64,000 nt of DNA from Pleurotus djamor (taxonomy: Eukaryota > Basidiomycota > Agaricomycetes > Agaricales > Pleurotaceae), in contig JAPEVF010000001.1 of assembly GCA_029747585.1 (NCBI GenBank), positions 194,864-258,863 on the forward strand, given 5' to 3'. The position numbers and the translations under genes were made by a program. This document shows positions 1-64,000 of the stretch, piece after piece (position 1 is the first letter of the stretch; the number at the start of each line of letters is the position of its first letter). The notes beneath the pieces were generated by a model. It had not been told where the DNA came from. It saw nothing but the letters and a program-made list of their open reading frames with translations, and searched no databases.

Positions 1-7
1 CATTCAA

Positions 8-1001
8 TTAGTTACGAGGAGGAACGTTGATGCCTGCCTGGAAAGCAGGACGAGCCAATGCGCGCTCAACCCAGGCCTAAGGGAGAGAGATGAGTACAAC
101 TAACCTCTAGCGAAAGAATCAGGAAAACGTACCTTCACAGCTGGCCATTCATCCAAACTCTCGATGCCAGCATATTCGTGGATACGAACCCTACCCATCC
201 ATCAATACAAGATGAGTGTGAGTGAGTAATGGATACTGACCAAGGAATGACGTTGATATCGGCGATGCTGTAAGTTCCACGACCGGGTCCGACAAGCCAG
301 TCGCGGTCGCTCAGCCTGATCTGAAGTACTCCGTAGAGACGTTTGGTTTCGTCGATGTATCCTATTCAGAGAGTCAATTTGGGGAAGCTAGGGAAAGGAA
401 TACCACTCACTGTTGATTGCATAGGGGATTTTCTCCTTCGCAAAGCGATTGAAGTGGTTGGCCTGGCCTTGCATGGGACCGACACCTCCGTGCTTCATCG
501 GACGTGAGTTAAATGACGTCAATTACGGCAGATGGGAACATACTGCAAAGAAGATCCACTGGAGGGTCTCACTCCAGAAGTTTGGCTCGGAGTCGGCCTT
601 CCAGGCGAATTTGTTGTCCTTGTCATAGTGATGCTGCAAGTAGAGGAGGATAGCAGCAGTCTCGAAGACGGGGAAATTGTCTCGAGATCGGTCAACAAGA
701 ACGGGGATGCGACCATTGGGATTCAATTTGATAAACCAAGGCTCCTGATTGGGAAAGGCAATGAGAAACAAACGTCGGTGGTGTCCAGTAGTAACATTAC
801 CTTCTGGATGTTTGTCGAGATGTCCGTGACTTCAACACTGTAAACGCCGAGTAACTTAGGCATGCTCCATGTGAAACCCAGAACTAAAGCGTACTCATAG
901 TCAATACCGTAGGCAGCCTTGAGTTCTTCTAGGAAGACTGAAACTTTGTGACCATTGGGCGTCGGGAAAGTGTACAGAAGCAAGGGTTTCTGCGCAGACA
1001 T
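8..1001 (-). CDS. Glutathione S-transferase, Ure2p-like
   Basis: Conjugates glutathione to electrophiles or reduces peroxides in the cytosol. Seven exons (895-1001, 801-837, 544-744, 411-492, 241-361, 133-190, 8-76) give a continuous 224-aa frame, a normal GST length. The N-terminal thioredoxin-like half reads [19 protein letters not shown], then [12 protein letters not shown] (cis-Pro of the GSH site) and ETAAILLYL. The C-terminal helical half has the conserved [10 protein letters not shown] block. The NVQKEPW-like context and the [11 protein letters not shown] motif are typical of fungal Ure2p-like GSTs. An in-frame upstream Met at 1133 would add a basic, Ser-rich leader resembling a mitochondrial presequence; I chose 1001 because the GST domain starts there. 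The class is inferred from motifs only. Confidence 0.9.
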
Positions 1002-1336
1002 GCTGAACCGTTTCGATAGTTGAAAGAGTCGATGAGCAGCTATTTGTTGTGTGGGAGAGGGAACGTGTGTTCGTAGTAGTGGAGATGGAGTGGAAAGCTT
1101 GGCTGTTTTATATAGCAAGTGAGTAGTTCGCATTCCGGGGTGCCGATGAGAAGACTTGAGCAGGGTATAAGGGAGACTCTGCTCAGCTGATTAATCACGC
1201 CCTCGCCGAGCTGACAGATCATCGATAGCTTGGAGATGCTTTGTAAACCGACAGCTTGAAGCAACGCGAACAGACTTATTCATGGAAAACACACAGGCAC
1301 GAAGGAAGGATAGCAATATAGCTGGGGGATACGCGA
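1002..1336. other. Intergenic, GST 5' flank and COA5 3' flank
   Basis: No supported gene. It holds the promoter side of the GST gene (both flanking genes are on the minus strand) and a possible in-frame 5' extension of that gene up to 1133. Confidence 0.6.
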
Positions 1337-1679
1337 TTATTCGGCAAGGCTATTCGACACCGACGTTGTGGGAGACGTATTATCTTTGGACGGAACGAAT
1401 TCAAACTGCGAGCCAACAATGTTTCCTCGAAATCTTTTGCGCATGTCCAACTTGTCGTCGAAGATGTTTAGCCCAGAACGCAACTCGACGAAAGGATCGA
1501 CGTACCATTCCCCTTTTGCACTCAAAATGCGCTTTCCGCAGTGACTGGCACTGTTCTGGCAACTCCTCCGTGTGGTTTTTGAGACAATCTGATGGTAGAT
1601 TTCCTTGTTTGAGGACGCAATCCGAGTGCATTAAGCAGTCTTTGAGAGCGGCGAAGAGGGCTTGACATGATGATGCCAT
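1337..1679 (-). CDS. COA5: Cytochrome c oxidase assembly factor COA5/PET191
   Basis: Small twin-CX9C-type protein needed for complex IV assembly in the mitochondrial intermembrane space. Exons 1506-1679 and 1337-1450 join in phase across a 55-nt intron to give 95 aa. Visible signature: paired cysteines C5-x9-C15, C21-x10-C32 and C44-x9-C54, and the family block HFECKRGM followed after the splice by LDMRKRFRGN, which matches the FECKRSxLDxRxRFRG region of COA5. The start (MASSCQALF) directly precedes the first cysteine. It is divergent from the PPTase gene, with only 60 bp between the two ATGs. The C-terminal 20 residues are Ser/Thr-rich and probably not conserved. Confidence 0.93.
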
Positions 1680-1739
1680 TCGGACAACCAGTGTGTGTGG
1701 GCGCCTAATAGACTCGATCGACCAAAATAAAGTCACCAA
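1680..1739. promoter_or_regulatory. 60-bp bidirectional promoter gap (COA5 / PPTase)
   Basis: Only 60 bp separate the start codons of two divergent genes with mitochondrial roles, so promoter and both 5' leaders must overlap each other or the coding regions. No clear TATA box is visible. Confidence 0.5.
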
Positions 1740-2171
1740 ATGTCCATCATCGGCATTGGTGTTGACATCGTTCACCTACCACGAATCGCGGCCTTGCTCC
1801 AGCGCAGAGGGACCAAAGTTTCTGCTCGCATACTCAGTGCAGATGAGCAATTAGCTTGGAAGACAATTCGCGATGATTCCGAGGGGGCTCGCTTTCTTGC
1901 AGTCCGGTGTGTCACCTTTTGCTGTTCGTATCATCCGCGTCTCTGATGTCTGAATTGTAGTTGGGGCGTGAAGGAGGCTGCCTATAAAGCGTTGTACCCG
2001 ACATACCGAGCGACCTGGAAGGAATTCACCTACACAAGCTTGACCAACGGCCGAAAACCAACACTTTCTTTCCATCCCCAGGCACTGGCAACTACAGACC
2101 TTCAGCTTCATGTATCCGTTAGTCATGATGGAGAATATGTTTTCGCTACTGTGCTAGCAGAACAGCGATAG
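1740..2171 (+). CDS. PPT2: Mitochondrial-type holo-ACP synthase (4'-phosphopantetheinyl transferase, AcpS/PPT2)
   Basis: Transfers 4'-phosphopantetheine from CoA to an acyl carrier protein, in fungi the mitochondrial ACP. Exons 1740-1906 and 1961-2171 (54-nt intron) give 125 aa, the size of AcpS-type enzymes. Diagnostic motifs: GVDIVHLPR near the N-terminus (Mg-binding Asp) and WGVKEAAYKAL (the W/F-x-x-K-E-A-x-x-K motif), created exactly at the splice junction, then VSVSHDGEYVFATVLAE at the C-terminus. Head-to-head with COA5 and convergent with IBA57. The cellular location is inferred from the family, not from a visible presequence. Confidence 0.92.
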
Positions 2172-2299
2172 TGTCTCAGGATCTCCATTATACCGCTATC
2201 ATATGTGATATACCCTTCCTTCAGTATCAATGTACTCCTTCGCAGACTTCAAATGAGTGGGCAAATTGATTATATTATACAAACAGTGGGTACGGATAT

Positions 2300-3580
2300 T
2301 CATGTCGAGCGCGGCCACCAGTCAGGCCACCAAGGTGTTATCTGCATTTGTTTTCCACCGTCAGTGATTTCGAGGGTAGTCGCTGCCTTCTCAGCAGCAG
2401 CGACGTGCTCCAAGCGGAGCAGGGCAAGACCCAGACCACATCTGTTAGTGAGGAGTTTACCCGCACTGCGCGGCCGTGGTATTGGACGGTCATCTCCAGG
2501 TTGTCGGATGACGCGGGGTTGAATATTGGGGAAAGTAGTTATGGGATCAATTGTCGACGAGGGGACGACCTCCTGAGGACTACCTGGAGAGTCAGCAATT
2601 GTACGCGTCAGAGAAGGATGACCAACGTTTCAGAAGTCTTATGAATCATCACTGGCAGTATACGCTTGCGCACTACGCCAGTATGATAAGTCCGCACAGT
2701 GAGTTCCTGACCAACATAGCACCCCTTGCGAAAGTTGACTGAGATGTGACAAACATCAGCGCGAAGGGTTTGTCAAAAGTAAGATTGGAGCTGACCGCCT
2801 CCCATTATGTCAAGATTGGAGTCCATGGGGAAAGAATGTTCTGGTGTTATGTCGATAGGGCCTTCTGGGACGCCACGAATTATGCGATGGAGTGTGAAAT
2901 CGTCTGGAGAACCAAGGTCATGGTCACCAGCTTCCTGAGCTGAGGCGTGTGTTTGTGAGACCAAAGAACGCGAAGGAGGACAGCGGAACGTACGTCGATC
3001 TCCCTTCCGTATCAGCCTACGCTTCCCCATCCCAGGTGCCCGTCGATCAAGAATGGCATGCTGTTCCGTCCCCCAAGGCCATTCAGCGGACGGCCAAACT
3101 GGTTCGACGCAAAGACTATTAGCGAAGTTCCATTGACGCGAGATATCGAGTTTATTTCCATCCTGGGTCCCAAATATGGCCCAGGAATCGTATTTGTCGG
3201 AAACATCGCGTATCTTGACTTTGGAACGAAGAACATGTCGCTTGAGCATAGACAGCAGGTCCGTAGACTTGTCATGCTCTATTATATACCCAGCACGTCC
3301 GGTGGCTTCATCTACCGTGGTGTAAGCAAATACATCGTTGATCACTCTCCCCTGAGGCGCGACCATTAGCAGGGCAACTCCGGTGAGCAGATGCAAGAGC
3401 AAGACCCACTTGTGGGTTTAAGAACGCCGAGAAGAATGGCTGAGGTGGGTCGGCAACAGAAGTAGTCAATAGTCCATTGAGAAATTGTGCAGCCTGAGAG
3501 CCAGTGATTGAAATAAACGACTTGTTAGCTAATGGCACAATTGTCGGTGGAAGACGAAAGGCACATCGTAGAGGAGACAT
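2300..3580 (-). CDS. IBA57: IBA57, mitochondrial iron-sulfur assembly factor (YgfZ/GcvT-like)
   Basis: Acts with ISCA proteins in maturation of mitochondrial [4Fe-4S] enzymes. Five exons (3410-3580, 2994-3351, 2796-2939, 2627-2738, 2300-2579) close to 354 aa in phase. Evidence: NGLLTTSV and [15 protein letters not shown] in the GcvT-like fold, GVPEGP...[12 protein letters not shown], then the family signature [19 protein letters not shown], whose KGCYxGQE core is the hallmark of the YgfZ/IBA57 family. The C-terminus ends in [11 protein letters not shown], like other IBA57 proteins (P-x-WWP). Introns are 47-58 nt. The region around residues 110-150 includes a weakly conserved acidic/basic insert. 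It shares a 227-bp divergent spacer with the ATP synthase d gene. Confidence 0.95.
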
Positions 3581-3807
3581 GGCTGGTCGGTCGGAGGTTG
3601 TAAGTTACTTCCGTCGCGATTTGTGACTGTGGGAATCTTTGACTGACTGTGAGACACTTTCCCGACTGAATCCGACTTGGTTGTTCGTCGCATTGGCCGC
3701 ATCAGAATTTCCCTCCCTCCCTCCAATTCCTCCTCCAGCCAGCCTCAGTCAGTGACTCTTTCACCGTCCTTACGCGCGGAACACTTACACACGTATCTCT
3801 GAAGGAC
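3581..3807. promoter_or_regulatory. 227-bp divergent promoter (IBA57 / ATP7)
   Basis: Spacer between the divergent start codons of IBA57 and the ATP synthase d gene. It is CT/GA-rich (cctccctccctcc around 3712-3725) with no obvious TATA box. Confidence 0.4.
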
Positions 3808-4555
3808 ATGGCCACAAAAGCAGCAGCGTCAGCGGCAGTTGTATGTTTTTGCGCAAACTCTTTGCAGCCCTTATGCCCGACCACTTCTCCATAGGATTTC
3901 TCCCGCGTCTACTCCTCTCTCGGTCTTGGAAAGGGTGCGCTTTTATTCCTGGTATCATATAAACCGATGCAAACCAATGTACTTGCTCTGCAGAAACCAT
4001 TGCCTCCCTCCAAGCCTTCCGCAAACGCCATTCGGAGGCCCAACGGCTGCACGGTCAATTTGCCAGCCAACCCACAACCGTCGACCTCGCTTACTACCGC
4101 TCCGTTCTCAAGAACAAGGCTATTGTCGATGAGGCCGAGAAACTCTTGAAGGATTTCAAGCCCGTGTCATACGATGTCTCCGCTCACGTCAAAGCCATCG
4201 AGACCTTTGAAGCCAAGGCCGTCCGTAACACTCGCTGCACTCTATAGGGCTTGCGCTCATTGATGTTCACAGGTCGCCAAGGCTCAGGAGACCGAGCAGA
4301 AGATCGACGTCGAGCTGAAGGAGCTCCAGGCAACCTTGGCTAACATTGAGGATGCTCGTCCGTTCGAGGATATGACCGTTGAGGATGTTGGCGCCGCACA
4401 CCCCCGTATCGTTGAGGCCGTTGAGACCATGCTGAAGAAGGGTAAATGGACAGTACCCGGTACGTTGCACTTCCTGGACCTTGCATCTGTACTGGTGCTG
4501 AATCTGCATCTACTCAGGTTACAAGGAGAAGTTCGGCGATCTCAATATGATGTAA
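3808..4555 (+). CDS. ATP7: Mitochondrial F1Fo-ATP synthase subunit d
   Basis: Peripheral-stalk subunit of ATP synthase. Five exons (3808-3840, 3895-3934, 3994-4220, 4273-4459, 4518-4555) give 174 aa, the same length as yeast Atp7. Conserved stretches: DFSRVYSSLGL, VDLAYYRSVLKNKAIVDEAE, LQATLANIEDARPFEDMTV and KKGKWTVPGYKEKFGDLNMM at the exact C-terminus. Exon 1 is only 33 nt and exon 2 only 40 nt, so the N-terminus is easily missed by ORF calling. The intron 3 donor (GTCCGT) was chosen because it keeps FEAKAVAKAQETE aligned with the family. Confidence 0.95.
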
Positions 4556-4678
4556 TCTCTCGTTTTCGTATAGACATATCTCGGGATAATGCATCACTCA
4601 TCTTTGAGTATTTGACTGAGGTTTCATGTGGACAAAGCAAACAAAGTGGTTGGATTATGGGTGCATGAAGGCCGACGA

Positions 4679-6536
4679 TCACCATCGCCACTCAATGTTG
4701 CCGGTTGATCTCCCTCGTACGCCTTTATAGGGCTTATAGCTTTCGCCAATGACCTTGAGCGACTCCACTTTGAGCGAAGAGTATGTGTATGAGGGTATCT
4801 CAAAATGCGTTTGGATGCCATGTACTGGCCTCGGTGCCGACGAAGAACTGCCCATAGGTTGAGTTCGCCCTAGAAACTGGTAGAGAACGGAAACAAACCT
4901 GGAGCTGAAGGATCCTCTCAGGTACCAACTACTCGACGGCGTTATTGTTGGTATCTCCCATCTAAGGACCTATCCATGTTATTGGTTAACCTCGGCGGTG
5001 ACGAGGAACTGAAATATCTTACCCGTTTCTTGGTATCTAAAGACCATGAAGCACCTCCCGATCCGCCCCCATGCGAGTCGGAACCAATTCCGCGAGCCGA
5101 AGTGTTGCTGAACCCGCCTGATGATCGACCAACGGTACACTTGAATGCACTCATACCCTCGCCCACGTATAGTTCTGCGACGAAGTTTTCAACACCCTTT
5201 GTCGTCAGGCGTGAAGTAACGTTTATGTCGAATGAACCTATATGCTTGGTCAGTTAGAGCCCGTGGACAAGGGAAGAGGGCACGTACAGGTCGTTTCAGT
5301 CAATTCAAAGGAATGTTTCAGTGAAATGGGGAGAGGGACAATGTCCTTCCCCGAAGCCACAGCCGGGGATCCAGAGGTAGTAGGACTGGCGAAACGAGCA
5401 GCACTCGCACCGGGAACGTAACGATACTCAAATAAGGTGAAATGACCATCAGGCGGGACGAATGACAAGACTTTATCCTTGGCCCATCGTTGTAGCCTGT
5501 GAAAGAGGTTCAGGAAGGCGTACGGGCTAGGAAATATGGATAACAGACCTGACACAGGGATGGAAAGCACAGTCCGCAACGACTTGCGGATTCGCGAAGG
5601 ATAACAAGCAGTCTGGGGTTCCAGAAAGGCGACAATTGGCCTCTGCTTTGCCCCACACATTGCAAGACAGCGGGGTGCCATTCCTACGATTACGGGTTGA
5701 CCATGACATCCGATTCACTCAGCCAGCGGTGACGTACTTTGCGACGATGGCCTGAATTTCCTCTGTCGTATCCAGATACATCTCATTGCTGGCATACTTC
5801 ACTCCTGTGCGCCGCCATGGGATGGGTGAAGAGAAAGGGCCACCAGCAGGAGAGCCAGGATTGAGTGTTGGATTGAAATTCGCTCCTGCGGCAGCGAGCA
5901 GTTTGGATAATAGTGAAGGTGGGAGAACGATATCGCGAAGGGCATTCGGGGAGGTTGTCAGAGGATGTCCTCCCGAGTCAAGAGTTTCTTCAAGAAGCTA
6001 TGAAGGGTATGAGCTCATAGGCAGGCGCGTGGATTACGTTGACATACTTGGTAGACAACATCGAAGTTGTCCTTGAGGGTTATAGCAGTCACGGTCCCAA
6101 AGTACTCGGTGAGTATGTCGATGAAAGTTTGGACGAAGGCGAATGCAAACAATGGATCAACTAAGACTAGATGTGAGACGTAGAAGAAACGGGAAACGAA
6201 GGGCACGCACCATCTCCGCTCACTGGACACAGGATATGCAAGTCACCACAAGGGACATGACAACAAGCACTCGGCGAATCCACAGAGTTAAACGGCGGTA
6301 CATATATCACTGGATCTACATCTCCAGGACGTGCGCTAGGTTTCAGTTCAGCTGCAGCAACCGCGTTGTTGTACGCATCAATATGGACAAGCGCGTAGGC
6401 CGGGGAAGTGGAACGAAAACCAGACTGTATGATGGGACGGCTTTTCTAGGCAAATCTGGGTGATGAGTTGTGGTAATCCTCTGCCAGAAACAACATACCC
6501 AGCGTTGTCGAGGATGATGAGGCCGTCGATGGCCAT
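4679..6536 (-). CDS. APM3: AP-3 adaptor complex, mu subunit
   Basis: Cargo-binding medium chain of the AP-3 clathrin-adaptor-like complex (Golgi/endosome to vacuole). Eight exons (6499-6536, 6211-6440, 6048-6166, 5738-5997, 5549-5683, 5288-5496, 5023-5237, 4679-4969) close to 498 aa. The N-terminal longin-type domain starts MAIDGLIILDNAG and includes LKDNFDVVYQLLEE. The mu homology domain shows GEIQANCRLSGTPD-like KAEANCRLSGTPD, FHPCVRLQRW, LSFVPPDGHFTLFEYRY and, at the C-terminus, LKVIGESYKPYKGVR. Splice phases agree throughout; the first intron uses a weak acceptor (aaaag). The assignment to AP-3 rather than AP-1/2/4 rests on this N-terminus and the VPPDGHFTLFEYRY block. Confidence 0.92.
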
Positions 6537-6680
6537 GGTTGCTGCAACTAGCGCGATAGACGCCCGCTAGCACTTTCCAGGACGATCCAGGATGTTCGAT
6601 CACTCAAGTTCGGTGATTGCACTTATAAACCCTCACACCGATCGCTCATTCGTCGCGCCCACACACCTTCCCTGTTCAAA

Positions 6681-7985
6681 ATGCAGTCTCTCCTACGATG
6701 GTCGATAGAAAACTCGGATGGTGCTCCTCCGTCAGAAAACAAGAATCTTGACCCCGCAATCATTGATATGATCCTTGGAAAGCCGGATGCAGAACAGATG
6801 AAAGAGGACATTGCTACGGCTCGAAACGAATCGCTCACTGAGGAGGAACGCGTAAATGCTTTGGATCATTTGGAAATGGTGATTGATTATCCCCCTTTCT
6901 ACTGTCTATGGCACGTCGCTCACGTACTTCATCTAGCTCGTCGAGCACATCGACAACGCAAATGGTGAGCTCACAGTATGCTCTGTGTCCCTACCTTTTC
7001 GCTAACAAAGTCCTCAGACCTGGAAAAGCTGAAATTATGGGAACCGATCCAATCACTCCTTACCGCTCCCAATTCGACAAAACAGATAAAAATGCACGCG
7101 CTCTGGGTGATCGGTACCGCCTTGCAGAACAATCCTGCTGCACAGAACACTGTGAGTTTTCCTCCATCGGTTGGGGGTGATGCATCTACTTACGACTACT
7201 CTAGTATCTATCCTACGCACCCTTACCCCTTCTCACTTCCTTCCTTGCTCCATCACCAGCATCTTCTCCAGGCATTCGTTCAAAAGCCATCTACGCACTG
7301 TCCGGGTTACTGAAGCACAACGCATCCGCTGTTCAGGCTCTTGAGTCGCCAGACATGGAAGGTTGGGCCGCTTTGAAAGACGCCCTCCAAGGTACGCGAG
7401 ATACTTTTCGAACGATTCTTCAGTTTCTTACTCCGTTGTAATATTCACAGATCCAGACATTTCCGTTCGTAGAAAAGTAGTCTTCCTTCTCAACACTCTC
7501 ATTCTTCCGACCGATTCGTCCGCCTCCACATCTCAAAGCAACGTCTCACATCGCGATCCCGTGTACAATAACTCGCATGCGTCGATGGTATCCGACCCAG
7601 CTTCCACATCGACTTCCCCCATTGCTTTGAAAGCATTGAAGGATCAAGGCATTCTTTCCGTCGTCATTTCCGGACTGGCTCAGCCTGTTCCTCACGGGGA
7701 AGATGGCGACCAAGTTGACCTGGATGAGGATTTCGAAGAAAAGGCCATTCGGTGCGTTCGAAGTCCTCCGATCTCTTAGGTTTCCCCACTCACTTGCATC
7801 ATCGCCGTAGCTTGATACACACATACTGCGATACGAGCAGTGCACCGCTACCTGAATCAGAAAAATCTACCTTCAAAGCGTGGATAACTGAACAAGAACG
7901 GTCAGTGGGCGGTTTGGAAAAGCTGGCTGAGAAATGGTCGTTGAGCACAAGTGAACTTCAAAAATTGAAAAGTGCTACTTCTTGA
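6681..7985 (+). CDS. FES1: FES1, Hsp70 nucleotide exchange factor (armadillo)
   Basis: Promotes ADP release from cytosolic Hsp70, helping degradation of misfolded proteins. Six exons (6681-6878, 6937-6964, 7018-7151, 7205-7391, 7451-7751, 7811-7985) give 340 aa. The N-terminal Fes1 motif MQSLLRWSIENS is followed by armadillo-like helices: DLEKLKLWEPIQSLL, MHALWVIGTALQNNPAAQ, SKAIYALSGLLKHN, ALKDALQDPDISVRRKVVFLL. The extended Ser/Thr loop around residues 200-225 and the C-terminal WITEQERSVGG segment are typical of fungal members. Exon 2 is 28 nt. Divergent from APM3 with a 144-bp spacer. Confidence 0.93.
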
Positions 7986-8164
7986 TATGCTTTCGAATGC
8001 CCGACCCACCTCGATCTAGTATTGTGTATCCATAGAGCATAGTGTACAATTGTTGTAATATACTCATTTCATAGCAATAATGTTGAACGAGCGCTGTGGT
8101 AAACCGCCGAGCTCGGGTAGTTCTCGCGTTTTGGTTAACTCCCACCACCATCCACCTACTTGGT

Positions 8165-10322
8165 ATGACTGATTCTTCAAATACCGACTCTGAACTCGAT
8201 GCATTAGCCAGCGTATGTCTCACAGCTCCTTGCTTCCTCGCCCAGCTATATGGGAGACATTAGGTTTTCTATGACCTGCTCAATTCCATTGTCGAAGAAC
8301 TGGACACCCAGCTGGCTTTGCCCCCGAATCGGCACCTATTTGAACGTGTCTATCTTCGTCACCTTGGTATCAAGCGAACTGCTCTTGATATCTTCAGTTT
8401 TCCTTTCGACGTCACGCAAGGTTCGCACTCTCGCACTCAGTGAATATGCGCAAATCAACTCTGCAGTCAACAACTTCGTCTCCACCAGGTCAAATTGGCA
8501 AGCTCGAAGTTTCGGTCGATCTCTTTCCTCCAGTGGTGAAGGTTCATGCTAGTGATATTAACCTCGTCGTCCGCCTCTCCAGTCCTTCCGTGGGCAAGGA
8601 TGAGGATAGATCGCACGACGCGAAACTTCTTCGCCTCCGTGTCTCTGAACTCCTTGACTTGGTCTTTGCCTCTTTGCGAGGTACAGGTTTCCTTTGTGTT
8701 ATATTCCACACAATGCTCAAGAGTACCAGTACAGACAAGCAATCTCTCATCGACGTTGAGAGATTTCACTCGGCATTATCAAATTGATATTACCGACGCC
8801 GAGGTTACGTTCGAGAATACCCCGAACCAAGAGGGTTCATATCATTCTATCGGGCTGAACCTCTCCTCACTACGCTGGCTTCCTTGTATCTCGCCAAACG
8901 ATGGCCACTTCTCCATTGACAAGGTCAGCCCCAATTCATCATGCGCCGACTTCTCGTGGTTTGTGTATGTATACTCACATGTCTTCATAGTCCTTGCAAA
9001 TGGAGGGAGTCTACTTTTTTGCGTCTTCACAAAGCACGACCCTACTCACTAGCTCCCTGCCCCATCGCATAAACGACCTGTTGCAAATCACTGCTCTCGT
9101 GCGTCCCTTCGCTTCACTGGATTCGGTCCGGTCGCCTTCTGACTGATATCAGACAGTGCAGTCTTGTTTTCTCGGGGGAGTCAACGGGTGAACCGTCACT
9201 GAACCTCCTGGTCGACATCCCTTGGCTATCAATATCTCTGACAGACCTTCAATTTCAATGCATCACCAACGCTCTAGAAAATATACTCATGAGAGCCCGC
9301 CAAATAAGGGTGCGTTTCCATCCATCCCAGAACTTTCAAACCAATGTTAAGCTATAGTAACTTGGATACTGCAGTTTCGTCGGTTTAAGCCTCCCGTTGA
9401 CGACGTAGAAATGAATCTCCCCAAAGCCCGCCTTCGTTTTGCTCTCGACGCGGTCATGGCCTACGTACGGAACAGACGACGGATGTGGAGTTGGCCTTAT
9501 TTTGCAGAAAGAAGAAATGAACGGCGGGCTTACATCGAATTGCTAAGGCGTCGTAAACGAAGTGGACTTGGAGATCAGGTGTGATTGGAAAGGCTCAATC
9601 TTGCCGCTAAAGCGCATACTTCATACTAGGAAGCTGGGCAATTGCTTGCGCTCGAGAGGGGATTGTCCTTTACGGATATCCGCCTCTATCGTTGCCTCGC
9701 AACGTTGGGGTACACGAGTGGTCGATCGAACCCCAGCTCCCTGGCTGGTGACTTCGGGGGACTATCGCTCGACAAGCATTTTGCAATCCCCTCGCTTTCT
9801 GGCCCGAACATCTCGGTCAAAGTTTCTGTCAAGGCCGGGTCCCTCGTTCTGTCAAAGCAGATCTTGTCCTCTCAAAACGATTTGGATATCATGTTGGATG
9901 TTTCCTTTGACTCGCTGAGTGTTGGGCTACACCGGCTAAACCAACCAGATGCAGAGACTACTGTGGAAGTCGGGAACCTGGTCGCCTTGAATAGGCTTGC
10001 TGAACCCAGTGTTCCACTTTTACAAGTCAAAGGCCGCGATCTATCTGTCCCTCAGACCGAGTCCATGTTTACTTTCTTCTTTCTACGGTATTATTGGACC
10101 GATGGAACTCTGAAGCTGCGGATTTTACCTACAGAGTTGGTTTACGACCAAGAGTTTGTCGAGGAACTTCTGCGGTTCATGCAGGTTTCGAAGGAAAGGC
10201 TGCAGCCGATTGAATGGTTCTTGGTGTGTTCTTCCCCTGGCTAAGTTCGGTTGCCGTACAAAATCTAATAAGTGTCGTAGACAATTGCGAGTGCAACGAT
10301 TCAGGCCGCCGAAGAAGCTTAA
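8165..10322 (+). CDS. VPS13-like (chorein N-terminal) protein, C-terminally truncated
   Basis: Nine exons (8165-8212, 8264-8420, 8489-8680, 8730-8923, 8991-9098, 9157-9309, 9375-9578, 9630-10223, 10281-10322) close to a 563-aa frame. It matches the N-terminal part of VPS13 bridge-type lipid transporters: a chorein-like block FPFDVTQGQIGKLEVSV, then YFAERRNERRAYIELLRRR and LERGLSFTDIRLYR, equivalent to the basic segment and the LE-x-x-L-x-x-x-DIxxYR motif of VPS13. Full VPS13 is over 3,000 aa; here the frame stops (TAA at 10320) right after this region and no further VPS13-like coding follows, only telomere-like and GC-rich repeats from 10611. The usual MFE-type start is also absent, so the first exon is uncertain. 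It may be a truncated pseudogene or a short expressed paralogue. Confidence 0.7.
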
Positions 10323-10401
10323 AACGACTTCGAGCATGTATGCAGTCTTGAGTCCCCTGTTTGAACTCGATCCAGCGGCGCCACTGCCAAAAGTTTATTG
10401 A

Positions 10402-10610
10402 GCAGCGGAAGCATGGGGATTGTCCCAGAGACCCGGGATACTCCTAGACCTCTTCTCATGGATGCACATTGATACACCTTGGTCGCGCGAATGNTTTTTT
10501 CTCTTTGGATGATTGGACAGACAGTTTGAATCAAGTAAAACATTGTTTCGCGCATATGTTATTTCTGGGTCATCTGAGTAAATGAAAGCATTGAGAAAAT
10601 GAACTCAAAA
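10402..10610. other. Gene-less stretch with an N
   Basis: AT-rich, no supported coding. Contains an unresolved N at 10494 beside a T run. Confidence 0.5.
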
Positions 10611-10640
10611 GGCTAGGATTCGCGAACGCGAACCCTAGCC
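10611..10640. repeat. 30-bp near-perfect palindrome
   Basis: Arms of 14 nt (ggctaggattcgcg / cgcgaaccctagcc) with one mismatch and a 2-nt centre. It marks the left edge of the telomere-like and GC-rich repeat block. Confidence 0.75.
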
Positions 10641-10687
10641 TGTACCCAACATCGAGTGAGGGAGGGAAATTTAGCGTTAGGATAGCG

Positions 10688-10737
10688 TTCGGTTAGGGTT
10701 AGGGGTTAGGGGTTAGACTAGCTGGTTAGGGTTCGGG
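10688..10737. repeat. Interstitial telomere-like repeats (TTAGGG/TTAGGGG)
   Basis: About five degenerate units of gttaggg(g) between 10691 and 10735, interrupted by actagctgg. TTAGGG is the common telomere unit of basidiomycetes, so this resembles an interstitial telomeric sequence left by repair or fusion, directly downstream of the truncated VPS13-like gene. Confidence 0.65.
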
Positions 10738-11030
10738 ATGTCCCCCCCGCGCATACGAGGCTTTAGTGTGCTGACTTGAGCCATCCTGGTTTGGGGGACC
10801 CCCCGAGCATAGCGAGGGAGGGGAAGGATGGCGAACAGTCAGCCCTCTGTTGCGCACATTAAAGAAAAGTCGTGAAAATGAGGGGCAGGCTTCAGGGGTT
10901 ACTGAATAAAGTACACCGGGAGTGGCAATGGGCCTCGGTACTCGTTTAGGGCCAGCGCCATCCCTCCCATTGCATTCAGCACTTCCGCTCCTCCGAGGTC
11001 CCTCGGAGTTCAAATAGGGGACTACAAACT
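10738..11030. repeat. GC-rich structured block, candidate repeat or non-autonomous element
   Basis: Base composition differs from its surroundings (runs of C and G, e.g. gggggacccccc at 10793). It can fold: gctgac..ccatcct (10770-10787) pairs with aggatgg..gtcagc (10825-10843), and ctccgagg/cctcggag near 10992-11009 forms a second hairpin. No coding potential. It is probably a dispersed repeat; copy number cannot be judged here. Confidence 0.45.
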
Positions 11031-11095
11031 CGCATGTATGTGAGTAGTTTACTTCGCTTTACAATACGACCAATAATTGAGAAGTACAAGTTCCT

Positions 11096-11982
11096 TCAGA
11101 GATGACTAAGAAGCACTTCTCCCGCTCGTTTTGTATTGTCTTTCCATTCCTTAATGAAGGCCGAGAACGCTTTGAATTCTGGCTTGGCCGAATCACCCAT
11201 GAGTTGGAAGGCAAGGCTTTCGCTCGTCGCAACGATGGCTCCAGCGCTGCGCAGACGGTCAAGAGCGATGGGGACCTCTGTCTTATTGCAAGATGAGACA
11301 CCATCAGCGACAATGTAGACATGGTATTTCAGGGCCAGTAGGTCCAAAGCTGTCTGCAGAACGCAAACGTGGGACTAGAACTGTCGTCAGCGGGAGGCGT
11401 ATTCATTGATCAGTGTGCTTCCTACGGACCTCAATGCCGAAAAGGATAATCGAGTTGACAGCCGGGCGTTGATCGAGGATACCCTTCACTTCTGGGGTGA
11501 CCATCGAGAAGATGGTCTTGTCATAGTTGCCCAAAAGACGCGGGCCGAGGGAGGTGAGGTCTATCTCTGGGGTAATGGGTCCGAGGGCTATTATGAGGGG
11601 ATATTAAGTGGCTGAAGGTTGGGGTATGACCTTAAGGTACCTCGGGAGTTTTGCGTTGTTGCAACGACTTCACATCCTAGGATCTAATTTCGGGATAAGG
11701 TTGTGAAGGGAGCCAATAGTCGCGTCGTACGAACCGCAGCGAATCTAAGCATCTTTTCTGCGGTGGCCGCAACCTCGTGGAAGCCATAGATCGCATTTTC
11801 TGGCGTGTTGGACAATGATAAGGGTGAGTGGATGGAATGATGATGATGGAGATGGAGATCAGCAATGATATGAGTGTGGGCGCGTGATGAGACATACGGA
11901 AACGAGTTTGTATGTCGCAGAGGAAAAACAGAGTGCTGCTCGGGGTGAGCTGGGGAGGAGGAGTCGCTGGCATGGTGGTCAA
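11096..11982 (-). CDS. Isochorismatase-family cysteine hydrolase (ISOC1/2-like)
   Basis: Five exons (11898-11982, 11735-11799, 11641-11683, 11430-11587, 11096-11374) give 209 aa. Family features: LFFLCDIQTRF (catalytic Asp) near residue 20, LGCEVVATTQNSRALG, SIILFGIESHVCVLQTALDLL with the nucleophilic Cys of the S-H-x-C motif, then VYIVADGVSSCNKTEVPIALDRLRSAG and a C-terminal SESLAFQLMGDSAKPEFKAF block typical of the ISOC1/2 (YcaC-like) subgroup. The substrate of this subgroup is not established. Downstream lies the GC-rich repeat block; upstream it is divergent from the large coiled-coil gene. Confidence 0.9.
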
Positions 11983-12351
11983 GGTGAAGAGAGCGCGACG
12001 GAAGGCCGCTCTTATTTCTTGACCGTTTGCCGGACATGGTATCAGTAAGGGGAGGGAATTGGTCCTTGTTTGCGCGTGTTGTGGCAGAGTTCATTTAGAA
12101 GGCAGCTTCACACATTGCAAGCTTGGGATCCAACCGCCACCAGTCCGACTCTACGACGCTCTAAAGCGTCCTTGCTTGCAGCCCCAACCTCCACCTCCTC
12201 CTCGTACCGTACGCTGTAGACCTTCTACGCTCGGTACTTCCTCTCTTTTTCACCCACGTTCTCTTCTCCCTCGCTTTCGTTTGGACTTCATCCGCTGGCT
12301 CAACCCTCCAAACTCCAACACCCACACTCTACTTCTACGTTCTATCAAGTC
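11983..12351. promoter_or_regulatory. Divergent promoter region, 369 bp
   Basis: Lies between the isochorismatase-like gene (minus) and the large coiled-coil gene (plus). The part nearest 12351 is strongly pyrimidine-rich (ctccacctcctcctc, ctctctttttc), as is common in fungal 5' leaders. Confidence 0.4.
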
Positions 12352-15300
12352 ATGGACACCTTGGTTGCAGTTAATACTCCCAGAGACGATGCCGCTGAAA
12401 GGCTTAAGGTGGGTTTGACGGCTCTTGTCACGTATACATCATGTGAAAAATTTACCTTCCCCCTCCAGTTCGAATCCTTCAGGCTTGGCAAAGGTCTCCC
12501 ATCGTCTCTTGCATCGAAGAGACATTCTTTCCATGCGAGATCCCATTCTCGCAATGGTTCCATTTCCTCTCTATCATCCGCCCCCACCTCCGACTCTTTG
12601 GCGTTATCTACCAGCTCGAGCGAGCATTCGTCCTTGAGCTTATCAACCTCTATCAGCGGGAGCTCCCTCACTATGTCCAAGCGAAACTCCCACCACCGTC
12701 GTCGTTCATCTGTGTCCACTCGCCATGAATCGGCTGAAATGATGGGCGTAAGCGTCCCCGATTTACCGCCCTCAAATTCCGATGACAACGTCAACTTTGG
12801 CGAGAAAGATTCGGTCCGCCGCCGTGCCCTCTGGGCTCTTGAGGGCAAAGCGGATATGGCCTTCTCCAAAGTTGAGATTCCTGAGCTTTCAACGCCTGTC
12901 CTCGAGAAGAAGCTTCTTGATTTCTGTTCGTTTTTTCATTCGTCTTGGCCCTGCGTGATGCTCATTCTTTTTTAGCGCTGAAGCCGTCTCTGAATAATCA
13001 AAGCGGGTCATTTGGGTCGTCAAATAACAGTCTTCTCTCTAGCGGAAAGCGTGACTCGTTCAAGCTTTTGTCAGCATCTTCTTCCTCGAAAGATCAGCTT
13101 CACACTCTTCTCGAAGAGGAGGAAGAGGAAGAAGTTGATGAAGCTGTCGAACCGTTCCAAGAGCACACGCCACCTCCCGAGTCCCCCGATGTTCCTGCGT
13201 CAATACCCTGTGTAGCAATTACGAAATCGTCGCCCGCCAGACCCCGCCCTTCTACACTTAACTTGCGCCCACTCTCTCTTACCCCTGAGTGCTTGGTCAC
13301 CTCTAACGGTTTGCCGACCCCGTCAATATCTCCTTCCCCTCGACCGACGCTCAAAACATTGGCCTTAGCCTCTTCGTTTCTCCCTTCTCCGACGGAAGAA
13401 TGCCCCCCGAAGTCTCAGACTTCGATCATGACCCCTTCGTCCACACCACCACTCCCTCGACGTGTCTCACCTCATTCCCGCGAAGGTCCTTCATCAATAC
13501 ATGAAGATGATGTGCGAATGAGACGTCGTAGTAGCATTGGTTATCGCTCCTCTTCGTCGTCCTCGTCCATCGCTTCGGGATTACCTACGCCTGAACATAC
13601 CCCCATCAGCGATCGTCGTTATAGTCTGGCTTCAACATCGAGCGAAGACTCGACGGCTTCCCGTCCTTTGAGTCTTGGAGAGCAGCATTTCCTGTTCAAG
13701 CAACATAATGCTCTCCTAGCTCGAATCACCGACCTGGAGAGAGCCTTGTCGTCCAGGGATCACTCAATACCCCGTCCCTTGTCGAGCACCTCCGATCTGG
13801 AGCGAGACTGGAGGGCGAGAAGTCATTCACCCGGGGCGAGTATGGAAAGCCACGCTGAGCCGGACAATGAGATGTTCCGTCTTGTTTCTGACTTGAAAGG
13901 GGAACGAGATGAGTTGAAGCGTGACGTCGACGGTTGGCGTCAAAGGGTTGGCGACCTGGAGAAACAGATTGGTGTCTTTGCTAAGCGAGTGGACAATGAG
14001 CGTCGCGAAGCATGGGTAGCCCGCTCGCGTGTCGGCCTACTCGAAGTAGAGAAGACCGCATTGGATCGAAACCTTTCCGCGAAGACTCTTGAATTGGAAC
14101 ATTCTCAGGAGACTTGTAATGCCTTGAGGTCCGAGATACGCCTGCTCAAGGAACAACAGGCTGCGTGGAAAGCTGATTCTCAGAGATTCCAAGAAGCCCT
14201 CTCTCGCTCATCTGATCTCGAGCGCGAGTGTGCTAGTCTCAGGGCGCGGCTTGACGAAGAAAGTAGCAGACGCGAGGAGCTTGAGCGCGAGTTGGAGAAG
14301 GCTGAACTACTGGCTACTCCCACTCCGCAATCCATCCCGAGTAGTCTCATCCCTGCTGGGTCAAGGTATCGTGGTCTTGGCTTCACTTCCATCGATTCGG
14401 AAAGCTCGATGACAGATGTCGAGAGCGTTGACGACGCTCCTCGAGGCCCTCCTTTGAAAGTTGTTCACGAAGCCGACGAGGAGGACTGTTACTCCGATGA
14501 TAACGGTTTGGCTGGCTATGAGGACGAGGACGACTCGGACATTAGCTTCCAAAGTCCCGGAGGGTCTTCCTGTGGATCTGAGGCTGAACTTCCTCGTTCT
14601 GTTTCTCATCTTCTGCCAAGCAGTGGATCCCCCTCGAAGCCTTCCTCACCAAGTCTACCCTCTGTCTCGTCAGATCTACCGCCGTCTTCTCACTCCCGTC
14701 GTGCGTCTTTGTCCAAGACGTGGACTTTCCCCAAGATGATGTCCAATAATCTGTGCGCTCGTGAAGACGAGGATAGATTCTTCAGCTGCCTCGAGGACTC
14801 CGACAAGAACTCGCCCCCTAGTGTTGACTACTCTTACGAGTGCAGCAGAAGCCTATTCACACAGGGTCTTCAAGACGACGGAGATGTTCCCTTCTTACTT
14901 CCATCCGATGTCGGTGTTGTTGTGGATACTTTGATGCCCGTGCCTAGTCTTGGTGTTTTGGTTGAAGAGGATGAAGAAGACGTCGAGGAGGCCGAGACCT
15001 CTTTCGATGAGGATTCCTTCGGTGTCGCTGGAGGGATCACCATCACCTTTACCCCTGCTGAAGATGACTGCGACGCCCAGGATGCTTCTTTCACCACAGA
15101 AGTATCCGAATCTGAATCATTGACAAACATTGAACCTCCACGTTTTGTCATTGATGAGGATGATTCCGACACGTCTATGTCTTCATCGAGTGGTCCGTCT
15201 ACACCAGCATCCGTCATCTCTTCCCATACCCCCAGGAAGTCAAACATCCCCCGACCCAAGTCACCCTCATCGCCGTCCGTGAATCCTTCCGCTTCATCAG

Positions 15301-16097
15301 ATAAACCGGTCTCTCTGTTCAACGAGGATGACTTCGATTCTATGTCGTCGCCGCGTCAAATCACTCCTCCGCGCTGGAGCATTTACGGTGCTTCCACTAA
15401 GCTTCCTGACAATTCTTTCAGCACCCCACCATCGAAACGGATTTCTTCATCTTTCATACCACAGTCTATCTCCTCTCCATCCCCCGTCCGCCCCAGCAAT
15501 ATCCCAATCAAGTCTAAAACCAACGTTGGTGCAGCTACTTTCACCCGTCAACCAGTTCGTAAATCACCATTGGCTTCAACCAACGTGGAGTCTAGTTCTA
15601 ATGGTTCGACTTCCAAGCCTCAAATCTTTTCATCGAGTACGTTTTCAACTAATGTATCTCTTATAGAGAGTGTATCGACGAGTCGTTATAACTGCAGATC
15701 CACAAACAACACAACGTTCAGCAAGACCGTCGATCCCTTGGCGTCAGAGATGTTAACCACTGTCTCTTCGTCGTCCTCGATAGACTATATGCCCCTCCAA
15801 ACTCCCTTGACTTCAACGCCCTTGCCAATTGTTTCACGACTGTCTTCGACGCTTACGAGTTTTAACCCCTTCTCTTGGTCCAGACCTACCCCAACCCCCG
15901 TAAAACCCCAATTGTCGATATATGCCGATCCGAGCAGTCCCGCCATGGTCGAGACTGCTCCAAGACATGAACCTCTTTCTGCTGGACGCAGAATGTATGT
16001 TCCACGAGAGAAACAGTTAGAGAGACTCAGGCAACGGTTAGCGTCTGCTCCCGAGCATGTCTGTAAGGACTGCATTGGTGACCTGGCCTGCCTTTGA
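12352..16097 (+). CDS. Large Ser/Pro-rich coiled-coil protein, unknown function
   Basis: Not assigned to a family. Exons 12352-12408, 12469-12925 and 12976-16097 give 1,211 aa; the 60-nt first intron is in frame and open, so its removal is a judgement from the GTGGGT...CTCCAG borders. Layout: Ser-rich basic N-terminus (KRNSHHRRRSSVSTR), a low-complexity Ser/Pro region with an acidic run (EEEEEEEVDE), a coiled coil over roughly residues 480-680 (DLKGERDELKRDVDGWRQRVGDLEKQI through LERELEKAE), then acidic and Ser-rich disordered sequence, and a short C-terminal block EKQLERLRQRL...HVCKDCIGDL with two cysteines. Repeated SSSS/SP motifs suggest phospho-regulation and a scaffold or cytoskeletal role, but that is only inference. 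Confidence 0.8.
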
Positions 16098-16727
16098 GGT
16101 AAGCCCCTTCAATCATGCAGCTACGTACGTTGTTTGACAAGGCATCCTCTAGATTTCCTGTTTCTCCGCCTTGTAAAATCGGCCACGCTTTGTTTCCTGT
16201 ATCGTTTCATGCACACAGACGCTTGTTATCACGACATGTATTCTTGGTCATGCCCAGATTAAACCTCAGGGCATTCAACCTTTGGTTCCACACAGCCTAC
16301 GCACTTTGTTTTTCTAGCATCAGGTGTACTGGAGTACTCCTCCATTGTCTCTGATCGTACTTGTATATGACGTACNTTTTTTCATACNTTTTTACGCCTT
16401 CGTTCTATCTTTATTGCGTTTGGGTAGCTCGATGCCACCTTGAACCCCGAGGTCGATACCTTTTGTACCCCATTATGTGTTCGTCTACCCAGACGATTTC
16501 GTCTCCATGATACTATGCAATACAGTCACTGATATGTGATGTTTGAACCGATGGCGCTGTACAGCCAGATGAACCTCTTTCCTACGGACAAAGGCTGGGC
16601 CAGCGGAATTGAACGACGGTAAGGTCTAGAAGGAAACCGGTTATGCCCGCACCGTGGGAAGCACTTATGACCGCTTGCGAGGGTTGGCTAGAGCAGGTCG
16701 GCCATCACTTGTCCTTCAACCACAATC
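16098..16727. other. Intergenic, 630 bp, two Ns
   Basis: No gene supported. It holds the 3' flank of the coiled-coil gene and the promoter of the NDUFA4-like gene. Ns at 16377 and 16388 each precede a T run. Confidence 0.6.
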
Positions 16728-17198
16728 ATGTCTCCCTTGCGCAGAGGTTTTATGAAAAACTGGTACGCCGTTGAGGTAGGCTGCTTCGTGATATCTGTCA
16801 AGAAACTATTTTGTTGACCACGGATTCTCCTCAGGCTCTCCCTATGTAAGGCCTTGCATTTGTTTTGGGGAGAACTGGAGGTTAACCTCTGCCTGAAAGC
16901 TACGCCATTATTGGAGCCGTTCTCGCTGGAGGATCCTGGTATTTGACTCGTCTTGCCACTGGTCCCACTGGTACGCTTTATTTTGACTCAACATTCGTTG
17001 CTGCCGCTCACCTTCCATTATGAAGTCGTCTGGACCAAGACCAACCCTACCCCCTGGAACACCATTCAACCCGATCAGGGAACCAAGATTCTTGAGGTTA
17101 ACCAGAAGTTCGAGAAGGGGTGAGCAACTTTACCATTTCCTCCCTGATATGTCGGGCTAATGTGTATGTATCCTAGCTGGTCCCGCGACAAGCTATAG
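16728..17198 (+). CDS. NDUFA4/MLRQ-like small respiratory-chain subunit
   Basis: Five exons (16728-16775, 16835-16845, 16900-16970, 17026-17119, 17177-17198) give 81 aa, the size of the NDUFA4 (MLRQ/COXFA4) family. One N-terminal membrane span (IYAIIGAVLAGGSWYLTRLA) is followed by the conserved VVWTKTNPTPWN, matching the V-x-W-x-x-x-NPxPWN block of the family, and a short hydrophilic tail. The product is expected in the inner mitochondrial membrane, associated with complex I or IV. The second exon is only 11 nt, between introns of 59 and 54 nt, so the gene is invisible to simple ORF calling. Confidence 0.88.
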
Positions 17199-17402
17199 AT
17201 ACTCGAGTCCTCCTTTCTTTACATGTATCTGTCGCGGCGGAATTGAATGAACTATCTGTTTCCCGACAAATGTCGTCTTCTGTATCTCGTGATCATTTCA
17301 CCACATGCTCTACTTCCGGCCTTTTACCTCTACCAATCGGGTAGGGCTTGATGCGCCTACATATAATGCAGGTGCATTCTTCGACCGTCCCTTCGACCCA
17401 GC

Positions 17403-18770
17403 ATGCTACCAGAAGTTGAATCCCCCTTCACCATCCCTCCAGTCGGTCAGATTCCCGACGAAGACTCGGATAAACCAGTATCCACATGTAGTCTCGTATG
17501 TTGCATGACCACATCTTCAACGTTATCTTTAGCCATGTTTGTCAGGAACGAGTTGGGTCATTGAACCTCCCTGATATCGTCTTCGGTGCTGGCACGTTTT
17601 CAAACCAATACAATGCCAATTCGCACTTGGGGTCATCAGCTCCCCTTCGTACGGTTCGCCTGGCGTTACGGTGTGTTTTATAAGGCAGTCTAGCCCGTCC
17701 TCTGGTTGACCGGACTATGCACAGCTACGGCATTAACGCCTTTGATACATCCCCATATTATGGCGCTTCCGAAATCATTCTCGGTGACTGCTTGCACACT
17801 GTGGCCTCTGAGTTCCCTAGGTCCTCGTACCAAATTGTACGTATCTCGCTTCTCCATCGATAAATAGTTCCCTTATCTGTTCTTTCTCGCAGATAACCAA
17901 ATGTGGTCGATATGGCGTCAACACATTCGATTATGATCCAACAACAATCAGGGCTAGCGTGGAACGCAGCCTGAAGCGTTTCCATACTGATTACTTGGAC
18001 ACAGTATTCCTCCATGATGTTGAATTTGTCTGCACTCCAGTTATGCCCAAGACGTCTGGCGTCCATACCACGGCTCTCGACGTTGAAGCCGCCGAGTATG
18101 GATTGTCGGAAGGCTCTGAAGCTACTATTCATGGCGAAGGGGATCAAAAGATTCTCGATGCGTTCGCTGAATTGCAAAAGATGAAGGCGCAAGGCTTGAT
18201 CAAGAATATCGGGATCACAGGTGAGGCCACTCACCGTGCACTTGTTACACGTCTTAATGACCCTTGTCAGGATACCCTTTGCCAACCTTGCTAAGGCTCG
18301 CTCTACTCATCTTGCATAATCCACCATACGAAGCCGTCGACGTCATCCTCTCCTATTCTCACTTGAACCTGCAGAACACAACGTTCTTAGCCTTTGCCCC
18401 TCATCTCACGCACCGGGCGAAGGTTAAGCAGCTTCTGGCAGCGTCGCCTTTCAGCATGGGTCTTTTGACTCCAACTCCTCCTGTGTGGCATCCCGCTCCA
18501 GAGAACTTGCGTGCCACCGCGACCACTTTGGGGCAGCATGTCTGGGATAAAGGCATCCCCGATCTTGCTTTGGGTTATGCCATCCGCTTGACCAAAGATG
18601 TACCCCTCGTTGCTGGGTTCAGTAGCACAGAGGAAGTTCATCATTGCATGAAAATCTATGCAGAGGTAACGAAGGAAGTTAACAAGGATGAAAGAATCAA
18701 AGCAGAGAACCTAGCATCGGAGTCTTTCCAAGATGCTGGTTATCTGGATTGGTCATGGGCCTCACCGTAA
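17403..18770 (+). CDS. D-arabinose 1-dehydrogenase (ARA2-like aldo/keto reductase)
   Basis: Oxidises D-arabinose (or L-galactose in plants) to the lactone, the step before D-erythroascorbate formation. Five exons (17403-17495, 17546-17670, 17725-17836, 17893-18220, 18271-18770) give 385 aa. Aldo/keto reductase catalytic residues are visible: Asp and Tyr in GINAFDTSPYYGASE, Lys in ITKCGRYG, His in DTVFLHDVEF. GLIKNIGITGYPL and LDVILSYSH-like VDVILSYSHLNLQN fit the ARA2/GalDH branch. The start at 17403 was chosen because it gives a compact N-terminus (MLPEVESPFTIPP) before the barrel. The substrate is inferred by family. Confidence 0.88.
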
Positions 18771-19064
18771 TCTTGCCGTGTACTTACATCGATGTAGAGC
18801 CCTAGAGAATTCGGAAAGACTTGTCTCAAAGCTACTGGCCGATGCCCTCCCCGAACTCCCCGTGACGTACGTGACTAACGTTCTGTTCTTCTAAATCTTC
18901 GCAAGATGTCAGCATCACAAACCTCTTTAGAGACGAAGTCATGCGTTCGGTCATGTTTTGCAAGGCCGATTGGAATCTGGTGGTATTAAAACGGGCCCAA
19001 TGTTCGGATGGTGTTCCCCATCACATCTCTCCACAAGTTTCATCACCAAATCAGACAGCTATCA
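18771..19064. other. Intergenic, 294 bp
   Basis: 3' flank of the ARA2-like gene and promoter of the NmrA-like gene; nothing else seen. Confidence 0.5.
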
Positions 19065-20314
19065 ATGGCCTCACCCAAGCTCATCCTCGTCATCGGAGCC
19101 ACTGGTGCTCAAGGCGTCGCTGTTATTGACGCGTTGCTAGCACCTAGTTCCGATGGGTCTCCGTCGCCGTACCGCGTTCGCGCTTTAACTCGAGATCCCA
19201 ACGGCGCTCGCGCACAACAACTTACCTCCAGGGGCGTAGAGTGCATCAAAGGTTAGGCTTCGTTAATTCCTACGGTGTCCCTGGTATCTGGAAGGCGCTT
19301 TCGACAACTTGCCCTCCGTCGCCGCGGCTTTTGAGGGCGTGTATGGAGCGTGGGTCAACACTGATGGCTTCACCGTTGGTGAACAGAAGGAAATATACGC
19401 TGGTCTCCTCATCTTTGAGATAGCCAAGCGTACGCCCTCGGTTCGCCACTACATCTGGAGCAATTTAGATTATGTCACCAAGGTCTGTCTGTCATATTTA
19501 ACTCAGAGCTCAAAAGGACACCAATCACTAAGACTCTTTGCCGCAGAAATCTAACTACAACCTCAACTACAAATGTGAACACTACGATGGAAAGGGACGC
19601 GTTGCGGAATTCATGAAGCTTCAAGAAAGCGTTGTCAGCGACTCCACCTTGTCGTGGTCCGTCGTAACGACAGGCCCCTACTTTGAGTTACTCTATAGTG
19701 TAAGTCAAGAACCATTTAGGCTCACCTATGTAACGTTAATCGTATATCCTTAGATGTGTGGCCCGTTTAACGTACGACCAGACGGCACATATGTCTTCGC
19801 CTCTGCGATTGGCGACGGCCACGTCCCATTCATCGCTCTATCCGACCTAGGATGGTGGGCCCGCTACACTTTCGACCACCGCGAGGAGACTTCCGGAAAA
19901 GATCTCGAAGTCGCCAGCGAGATAGTTGGATGGGATGCCCTGGTTCAGACCTTCTCAAAGGTGACAGGTAAACCCGCGGTCTTTCGACGACAGACGTTAG
20001 ATGAATGGTGGGAGAACTGGAGCCACACTGAGCGGCCTATTGCAAATGAACGAAGCACGGTGGACGGGTCAACGTCAGCCAGAGAGAACTTTTCGGGATT
20101 TTGGAGGATGTGGCGTGACGATGTTCTCAAAAGGGACATGGATTGGGTTCAAAGTGTCCATCCCAATGGGGTGACACTGGAAGCTTGGATGAAGGAAAGG
20201 AATTATCGAGGCTCGCTGTGGACTGATACTGAGAATGCTTCTCCCATCCTCAAGAACGTGGAAGATGGTAAAAGCGCCTTCATCCCAAACCTCGAAGTCA
20301 TGGGGAAACTCTGA
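19065..20314 (+). CDS. NmrA-like NAD(P)-binding protein
   Basis: Rossmann-fold atypical SDR related to NmrA, a redox-sensing regulator in fungi; many members are enzymes or sensors of unknown target. Exons 19065-19251, 19295-19482, 19547-19699 and 19754-20314 give 362 aa. The N-terminal LILVIGATGAQGVAVIDALL carries the GxxGxxG dinucleotide motif, followed by RVRALTRDPNGARAQQL. Later blocks HYIWSNLDYVTKK, GRVAEFMK and VPFIALSDLGWWARY fit the NmrA family. No SDR YxxxK is evident, as usual for this group. The first intron is 43 nt, short for the window. Confidence 0.88.
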
Positions 20315-20436
20315 CTAAATTGTCGCATTAGAAGCTTGGTACATAGAGGGTACAGTCGAAGGTAGATGCCATGTGTTCGATAGAGTAAAGTATGCGGTTG
20401 CTACATATATGCCCATTTGAATGAAGGAAGTCCCAT

Positions 20437-22737
20437 TTATCGTGTTCTGATAATTCCGGCGTTCATCAACTTCTGAATCTTTTGTCGTATCATGGGGTTC
20501 TTGAGATGGTCCTGGAGAGCGGCGGGATTTGACTGAGCCTGCTGGAGAATTTGTTGCATGACAGGGTCGCTCATGATTTCCTGCGAACAGATCAGACATG
20601 ACAGGAGGAACGGTGAGGGAGTGATGTAGACATACAGCGACTTCAGGATCTCTCATAGCACGTTCCAAGGTCTCCTCAGCCGACTCATTGCTGCGTTGAG
20701 CAAAGAGAGCTTGTTGAATCTTATTCTCTTGCTGACTGATCTCGGCGGTATGTTTGCGCTCTTCATCAACCTCAGTAGCAGCTTGGATAGCTTCAAGGGC
20801 CTTGGCGTGATCTCGCATCGTAAGGAGAATATTGGACTTGCGAATATACGCCTTAACTGTAACGTGATGTGGTCAGAGGGTCTCAGTAGTCAAAGAAAGA
20901 GCCACCGCTCACCAAACTTAGGATCAACCTTGATAGCCTCTTCGACGTCCTTCAAAGCTTCGGGGAACGCAGCAAGCTTCATGTATGCCGCCGCACGGTT
21001 GTTATACCCACGAGCATCAGACGGGTCGCGCTTGATGCTCTCGGTGTAGCTCTTCACAGCTTCAACGAACTGACCAGCTTTGAATTGGACATTGCCTTCC
21101 TCACGTGCAGTGTGACTCTTCTCTGGGTCGATGTACGCTTGCTTATCGGCATCCGCTTTGATGCGCTCGGTTTCGCGGAGTTTGTTCAGGACGTCGGGGG
21201 TACGGTGTTCTGTGAGAGATTTGTTGAAGAATTTGATGGCGTTGGTGTAGTCGTCTTTCTTGAGGTACGCTGAACCGATGCGACCAAGCGCTTTGGCGAT
21301 GAGTTTATAGTCGGCACGAATCTGAGAAATGTCAGATACTCCAATCAAAGAGATAACATAACTGATGTTCAACTTACCGAACGACCTTCTTCGACCGCTT
21401 TTTCGCATGTCTCAATGCACTTATCATAATCACCCTGTTCAAAGTACGCAGCTACGAAAACGAAAGGGAATAAGGGTCTGACGTAAAAAAAANTGATATC
21501 GCCAGACTTCTTACCAGCAAGGTTCGTCAAAAACGTGACATCTTTCGGCCAAAGATCCCAAGCTTTCGAGAATTTCTCAATAGCCTCAGGGAAATTCCTC
21601 TTCTTGTACGCGTCAGCTCCTTCCTTCTTCGTCGCCTCGGCCTCCTTTTTTGCTTTTTCCTCTTCCAGATCAGCCTCATCCATTTCTACATCCTCGGTAA
21701 CCGATGCTGATGCAGGTGGTTCAGGCACCGATGGAGGCTCGGAGGTCGAGGTCGAGGCGCTTGGTTGGGATGGTGGAGGAGTGAAAGAAGACGACGAAGA
21801 AGCACTGACTTCTGGTGGAACTTCGTCTGAGCCTTCTGGACGAGTAAAACCTTGCATATCGATGCCCATGGCGACGCCCAAAACGTCGATAAATCTTGGG
21901 TCTCCGAGGTCCCTGTGTGAGCGCGTGTAAGGAATGGGAATATGAGTATTCTTTTTGGTGGAGTTGTACGTACGCTGCTGAACCGGGGTTCATTTGCCAC
22001 ATGCGAAGCTACACGACCAGGACCACGACGCGTTAGGAATGCGTAGGAAGGAAGAGGGGAGTTTGGACGTACTTTCTGCATGAAGCTGGGGTCTGCGAGA
22101 TGTTTTGCCGTACGAGGGTTGGCTGCTAGCTTGGCCAGGAGGTTGGGATCGCTCAAGCTCTTTGCTAGAGGATTTGATGACATATCGGAAGCTAGGAGAG
22201 TAACATGTCAGTCTATACACATAGTCATGATCGCAGCAACAGAAGCACATACACTGAGCAGTCCTGACTTCATTCAACCCCTTCCTCAACGCAGGACTAT
22301 CCTCCAACTTCAAACCTTCTTCATACGCAGCGATAGCATCATCATATCGTCTTGCACCATGCAACGCCGCGCCCTTCCGAGCATATCCCTTCGACCATGT
22401 TGGATTAAGGGTGACGCACTATACGAACCACCAAAAACGATGATCAGTTCGGATGCGCAATGGATTAAGCAGGTAAATATGAGACCTGTTCGGCATCTTC
22501 CAGAGCAGCTTCCCACTGTTTCTTACCAGCCTTGGCGGCACTTCGATTGGAGAATAAGACGTGGTTCTTGGGATCGATGGCAATGGCCTGGGTGAACAGG
22601 TCGATGGCCTTGTCCCAGTCCTTCGCTGCGAAGGCTTTGTTGCCTGCGTCTTTTAGTGCGTTTGACTAGAGGAGATCATAGATGTCTGGTAAGTAAGACG
22701 ATCTTCGGGATGCGATGAGTCAACGTACATCAGCCAT
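20437..22737 (-). CDS. STI1: STI1/HOP, Hsp70-Hsp90 organising co-chaperone
   Basis: Bridges Hsp70 and Hsp90 through three TPR domains. Ten exons from 22729-22737 (9 nt: Met-Ala-Asp) to 20437-20580 close to 584 aa, against 589 in yeast. Order: TPR1 ([21 protein letters not shown]), DP1 ([20 protein letters not shown]), a Pro/Ser linker with acidic [20 protein letters not shown]2A ([20 protein letters not shown]), TPR2B ([23 protein letters not shown]) and DP2 ([23 protein letters not shown]) ending GIIRTR. The intron 21452-21514 contains an N beside a long A run; it does not affect coding. The acceptor-donor phases agree at all nine junctions. Confidence 0.95.
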
Positions 22738-25107
22738 TTGTTTTGTCTTTTGAATATGGAGAGTTCGAGGGGAGGCGGTCGAGAGGTTTACAGAGTCACT
22801 ATAAAGGACCTCGCAAAGTCGATTCTCGCAAGTTCCAGCATATTCCAGATGATCATATCTAATCAGGGAAGCCCCTTTTCCATCTTCCAGCCCCTGAGCT
22901 TCACTTCATGTTTGAGTCGTCGACGCCAGCGCATGAGGTTGCTGCTACCGAAAGTCTGTCGATCATGTATCAGCATAAAACTGGGAAATAAAGATCAAGG
23001 ACTCAACGCTTATGGCTCGAGTCTGCGACGCTCACATTTGAAGCTCAAAGTTGCGCCCAGAGTCCTCGGAAACCATATAGTGACCAGTTGGCATGTGAGA
23101 AGCTAAATAGTAGTCGCGTATTGTACTTGAGCATTCCAAATGCGTACTTGCTCTAAGGTTTTGAGTGTAGCTTGTTTTGGGGAAAACCATCTCACACTCC
23201 TCCGTTTTGATATCCGTACCCCAAAGAACCGCAACTCGGAGTTCAGGAACTGCGAGTGCCTCCATAAACCCTCATAAGAGCCTCATAACTCAGATTGGCT
23301 TACACGCGGTGATCTTGTGAGCCTTTGAGCCTTTGATCTTGTGAGTCTGTAATTTGATTCAGACTTCGCCGTCCGGACAATATGTGATGGCATGGGAGCC
23401 ATTTAGATCCGTGTTTCGTACCATTAATAGCTAATAGCTCCTCGTAGCAAGACATTTCCGTATCCATGATCACACATAACTCAATCGCGCCGTGTCTTGA
23501 GCGTATCGAAAACCGCATCACACCTAAGCAGAATAAAGGCATCGGGCAACGTGCTCGGTCCAAGGTATCTCGGCATATTCAGGGGTCTTGCGGTTCCCCC
23601 TAAAGGGACGACCTTGATGAACTCCTCTGAAAAAGGTCAATATTCCTACCGATATACACCCCCCGAAAGCGCGTGTGTACCTAACCACACTCAACCCGTT
23701 AATCCCCCATTTGTATATCAGAATCAATCCGATGGAAAATTAGCATCTGGCTAGAAATCCGCATGTAGCATTATTGTTCCGACTTGGTGTCAACCACACC
23801 GTTGTACCTCTCAAGAATATCTGTTACATCACCGAATCATCATGATCAGTGACGTTTTACACCGATAGTATCCCCAAGCCGCGTTCTAGACAAACGACGA
23901 CCCTGGTTTCCTGAGGAAGACGACGAGCTCTTGCCTTCCCTGCGCGATGACGTTGTCGAAAGGGAGAAGGCATACTATACCAGACAAGTACACTGGATGA
24001 CACACGTGTACGTCATGAGAAATTCCGATATGTTCGAGGAATGGTATCGAATTGAACAGAATGAAGGGTGGANGGGGGGATTGTGAGGACAGTCATCGAT
24101 NAAAAATGAGCACACCGGGTGAAGAGAATATATACGCCGGGTGGTGTTCTATTGAGATCGCAAGGTGAGTCAAGGTATGATATGATTCGTCAGGTTTAGG
24201 TTTCAAAATTACAAGGTAGAGGCTATTTAAATCTGGTAGGTGGCGTTAAAATGGGCGTGTTCAAGTACCTTTGCATATGGTTGACAATGATGATGAACAG
24301 CTGACATTCGCTGGGGACGGCGCCGTCGACCTTGAAGCTTGTTTGTTAGGTTGTTGACGTTGAGACGCCGGTGGTTGTCACGTCGTCGGGTCGATCCAGT
24401 CTAGAGGGGACGACGATGGCGATGGGCTGCGAGTCTGGCGAAGATCTATCCGAGGACGACTTTGTGTCACAAAATATGTTGATCGGTGGTTCGGACCGTG
24501 GTGATTTGAGGTGGGAGGTTTCGGGGGGATGGCCCAGCCGTGGGATGATCTGACATTTTGTGCAGTAGGGAGGAAGAGGACGTCAAAGATGGTTTTTCGA
24601 CGCGCAAGGCTAGAATGTCCTTGTTCGGGGATGCTCAGCTTGCGGATACAGAGCGGACTTTTAGGGCAAGGACCGAGTATCCGAGCAGGAAATGGCGTCA
24701 CAAATTCAGCCTCCCCTGCAACCCTGCCACCGTCGGCTTTTTAAAGGCACACATACTTCCAAATATGGCAACAGCAAGATTAGATGCCGCCGGAATGGGC
24801 GCCACCAAGGCCCTGAGCCCCCTGGCACCCCACACCCACGCCTGCAGCAGTATGTGCGTGGAAAAAAAGGACGAAAAGCGGGGATGCAAGGCATTAACAG
24901 AGTCGAGGGTGAAATGAAGTGAGTGACTAAAAACGTTTGGACGAGTGTCCCTTGGTCCACTCTTTTCACCCCGCACTACCATCTCCTTCCCTCTTCCCTT
25001 ACAACAATCCCCCCGTCCCCCTCGTCGTCGGCCCCGTTCCCCTCGACCCCCCGCTCATCGTCGCCCACGTCCTCCTCCCATCACATTCCACGGTCTATAC
25101 TTGGAAT
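22738..25107. other. Gene-poor region, 2.4 kb
   Basis: No convincing gene. It contains STI1's promoter, short incoherent ORFs, Ns at about 24073 and 24101, and a ~60-codon open stretch on the plus strand (23866-24070) that looks protein-like but has no visible partner exons. The last ~180 bp before 25108 is a very C/T-rich leader of the Zn2Cys6 gene. Confidence 0.5.
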
Positions 25108-27938
25108 ATGCCAGAAGACATTCCTCCCCCGTCCACTTCTCAGCCAGCTCCGCGGCCCAAACCACGGGCAAACACAACATCCTCAGCTTCCTCGCTGCCC
25201 ACGACATCCTCCGTGACTCCCTCGGTCAGGCCTCGTTCCTCACCACAGCCGGGCGAACCACATCAGCACGATGGCCGACCTCCGACAAAGAGGGCCAGAA
25301 AAGCTATAAACTGCGAGCCATGCAGGAATAGTAAACTCAAATGCGATAGGTAAGGTACACCAACGCATTCATAGCCGAATCCCCATACTCATGCCCTGAT
25401 CAAATCTGCCTGTGAATTCCAGAAATCGTCCTTGTTCGTCATGCGTTCTAAGAGGTAAGCTGGTCATCAAATCCCTATATCACATTCCCCATGTCAAATG
25501 CTCCGAATGAATATTTAGGCACCACCGCTTCCTGTTACCAAGATGGACTCGGTCACGAAAATCCTAATGTCCGCGGAGATGACCATCAGTGCGTCCAAGT
25601 TTGACTCTACTCCGCCAGCTAAACCATCTAATCCCAAATCAGCCATGCAAGAATCGATCCAGCCCAGGAAATAGCTCGATTACGCCACTCCATTGCTCTT
25701 CTCGAAGCCCACATCTTTCCTGCACACAGAAACCAACTACCGAACCCAAGGCGACAGAGCACATCGCACCCAGAGGCAAACGGGGCCTCAATCATCCCGA
25801 AGAAGGAGGCGATCGACATTGACGTTGGAGGTGATAAGGATGGTCCAGGAACCGAGCCTGGGACCCTGGGGAGCCAAGGACAGGGACTCTACGCCGGCGC
25901 GACCAGTGCCGCGATGTATCTCAAAGTGAGCACGCACAATTCCCTCTGACTACCGGTCCCTCATCAACGTACCGTGACATAGGCCGGGGAGAAACCCGAA
26001 GAAGCAGGCAGTCGCCATCCCAGTGTCGACGAAGTGTCCAATGTCATAACGCCCGAATATGATCGAGACCTATTTGAGCAACTCCCGTCCATTGATATCA
26101 TGGACGGCCTGATATCCCACTACTTCGAATATTGCTGCTGGGTCTACCGACACATCAATCAAACCACGTTTATGCATAACTGGGAACGTTTCAAGGCGGG
26201 CGGTACGGCTGACCGTCTTGTCCTCGCTACTGCATGTGCCATAATGGCACTTGCGGTCCATTACCTACCTCCTCAGCACCATATATTGCAGAGCTTTTCT
26301 GAGAGCTACGAAGTGGTCGGGCAAAAATACTATGAGCTCTCCGGCACAATCCTACACCGGCGCCAGACCGAACTCAGGTCTTATACCCTTGAACTCGTCG
26401 AGCTCCTCCTCATCCGGGCGATCTATCAGACTCTTCACAAGACTGACCCAGAAGAAATATGGCATATACTCGGCGAGCTAGTGACCATCGCTAAGGCCAT
26501 GGGTCTACACCGTGACCCAGGGAAGTGGCGCATGCCCCGCGATGTCGCTGAACGTCGGCGCTGGGCATGGTGGCATGTCGTTCTCCTGGAACGCTGGCAA
26601 TGCTTCATGTTTGGTCGACCCCTCTTCATCGCTTCCCACCACTTTGATACGCAATACCCCTCCTACTGCAGTCCTGAACTCGATAAAACCGGTCGTTTGT
26701 ATCTTCCCAACATTGCCCTCTTCAAACTCGCTTACGTCTTGGGAGATATCATGGACGACGCACTCTCTGTTCGAGCCGTCCCCTATGAGAACGTCATGGC
26801 GAACGATCGCGCTCTCCTGCAATGGATGGAAAACCTTCCCCACGAGCTGGACTTGGACGAGTTCAAGACGGCTAGGAATCTTGCTAGTCCAGACCCTACC
26901 CTGCGGAGGCTGGGCGTACAAAGTATAATCATCCGCAGTTCGTATTATCACATCCGCTTCACCCTCCACCGTCCCTACGCGAGTGCCAACACGGGTTCCA
27001 AATCCGGCGGTGATGCATCGAAAACGGCCCAGTCACTCGAGATCGCTGTCAATGCAGCAGATAAACTCATCGCGATGGTTGACCAACCTGATTTCCTCAC
27101 TACGTCGTCTGTGTCTGTACCTGGACATATGAACTGGATGCCATGGCACTGTTTCTCGGCCGGCATGTTCTTTTCCTTCCAGCTCATTGCTAACGCGGAC
27201 CAACCCGGCGCGGGCCTTTTCCGCGCTAGCATCAAGAAAGCATTGCAGACTTTGGACCAGAGTCGGGGGATGCCAGTGGCTGACAAGGCATATAATATCC
27301 TCAATGCGTTGACTCCCCTTCATTCGCCGGAGTTCCCGACTCTCCACAAGGAGGATAAGGAAAGGGAGCAGGCTCTTGTGCTGGGCACCGTTCGAAAGTT
27401 GGCGTTTCCTTATCAAGATTCGCAATATGGGAAACGTGGAACTGGGGATAGCCCGTATGGTGTGAATGGGTTGGGGACGAGGAACTTGTCTAGCCCTGCT
27501 CAGTCAAGTTCGTTGAGCCCACCGATGGTGATGGCAAATGGTTTACCTCAAGGGTATGACTCCATGACGGCGGTTTCTTCGGTTCGGTCATCGATGGTCA
27601 ATGGTCATAGTAGTGGCTCGCTACCTCCAATATACACAGGAGGTGTCGAGGCTGGTGCATCGACTCACTCCCCTGTGCACCCGCAAGCGTCACCAGCTAC
27701 AAACGGTCATGGTTATGCCGTTGGTTATCACCACCCACATCATCATCCCCACCACCATCATCATTCGCCGGGTCACGCCTTTACGGGCGATCCACGGTAT
27801 GCACATCAGTATGTCCCCACCGTCGAAGATCCGGCTATATGGGGCGCGTCGGTTGGCTTTGGACAGGCAGAGTGGACGCAGTTCCTGGATGGCCTGAGGC
27901 CCGAGTCGAACAGTATACGGCATCTACCTGTGTCCTAG
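25108..27938 (+). CDS. Zn(II)2Cys6 fungal-specific transcription factor
   Basis: Nuclear DNA-binding regulator. Exons 25108-25349, 25423-25454, 25519-25588, 25643-25925 and 25983-27938 give 860 aa. The binuclear zinc cluster spans three exons: CEPCRNSKLKC, then CSSC, then the last Cys in TTASCYQD (C-x2-C-x6-C-x5-C-x2-C-x8-C), preceded by a basic KRARKAIN. The middle fungal_trans domain (residues about 235-560) shows HINQTTFMHNWERF, GLHRDPGKWRMPRDVAERRRWAWW and DTQYPSYC. The C-terminal 200 residues are Ser/Pro-rich and include a His-rich run near residue 800. The start at 25108 is the first Met after a long pyrimidine-rich leader. The target genes cannot be read from sequence. Confidence 0.93.
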
Positions 27939-28167
27939 AAGGAACACTGTCCGCTTTTTCTTAGCCTTACGAACTTAACTTTATTTTTACGATCTCGGGG
28001 TGCTATTGCGTATACTTATATACTTCTACTCGGTCGCTCTGTGTTCATAGCTCTTCTCTCTTCGCATTGCATTTCTTGATCACATATTTGGGAGATTAAG
28101 TGTACACAAAATAATATGTACGCGGTTACAAAGATGAATTCGAAAGCGTAAGGTCGAAGAAGAAGGA

Positions 28168-31100
28168 TCAGCTCAACTTGCTCATTCGCTGCATCCGTTG
28201 CACTCGACTAGCAGTGGCTGTTTTGAGCTCGGCTAATTTTGGCAACGTTCGTAGCTGACTCTCTGCGGCAGCGACGACTTGGTCGATCAAGGAGTAAGGG
28301 AGCCAGCTCATCGATGCTTGTAGTTTCGATTCACGTCCTAATCGACTATCGACCTGTTTATACGGGGAAGTAAATAGTTATTCAGGGCCCTAGAGAAGTG
28401 AGAGGAGAGAGTAACATACTTTAAGGATCAACGTTAGCGCGGACTGTACGGCGTCACCTATGTTTTCGAATCTGAGATAGGTTCGGATCAAATGTTCATG
28501 GCAGTTATCCTAGGTTACCGGGAGGTTAGATTATGAAGACATTGGCAGGCTTGACGAAGTACCTCTAGTGAACGGATAAGCCATGGTGGGGCTGACGATG
28601 CTTTGTCGTAGGACAACACCGTTTCAAGGACTACCTTGGAGTATTTGAAATCGGTGTCAGCAGAATCGTGTCGTTCGAGAGATTGACGCAAATGCCTCCA
28701 CCCCCTCTCCGCGGGGGAGCCTGTCCAGGATGAAACATGGTCGGTCAAAAGCCAATCGGTCGTGTCTTCTTGACTGTAAGCGAAATGGAGTAGGGACGTC
28801 AAAGGGATGTAGCACTAAGTTTAGGGTTGTTCATTCTCACAGGACAGATTCCGGGCGACGATCCAACCGAATACATTGCCTAGTCAAGCTTGAAAAGAGG
28901 TCGCTCATGTCAACATCAAGGCTACGAGCAGTCGCCAGAGCCGTGTTAAATTGATTTGCCTGGGCCATCCGTGTGACGATAGCAGGGGGAGGCAATAGAA
29001 ATTCTGGGAATGGATCAGGTCCTATCCAGTGATGGTGACAAGGGAGAAGGGTATTACCTCCAGCCGACAACAAGGATGGATCCTGCCGGATAACGTCCAA
29101 CTGCGCAGACAACAGAGCATGGTCATGTTGGATATCTTTGATATCGACAATTTCAACATCATATGTACCGATCGTGAACTTGTCATCAGGTATATGCTTG
29201 ATGATTCTGCGGCGTTTACGAGATTGGCCCTGTCCCCAAGTAAGATGATGTCGATGGGTTCAAAACGCAATACTTACATCTGTTGGAGAGTCGGCTTGGA
29301 CAGGTAGGCTTATCCAAGTACTATTCGGATCGACGAGGGACAAAGCGTTGATAGCAACGCTATAGGCTTCAAGCTGTTCCAAAGCAAAAGCACCGAAGAT
29401 AGCAGGGTCAGACAGAGCAGCGTGGAGCTTTCGTGCCCGAAGATACATGGACGAAGCAGCTGGATGTGATAAGAAAAGATGAGTTGATCGTATCGTGTGG
29501 CAAAGTAGGCAATAAACATACCATTACGATAGTCTCCTCTAGAGACATACCATGTATACAGGATCTTGGAATAGTAAGGTCGAACGCGAGGATCAACGTT
29601 CCGAGCTTTGAAAGATAAGGCGTCTTCAACCTCATCAGCGAGGATACCGAAGTTCAGGGTCACAAGCTTGTCGATGGCATCGTCTTCGCACATCCGGTAT
29701 ATTAACTGGGTTACGCAGTCACGATTTCTAGGGACGAAAATCAGTAAGTGGCTGTTCAGAACGAGTTTGACTTGCCCTACAGTTTTTCATATGGACAAGC
29801 CATCAATGCCCCATAGGCATCATCGTAAAGCCGTAGATCGACATATCCTTTCATTACAGTCAGCCACAAAGCTGATGTATCCATATTTGATGGCGCGGTC
29901 GACAACGCGAGCTTTGTGAAGAGTACCTCGCTTTGTACAAAGGAATGCTCGCTGAAAAGACTAGCCGCATGGCAATAGAACGTGTGGTCTGAGTCGAACA
30001 GGTCGCCATTCGGAAGGACTTCACGCAGACTATCCACGTCTTCAAGTGATACACCCGACTGTGGACCTGGATCGCAGTGAGTTTGAAATTTGAGAGTAGA
30101 TGTGGAGCAACCCACCGAAACACCCCGCGATCTTCTCCAAGAGGTAAGATGCATCGTCGGCGCGACCCATGTCTAGGAACAGTCTGGAAAGCACGTATAC
30201 GATACCCGGTGTCCGAGGTAGCCAGCTTAATATATCGTGGGCGACAGTGTAACATTTTAGGAGTCGAAGTCTTTCACAGAGAAGGACATCGAACTTGGTC
30301 GCGTGAGAAGTGCTCGATGCTTCGAAGAGGCCTAACTCTGTGCAGAAACGATGAACCGCTGGCCGTATGTCGCTACCTTTACTATCTTGAGCGATAAGTC
30401 GGTGTACTAAGGAGCGAGTGGGATGTACTAGAGCCCGGCTTCGTGAAACCTGCATTTCACGCATCCTCGCAATCACTTCATCTGCCCCAGTGGCGTCTTC
30501 AGTGTGTTTCACCGGAATGGGTTCCGCCGCAGGTTGACGCGACACATAGCGCAACATTGCGATGCCACGGAAAACTGCGAATATCTCAGCGAGAAGCGAA
30601 GGGTCCCATTGAGAAAGATCATCTGCGAGGAGAAACAGGAGCGAGATCAGGGATAGGCAGAACTCGTAACGCGCTTGCACTGTTGTCCTTGTGTACTCCG
30701 CCATCAGAGCAGTGCTCCAGTCGGAGTATGGGCGATAGAGTGGTATGGATTCGTCTTCCATCTCTGGCTTGACAGCGGCGTCGAATTCGCTAACGACATC
30801 TAGAACAGTACGGACGGCGGTCGTAAAGTCTTGGACCGCTTGTAGACGGCCGAAAACCCAACTATTGAAACCTTCATCCAAGTCGTCGACGAATGAACCA
30901 CGTTCAACTTGATCCTGTATCAAATCTGCCCAGGCAAACGCGTTTTCCTGCTGTATCGAATCCACGATCCAGCTTTCAAGGTTGAGTCTTGACTGCGGAT
31001 CGAGCTTGGCCCATATTGTCCACAGTAAATCCAAAAGGACATGATGCGCACCCTCAAGTCGTTTCCCCTCGGACAGTGTGCGACGCAGAGAAAGGGAAAG

Positions 31101-32754
31101 ATCTTCCTGCGTCATTAGACCCACACGCTCCCGCTCTACGATGATGATTTCCCCTTTGTCATGTTCACCCAGCACGAGTGGCCAACGTGCACTCCGCTCT
31201 ACCTCACGACAACGAGCAATGAAGCCTTCCCAGTCGCGTTTCAACGCATTCCAATAATTACCATGCTGCAAGGTCCCACTTTTCGGGTCCCGCACCAGGT
31301 TGACAGTACAGCCAACCACGGCCGTAATTTGCTCTCCCAGGGTAGCATATGAAGTCGTCAATTGAGGTGGAGTGGGACCAGGGAGGGAAAGACACGCTGT
31401 AGTATATTGATCGATCGCGGTCCGTAGTGTCAGGGGAGAGAATGTCCCAGGTCGCATGATGGCTTCAAAGAACTTCTCAGTAAGAGATCCAGGCGAAAGG
31501 AGGAGTTCTTCAAGATAAGCCGGCGTTAATTCTGGTTCATGAGCATATGTAGCCGTATACCATTGCGGATGAATTGGTTGGCCATTGGTAGATTCGTCTA
31601 GGTTGATCGTTGATCGTTCGGCCATGGATTGTCCCTGTCGATCCCACAACACGCACAGGGATGAACCGATAACTCTAAAGTCTTGTAGATGACAATGTGC
31701 GCTATTTGGCGAGCATTCGATCGTGCCTTCGTCGTGAAGCTGATCGTGGGAGGTGCGGAAGAGACGGAAGGAACCACCGGACGAAGTTGCCAATGTTGGT
31801 AGATACACAATGACATAGACAGTATCGTCGTCACTGGAGAATACGTGCAAAAGCCGTTGATTTGGCGTGTCAAGGAATGATGGTAAAAGTGGAGAGGATG
31901 CAGCAGGCAAGTCGCCGGTTGGCATAAGCGACTTCGATGTCACGCAGCCAATCTTGGCTTTCCAGAGGCGTAGGGTACGGTCCCGAGACAGCGTCCAAAC
32001 ATGCCCAAGATCGCTGGGCCATGGATGAGAGGCTATCGAGATGATTTCGGCTGCTTGTGATGAGGTGGAATGGAGGAATGAAGTGATGGTCGTCAGGAAT
32101 GAACCATGTTGAAAGACCGTCTCAGACCAGCTGTCTGCGCGAACTGATGAGACGCGTTGACAGCGAGGGCTAGACAAATTTCTTACCTTCGGTAGGGGAT
32201 GAAACCACAGATTCCGTGGCTTCAATGCGAAGTACAGACCCGTTCTGTAAGCCAATGGCCACTGAATGCGGACTCTGCATCTGAGCAACGCCCTGGATCT
32301 CGCCTTGGATGGTCTCAATCTCGTATTCGTGGTAGGTAAATCGATCTATGTGGTGTTTCCAGAGGTTCGTACTGTCTTCCAATGATAACACAACACGATA
32401 GAAAGAGCCCGAGGTGGTCACCGCCAGAAGGTGGAGTTGATTTGCGTTCCAGACAAAGATGGCTGGGTGCGGTAATATAGGTGACGGGAATACGAATCGT
32501 ATCGGAGCGATGTCGGTTGTGAGTGAAACGAGTTCAACAATGAGGTCTCCATGTAAAACACGTAAAAGGAGGGTGCCAGTCGCGTCGGTCCTCAAAACGG
32601 AGGCATAGGAAGCATGTTCTGGAGGAGGGTCTGACTCTTTTGGTGCCGGTGGTAAAGGTGTTTTGTTGCGGGAGGTTTGGATTTGGAGAGTTGTGGCATT
32701 CGACGACGGAGAGACCGAGGAAAGGTGAGTGGAGACGAGTACGAGCCCGCTCAT
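28168..32754 (-). CDS. NUP120: Nucleoporin NUP160/NUP120 (Y-complex)
   Basis: Scaffold nucleoporin of the Y-shaped (Nup84/Nup107) complex. Ten exons (32187-32754, 30116-32134, 29781-30066, 29522-29727, 29278-29459, 29058-29229, 28841-29021, 28563-28773, 28420-28509, 28168-28353) give about 1,366 aa. The N-terminal beta-propeller includes HPWPSDLGHVWTLSRDRTLRLW, a diagnostic NUP160 block; the rest is helical solenoid. One putative intron (29022-29057) is only 36 nt, in frame and open; if retained the protein gains 12 residues. The start is the first Met giving a compact propeller (SGLVLVSTHLSS); an extra upstream exon cannot be excluded. Confidence 0.9.
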
Positions 32755-34547
32755 CGTCGAGGACGGCGAGAAGGTTAGTGACGCAGAACCTTGGAAAGTT
32801 CAAACGCGCGCTTCTAACACACGCTTCTCACGGTCAATAACTAACTGTGATTCTAACCACCTGAAGTCTATGAGTACAAAGTTCAAACACCCTCCGTCCA
32901 TTCATTTCGAAAGCTTTCGACCCCCAAAACGATATGAGACAATGACGTCGAGAACTATCAAGGTCTTCCATCTATCCGTTATAGAAGTAGTTAATGCGGA
33001 AGGCGGATAAGTAGTCGTACAAATTCAAGTTGTCCTTAACGAGAGATGTACACTACCATCCACCTTAGGCAAACTGTACCTCGAGAAAGGTTGAGGGTGA
33101 CCACGAGTGATGCTTGGTCGAAGGGGAACCTTCTTCAAGGGCGGTGATTTATAGACTTTAATATAGACTTCGGGAAAGATAGAGTTTACCAGCTCATGGT
33201 ACACAGTCGAGGGGCAAGTTTTTCCCCTATGTGGGCAACGGGGCAACGGGAGAAGCTGTTGGTGGGTTCGACGCGATGAGGGACAAGGAAGAGAAAGACG
33301 AAACGACCCCCAGTTTAATCAGCATAACCCTGTGGATGCAAAGCAGAGATAGCGCAGCCGGGTGAATGAGGTTAGTGAAAGGTTCTTGCATTGGCAATCA
33401 CAGTGCGCTGAGTGTGGCCCACGCCCGATCATCTCCATTACGGGTAAAGGAGACGAGGTGGATGGCTTCCTTGGGTGGATGATTCGAGACAGCTGACATT
33501 GAAATTTCGGGGTAATGAAATGAGAACAGGCACCTCTTTGCCTGCTCTATTTCGCGCTAATCAACATCTGCATTTGCATTGTCTGACGGGTCGCGTAGTA
33601 AGAACAAACAGCGAGCCTGACAAAGAGAAGATCTACGAAACTGACGAAATTCGGCGGATAAGTACGGACACATTGCAACTGAAAGTCAGACTCACTGGCA
33701 TCCATGAGGCTGCGAGGGATTGGTTCGTGATAGCTAATGCCTGAAGGGATTGCGAAGCTCCGCCTCGGGCGTAGGGACCCAAGTGACTCATACAAGCTCT
33801 GAGGGGGCACACGCGCACGCTTGAGAGCGAGAATGATGTGCAGGGTGGATCCAGCGGAATCAAATTGTGGTACGGCCTAGCGCGAAAAAAATGATGATAA
33901 AATGCGAATAAAAATTGGTGGCTGGGTAAGGCGCGGACAGGGTTTATTGGCCGGAGAGGAGAGAAGTAGGAAAGGCGATCCAGATCCGATTTCGCTGTCG
34001 TTTATGCTTTCATAGACGCCGTCACGATAAACGCCGTCAGAAAAGAAGCGATCGAGTCCGACTCAAGTCAGGGGCCCTTTGCAAGTTCAACTAGCATCAG
34101 CGGTGGCTGCAGTCGCCGGTACACAAACTAATAACCTCCTGCAAATGAAATGAGATCCTTCAAATCCCCCAGCCCCATTACACTACCATTACCCTTCAGA
34201 CTCTTTCCAAACTTGTCTAACCCACTCCCTACCATCAAGATCGCCCTTGTCCCCCTCCTCACTCGGGTCAATTATTAGTTTCAACAATGCCACCTCGTGT
34301 ATCCGAAAAATAAATCCAAAGAAAACATGCTAACCTCGTACTCTTTAAAAGGACCCCTTCAGAGGGAGGCCTTTCTTCTCGCCACTCATCGCTCAGCTCG
34401 TCGGACTGGCTCCAGTTCGCCTTTCTTACCGTTCCCTTGCTTTCTCTATATAATCCTTATTTTCTCTTCGCCAGACCCGTAAGCCCTCAGCGCCCTGGTC
34501 GACGTCTGCACCCCTCATCCAGCGTCTCTCGTGCAGCCTTTCTAATC
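32755..34547. other. Intergenic, 1.8 kb
   Basis: Divergent promoter space between NUP120 (minus) and the 159-aa protein (plus). Open frames up to about 90 codons exist but none shows family features or partner exons. A pyrimidine-rich leader precedes 34548. Confidence 0.5.
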
Positions 34548-35211
34548 ATGGACCAGCTGTCCTACTTCGAGGCCATCTTATTCCCGTCCGACGGCCGTCC
34601 TCCTCATATGGTGTGCTTCATTCTTGTCCCTAGCTTGATTCATGACTGACCATGCGTTCCTCACAGGTGTCATTAATGACTAGGTAAATAAGCATCACTG
34701 GGTTGCCCGTGCCGCCTAAACTGTCCTAACCCCACCATCAGTCTGGTAACCGTACCAAATCAATATGGTAGCGGTCCTTCGCGTATGCCCCATCCAGAAG
34801 TCTACATGGACTATATCGCCGAAGGCTTTGGTCCACGTGTATGGAAATATCAGGTAAGGATGATGTTGCCGTTCTGCCTCACACCTACCTCGCGCTCTTG
34901 TCTGATAACAGCCCATCTTTTAGCTCGTCGAGGCTCTAGATGGCATGAACCGCAAGTTCGCGCATCCATATATCCTGTTTTACCCAGTCCTCTCTCGTGA
35001 TTGCATGCCATTCCCGATTAACAAGGCTATCCGCGAAATACAGGGTTCTGCCTTCAAAGACGAGATTGCCTGGAGAGGCAACATCATCGCAGCTAAGTAT
35101 ACGGACAACCCCTTCTCTACCCTAATCGACGCATCCATGGCGGACTTCCCCATCCTCAAAAACTATCTTATGACTCACGGATCACCCTTCCAGCCTCCAG
35201 CCCGGAGGTAA
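34548..35211 (+). CDS. Small conserved protein of unknown function (159 aa)
   Basis: Exons 34548-34610, 34667-34683 (17 nt), 34742-34853 and 34924-35211 close in phase to 159 aa. No known domain, signal peptide or membrane span. The sequence looks like a folded globular protein: FEAILFPSDGRPPHMVSL at the N-terminus, RMPHPEVYMDYIAEGFG in the middle, then ALDGMNRKFAHPYILFYPV and DASMADFPILKNYLMTHG. The overall style resembles small, multi-copy Agaricomycete-restricted proteins, but that is recollection and not tested. The function is unknown. Confidence 0.8.
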
Positions 35212-35433
35212 AGTACCTTCTGCCCCTCTTCTTTCTCCATCCTTTGGACCCATCTGGGACCCATGCTTCATGTTACTTACACATTACGCCATTTCTAAAT
35301 ATACTTTACCTTCCGATTATGGTACCACAGAATTACTGCTTAATGGGTCTCATTTCCGGGTAATATACATAGCTGTATTTATGACGCTATCCTTTGGTAT
35401 ATATCTCGGTAACATAGATGTGTATATATTGCA

Positions 35434-36591
35434 TCAAAGCTCTTGATGATCTGTACGGGCCTTCTCAGGCTTCTGTGGCTGCTGAGGCGTATCAGGTTTC
35501 TTCGCGTCCTCATCTTTGCCCGCGCGACAATGAACCGGGATGGGGCTAGCCGGGTCTATGGGAGGATGCGAGACTTTGCCGACTTTCGTGTACGTCTTGT
35601 GTTCGGCGAAGAAATTTTTCCAATGCGCTAGGCCCTAAAACCCATACAGATAAGATTCCCTGTGCTCAATATCAACTGAAAGAGACAAAAACCAACCTGA
35701 AGTTCTCGTTCGCTTAGGCCCCGAATATCGTAGGTGCGATGTTCCTTGAAACAACCTGTGGCAAAAGCGCGTGCAGCATCAACACCGGCGCTGTCAAAGG
35801 GGACGTTATTGTGTTAATTCATTTTAGTAGTGTCACCGAAATTCGGGAGATGGGACCGACAATAGATGATAGGAACCTCCAGGTTGGTACGCTTTGCCAG
35901 AAGAGACATCATACACGTCCCCGTCGATCTAATACCAACTTGGCTCAGCGACAAGATCGACCGCGTAGGCCACGGTTTAAACCACCTACAGCCAAGTACG
36001 TGGGTTTAGACGGATCGGAACCGTCAAATGTACCCAATTGCCGTTCGGAAAACAGTCGTTGATTTGTCTATTTATACGTCAACTCAAACATGAGGGAGGA
36101 ACGGCGATGTTAGACAAGCATGCATGCTCACCGGGATATAGGTCTGAAGGCGAAGCCACTTGCTATCCGACTCCCATATGTAACTCCCAGTCAGGAACTT
36201 GCTAGTGAGCGCGACGATGACGAAAACATAGAAGAGGAACTTGATGAGTCCCCAAACTCCGACTTCTTCCTCAGCGGTGGGGTCGCGTTCCAATGGGCCA
36301 ACCTTTTCGCCGCGAGCGATCTTCGCGTCGCGTTCTTCCTTCTTCTTCACCCACTCGTTGTGCAGTTGTTCTTGTTTGTCACGATACTCCTTGTAACTGC
36401 GTAACCATTCAGCGGCGAACCAAGAGGCAATGCTAAGTAGTGACGTACGCAAGGAATGGCTTGTTCGCGGTCTTTGTAGACACCATCCTGCCTGGGATCG
36501 AAGGGTCCTGAGCCTTGGACTCTGATGGCCCGCTGGGCTCCTTGTACGTAGGCGGAGCTTCACCACCAGCCATTTCTTTGAGCCAAGACAT
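35434..36591 (-). CDS. Membrane-anchored cytochrome b5-like/MAPR heme protein
   Basis: Six exons (36449-36591, 36132-36396, 35990-36067, 35861-35928, 35697-35790, 35434-35634) give 282 aa. An N-terminal basic/acidic segment (YKEYRDKQEQLHNEWVKKKEE) precedes one membrane span (VWGLIKFLFYVFVIVALTSKF). The b5-like domain follows: RLFSERQLGTFDG, KPTYLAIDGDVYDVS, YQPGGSYHLFAGVDAARAFATGCF and an HWKNFFAEH tail. This is the membrane-associated progesterone receptor (Dap1/PGRMC) pattern, in which Tyr residues rather than His ligate heme. MAPR proteins support sterol-synthesis P450s, usually from the ER. The C-terminus is a Lys/Pro/Gln-rich tail. The long N-terminal region before the span is larger than in yeast Dap1. 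Confidence 0.9.
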
Positions 36592-37281
36592 CGTCGAAAG
36601 TTACAGTGATTACAGTGGCCAAGGTGATTGAATGAAAGCCCGTGTCGAGACTGAGCAAGGTGGCGAACGAAAGGCTAGTGAGTCTCCAAGTCTCGGAGAG
36701 TCTCAGTCTGAGGGTGAGAGAACTTCAACGTCGGAGTCCGACCGCGACACGTAGAATAGCATCTCACGTGAGATGTACATGTGTATTTGAACGGAATAAT
36801 AAAAAGGCCATAGCGTGCATACAATTCCTACTACATAATATAACTGATTGTCATATACGAGGAGTGGACCGTGAATATGTGAATTAAGAGTGAAGCGTAG
36901 TATATAAAGATTACATCTTATGGCACGGTAGAGACAGCTTGATGTAGGTAATGAGTATTGAGAGTGATGTGAGTTGAAGAATGGAGAGAGGATGAAAAAA
37001 AAGAGAAATGAAAAAATGGTGAGGGAGAAGAACCGAAAGAACCTATGAAACAGTTGAAAGTCAGCCCTTGCAATGCAAAGAGAAGGAAACGATATTAAAA
37101 CACAGGGCCACCCAGGGTCTACGAAGAGTAAGATATATACTGAAAAGGAGGAGCAAAGGAAAGGTTAGATAGGAAAATGCGCATCAAGTGGAGGGAAGGC
37201 AACATGATAGAGATGAGGGGGATGGTTGATAATGCATGATAGACTGTCCGTAGCAATGCAAAAGAGGAGAACTGATGAAGA
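36592..37281. other. Intergenic, 690 bp
   Basis: Promoter of the MAPR-like gene and 3' flank of the RGS gene, both on the minus strand. AT-rich with short purine runs; no gene seen. Confidence 0.5.
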
Positions 37282-39459
37282 CTATGATGGCGTTGGTAGC
37301 GGAGGTTGGGTCGACGTATTTGGCACAGATGACGGGTTGTGTTGTTCCAGCAACTGGCGTCGCTCGCGCTCGCTTCCTTGAGGTGAAATGGTGATGTATG
37401 CACCACCAGTCTCCTCAGAAGGTTGGCTTGACTCGGTGAGGAAGAGGAAGTCGTTCTCTGAGCCATCGAAGTCATCAGACCAATTCCGCATTGCGAGGAA
37501 CTTGGGAGTTTTAATAAACTAAAGCATAGATATTAGCTCACGAAGGAAGGCAAACGATTAACAGCAAGGGCATACCTTAGGAACGGAATCGGTCGCCATG
37601 AGACGGAATACATGCGTCTGAATGCGCTCGTACAGCTTGATCATCGTCGACAGTTGCGTCGCGTTGAAAGCGTGGGCCTGAGACTGTTCAATGCGGCCAT
37701 GGAACGCCTTCCCGGTGAGAGTAGTTACAACATCCTCCAAGTACTTCGCCAACTCGTTCCGCAGTCCGTGGTCGATGTTCAGCTCGCAGGGACTAGACGG
37801 CGCAAGGTACTTGTTGTAGATCGCGAAAGCGTTGTTGATGAGAACCTCGTGGTGCTTCTCCATGGCGGCCTGTCCAGGAGTACCAGTAGTCCGACTATTC
37901 GAAGTAACAGCTTGAGCGCTAGACGTGATGTGGAACTTGCGCTTGAAGTCCTCGACATCGAGCCAAAACGACAGATTCTCTTCGCAGAAGTTTCCCCGCA
38001 GGAATTCACGGAAGAGGGAGCGAAGAGCGGGTTGGTCCAGAATGAACCTTAGGCGATCGGTATTACTCTCTTTCAGATTCCGCTTCTCGCCTGTCTCGTA
38101 ATTGACGTTTAACTTCTCAGCCATTGATATGCGACGATGGATGCGAGCTTCGCTACCGCTAGACTTCACAGCATCGGGAACCGCACTTTCAACCTTGGCA
38201 TGATCAACGGAAGCACGATCACCCGTCGACAAATTGGATGTGGAGGCATTTGGAGAGTTTGTTCCGAGGCCGTCCCAATGAGCCAATCGACGGCCTTCAT
38301 CGGTTATCTTGTAGATAGCTTTAGCGGTGCAACGGAATTCGCCTTGTTGCTATTTCGACAAGTTAGATGGACAGGCGGACAGTGAGATCGGACAACGACT
38401 TACGCTGATCGGAGAGTTACCACCTGGCGATGAACCTCGCACGGTGAAGATGATGGCTGAGTCGTTGTTCTTCCGCTTATCACTGACGAGGGTAATGAGA
38501 CCAAAGCGAACAAACTGCGCAGCCATTTCGGCCGCCTCCTCTCTGCCCACTACCGAGGTGAAATCACAAAGCCACTCCAAGGCGGCGACTGCAGCGAAGC
38601 AGTACTTGTGGGTCTGCTGCGGTTTGCCTAGCAGAGGTTGAGCCTTCTCGATCTGATCCATGAGAGCGATGCCTTTTGAACGTTCGTGGTAGCGTTGGAA
38701 GGCGTCCAAAGTGCCAGCGGTTTGTGGAGGATAGTTGGGTTGACGTCCAACGAAACGACGGAAGAGGAGTGTTATCACCGATTGGGAAACGATAATTTCA
38801 TCATCCAAAGATCTTCGGTCGAGGTGGAGGAGGTAAATGCAGATGGGCTGGGTACCGAAGACTTGCTGCAGATGGTCGGCGTTGATTCCGTGTGCACTGA
38901 TAAAACGCTCGAGAACATGGAGACCTTTTGGGGTGAGAGTGTAAACGCCTCGTTCCTTGAATAAATTTGATGAAGGGTCCGCCGCATTCTCTATCAAACG
39001 AGCATCCATGAAATGTTGGCTCATCGCCTTTGCCATATCCCTAGTCATCGAGAAGGTGGTGGTAGTTGTGGTGGTGATTACTCGCGAAGGCTCTCTTGGA
39101 TCGGGGCCACGATTGGATTGCGAAAACTTGAGAGACGCCAAGTTTTGTGCAGCCTCATCGCTGGGGGGTCGAGGTAAGAAAAGCTAGGAGAACAAGAAGA
39201 GAAGACCTTACGTGGTAAAAGAGTTGGCGAAGGTGCGGAAGAACTGCTTGTGGGTAGAAAGTTGGAGAGAAACGATTAAGGTCGCGAATAGGTCGAGTGT
39301 GTCCTGTGTTCCGGGATTGGGTATCAGAAGCGAAGAAAAAGAAGAGAAAACGAGAAGAAGGACCTTGAGGAAAGGTCTACCGCGTTTTGTCGTCTTCATC
39401 ATATGCGATGAAGTTGATTGCTGCTGCTGTTGCAGCTGGGCAGCCTCCGTAGAGGGCAT
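37282..39459 (-). CDS. RGS protein, FlbA/Sst2/Thn1 type (DEP-DEP-RGS)
   Basis: GTPase-activating regulator of a heterotrimeric G-alpha. Exons 39364-39459, 39212-39303, 38404-39160, 37576-38349 and 37282-37518 give 651 aa. It begins with a Gln-rich tract (LQQQQQ), then the fungal DEP region with RPFLK/DTLDLFATLIVSLQLS and LKFSQSNRGPDPREPSRVITTTTTTTFSM, a signature of FlbA/Sst2 homologues. A second DEP segment is around EWLCDFTSVVGREEAAEM. The C-terminal RGS box is LRFILDQPALRSLFREFLRGNFCEENLSFWLDVEDFKR through EIQ-like LYERIQTHVFRLMATDSVPKF. The first intron (60 nt) is in frame and open, but removing it joins conserved text. In mushrooms such proteins (Thn1) affect hyphal growth and fruiting. 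Confidence 0.94.
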
Positions 39460-40355
39460 CGCGAGGCAGAGAAAAGGTGAGGGGGGTAGGTGGAAGGGAG
39501 GAAGGGAGGAGGACTGGAGGAGGAGGAGGGAGGAGGAGGAGGAAGACAAAAATGGCGAGGGAGAGGAGAAGGCGGGAAGACAGGCAGGCCTAACGGTGGT
39601 AAAAACCGTTGGCAACCAGGCCCTGCTCTCCCACGCCCATCACCCCTTGCCTATTTTAGGCAGCCACACACACAGGGGCAACGCTTGGTCCGCCGATTGC
39701 GGCTGCGCTCTGCCAATCCCATTCATGAAGCTTCTATGCCTCTGCCCGGTTTTGCTGTGGTTTCAGAGCCATTGAGACGGAATATATCGTGGACTTGTGA
39801 GCTTTGCCATTGCCAGTGCTATCGTAGCTTGAGGCACCAAACTGGAACTAGTGCAACACATGGCTGGAAAAATCCGAAAAAAAAAATGAGGCAACGACTG
39901 TCGGCTCGGTTACTCTATTATGTAGGCTAAGACACATCCCGGACATGACTACGATGTGGACTTGTGGACTTTCCTATGTAACTTTTACGCGCGTCGTATC
40001 CCGGCGCTCTGTTTGCACTCGTGCCTGGTGTCTCATCCAGCAACGACTCAGTAGAAAACGTTGCGCAAGTCTGCGAATTGGAAGTCCAAGTATGTGTGAT
40101 CCTCCGCCTCGGTCTTCTTTGCTGATGATGCTCCGTTTAGAACTGACGTTGAGGTACACAAGTCCATACTCAGCCACGCTTGCAGGTCTACTTCTCAGTT
40201 CTCCCTCACTGTCATCCCACAAGCACTTAGGCCGGGTAACGACTTCTGTGTACATCAATCATTCTCAAACATATAATTGAAGCGTGTTGCAGTTGTCACT
40301 TTTTGATGCAGCCTGCCCGGAGTACTTGGTACAATTATCAGGTTCTTCTCTCGCC
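39460..40355. other. Intergenic, 896 bp
   Basis: Divergent promoter between the RGS gene and the coiled-coil gene. The 39480-39560 part is an almost pure purine tract on the plus strand (ggagg repeats), i.e. a pyrimidine-rich leader for RGS on the minus strand. Confidence 0.5.
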
Positions 40356-41480
40356 ATGTCAGTCAACAGCGGGGTGAGTCAATTGGGATTGTGGCCACGG
40401 AGTTGTGGACCCGTTGACGCGGCTGCTTAGGATCCTACAGCTGTACAGGCTCTCCTCGATCAACTCAGGAGTTCTCAAGCGTGGCAGGACGCCCTAGCGA
40501 ACCAGTCAACGGAACCCCCGCCTGCCCCGGTTGAACCTCGGACCAGTAGTACTCCTTCTGTCGCCTCTCTGCTTTCCCAGCTACAAACCCCAAATCCACT
40601 ACCACCACCAGTCGAGCATTCGAGTGCACCCTACACTTCACAGGCTCAAACGATTTCGACACTTTCGCATCCCTTTCCCAACTCCCATCTTCCCAGTTCC
40701 TTTCCCAGCCTACCTGCACCTGCGGAATCACCTTTACCCCTTCCAACCAATCGTCTCGCTTCCACATCACAGAATGGTGACATCAAATCTTATACTTTTC
40801 AGCAAGCGTTGCCTGTTCTAGCTCAGCTCTCCGAGGACGCGAGTGTCATAGATACATTCATCAAGGTCCATACCTTCTTTTTCCCCTGCTCCGTGGCGCG
40901 ACCTCACCAGGACATCACATTCACCCTCTAGCTCAAGAAAGAACAAGACGATCTAGAGCGGAAATTATGGGATGAACGAGCTTCCATTCAAAAGAAGTAC
41001 GAGGACAAGCTGAAGGTTGCGCAAACCAAGTAGGCACACAACCCTCTTTTCGTTCGACTCCTTCAGACAATTCACACAACCCATTTTTCTGCTAGAGCAT
41101 CCCTCATTGGAGGCGGTATATCCAAACACGAAGCTGAGGTAAATTGTTGTTTGGCTCAGTCTTGTTGCGGCCGCTGTAACTGACCTAAGCGAACTTTACC
41201 TAGATGATGACGACTGCGTACGAAAGAGAGTTAGCGAAGTTCGATCGCGAGAGGGTGCTCCCAGCGTGGGATGGACTCGTTACCATCCAACAGAACGCGC
41301 TCGCGCGAGTGGGCGTTCCGACGATGTTCCCAACTACCTCCAGGCCGACAAGAGAGGTATGTGTATTAGGAACGTGAGACGGAGCAAACTCAATACTCAC
41401 GTAAAATTGCTTTTTTTTCTCTTCTTCAGCGCCAACAAAAAGTGATGCAAGTTCTGGAAGCCGCAAGCAACCCCGATTGA
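40356..41480 (+). CDS. Coiled-coil protein of unknown function (265 aa)
   Basis: Exons 40356-40373 (18 nt), 40431-40865, 40932-41029, 41096-41138, 41204-41356 and 41430-41480 close in phase. The N-terminus starts a helix (DPTAVQALLDQLRSSQAWQD), the middle (about residues 35-130) is Pro/Ser-rich and disordered, and the C-terminal half is a charged coiled coil (KLKKEQDDLERKLWDERASI then YERELAKFDRERVLPAWDGL). No catalytic motif and no membrane span. It is probably a subunit of some complex, but I do not recognise the family. Confidence 0.8.
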
Positions 41481-41936
41481 TTCCATATCTTTGATACCGA
41501 AAGTAAATACGCAATCATTTACTTAGCCCTTACAACCGCAATCGCAACGCCTAGCTAGAGGCTAGAGGAGGCTCAGCTTTTCTGCACTCCTTTCCGCCCA
41601 ACGTTCCTTATCTCCTATGTCAGTACTGAGTTACCCTTGGCTCTCGAAGTGGCGTCGTGTCCCGTGAGCCTCCACCTGCCCTTCTGATAATGGATTTTTC
41701 TTTCGATCAGTGATCACTCTTTGTAGGGGGGTCAGTCTCTGAACACAATCATAAATTCAGGCTTTTCCTCAGGGTCCAGGTTAAATTCTCCGTTCAGGGC
41801 TACAAAATAATGGAACAACGGCATTAGATCCATCTCATCGTGTTTAAAAAAATCATACCCTACGGGAATCGACGTTTTCCTTTTTTCCTGCTTCCCCGGC
41901 ATCGTCACCACAACACTCTGTCTCCGTCCCCAGGCA
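41481..41936. other. Intergenic, 456 bp
   Basis: 3' flank of the coiled-coil gene and promoter of the hydrolase-fold gene; nothing else supported. Confidence 0.5.
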
Positions 41937-44024
41937 ATGCCCTACGTCGATATCCGTAGTACCGATGACTACGCGGCTCTATGGTATACCACGAACACAC
42001 CGTTTCGCAATGTTGGCGGGTTTGACCCGAACAAGCCGACTGTCATGATCCTGCACCCGTCGTTTCTCTGTTCCCGATGGCTGGACAATCAGTTTGGGGA
42101 CTTGAGGCTGGATTCGGGGTATAATATCATCGCTTTTGATATGCGCGTCGCGGGGAAGTCAGTTTCTCGTCCGACCGCTCTGCATGATAGTTGGGTGGAT
42201 GCTGCGGACCTTGCATTCGCCGCCTCGGTGAGCTTTTTCGCTTGGAATTCTACTGAGACATGGTTGTCTCACTTGGTCTTAGGCTCTTCGTCTTCCCCCT
42301 GTTCATATCCTTGCCCTTGAAGGCGCCCCGACACTCTGCGCGTTACGATTTGCTTTGCTGTGAGTTATATCATATGACGTCGTAGGGTCTGTACAGCTTT
42401 TACACCTCTCCTCCAGGTTTCCCGAGAAATGTCTCAGCATCACTCTGAGTAACATGCCGATGACAGAGTAAGCTACCGAGAAGTATACAAAGTAATCTTA
42501 ACTGACAGTAGGACCTTTCTCAGTCGGGAACGATGGGCTAGAACAGCTTTCGATGAGCTTCTACAATCATGGTGTACGGCCGCCGATTTGGAGTCATTCG
42601 AGTACGCAGCAGCGGAGGCGGTACGATTTGTCGTTGGACCAGTGCGTATGCCCTTCCATATCTCCGTCTAAGGAATTGCGTTTAAGCTCTGCGATGCAAG
42701 TCGTGCGAGCCAGGTTTACAGGACGAGGTGACTACAATAGTCGATTATTCCTTCATCAAACGCGACCCTAAAATCATGGTGACAGTTGATAAGCTATTGG
42801 GAAACCGAGCTGCCTCCGAGCAAGAGCCAGAAAATCGTCCAAATGATGAATGTCTTGGTCAATGTGCGTTATTCGGTGTTTTCTGATATTCAATACCAAC
42901 AAGCTCACATCGTTCCGCTCACTTTCGTCGAATTTTTAATATCAGAGAACGCCCCTCCCATCGCCAGTCCTCTCCCGCATCACGCAACCCGTGCTTATAC
43001 TCCACGTACGCCAAGTTGACTAACCCGCCCGAGAATAACCGAGAATAACACGCTAATAGGCCGAACGGAGTGAGACGTGTCCTCCCAAATACGCAAATCG
43101 CCTCGCAGAACAGCTTGTCAACTCCCAAGGCGGCGCCATCGTATATACAGTCAGAGGTGAACTAAAAATCCAGGAACATCAATTTCATTCCGTTATTTTT
43201 ACTTACTCGCCTCTGTTCCTATTCTACGCAGGTGCTTCTGGCTGCCTTAGCATTGTTCCAGGACATGCTTCAATAGCCAACCAGGTGTTTGGTAAATTTT
43301 TGGCTCGGTTACCGAGAGTACGATCGGACCTCAAACCTCCCGAGATGCCCCTCCGTGAACGCATGCATCATGCTCTGGAGTCGCTCGCCGAAATAATGGA
43401 CGATGAGAATATAGCGAAACGCGACCCTCTCTCGCCATTATCCTTTTCATGTTTACCTCCTGATGTGGTATCCAGTCAGAGTGAGGCGCTGAGACACTAT
43501 GGCGAAATCCAGAAGACGGCGTTCGTTCCGCTTGGCACAGATGGCCGCCCAGCCCGGAAGTGCGTTCGAAACCCTCCGTCACTCTTCTGCCATCTCCTTA
43601 CGATGAGATATATTTTTAGGTTCTCGGAGCGCAAGCTTGGCCACTGGTTTCATAGTGAACGGAATGGATTATCCACAGCTGGTGAGTCGCTTCGTAGAGC
43701 CTTAGTCTCTTGTGTATTCATCGTCTTTCAGGTGTCTCTGTACCCATAAGTGACCGCCAGAAAAAGGAGCTGGAACCCGAGGTGCACGAGGTTGGTATGC
43801 CTCTTTCTCCCCCTGAACCTACCTCCCCGCCCCCCTACCAAACTGCAACGCAAGTCACCGTGTCCAAAACTAACAATCAACCAAGTAAATCACTAGAAAT
43901 GCGTGTTCGTCGCACTACGGTGACTACCTCTACCCCTGGCGCCCTGGATAAACTCGCGAATATTCGCGGTCCCATGGCTCGTGTCGTTGCTTCTCCCCCA
44001 ATCATGCTTCAAAAGTATCTGTAA
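41937..44024 (+). CDS. Alpha/beta-hydrolase-fold protein, apparently without nucleophile serine
   Basis: About ten exons starting at 41937. The N-terminal strand-loop VMILHPSFLCSRWLDNQFGD and IIAFDMRVAGKS are typical of the fold (oxyanion loop and the D-x-R/G-x-G-x-S strand). Where the nucleophile elbow G-x-S-x-G should be, the translation reads HILALEGAPTLCALRFALLFPEKC, with no Ser. Later ITQPVLILHAE occupies the acid position and GASGCLSIVPGHASIAN the His position. After residue ~300 comes a Pro/Thr-rich tail (PLSPPEPTSPPPYQ) ending at MLQKYL. Splicing near 42641-42704 is ambiguous (two phase-compatible solutions). The tail suggests a regulatory or binding role over classic esterase activity, but this is inference. 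Confidence 0.75.
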
Positions 44025-44073
44025 CGCCATTCTCAGTGTCTGCATTTTAGTATACCCCTTCTCCGTCGTTTGT

Positions 44074-44086
44074 CACTCTATGTATA
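44074..44086. repeat. Left copy of 13-bp direct repeat bounding the Crypton-like element
   Basis: CACTCTATGTATA, identical to 50280-50292. It lies 49 bp after the stop of the hydrolase-fold gene. Interpreted as a target-site or recombination-site duplication. Confidence 0.6.
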
Positions 44087-44118
44087 AAAACCCCTGAGGT
44101 GCCCGGGTGACGCCCTGG

Positions 44119-44132
44119 GACCCTTGGGCACC
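44119..44132. repeat. Left 14-bp inner inverted motif
   Basis: GACCCTTGGGCACC, the exact reverse complement of 50216-50229. Together with GGTGCCC at 44098 it also forms a local hairpin. A second inverted motif, GCTCTGGTCAC, lies at 44159-44169. Candidate recombinase-binding sites. Confidence 0.5.
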
Positions 44133-44705
44133 CGCCACCGTGGCCACGTGCGTGTCACGCTCTGGTCACTTGCCCAGTTCAGGTTACCAGGTATTGATTA
44201 CGTAAACACGATCGGTTCATTTTGTGCTTTGCTCCGCTACCTCGATCGACGCTCTCCCCTCCGCTCCCCCTCCTCGTTCCTTGAATAAAACCTATTTCTG
44301 TCGCATCCTACACTGAGAAACACATCTGCTCCCCCTTCTTCGAGCTTCTCGCGCCAAATCAACCGTCCAACATCGCGCCAGCAACCAATCTGTCTCCCCA
44401 GCAAGCCTATTTTTTCAAATTCCCTCATTCCCCCCATCGTTCGCGCCCTCGTTCGCTCGATCAATCCGTTCGGGTTCGATCATTGAACCCTTTCCAGCTC
44501 GGGGCATTGTTTGGCCACCTACTAGCGGGGTCCTCGTCGCCGCTAATGTCTGCAGAGGCCGGGGAGAGGGATGGAGGCCTGCTTGGGCCATAGATAAGGC
44601 GCAAAGGTCGATGGCTGGTCCCTTTGTGAGTGCATTCCTTTCCCCCCATCTCCACCCCCTTCCTGATATTGTTCTCCAGCGCTCACACACCAAGAAATCA
44701 GAACG

Positions 44706-46246
44706 ATGTCGCGACCCTATGTCCCTGGAGACGTAACGTGTGTCTTTATTTACTTCTTCGATTCCTATCCCCTCATTACTCCTTCAGGCGTCTCCAAGCC
44801 TGTTCCAAACTCGAGTTGCTAGCTTTGGTCCAGAGCCAGCTCTCGAAATGGCCTAAAGATGTCCAGTTTTCGAAGAAGTTGCGGAAGAATGAATACATCG
44901 TTCAGCTGCTCGACCTCGCAAATGGCTTCGTCACGTACTGGCCCCCTCCCACCTCCATTCCACCACTCTCCACCCTTCCCCCCCAACTCGCGGAGATGCT
45001 CGCTAACCAGCCACCTCCACCGTCGCTGACTCCTAGGGTAGACGCCTTAACGCTACCTGAACTTCTCGAGTACTTCGGTATGGATCGTCCCCAACCTGCT
45101 TCGTTGACTCCCCTCGTCGATACGCTGTCTGCGATGCTTGCCCCTGCTGCCGGCCCTTCTTCGAATCCATCACTTCTACCTCCTCCTCCCCCTCCTTCTG
45201 CTCCACCTCCCCTCTCGCAACACAACGACATCAGTAGCCAACTCGGCGGGCCACTTTTGTCCCCATTTTCTTCGCCCCCACCTCCCGATCGTCTGTCGAA
45301 AGGGAAGGAGTCCACAAATGTTGACCTATCGAATCCGCAGGTCAGTTATCGGATGTTTTTCCCTCAACCCTTCTAACTTAAATTGCCTCTAGGATGTTGG
45401 CCTCGAGTTCTCCAAACCACCACCAGAGTTCTTGGAAGTTCAAGATAGCGAATTAAAGCTGGTTGTTGATTCCGTGAGTTATCTCCTTTGTTTCTTCGTC
45501 CTTTAGAATAAACCTGACAAGATTGATGTAGGAGGTTCACAACCGGATCGCCGTGAGTCCGGATGCTCAGTCATCATCAAGCACGAAGCCGATTCGTAAC
45601 AAGTCCTCGAACACTGCCAGGAGATCCCGATCCCCATATTCCCCTTCCACATCGCGAATTCAGCATCTGAACCCCATCATCGACCTAGAGTCGCTCGCTT
45701 CGGGATCACGTCACAACCCTGTTGAACTGGACGGCGATGACAACGACGACAACGACGACAATATCGTTATCCTTCAGCCCTCAAAGAAGCTTTTGAAGAG
45801 CCGGAAGATTGAACTTGTGGATCCGGAGTTGCAGAGTTTGATTCGAGCCGAGGACGGCTTCAATGTGTTCGCGTCTGCGAAAGGCAAGGTTCTCTTGAAC
45901 AGAACCATCATGTCGCAGTGGCTATTTGCTGACAGGATGGTCACTAAGTATAAAAACTATGTGCTGAGCTCGGTACGCACCATGAATTATCAAACAAATT
46001 GCTGAGCTCATTACCTTTGAACAGGGTCACTTGGTGCGGCGCTACCAGATCATCAGAGCGCTTGGATATGAAGCCTCATGGGGCAGACAAGCCCGTGACG
46101 GCGCGAAGCTCATCAACGTTTACGGTCCTGCGGGTTTACATCCTGCACCCGAGGTCATTGCAAAGCTTGATGCCAAGGAACCATCCGGTGCTGGCCCGCT
46201 TTTAGACTACTTGCGCTCCTATGCCGATGCTCACCCCATCAACTAA
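44706..46246 (+). CDS. Proline-rich protein of unknown function, candidate cargo gene
   Basis: Exons 44706-44737, 44788-45340, 45393-45473, 45532-45972 and 46025-46246 close in phase to 442 aa. The N-terminal helix-rich part (LQACSKLELLALVQSQLSKW, LRKNEYIVQLLDLANG) is followed by a long Pro/Ser region with poly-Pro (LLPPPPPPSAPPP), then a basic Ser/Arg segment (RNKSSNTARRSRSPYSP), an acidic Asp/Asn run (DGDDNDDNDDN), and a C-terminal globular part (SQWLFADRMVTKYKNYVLSS, GHLVRRYQIIRALGYEASW). No domain recognised; the composition suggests a nuclear or nucleic-acid-binding protein. It lies inside the 13-bp direct repeats with the recombinase, tail to tail with it (364 bp apart). Confidence 0.75.
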
Positions 46247-46610
46247 GCTGCTGTCTCACGGAGGTGTGTGTTGCTTGATTAGAATTTCTCTTTCCTTTTC
46301 TTCTCTCTTGTCCTTCCTATGCCTTACCTTCAATTCCCTCTCACCCACATAACTACAAAACACCAAAAACACCACAAAAATTACTATTTCCTCCAAAAAA
46401 AAAAGACCCTGATTTCGTTTCGATGTTCCTCTTTTGGCGGACGTCGCGTCACTCTCGTTTACAATTACAATCTTCTATTTTCATAACATTACATACAAAC
46501 TTAGCTACAATTACAGCCGGCAATTCCGCATCTGTTGCACTACTTAGTGTACGTAGGAATTGTCTGTACTTACTGGGGATGTACGAATATAATCGACGGA
46601 GNAAAAAAAA
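46247..46610. other. Spacer between the two element genes
   Basis: AT-rich convergent 3' region with A-rich runs and an N at 46602; no coding supported. Confidence 0.5.
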
Positions 46611-49600
46611 TCACGTCTGATTTGAGTTTGACACCGTAGTGGTCTGGTTCGGGTTTGATGCCGTAATGATATCTTGATAGAGAGTCCCTCCGGTCTTCTG
46701 AAGTGCATCGATAAACGCGCGCGTGGTCTTCAAGTAATCCGTTGCGGGTGTTGGTATGGGATACCGATCTTCAAGAAAGGCCAATGCATGCTCGGCTTCC
46801 CAGCCATTCTTTGCCACAAGCGTCTCGATAAGATTTATGACTTTCTGGCGACGAGACCCCTGCGCCTTCATTTTCCCTTCGTTACCCTTCCAACGAGCCA
46901 TCCAAACTGAGTTGAGCTGCCGAATTGACAGCTGACCATCCATTCCGTCTTTGTATTCGGTCCAAATGTTCCGGATGGTAGGGGATGTGTTTGGTTTATC
47001 AGGAGTCCACCACTTGTACTCGGGAAGCCATTCGGAGTGTTTAGGCTTCCGCACCCATTGAAAAACATGCCGGCGAAGACGATCGATAGGGAGCTTGGAT
47101 TCTAATTGGTCGAGTGAATCAAGCTGTTGTTCACGCTCGAAAGCATCGATGGACAGAGGGAAGACCACACTTGGGTAGATGGTTCCACGCCGACTGACTG
47201 TTTGCAGCTGTGAGGGTAACGCTGATATCAAGGGCAGAGGTGGGATGGGAATTGAAGCTGCAGACACCGTATCCAGTGGAAGGAAGGAAGCAGGCGGAAG
47301 GGTATTGGAGGGGTTTGAAGAACTAGATGCGGGCCGGGGTGAGCAAGTTGTCTCGGGAGTAACATTGATATTTGAACGTCGGGAGGGTTTGACACGGCGG
47401 CTGGATGTCTGGGGGAGTGTGTGATGTTGGATGAAGCTTTCGAGCTGGTCTCGCATGTGCTGTTGATTGATGAGGAGGTGGTTGATGGTGCCTTGATGGT
47501 GTATGTTCGCTTGCGTGAGAACACCATGCATGGACGCAACGACATGTTTGGGAAAGTGTTGAAGTTGGAGACGGCTCTGTTCTTCAGCGTCCCTGATTGT
47601 TTGGACGCTTTCGGCGGCAAAAGTACGAAATTGGACAGAGTTGAATGGGGGGAATGTGAATAATGGGCACTCAGGGTAGCAAGGATATAACGCGGCGGCA
47701 TCTTGAAGGATTACTCTTCGGCTGTGGATGAGGAATTCCAGGAAATGTTTTAGGGCAACATCTTCGGCACTTTTTCCATGTTGGTGACGACGACGATGGA
47801 GGTTCTCAAGCTCTGATTCAACCCATGGGAATAAGAGGTTAACCATATCAGATGGCGGATCTGGGGGTGCGAGTTGAAGCGTGAACACGTGAACAAGTAC
47901 AAGATTGAAAGGTGACATACCAAGCACTCCTCGAGCAACCATGTACGTTTCTTGTTTACGTGCATTGAACGATGCGGCCCCAATCATCGCGTCGACGGGT
48001 AAGGTCTGGTCATAGACATGGTATGAGCCTGGCTGGCTCCAGCCTCCAAGATCTTTTGTATCGTCTCTTGAGGCGCCGTGCTCACGCGCAGTAATCGCCG
48101 TATACGGACGGCCTGCATGTGTAACTTTACTAATCGCGATGTTGAGCTCGGTCTTCATGATATTCACACGTTTTCGATGATCTTTCAGACTTGATTTGAG
48201 CAAAGATGATGCCGAAGTGGAAGGTGGGATACTCACTTTCATAGGTCATTTCAGACTCATTCCCATGTGCTCCTGGGAAGAGGCGAATTCGGTACCAGTC
48301 CCGTCGTCCGGAGTCTACAGAACTGTCACCACTGGTGAAATCGGTGGGAGATTCCGAAGTTGACGACCGTTGAATGTGAAAGAGACTAAAAAAATAGAAT
48401 CCAAGAGCCCCGAATAAACAGAGCTCTGGGTTTCGGTGACGTAAAGCACCCTGCTCATCCAGACGCCCACTCGAGTTTGATTTCCCTTGGTTCGAAAGGA
48501 GGATGAGCGCCTGAAATAGATATTTAGAAGTTGCTAGAGGGAGATAACAGCGATTGAACTCGGGACAGACCGTTTCTTTTGCAGTTGGACTTATGTCTTG
48601 AAGTGGCACCGAGCGCAGTCGAAGATCTGACCACATGAGCCGTCGAGTATTGTCGCCACGATAAGCAACTGTGGTTGAGATGAGGAGCATCGCGCGATCA
48701 CGGATGCCATGATGAATTGCTTGCTTTGATTTACCTGCGTTGCGAAGAAAGTACATCGATGCTCGAGTCAATTCATCGTCGGTATAAGTGTCTGGCCATA
48801 ATCGGTATTAGAAATTTTGTAGCTGAAGAGACGTTTGAATTCATACCTGTCGGTGCCCCGAACGCTTTGATCCGGTACGAATCAGCCAGCTTCTGGGTTT
48901 CGGTGGTCTTCGCAGACTTCTCCAGGGTTTGGATCCGCGAGTCGTTGCGCAACGGAAGCTGTGCCTCAGGGCACGAACGGTAAATTTCAAGGTGTTGATG
49001 ATTCTTGCGATGATGTTCAAGCGCGCTTGTGATCTGCTTGATTGATTCCCATCCCAGTTTGCCGCCATCAGTAGTGCTGTTTTCAGCTCGAGCGGCTCGC
49101 TGGTTGAGTAAAGGGAATGAGTAAATGCTACGTTGGGATGTAGATGAGCTACAACGAACCTTTCTGGGTCGTGTCGTTTCATGTTCCAGGAACTTCGCAA
49201 CCTTGGTCGCGGTTATTGGGTGTGCCTCTATAATCTCACATGCAGGGTCGTTGGCTCGACGAATAAGCGCGTCGTTCAGCCAGAACTTCTCGTATTCCTT
49301 CAATTGGCGTGGATATGCGATCTCCGTACCCTTGCCTCGAGCCATGTCTTCTTGGAGTGATAAACGAACTTCGTGTGTGGAGGCTTCAAGCTCGGAGTAG
49401 ACATTTCGAGAGGTGCCTCCCTCAACCGGTTCTTCGCCAACTTGAATGACTCGGAATCGATCATCTGCCGTATTATCGAAGGCGTATGGCGGTGTCGATG
49501 TATTTGGGAGGTGATCAGACGATGGGACGCTGTCAATTCGACGTCGTTTCCCTGATCGTTTGTCCATGGATGCCAAGGCTTGGAATCGGCGTCGAGATGG

Positions 49601-49684
49601 TGTATCAAGTTGAAGTTGGGGGATTGGAGTAGAGGAGAGAGAACATAGTGAGTCGGCAGCATCTTGGGTTTTAATCCGAGTCAT
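46611..49684 (-). CDS. Crypton-type tyrosine recombinase with GCR1_C-like DNA-binding domain
   Basis: Exons 48847-49684, 48237-48791, 47921-48181 and 46611-47860 (introns 55, 55 and 60 nt) close to 967 aa without any stop or frameshift; a Met at 49762 would add 26 aa. An N-terminal core-binding-like segment (PRQLKEYEKFWLNDALI) precedes the catalytic domain: first Arg in AYRGDNTRRLMWSDL, the H-x-x-R box as THAGRPYTAITAREHG, then DLGGW and the Tyr in SYHVYDQTLPVDAM. This spacing (THxGR ... GxW ... Y...LP..AM) is the Crypton/Ndc10-like pattern. The C-terminus, WLPEYKWWTPDKPNTSPTIR..IWTEYKDGMDGQLSIRQL, matches a GCR1_C-like domain, which fungal Cryptons carry. It cuts and rejoins DNA via a phosphotyrosine link. 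Confidence 0.88.
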
Positions 49685-50279
49685 GGCCACCAACGTGATG
49701 TGGCTTGTAGGTGGCCCGCTGGACAATGAGAACCGTGAGTCGTTGGTGAGTCGAGTGGCCAATGAGCAACTGAAATTGCCGGAAATGTCTTTGCTTCACA
49801 AGGAAGCGAACGCGAATGTTATTCAGTGAGATTAAGCTCTTCGTGCGACAGACAAGGACAGCTAGGACTTGAAGCTCGAAGACTCGAACGACAAAGACTC
49901 GAAGACTGGGGGGAAAGTGTAGACTGCTTTGAATAGATGGATGAGACCGTTGAAGCACACAGTAAGCATGAGAGAAGCAAATTGCTGATTTTTGGGAAAT
50001 ATCTACGGAGCAACGTAACGAACGCGACAGCCATGGTGTCGATGATCGAGGATGTAGACTGAGGTCGGTTAAGCGCGCATGAACAAAGGGGACACTGAAG
50101 AACAAAGCGCCTCGGACTTAGCCGAGAAAAGGTGTCATGCCCAAGTCATGCCCCCTATTCATTGTGGCCTCGATAGTTGATACCATCGTGGCATAGAACG
50201 CGGGACGTTACCAGAGGTGCCCAAGGGTCTTTCCTGTCACAAACAGGGGGTGACCAGAGCACCTTTTCGATTCGGAATA
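49685..50279. other. Right flank of the element, recombinase promoter side
   Basis: About 600 bp without a supported gene. Contains a cluster of gactcgaa-like short repeats (49872-49905) and, at 50214-50260, the motifs shared with the left end. Confidence 0.45.
50216..50229. repeat. Right 14-bp inner inverted motif
   Basis: GGTGCCCAAGGGTC, reverse complement of 44119-44132; followed by GTGACCAGAGC at 50250-50260, reverse complement of 44159-44169. Confidence 0.5.
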
Positions 50280-50292
50280 CACTCTATGTATA
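50280..50292. repeat. Right copy of 13-bp direct repeat
   Basis: CACTCTATGTATA, identical to 44074-44086; 164 bp from the stop codon of UXS. Confidence 0.6.
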
Positions 50293-50456
50293 TTAACCAC
50301 ATTGTACACAAGTTGTTTATTTCTTATTATACGCGGAATATAGAGTCCTAGAATACAATGTCAATCTAAGAGAAGGAGAGTCTATGGTCTACCTGTACAA
50401 GCGAGAACCTGGAACCTTACACGAGAGCACGAAGCGAAGACGATGAACCGGCGCAA

Positions 50457-52086
50457 CTAGAGGCTACCTTCTGCCATCTTGGCTTTGTAGTACCTCACCA
50501 TTTCTTCCAAACCCATCCGAACTGTCCACCGGGGTTGCCACCCCAGGCTGTCCTTTGCCCGAGTGGTGTCTGGGCGGCGTTTTTGGGGATCGTCCGTCGG
50601 CATCGGCTTGTACACGATCTCAACCCTACGCGACCTGACATCCCCATCTTTGTCTTGCACCTTCTCGACAATTTCCCTGACAAGCTCAGCGAACTCGCCG
50701 ATAGTAAACTCATCACCGTTCCCGATATTGACAGGTCGACTTTCGTCCGAGTTCATGAGAGCGATAAGACCATCGACCAAGTCATGGATGTATTGGAAGG
50801 ACCGAGTTTGCTTTCCGTCGCCATAGACGGTCATGTCCTCGCCCTTGAGAGCCTGGACAATGAAGTTAGAAACAACACGTCCGTCATAGGGGTTCACTGT
50901 GAGAAGGTTAGATCGCGGGTGTGAGAGGATAGGTGGCGCGCTTACTGCGCGGGCCTGAATTCATGTTAATTAGTCCTTGCAAAGTCGAAGACGGTGAGTG
51001 GGATGCGTACCGTAGGTGTTGAAGATACGGGCTACACGGACATCCACGCCATCTTGGCGTTGGAATCCGTAAGTCAGAGTCTCTGCAACGCGCTTCCCTT
51101 CATCATAGCACGCACGAGGGCCGATGGGGTTGACATGTCCCCAACTAAGCAGAAAAGGTCAGCAGATGCACGCATACACGAACGCGATAGATGTATGCGC
51201 ACTAATCTTCTGCCTGTGGGTGAACCTCGGGGTCTCCATAAACCTCTATGCAAAGTTAGCATATACTCTCAGGATCAAATTGGAAGACAGACTGTACCTG
51301 AGGTGCTACTGATGAGGAAACGAGCTTTGGTGCGTTTGGCAAGTCCTAGCATATTGAGGGTTCCCATGAAAGACGTTTTGATTGTTTTGACAGCATTGTA
51401 TTGGTAATGGGGAGGTGATGCCGGGCAGGCAAGGTGGTAGATTTCTGAGAAGGGTTTAAGTGGCCGAAGGCGGAGAACAAGGATATTCACGTACGATCGC
51501 ACTCAATCATGAACGGCTCAACCACGTCATGTCTCACCATCTCAAAATTTGGGTGCCCGATCCAGTGGCTGACAGTGGTCTTGGATCCTGTGAAAAAGTT
51601 GTCCAAGACCGTGACCTCATGACCCAAAAGCATAAGACGGTCGACAAGGTGGGACCCTACGAATCCCGCTCCACCAGTAACGAGGATACGCTTTCGGACA
51701 GACGGAGAAAGCAATTTCACGGGAGGGAAGCGAGACAGAGTCGTGTAAGAGATACATCCGGTGGCGGGGTGGAAGATAGACTTTGACTGATACGCCGAGT
51801 GGCCTTGGGTGAATCTTGCGTGCTGAACTTCGCGTTCGGCCTGAGCCTCGATATCGTCCGTTTTGTCGTCAAGCGTCGTCATAACATAGTGGGAGCGAAG
51901 ATAGAGCGAACGAAGAACATCCAGAGGCACCTCGCTGTCGAATCCGAAGCGTTGGAAGCCTACGCTGGAGATTTCCTGGCCATCCTTGTCCAGAGTAAGG
52001 ATCTTGAACGAGGACGTGGATCAAAGTAAATACATGTATATATGCGCGGATAAACGTATCGAGAGGCTTACCGGGGACGCAGACAT
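50457..52086 (-). CDS. UXS1: UDP-glucuronate decarboxylase (UDP-xylose synthase)
   Basis: Converts UDP-glucuronate to UDP-xylose using bound NAD+. Seven exons (52072-52086, 51495-52002, 51298-51444, 51203-51245, 51011-51144, 50946-50954, 50457-50896) close to 431 aa; the sixth is only 9 nt. Extended-SDR features: NAD motif [29 protein letters not shown], the Ser in [16 protein letters not shown], the Y-x-x-x-K as [12 protein letters not shown], then [21 protein letters not shown], which is assembled across the microexon. [14 protein letters not shown] and RRPDTTRAK complete the family. No N-terminal membrane anchor is evident, unlike animal UXS1. UDP-xylose in basidiomycetes feeds capsule or glycan synthesis. 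Confidence 0.95.
50946..50954 (-). other. 9-nt microexon of UXS1
   Basis: Flanked by a 49-nt intron (50897-50945) and an upstream intron ending at 50955. It restores the invariant GPRMNPYDGR text; skipping it would delete Gly-Pro-Arg and keep the frame. Confidence 0.85.
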
Positions 52087-52278
52087 GGTGATGCTCGAGA
52101 TGGTGGTGGTGCAGGAACAAGAGTTGCAAGAATGTGCATTTCGAGGACCTTGGCTTTTTATACTTCCACCAAAGTCTATATTTGACTCGCGGCTATCCTG
52201 TCAAGGCTTTACTTCGTCCGCCGGAGTCGTCGGAGATTGCCGATAAGCTTTTCTTTACAACTTTTACGTCGCCAAAAC

Positions 52279-53999
52279 ATGCCTCGAAATCCCAAAGCCT
52301 CATCCAAACCTCGACACGATCCACTACACATCCAGCTCGATGGCGACGATTTCCTCGAAAAGTACGGCCGTGTTTCGCAGCCAGGGAAGCGCCGCAAGGC
52401 CCGCAATAGCACCGGAGGCGGGGATGGACAGGACGAAAGCGAGGTACGTTGTCAGCGTGAGACGACAGAAATATACCAATGGAAGTTTTCTAGGTTGTAC
52501 TTGACGAAAAAANCTTCGCGGCGTATCTTTGAGCTTGCGAGGGATCAACAGGATGAGCTTGAGATGCCCGAAGACGACCTAGAAGCTGACAATGTTGTTG
52601 CTGCCTCACTGACTCAACCTCGCATACCAGCGCTACGCGATGAGGACGATGAAGACGATGGGGAACCGTACGATGAACTTATCGAAGACGTCGAGGAAGT
52701 TTTCGTAAGTCTGGTGTCGATTTTGCATCTTTGCAGAATCAGTAATAAATTCTAGGAAATAGATGAAGGAGATATGCAAACTCTCGATGCGCTGCTGCCT
52801 CCAAGCTCTACGGAGCGACGTACTCTAGCTGATATCATCTTTGCAAAACTCGAGAACGGCGAATCACCGAACACAGCAGTTATACAAAAAGTCCAACAAG
52901 GTACATTAAAACTATGAATAGCTTTCGGCCCATCGTCCTAACTTTCAGTAGACCCTGATAGACCGGATCCAGCACTCGGCCTTGACCCCAAGGTTGTAGA
53001 GTCATATACAAAGTCAGTGCATGCTCGGAACTGATCTTGAGCCCTACTGAGGTAGTTTTAGAGTGGCGTCAATCCTCGCATCCTACAAGTCCGGCCCTTT
53101 ACCAAAATTATTCAAAATCATTCCTACGCTTCCTAGCTGGGCTCGCATACTCGCCTTGACGCGACCTGAACAATGGTCCCCTCACGCTTGTCGAGCTTCC
53201 ACCAAGATTTTTATATCCAGCATGAAACCTCCCCAAGCCCAACTGTTTTTAAGCGTCGTTCTACTTGACGCAGTGCGCGAAGATATACGCCAGAATAAAA
53301 AANCTGAACGTTCAATACTACGAAGCACTTAAAAAANGCTTTGTATAAACCTAGCGCTTTCTTCAAGGGCATCGTGTTTCCCATGCTGGATGTGCGTATA
53401 TCTACTCTTCCGAACCATTCTCTGTGTTCATCGTTTCTAGTCAGGATGCTCGCTAAAAGAAGCAGCGATAGTTGCTTCAGTCGTCGCTAAAAACAAAGTC
53501 CCTGTACTCCATGCATCCGCTGCGCTGATGCGAATCGCTGAGATGGACTACACAGGTACGCTCCCTATTTCCCTTCATAACCCCTGAAAACGAGCGGTCA
53601 AACTAGGTCCAAACTCCCTATTTATCCGCGTCTTGGTCGACAAAAAATTCCAGTTACCCTACAAAGTGGTTGATTCGTTGGTGTTCCACTTCATTCGCCT
53701 TTCAAACACATATAAAGCGAAATCACGGGGCGATGCTGAGAAGTTGCCAGTCTTATGGCATCAAAGCCTTCTAGCATTCGCACAGAGGTCAGTATCTGAT
53801 ATATCCCAGGATCTCCTGTTAACAATGTCCCTCTAGGTATGCAAGTGATCTCACACCTGAGCAGAAGGACGCATTGCTCGATATCGTCCGCGCTACGCCC
53901 CATCCCCAAATAGGCCCGGAGGTGAGACGAGAGTTGATCAACTCCGTGCCTAGAGGCGCACCTCGGACCGATGGTGAAGGGGACATTGTCATGGGATAA
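52279..53999 (+). CDS. ENP1: ENP1/bystin, 40S ribosome-biogenesis factor
   Basis: Needed for pre-40S maturation and export. About eight exons from [20 protein letters not shown] to DGEGDIVMG (stop 53997-53999). Conserved bystin core: [120 protein letters not shown] and [14 protein letters not shown]. The N-terminal part is acidic ([20 protein letters not shown]). Three N bases (52513, 53303, 53337), each after an A run, add one extra base and break the frame; dropping each N restores the family text, so they are sequencing artefacts. Divergent from UXS1 (192 bp). Confidence 0.93.
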
Positions 54000-54348
54000 A
54001 ATGGAAGGAGTTGCACGTCGAATATCTGTCTATCATTTACATGGTGATATTTTCGATCTGTTTTCACTCGACGAACCAAAGCGCGTGAGATTGTCAATAT
54101 AATAAACACATGGTTTGAGTAAGTTCCCTTCGCACGGTGTTTTATCCGTTGAATGAGCTTCGACGTTGACCGATTCGTTAGGAAACATATAAGATACCTT
54201 CTCAATACTCCGGCGGTCCGACGACGTGGCGCGTAAGGCTCTGGAAGGTCACGAACAGTGCTCGGACATTGATCCTCCTGCTATTAAACCATGCTTGGGT
54301 TCGTTGACATGCAACCTCTTCTCTTTCGCGATCCAATTTGCGGTGGAG
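54000..54348. other. Intergenic, 349 bp
   Basis: 3' flank of ENP1 and promoter of the GH79 gene; no other feature seen. Confidence 0.5.
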
Positions 54349-56217
54349 ATGAACTCCTCAGCAACAATGATTGGGCTGTTCCTCCTGACTGCTTTGACCG
54401 CAGCGGGGATCACCATCCCTTCGTCTCCTCCTTCTGCTGCTGCTAATATCGACAAATCCCAAATCGGTGTCTCTCTTGAGTTCTTCGCCTTTCCCGGCTA
54501 CACCGAACTTGTTTCCACCACGAATTGCCTTGCTAACATCGAAGCTTTACGGGGCTCTCCTCCTGCCGTACGAATTGGTGGTACAACCCAGTGAGTTCTA
54601 TTCTTTGACACGCTTCTCAGGTAGCCTTACTTCCTCTCCACTATAGGGATCGCGCCACGTACAACCCAAACTTGCAGGCGGCAGTGAACTACACAGTCGC
54701 TAACGCTGGGGATGCCCCTGACACCCTCACTTATGGGCCATCATTTTTTACACTAGCTGCACAGCTGAGGGGAGATGTGTCCGTAGGTCTTAATCGACGA
54801 TTAAATAACCAGGCGAACACGCTCTCAGCTGCTGTACGGGCAAAGCAAACGATGCCAAATTTGCTGTCCATTGAGCTTGGCAATGAACCTGAATGTATGT
54901 CCCATACCCGGGCGTCCTTAATTCACACTGATCGGACTTGTTCTTCCCCGTTTCGAATCTAGTCTACGCATCGGGCTCTCCAATCATTCCTTCTGGGGGA
55001 TGGAATCCAGCGACGGACGCCGCTAGCCAAAAGGCGTGGTTCACTGCCTTATCACCTTCCGTAAGCGCATTTATTCGACTGACGTTACTCCTCGATCGGG
55101 AATTGATAATACCATCTCCTTTGAATGTAATGACAGCTCGGAAACATCTTCCAAGCTGCTGTTTACCTTCAAACCCCGACTTGGAGCACAGCGGGCCTCA
55201 TACCTATGCTCGGATCGGCGATTGGGTTTGTCAAGACATTTTCCGGGCATTCCTACCCCCAGTCTGCCTGTGGTGGAGCTGCTACCAATTTGCAGGCTCT
55301 GATGAGTCACTCGTGAGTCGACAGTACGTGAATTGTTAATGTCCGTGACTTACTTCAGCTGTGATAAGATCTATTGTATCCTACACGAGTCGGTACAGGT
55401 CTGAAGCAGCAGCTGCACACAACGTGGGCAAGCGCTATTTCCTGGGCGAGACCAACTCTGGTGCGTGCGCCGTGATCTTAGTACAATTGTTAAAGGTCTC
55501 ATATCTCCTATGCAGCCACATGCGGCGGCGGGGGCATCAGCCCAACATTTGGGGCCGCGCTATGGATAATAGACTACTCCCTCCAAGCAGCTCTGAATGG
55601 CGTCGAGCGCCAATACTTCCATCAAGGAACGATTGGAAACTGTGTTAGATAATTTCCTTGTCGTGGGGAGGCGTTTTGCTCACAAAAATCGGCTTATACA
55701 GCAGTACTGCTGGTGGGGACGTTTCACGACTGGGGTGAGTTCGCGACAATGTTTACGTGGACCTGACTCTGAGCCCTGAATTCATGATCAGGCGCCCTTC
55801 TACGGTGTGGCCTTTGTCTCGGAGTTTCTAGGTACAGACGGTGTAAAGTTGGCGATGCTTGATGATGGCACTGGCCCAGTCGCGGTTTACACGGTTTATG
55901 GGTCCAATGGGAACCCTCTTCGGGCATTGATCTACAACTCCAACTTCTTCGACGGAACAGGAACTCGGGCCAACACCAACGTTTCATTATCGGGAGCATT
56001 TCTGCCATCGACTGGCTCGAGGTCCTTGAAAAGATTCACCGCGCCAGATGCTACATCTCGTGTTGATCGGGGAGCTTCGGTGACGATTGGTGGTGGCGGA
56101 ACTTTCGATTCGGCGTGTCGCAATGCAGGGACACAGGTAAAAGAGGGCGTCTCGATCAATGGGGGCACCATCACCCTCACGGTGAAGGCGTCAGAAGCCG
56201 TAATATTATACCTGTAG
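54349..56217 (+). CDS. Secreted glycoside hydrolase family 79 (beta-glucuronidase-like)
   Basis: Removes glucuronic-acid-type residues from polysaccharide or proteoglycan side chains outside the cell. About eight exons. The N-terminus is a signal peptide (IGLFLLTALTAAGI). The catalytic barrel shows VRIGGTTQDRATY, the acid/base in LLSIELGNEPEFY, FSGHSYPQSACGG, and the nucleophile in GKRYFLGETNSATCGGGG, followed by FGAALWIIDYSLQAALNG. The C-terminal beta-domain is typical (VTIGGGGTFDSACRN, ISINGGTITL-like). Both catalytic Glu are present, so it should be active. The exon 4/5 junction (acceptor near 55368) is the weakest splice call. It is convergent with a secreted alpha/beta hydrolase 92 bp downstream. 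Confidence 0.88.
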
Positions 56218-56309
56218 TCTGTAATCCTCCCCTCCGACGTCAATGCATTCCTTATGAAATGTCTCTGAACAACCCAGGTGACTGGTCATTACAGAGAAAT
56301 TATTATCTA

Positions 56310-57535
56310 TCATACTCTCTGCTGAAGCCATTTCAGGACCACTTCGTTCGCAATTCTCAAATTATTCTTTTCCATGAACATCATATGTCCGTTCCCAAAA
56401 ATGCCAACTTCCTCCAATCTCACATGCTGGACCTGCACCCCAGCCTGTTGCAGAAATCTTACGCTGCAAGCGTCATATACTGCGTGGTAACTTGACTGGG
56501 ATGTCACAACCAACACCGGAATCTTGGCTAAATTGGACAGCCTTCGAGCAGGTCGGGCTTGTTGGAAGCAAGTGAAACCGTCGCTTGTGCTGACATCCTC
56601 TTTGCGAAGGTCATCCGCTGATTGAATCGGTGGTTGGAAATGAAGTGGTAATTCGGTTAGCCCAAAGGGTCTTGCTGGTCCGGTATCGAACACGGCGCTT
56701 TGAAAGGGAGGTCCGATCGGTTCAATCGCTACGATAGCCTTGACCATCGATGGACGTGCATCGCCCAATATCCACCCATATTGACCCGCTTGTGAGTGGG
56801 TTAGCAGAATCACCGGCTACGTTTGAGCTGAATTAACATCAAGCAGGAAGGGCAAGGCTAACACCATGCATACACCGATTTTATCCAGGAGCTTCGACCC
56901 AGCCTGCTTCATCTTTTCCGAGGATTCCGCTTCGGAGATGAGGCTCGGCACGATAGATGCAAAGAAGGTTTCGAAAACTGCGTCTCCCATGGATCCGTTC
57001 CCTGGCCACTGCGTATGAAGGGAAGCCTGGGGCCAAAGATTGAACCTCTCTGAAGCAGTGAAGCGGGACTGTATCAAGAAGGTATCTGGAGTGTCCTCAA
57101 TACCATCGACATGGTTGATCCAAGAAGACCTTCCACGGGAGGGCTGGTCGACGATAAACACCTTGAGTATAGAAGGTCCAAGTAGTTAGAAAATCACAGG
57201 TGAGGGATACTCGAGTCAGTATGTACCTCATAACCTTCGCTCAAGAAGTGGTCGGCCCATCCTCGTCTACCGTCGGGGGTGTTCAAGAAATTGGTCCCCG
57301 TCATCCCGCGTCCATGGATAAACAAGATCGGTGTTTGGTGAGTTACTCTTTGTGGGATCAAACGTTCGACGTAAAGCTGCCCGGTCTCAGTTTCGCCGTC
57401 CTGCAAAGGAGACGATGCTCCTTCAACGTAGAAGTATTGTCGAGTATGCAAGGTTCCGATATTTGTCCCAACGCCGATCTTAGCATTGACATTGATCGAG
57501 AGGGTGAGCAGGACAACAAGATACAAGTAAATCAT
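56310..57535 (-). CDS. Secreted alpha/beta-hydrolase (esterase-like)
   Basis: Exons 57227-57535, 56865-57161 and 56310-56816 give 370 aa. It starts with a signal peptide (MIYLYLVVLLTLSINVNA). The oxyanion loop is PILFIHGRGMTGTNF, the elbow ILLTHSQAGQYGW supplies the nucleophile Ser (H-S-x-A-G), and FGNGHMMFMEKNN gives the catalytic His near the C-terminus. The D-x-PxRGRS strand is VFIVDQPSRGRSSW. The family acts on unknown esters or lactones. It is tail-to-tail with the secreted GH79 gene, and its promoter abuts the NOP9 3' end. Confidence 0.88.
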
Positions 57536-57847
57536 TGTTGAGGTAGCCCGGGAGTATCAGATAGTGTTGGCTTTATGAATCAGCTGGGGTCCACTGAACA
57601 TATTGTACCTGTGACTGCTATAAAAATGTTATCACAACAGTAGCATGAGACTTACATCCAAGAACAGAACATCCAACACACTTGTGGGATGGATGATGCC
57701 TACCTGGGTCATGCGAAGACAAGAATTCCTTGGACGGAAGGCCGTCTTGTAATGCAAACGCGTGTCATTACGCAAGGAAGACAAGAAAATCTTGCAGTAC
57801 TTAAATGTGGAGGAGTGTACGTAAAACGGAGTCCTATTCCCAAGCAG
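57536..57847. other. Intergenic, 312 bp
   Basis: 5' flank of the secreted hydrolase and 3' flank of NOP9; no further feature recognised. Confidence 0.5.
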
Positions 57848-60753
57848 TTAATGCTTTTTATGTTTATGTCTATTTTTAACGCTTGGGGCAGATTCGATAG
57901 CCTCAAGGACATTAGACAGGGATGGGTCGGTTGACTTTTTGGTCGCGGTGGTGTTTGCAGACTCTGCACCGTCCTTGAGCGTCGAGTGCCGAATCCGCTT
58001 TCCAAGATGGCTATCGAATAGATCGTCGATCTCATCGGTATTCCTAGATCGCTTGCCTTTTTTTATTGCGGCTCTTCGAAGGACCGGGTGAATTATGATC
58101 TTCATTCGGAGGTTGTTGCGTCGACGGAGGGGTGTCGGTGTGTGGTTTAGTCGGAACGGGCGCACTTGTTTGCGTCAGTGTATCTTGTCGACGTTGCGAT
58201 TGCATTGCCCGCCAGTCATCAGGCTTTCGTTGAAGAAGATACAAGTTGAGATTCCTAGCGAAGAATTTGCCATAATACGACGCTGCCAGGGCAGATTCGA
58301 AGGGGATCAGGGAACGGGCGATTTTCTCCTATAAGATGATTGAGATACCGACATGACAGAAGAAGTCGCATGGAAAACCTTAAGATATGTATCCGCAAAT
58401 CCCCAGCATCGATCACCGACTCGGCTCCCAATACGATCATCGACGAGTTGATGGTAGTGCTGGATGAACGAGAGGACAAATCGGCGTTTCTCCTTGAATG
58501 GCACGACAGGCGACTCTATCAAAGCGTCGAAAACACGAGAGCCAGCTGGGTGATGAGCCAAGGCAATTTTCTCTTCCACTGACATCGCGGAGATGCTAAT
58601 AGTCAGAAATCATCAGATCGGCTTTCAAAGTGGTGAAGTGATATTCTGCTCACCTGTCTGTGACAACCTGGTTGTGTGGGTGTGGAAGGTGTAACATGGA
58701 TTGTAAGAGCAGGGCGCCTTGTACTGAAGGTGCGAGTGGATCCTCAACCTTTCGGTGAGTATGGGAGGGTTTGGGAGGGTCCACATGTTTTTGACGAGCC
58801 TCTTGGTAATCCTGTCCGATCATCAATGAACCGCAACTGTGGCAATTGAGGACGGGCTTCTTACGGGGAGAGGCAGGAGGCAGACTGCGCAAGGAACCAG
58901 CAATTTCTGGTCATCCTCGGAAACTAGTTCAAAGGCCGAGAAAGTGGCCTAATGAAGGTGTCAGCTACGTCCTTACCAGAAGCGATGAAATATATGTACT
59001 TCAAGAACCTCCTTGCATCCTTCTTGCAAGGTTGATGCCCGCTGGATGACGGCGCGGAGTACACCCGATCGAGAAGCTCCTACTGCGAAGTCAATACATA
59101 GATAGAACTTGAGGATGTAGACACTAACGAATAATTCGAAGCCAAGCATTCGAAAGTTCTTGACAAGCTTCTACCAGTTGTAACGTTTGTAGGCGTTCCA
59201 AAGCTCTAGAAACAACAAAGTTGGCAACCGGATGGATGGAGAGCCTGGCCAGTTTCCCACTGAAATACAGCCTCCAGACAACTTCGAAAGCTGGATCAGG
59301 GGATCGTGATACGAGGGTCTCAAGCAAATGCGACGATGTTGGATCACGAAGTAAAGTGTTCAGATAATCAGATGCCTCCAATTCTTGTTGAGATCCGCTC
59401 TCTGCCAGGGTTAGTGGTAGGCCGACCGACAATCAGACAATAACTCACTACAGGCCGCGATAATCCCAACTAAAACTTGGTCCATCAACGATTGAGCCTC
59501 GTCGCTCATTTTCAATTCAGCTTCGGTTACTAGCAGTATCTATGGTGTGGCTATTAGAACCAGATATGTCGATGGTGCCTGCTTGTCGCATACCTGAAGC
59601 ACTGGACTAGCAACCTTGTTCGCCGCCAGAGCTCTAATTTCATTGGCGTCCATTGTTTGCTTGGCAAGCTCTACGAACCGACGGGAAGTAGCCCCAAATG
59701 TTGGAGGGACAAGATTAACGGAGGAGGAGGTCTGGGCAGTTTCGTCGGAGGAAAACATAGATTTAAGAGGACCTTGCTTGGCTTTCCAAGCTGCGCTCTT
59801 CTTTGACCGCACGCTTGAGTGTTGTGACACATTCGTTTCGCTCGGAGAAAGTAGCAGTAGTATAGAACGGAGAACGTGAGATGCAAAGGGATCCATGATG
59901 AGCGATGTGAATGCAGGTTCAATTTCCTAAACGCTATTAACGTAAATGACGGGCAGACCAACTACAGTTTCTTACTTCGCAGATGTCCAGGATGAGCTGT
60001 GACGCAGTTCGAAGGTCCCCTTCACTAGCATCGTCGGGGAGACTTGGAAGGATACCTCGAGTCTACTGACTGCTAAGTGACAGGGGTGGGTCAACAGGAC
60101 GACTTGACGCACCTCTCGAGAAACGGTTTCGGCTACGGCAGCAAAAAGAGTCTGACAGACATGAGAAGCAAATCTGTGCTTCATGAGGACCTCGTATCTG
60201 GGTGAAGAAGGGTCCATCTGTGATACAAGGTGAAAAAGTGTTCGAACTCACGAGCCAGACAGTCGGTCCAAAAATACGCGACGAGTGAAATCATCCATGG
60301 AATATATCATCCTCTCCAGAATAATAGAACAGTCGGGGTCGGTCGCAAGCATCTTCTCTTTCTCTGACATCTCACTTAGAGCTGCCATAAAGAACATTCG
60401 CCGGTCTACCAAAACCGGTTCAGTATGAATTCTAACTCGGAACAAAGTCTTAGCATACCCTCGTTAGGATCGGTACTTTCGCTAGTGTCTGCGTCTTGAG
60501 TTGTTACATCTTGCCAGCTTTTCATTTGTTCATCGACATTGCGAAAGTATGTCTTGACCTCTGCATCGACGTAGCCAAACGGCGCTTCCAAATTGACTTC
60601 TTCATGTGCTGGTGCTGCAACGATCCACGAAGGCTGACCACCTTCAGAGGTCGAAGGTTCCACATACGAGACATGACTGGTTTGAGCGGGTTCTGGCTCC
60701 TCTGGAGCTGTCTTCTTATGTTTCTTGCCTCTTTTTCTATTTTCTCGGGGCAT
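57848..60753 (-). CDS. NOP9: NOP9, nucleolar Pumilio-like RNA-binding protein
   Basis: Binds pre-18S rRNA and delays ITS1 cleavage during 40S assembly. Many short exons between [14 protein letters not shown] (basic N-terminus) and [11 protein letters not shown] (basic C-terminus). The Puf-type helical repeats are readable: [121 protein letters not shown] and [17 protein letters not shown]. The insert [11 protein letters not shown] before a repeat is typical. Exon junctions were read only piecewise, so the total length (roughly 700 aa) is approximate. Confidence 0.88.
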
Positions 60754-60824
60754 GGTGATCGGGGAAGGCTAAATGGAGTGATCGGGCGTCGTCCAGTTTA
60801 GATTTTCTTTTCCCTCCTCCCATC
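60754..60824. promoter_or_regulatory. 71-bp bidirectional promoter gap (NOP9 / NCS6)
   Basis: Only 71 bp separate the divergent start codons of a ribosome-biogenesis gene and a tRNA-thiolation gene, which suggests shared promoter elements and possibly coupled expression. Confidence 0.5.
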
Positions 60825-62203
60825 ATGCCGCCGAAAACATGCGCTTTGTGTCTCAAGGCTCGAGCGATGCTGAAGCGGCCAAAGACAGGACAGCAAATAT
60901 GCAAAGACTGCTTTTTCCATGTCTTTGAAACTGAGGTGCACAATACGATCACTGAGGCCAAACTATTCAAGCCAGGTGAACGGGTCGCAATCGGTGCTTC
61001 AGGTGGAAAAGGTATTATCGTTCCCCTTTCTTGTTAGCAGAGATGCTTAAAAATATACCCCAGACTCAACGGTGCTTGCATACGTCCTCAAAGCCTTGAA
61101 CGAGCGCTACAATTATGGTCTCGATCTATTCCTCCTTTCCATCGACGAGGGCATAACTGGTTATCGAGATGACTCATTGGAGGTGTGTAGCTAAAGACCC
61201 ATCTGAGGTGTTCAGTCCGACTGAAATGCTCCTAAGCATAGACTGTGAAGCGCAACCAGCAGCAATACTCCATGCCTCTGAAAATCCTGTCTTACGATGA
61301 GCTATACGGCTGGACAATGGACGCCATTGTTGGAGAAGTGGGACGGAAGAATAACTGTACTTTCTGCGGTGTTTTCAGGCGACAGGCACTTGACAGAGGT
61401 GCTTCGATGCTGAATGTTGATCATATCGTCACTGGTCATAATGCCGATGACATTGCGGAGACGGTACTGATGAACAGTACGTCTACGTTCTCGCGTCCCT
61501 CCTTTTCCGCCGCTAATCGAGAGCAGTCATGCGCGGCGATATCGCTAGACTAGGACGATGCACTCTCATCTGCACTCAAGGAGAGGATACCATCAAACGG
61601 TCCAAGCCCTTCAAATACACATACGAGAAGGAGATCGTGATGTATGTGACTCATCCCATGCTCCCTCAGTTTTTGCTGACTTGACACAGGTACGCATACT
61701 TCAAGAAACTCGACTACTTCTCTACCGAGTGTATATATTCTCCGGATGCGTATCGCGGTCACGCTCGAGTGTTTCTCAAAGAGTTAGAAGCGGCGCGCCC
61801 CAGCGTCATAATCGATATTATACACTCCGGAGAAGCTTTTGAGGTTAAAGACGAAGTCAAAGCCTTACAGAAAGTTCAGCGTACGTGTTCCGATCTTGTC
61901 TTACCTTTGCTTCCCCATCTCAGGTACCTTCAGAGCGATGTCAACGATGTGGGTATATGTCAAGCAATGACTTGTGTAAAGCATGTACATTGTTAGAAGG
62001 CCTTGAAAGAGGAATGGGTAATGCTGGAATAGTAAGCAATGCAACCTCTAGTATTGCTATCGCGCTAAGCCATCATCTCAACCACCCAGACCGACCGGGC
62101 TAAGAGAAGGATGTACGCAGAAGGCCCAACGCCAGAGAACATTCGTACCATCCCATTTTTCAAGCCTCCTGGAGCGCCTACAACAATCGAGGCCGTAACA
62201 TGA
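60825..62203 (+). CDS. NCS6: NCS6/CTU1, cytosolic tRNA 2-thiolation protein
   Basis: Adenylates and thiolates the wobble U34 of tRNA-Lys, -Glu and -Gln with NCS2. About six exons. The N-terminal zinc site is [24 protein letters not shown] (read as two C-x2-C pairs); the PP-loop is [17 protein letters not shown], formed across the first splice. Then [37 protein letters not shown] with the C-x2-C catalytic pair, [19 protein letters not shown], and a C-terminal zinc ribbon [22 protein letters not shown]. The protein ends [16 protein letters not shown]. Splice phases were checked at the PP-loop and main blocks only. Confidence 0.92.
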
Positions 62204-62336
62204 CGAACCCAACAATCGACGACTGGATTGAAAGCAGTGGGTGTGTATGCATAGTCTAGGTAGGTATACTCTACATAAATGCTACAGTAAAGTAATGTGT
62301 CCAAAAGATAAATATGTCAAGTTGTATGTACTAGAT

Positions 62337-64000
62337 TTACTCAACTACTTTTACCGTGACGCTTCCTCCATCTTGCATATGTTGGAACCACCATTTGCTT
62401 CTATCACCCAATACCTCGGGAGCCTGCTCAAACCTAGCCAGCCTGGGATCGCCTGTATCACCAGCTTGCTTCGGTTCGCCAAGGTACGGCCTGACCTGAT
62501 CCTCTAAAGCCATCTTCAAAACAACACCCAAGCTTTCCCCCACATCCTTGCCTTCCCAATCAACATCCTGAGTCAGACTCACCCAAGCATACGCCACCTT
62601 CGACTTGGATTTAGGTCCATCAGGGATGACAGGTTGATTGTGTTGCTGAGGTGTTCCGTTTCGCGGTAAGCTTAGACTAGCACTTCGTCCCAAACTCCCT
62701 TTCCGCGTCCTATTACTCGCCATACGCCAGTTCCTGACACCAGCACGGAAGTGGTCCCCAGCCGTCGGCAACGGTCTCTCAGGGTTATCCCCAACCAACG
62801 TCGTGAACTGCCCATAGCGGCCTGTAGGTCGACTAACAGCGAGCAACCTCTCCGAAGCCTCCCATATCTCTTTCCCGCCAACAGTATCCAGTACCGCATC
62901 AAACACATCACCATCCTCCGTTAGCCTCCTCAGAACGCGTACAACAGGCCCTGTCCTCCTCGCTACCACATTCTCCGTCTCGTAACCACCATCGTCAAAG
63001 ATAACCTCATCAGCACCCCATCGTTGAACACGATCTTCAATGATCTTCATGCTCTCCCTGAGGTTCCGATCAGAGTCATCAGGATCCATAACTTGCGGAA
63101 GCGGTGCGTGCACTGAGACCCTCCAGCCTTGTTTCGCAAGCATTTGGGCAGCCATGGCACCAACGCCATCGTGCCCTCTCAAGACTACGGCTCGGAAAGA
63201 AGGTTTAATTCCTCCCGTGGGTGTAGGAGCTTTTGATGGAGAATTCGTTGATGTTTTACCCGATTTTCCCGTCCAAGAAGCACATGCAAACTGGAATGTC
63301 CTAACAGCACGATACGCAGGTATGGCGACTAGCGGGAGCGTAGCCAGCTCTTCGAGGGTTAGCTTTGGTTGTGGTGGAGCTTTCATCGAGGGTCGTCTGG
63401 CTGGAGATCCCCTCAGAGTGCTCGACGCACCAGAAGTGGATGGCGTCCTCGAGAGCGTTGTATAGGGTGACGTTCTCGTTGGAGTGTGTGGGTCTGACTG
63501 GCCACTGACAGGGCTATGGAGGCTCTTTCCTTCTCCATCGGACGGACTGTCATTCGATCCTACGTCTGGATGGGGCACTCGATGCACTCGATGCCTTTCG
63601 GCTACAATAAACTCTGCAAGGCCACCGTTCTACACAAATAACCGTTTAGGTCTCCAACCATGGGATACAAGAACAACTCACCTTCCGAGGATCCAAAAGT
63701 CCCGAAACCCACTCTCCTCGCCTCATAGATTCCTCACTTACCTCCCACCCACATTCCAAAACTCTCCCAACGAAACTCCGTCCAGGAATATACCCCACTT
63801 CCGCTGACTTCCCCAGCCGAGCCCTCACATCTTCCATCCCCCCNTTTATGAAAACGTCGGCTTGGTCGACGTCCATACCTACCCTCAATCTCAGGCAGCG
63901 ATCCATCTCCAACACCAAGCAACCGTAGATCAACTTCATCCAACGCAACAGCCCAAACCTGGACGAGCAAAGACCGTGCAGGAACATGTTTCGGTGCGGC
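62337..64000 (-). CDS. MDR-superfamily (quinone oxidoreductase-like) protein, 5' partial
   Basis: Runs off the right edge, so its start is missing. The GroES-like part is seen as PARSLLVQVWAVALDEVDLRLL and AEVGYIPGRSFVGRVLECGWEV, then across a ~50-nt intron near 63615-63670 NGGLAEFIVAERHRVHRVP. A long Ser/Pro/Thr-rich insert (HTPTRTSPYTTLSRTPSTSG) separates it from the Rossmann part: AVVLRGHDGVGAMAAQMLAKQGW and FDAVLDTVGGKEIWEASERLL. The C-terminus ends GGSVTVKVVE. No zinc-binding Cys set is evident. An N at 63844 beside a G/C run adds one surplus base; without it the frame runs through. The substrate is unknown. Confidence 0.82.

Follow-up and report, generated by a model that had tools for sequence, protein, structure and literature searches.

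The region from 44080 to 50289 of the window (the whole stretch of Pleurotus djamor DNA that was analysed, 64,000 nucleotides) is, judging from its sequence, very probably a coding-intact transposon of the CryptonF type and a new two-gene variant of it, in which a tyrosine recombinase (YR) gene is accompanied by a second gene, here called X. The features on which this reading is based are the following.

44080..50289, no strand assigned: whole element, 6210 bp, ATGT to ATGT, delimited by homology to the ends of the copies on contigs C1030 and C972 and by 13-bp direct and 14-bp inverted repeats
44080..44083, plus strand: left terminal ATGT, within the 13-bp repeat CACTCTATGTATA at 44074-44086
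50286..50289, plus strand: right terminal ATGT, within the 13-bp repeat CACTCTATGTATA at 50280-50292
44119..44132, plus strand: left arm of the subterminal inverted repeat, perfect, 14 bp
50216..50229, plus strand: right arm of the subterminal inverted repeat, perfect, 14 bp
44706..46246, plus strand: gene X (ONZ45_g92), 442 aa, convergent with the YR gene and inside the element ends; both the C1030 and the C972 copy have a homologue in the corresponding position
44706-44737, 44788-45340, 45393-45473, 45532-45972 and 46025-46243, plus strand: exons of gene X, with the stop codon at 46244-46246
46611..49684, minus strand: YR gene (ONZ45_g93), 927 aa, six exons
49684-49160, 49099-48847, 48791-48571, 48510-48237, 48181-47921 and 47860-46611, minus strand: exons of the YR gene, stop codon included in the last
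48012..48660, minus strand: codons from R304 to Y481 of YR, with two introns inside, holding R304, K343, H446, R449, W472 and Y481 (alignment and residue check)

The recombinase and its relatives

An earlier, sequence-only reading had proposed an uninterrupted minus-strand protein at 46611..49684, and a stop-free coding stretch does run there from 49684 to 46611. It encodes 927 aa in six exons, open throughout across five GT-AG introns, instead of the ~967 aa in four exons given before, a count that corresponds to reading two 60-bp introns, both free of stops, as exon. The deposited P. djamor annotation of this gene, ONZ45_g93 (P0001), has the identical five introns, and since its model begins at Met40 and omits 22 more residues of the 927-aa reading, the start codon is uncertain. 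The intron at 48846-48792 seems to be without counterpart in the C1030 YR gene (five exons versus six), and the assembly has one N at window position 46602, directly past the YR stop codon.

A search for Ndc10-like and GCR1_C profiles had been suggested as a check, and Pfam recognised both domains, NDC10_II at residues 278-589 (E 4.2e-29) and GCR1_C (PF12550) at residues 806-876 (E 1.4e-12, 48.2 bits versus a cut-off of 23), the latter bearing out the C-terminal domain named from the letters. Both matches are well above chance level, and hmmscan against Pfam to E 1 returned no family besides these two. The active site is kept, as assessed by alignment and residue check, with R304, K343, H446-A-G-R449, W472 and Y481 all in place; R304, H446 and Y481 are found in 20/20 alignment rows and R449 in at least 90%. 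The catalytic set of the earlier reading is therefore present, but its first arginine, sought there in GDNTRRLMW, is presumably another residue, most likely R304 in Y-R-G-D-N when compared with Cre. R309 is a second invariant arginine.

The lack of a YR fold had been put forward as the observation that could overturn the assignment. In the AlphaFold2 prediction for the full-length paralogue P0003 a YR fold was seen, matching Ndc10 (the best match), Flp and Cre in the PDB, and the assignment stands. A PDB sequence search with a single YR protein gave two rows only, at chance level, and with a 16-row profile the sole match was CBF3 subunit A (Ndc10), at E 0.015. In NCBIfam, P0001, P0003 and X were all without a match close to the cut-off. 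Compared with another P. djamor relative, P0002, the window YR is identical at 91/92 residues of the catalytic block 421-512 but at only 53% in the linker 641-770, which may reflect strong constraint or gene conversion.

Relatives of YR at E 0.001 amounted to 20 proteins, the window gene itself included, among 7991 scored candidates, and came from P. djamor, P. pulmonarius, Tricholomella, Hypsizygus, Psilocybe, Agrocybe, Favolaschia, Hericium and Lactarius. In the tree of these 20 rows, where 6/17 inner branches have poor support, the P. djamor and P. pulmonarius copies form three deep lineages and the Tricholomella copies three clades, a distribution that looks like that of a transposon family rather than a single host gene. 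Within the P. djamor assembly the relatives lie on C1030, C972, C696 and C689. The nearest protein to the window YR shows 80% identity over 760 columns, and the P. djamor assembly yielded no near-identical copy of the element. Close copies can be missing, because P0002 sits on a 6.6-kb contig that searches of that assembly (G000) did not return, so that at least one contig is absent from the assembly. Alignment A1, run against viral_contigs, produced 15 pattern matches, none of them a relative. In the Hericium gene model P0020, NDC10_II is joined by two other Pfam domains and the name is KDZ-transposase-like, which is probably due to nested elements or a gene-model error. An excerpted repeat table for two P. 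pulmonarius strains has a Crypton row (5; 25,088) for one strain and a Crypton-V row (54; 316,697) for the other (PMC8022975).

Element ends and insertion sites

The copies on C1030 and C972 align over 5563 columns, with 88.2% identity when gaps are counted and 89.7% when they are not. Their likeness ends abruptly: both start with ATGTATCCC and finish with TATACTCTATGT, they measure 5480 and 5519 bp, and the 4-bp direct repeat ATGT stands at both ends in 2/2 aligned copies, in line with the 4- or 6-bp end repeats expected for CryptonF. Aligned to these related ends, the right end of the window element was equalled by 0/500 shuffles, and we consider its position at 50289 firm. The left end, placed at 44080, appears less so and would rest mainly on the repeats, as by sequence alone 18/500 shuffles were as good, with 9/500 in a control that set the right-end piece against the left region. 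The 14-bp inverted repeat of the window element is the sole perfect pair among the best 25 of 82 pairs, and in the C1030 and C972 copies the highest-ranked inverted repeats, of 24 nt (79%) and 26 nt (81%), occupy similar positions. At the very ends of the copies no terminal inverted repeats were found; the inverted repeats start 39 to 74 bp further in. In length the element is roughly double the YR coding stretch, and it holds a second gene that the sequence-only reading had not linked to it. It is flanked by a hydrolase-like gene, named by eye, and by a gene of the NAD-dependent-epimerase family (Pfam), which we take to read like a UDP-glucuronate decarboxylase.

The C1030 insertion has an element-free counterpart at C25:37718-38524, to which its joined flanks align with 99.5% identity in a 1520-bp stretch and 98.3% in a 715-bp one, and the right end of the C1030 element falls exactly at an ATGT of C25. 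Between the flanks C25 holds 203 bp (L063 1519-1721, corresponding to C25:38018-38220) which occur once in the assembly and are missing beside the C1030 element. Gain of the element would thus have been accompanied or followed by loss of these 203 bp, which is not a textbook clean insertion. From this one present/absent site between near-identical contigs, the family has probably moved fairly recently. The earlier suggestion of recent activity is therefore supported for the family, but not for the window copy itself.

The assembly was searched for an empty site of the window copy with the right flank and 80 bp from the left one, and none was found. No second copy of the right flank was seen; its sole other match, on C785, is to the last 63 bp of the element itself. 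The joined C972 flanks likewise turned up no intact copy, and the idea that the C972 insertion interrupts a polygalacturonase-like gene was dropped, the peptides being unconfirmed by Pfam or PDB. Isolated right-end relics with no recognisable left end lie at C785:15503-15563, C471:65311-65432 and L034 2535-2612, and a convincing left partner was not found for those on C785, C471 and C696. We rejected C689 as an allele of the window locus: whole-contig likeness extends only within window positions 45512-46820 (to 47312 in a looser alignment). Since likeness is so confined and the window ends are unrecognised on C689, where 188/200 and 197/200 shuffles were as good, we regard C689 as a relic.

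Gene X as a second component

X is present in 3/3 complete copies. In C1030 it is ONZ45_g13776, of 394 aa, beside YR, and C972 too has an X homologue beside YR. The C689 relic holds X and only the tail of YR (L035 4967-6291, with 81% identity to window 45696-46820), and in the decayed C696 copy no X was seen. This arrangement indicates that X is a standing second gene of the P. djamor element family. Window X and C1030 X share only 28% identity. A search with window X returned 2 relatives of 7983 candidates, both from P. djamor, and one with C1030 X returned 1 of 3963, also from P. djamor; distant relatives may be missed, as the latter search did not return window X. It thus appears, if weakly given the limited reach of these searches, that X is without relatives outside P. 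djamor. An X-like match at C638:26065-26313 is weak (E 7.2e-4, 33% over X residues 9-81) and lies on a contig without a YR match. A fold model of X from 3 sequences was left unused (mean pLDDT 37.7), and a SAP-like N-terminus, judged by eye, was discarded as unsupported by any Pfam match. In the openly licensed literature we recognised no description of gene X or of a two-gene mushroom Crypton, and the excerpts of PMC12810828, PMC10799480 and PMC4905642 hold nothing on the window element.

Between C1030 and C972, YR has a dS of 0.21 and a dN of 0.020 (dN/dS 0.093, bootstrap 0.058-0.133) over 882/882 codons with no stop, the C972 gene differing by two in-frame insertions of 6 and 9 bases. The corresponding values for X are dS 0.63 and dN 0.086 (dN/dS 0.136, 0.096-0.188) over 393/394 codons, the aligned codons being stop-free. 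In C972 as assembled, X has two single-base insertions, both at N positions and one of them adjoining an in-frame insertion of 15 bases, as well as a 2-base deletion close to the edge of an exon. The low dN/dS says that selection preserved function in both genes through most of the period after C1030 and C972 diverged. Most of X (L032 4539-6000 versus L033, the C1030 and C972 copies) is 75-82% identical per 250 columns and the remainder 86-100%, and because identity drops in the X block relative to the rest, the two copies look like mosaics. This divergence points to exchange of X among element lineages. The element ends are 92-100% identical between the two copies, beside the synonymous divergence given above for YR and for the X block.

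Our best guess, weakly held, is that X could be a DNA-binding accessory or directionality factor and not passive cargo. More tentatively, and in our view less likely than not, Pleurotus Cryptons may form a two-component system in which YR needs or is steered by X, which would bind the subterminal inverted repeats, choose integration versus excision in an excisionase-like manner, and be swapped among lineages faster than YR.

Relation to known systems and alternative readings

The earlier call of a Crypton-type YR with GCR1_C finds support in the domains, the active site, the ends and the YR fold of the paralogue. According to excerpts of Kojima and Jurka 2011 (PMC3212892), CryptonF is defined by YR and GCR1_C, and end repeats are 6 bp in most fungal Cryptons. 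Like these elements (Crypton-Cn1 and other fungal Cryptons, PMC3212892), the window element has YR and GCR1_C, keeps the R-H-R-Y residues, is bounded by short direct repeats, lacks terminal inverted repeats and is patchily distributed. It differs from CryptonF as excerpted there in the convergent X without known domain, the 4-bp ATGT and the subterminal inverted repeats, and the Pleurotus family differs in that its two best copies are mosaic-like, X versus the rest. Second proteins are described in the same excerpts for some Cryptons, namely a C48 peptidase in oomycete CryptonF and CryptonS, and a fusion with a Mariner-type element in MarCry-1_FO (PMC3212892), which likewise combine a Crypton YR with a second protein. 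X differs from these proteins in having no match to a Pfam family, a peptidase or a transposase.

The sequence-only reading had also considered a domesticated gene, that is, a former Crypton YR kept by the host for DNA binding like Cbf2/Ndc10 or Gcr1 of yeasts, which share the NDC10_II-type and GCR1_C domains and, for Ndc10, the YR fold. Ndc10 is indeed the best fold match and the window copy has no near-identical partner, yet Cbf2 and Gcr1 are host genes whose central parts do not preserve the catalytic set (PMC3212892, in excerpt), whereas the window YR keeps it and appears to sit in a mobile unit; with several deep lineages per species, defined ends with terminal ATGT repeats and a present/absent site, domestication is unsupported and very improbable. 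The lineages, the defined ends and the present/absent site also speak against single-copy conservation at one locus in distant species, the other observation that the sequence-only reading had named as refuting it. That YR is mobile and X merely a neighbouring host gene is likewise very improbable: the 28% identity of the two X proteins, the absence of a Pfam family and the X-like N-terminal piece on C638 without YR would fit it, but X lies inside the abruptly ending block shared by C1030 and C972, occupies the same place in the window and in the C689 relic, and has a dN/dS of 0.136 between mobile copies.

We give hardly any credence to a Starship-like reading, in which YR would be the captain of a large cargo element. 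A fungal YR gene accompanied by another gene would fit it, and Starship captains of Pezizomycotina are likewise YRs that move fungal DNA, but the ends here are only 5.5 to 6.2 kb apart (5480, 5519 and 6210 bp), the host is a basidiomycete, and no match to another YR family was seen in Pfam. The captain-type YR domain, presumably DUF3435, was not found in the window YR by hmmscan to E 1. A genuine Crypton that is fixed and no longer moving, which is compatible with CryptonF identity, is a possibility that we take more seriously while still thinking it unlikely, since neither a close copy of the element nor a duplicate of its right flank turned up in the assembly; against this, both genes are open, the active site is whole and both ends are recognisable, and the incomplete assembly, which did not return the P0002 contig, can be missing close copies. 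Counted against reading 44080-50289 as a two-gene CryptonF element are the want of a near-identical copy, the weak left end, the 203-bp irregularity, the frame breaks of C972 X and the C638 piece, the last two of which slightly lowered our confidence.

For Cryptons the circle model is a proposal by analogy, and Crypton ends are hard to define, as excerpted from PMC3212892. For the two-gene element, recombination by YR between the terminal ATGT repeats would free a circle, with DNA bound via the YR core and the GCR1_C domain and the subterminal inverted repeats as a possible binding site. An ATGT in new DNA would then be the circle's partner for integration, by the usual covalent phosphotyrosine and Holliday-junction chemistry. 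Besides the circle and the strand exchange, this inferred scheme takes in the pairing of repeats with proteins, movement by the window copy and a role for X. No Crypton is known to us whose movement has been demonstrated in the laboratory. A coding-intact mushroom copy, a related pair with base-exact ends, a present/absent site and a conserved second gene make the circle model directly testable, and the conserved X raises the question of whether Crypton recombinases work alone.
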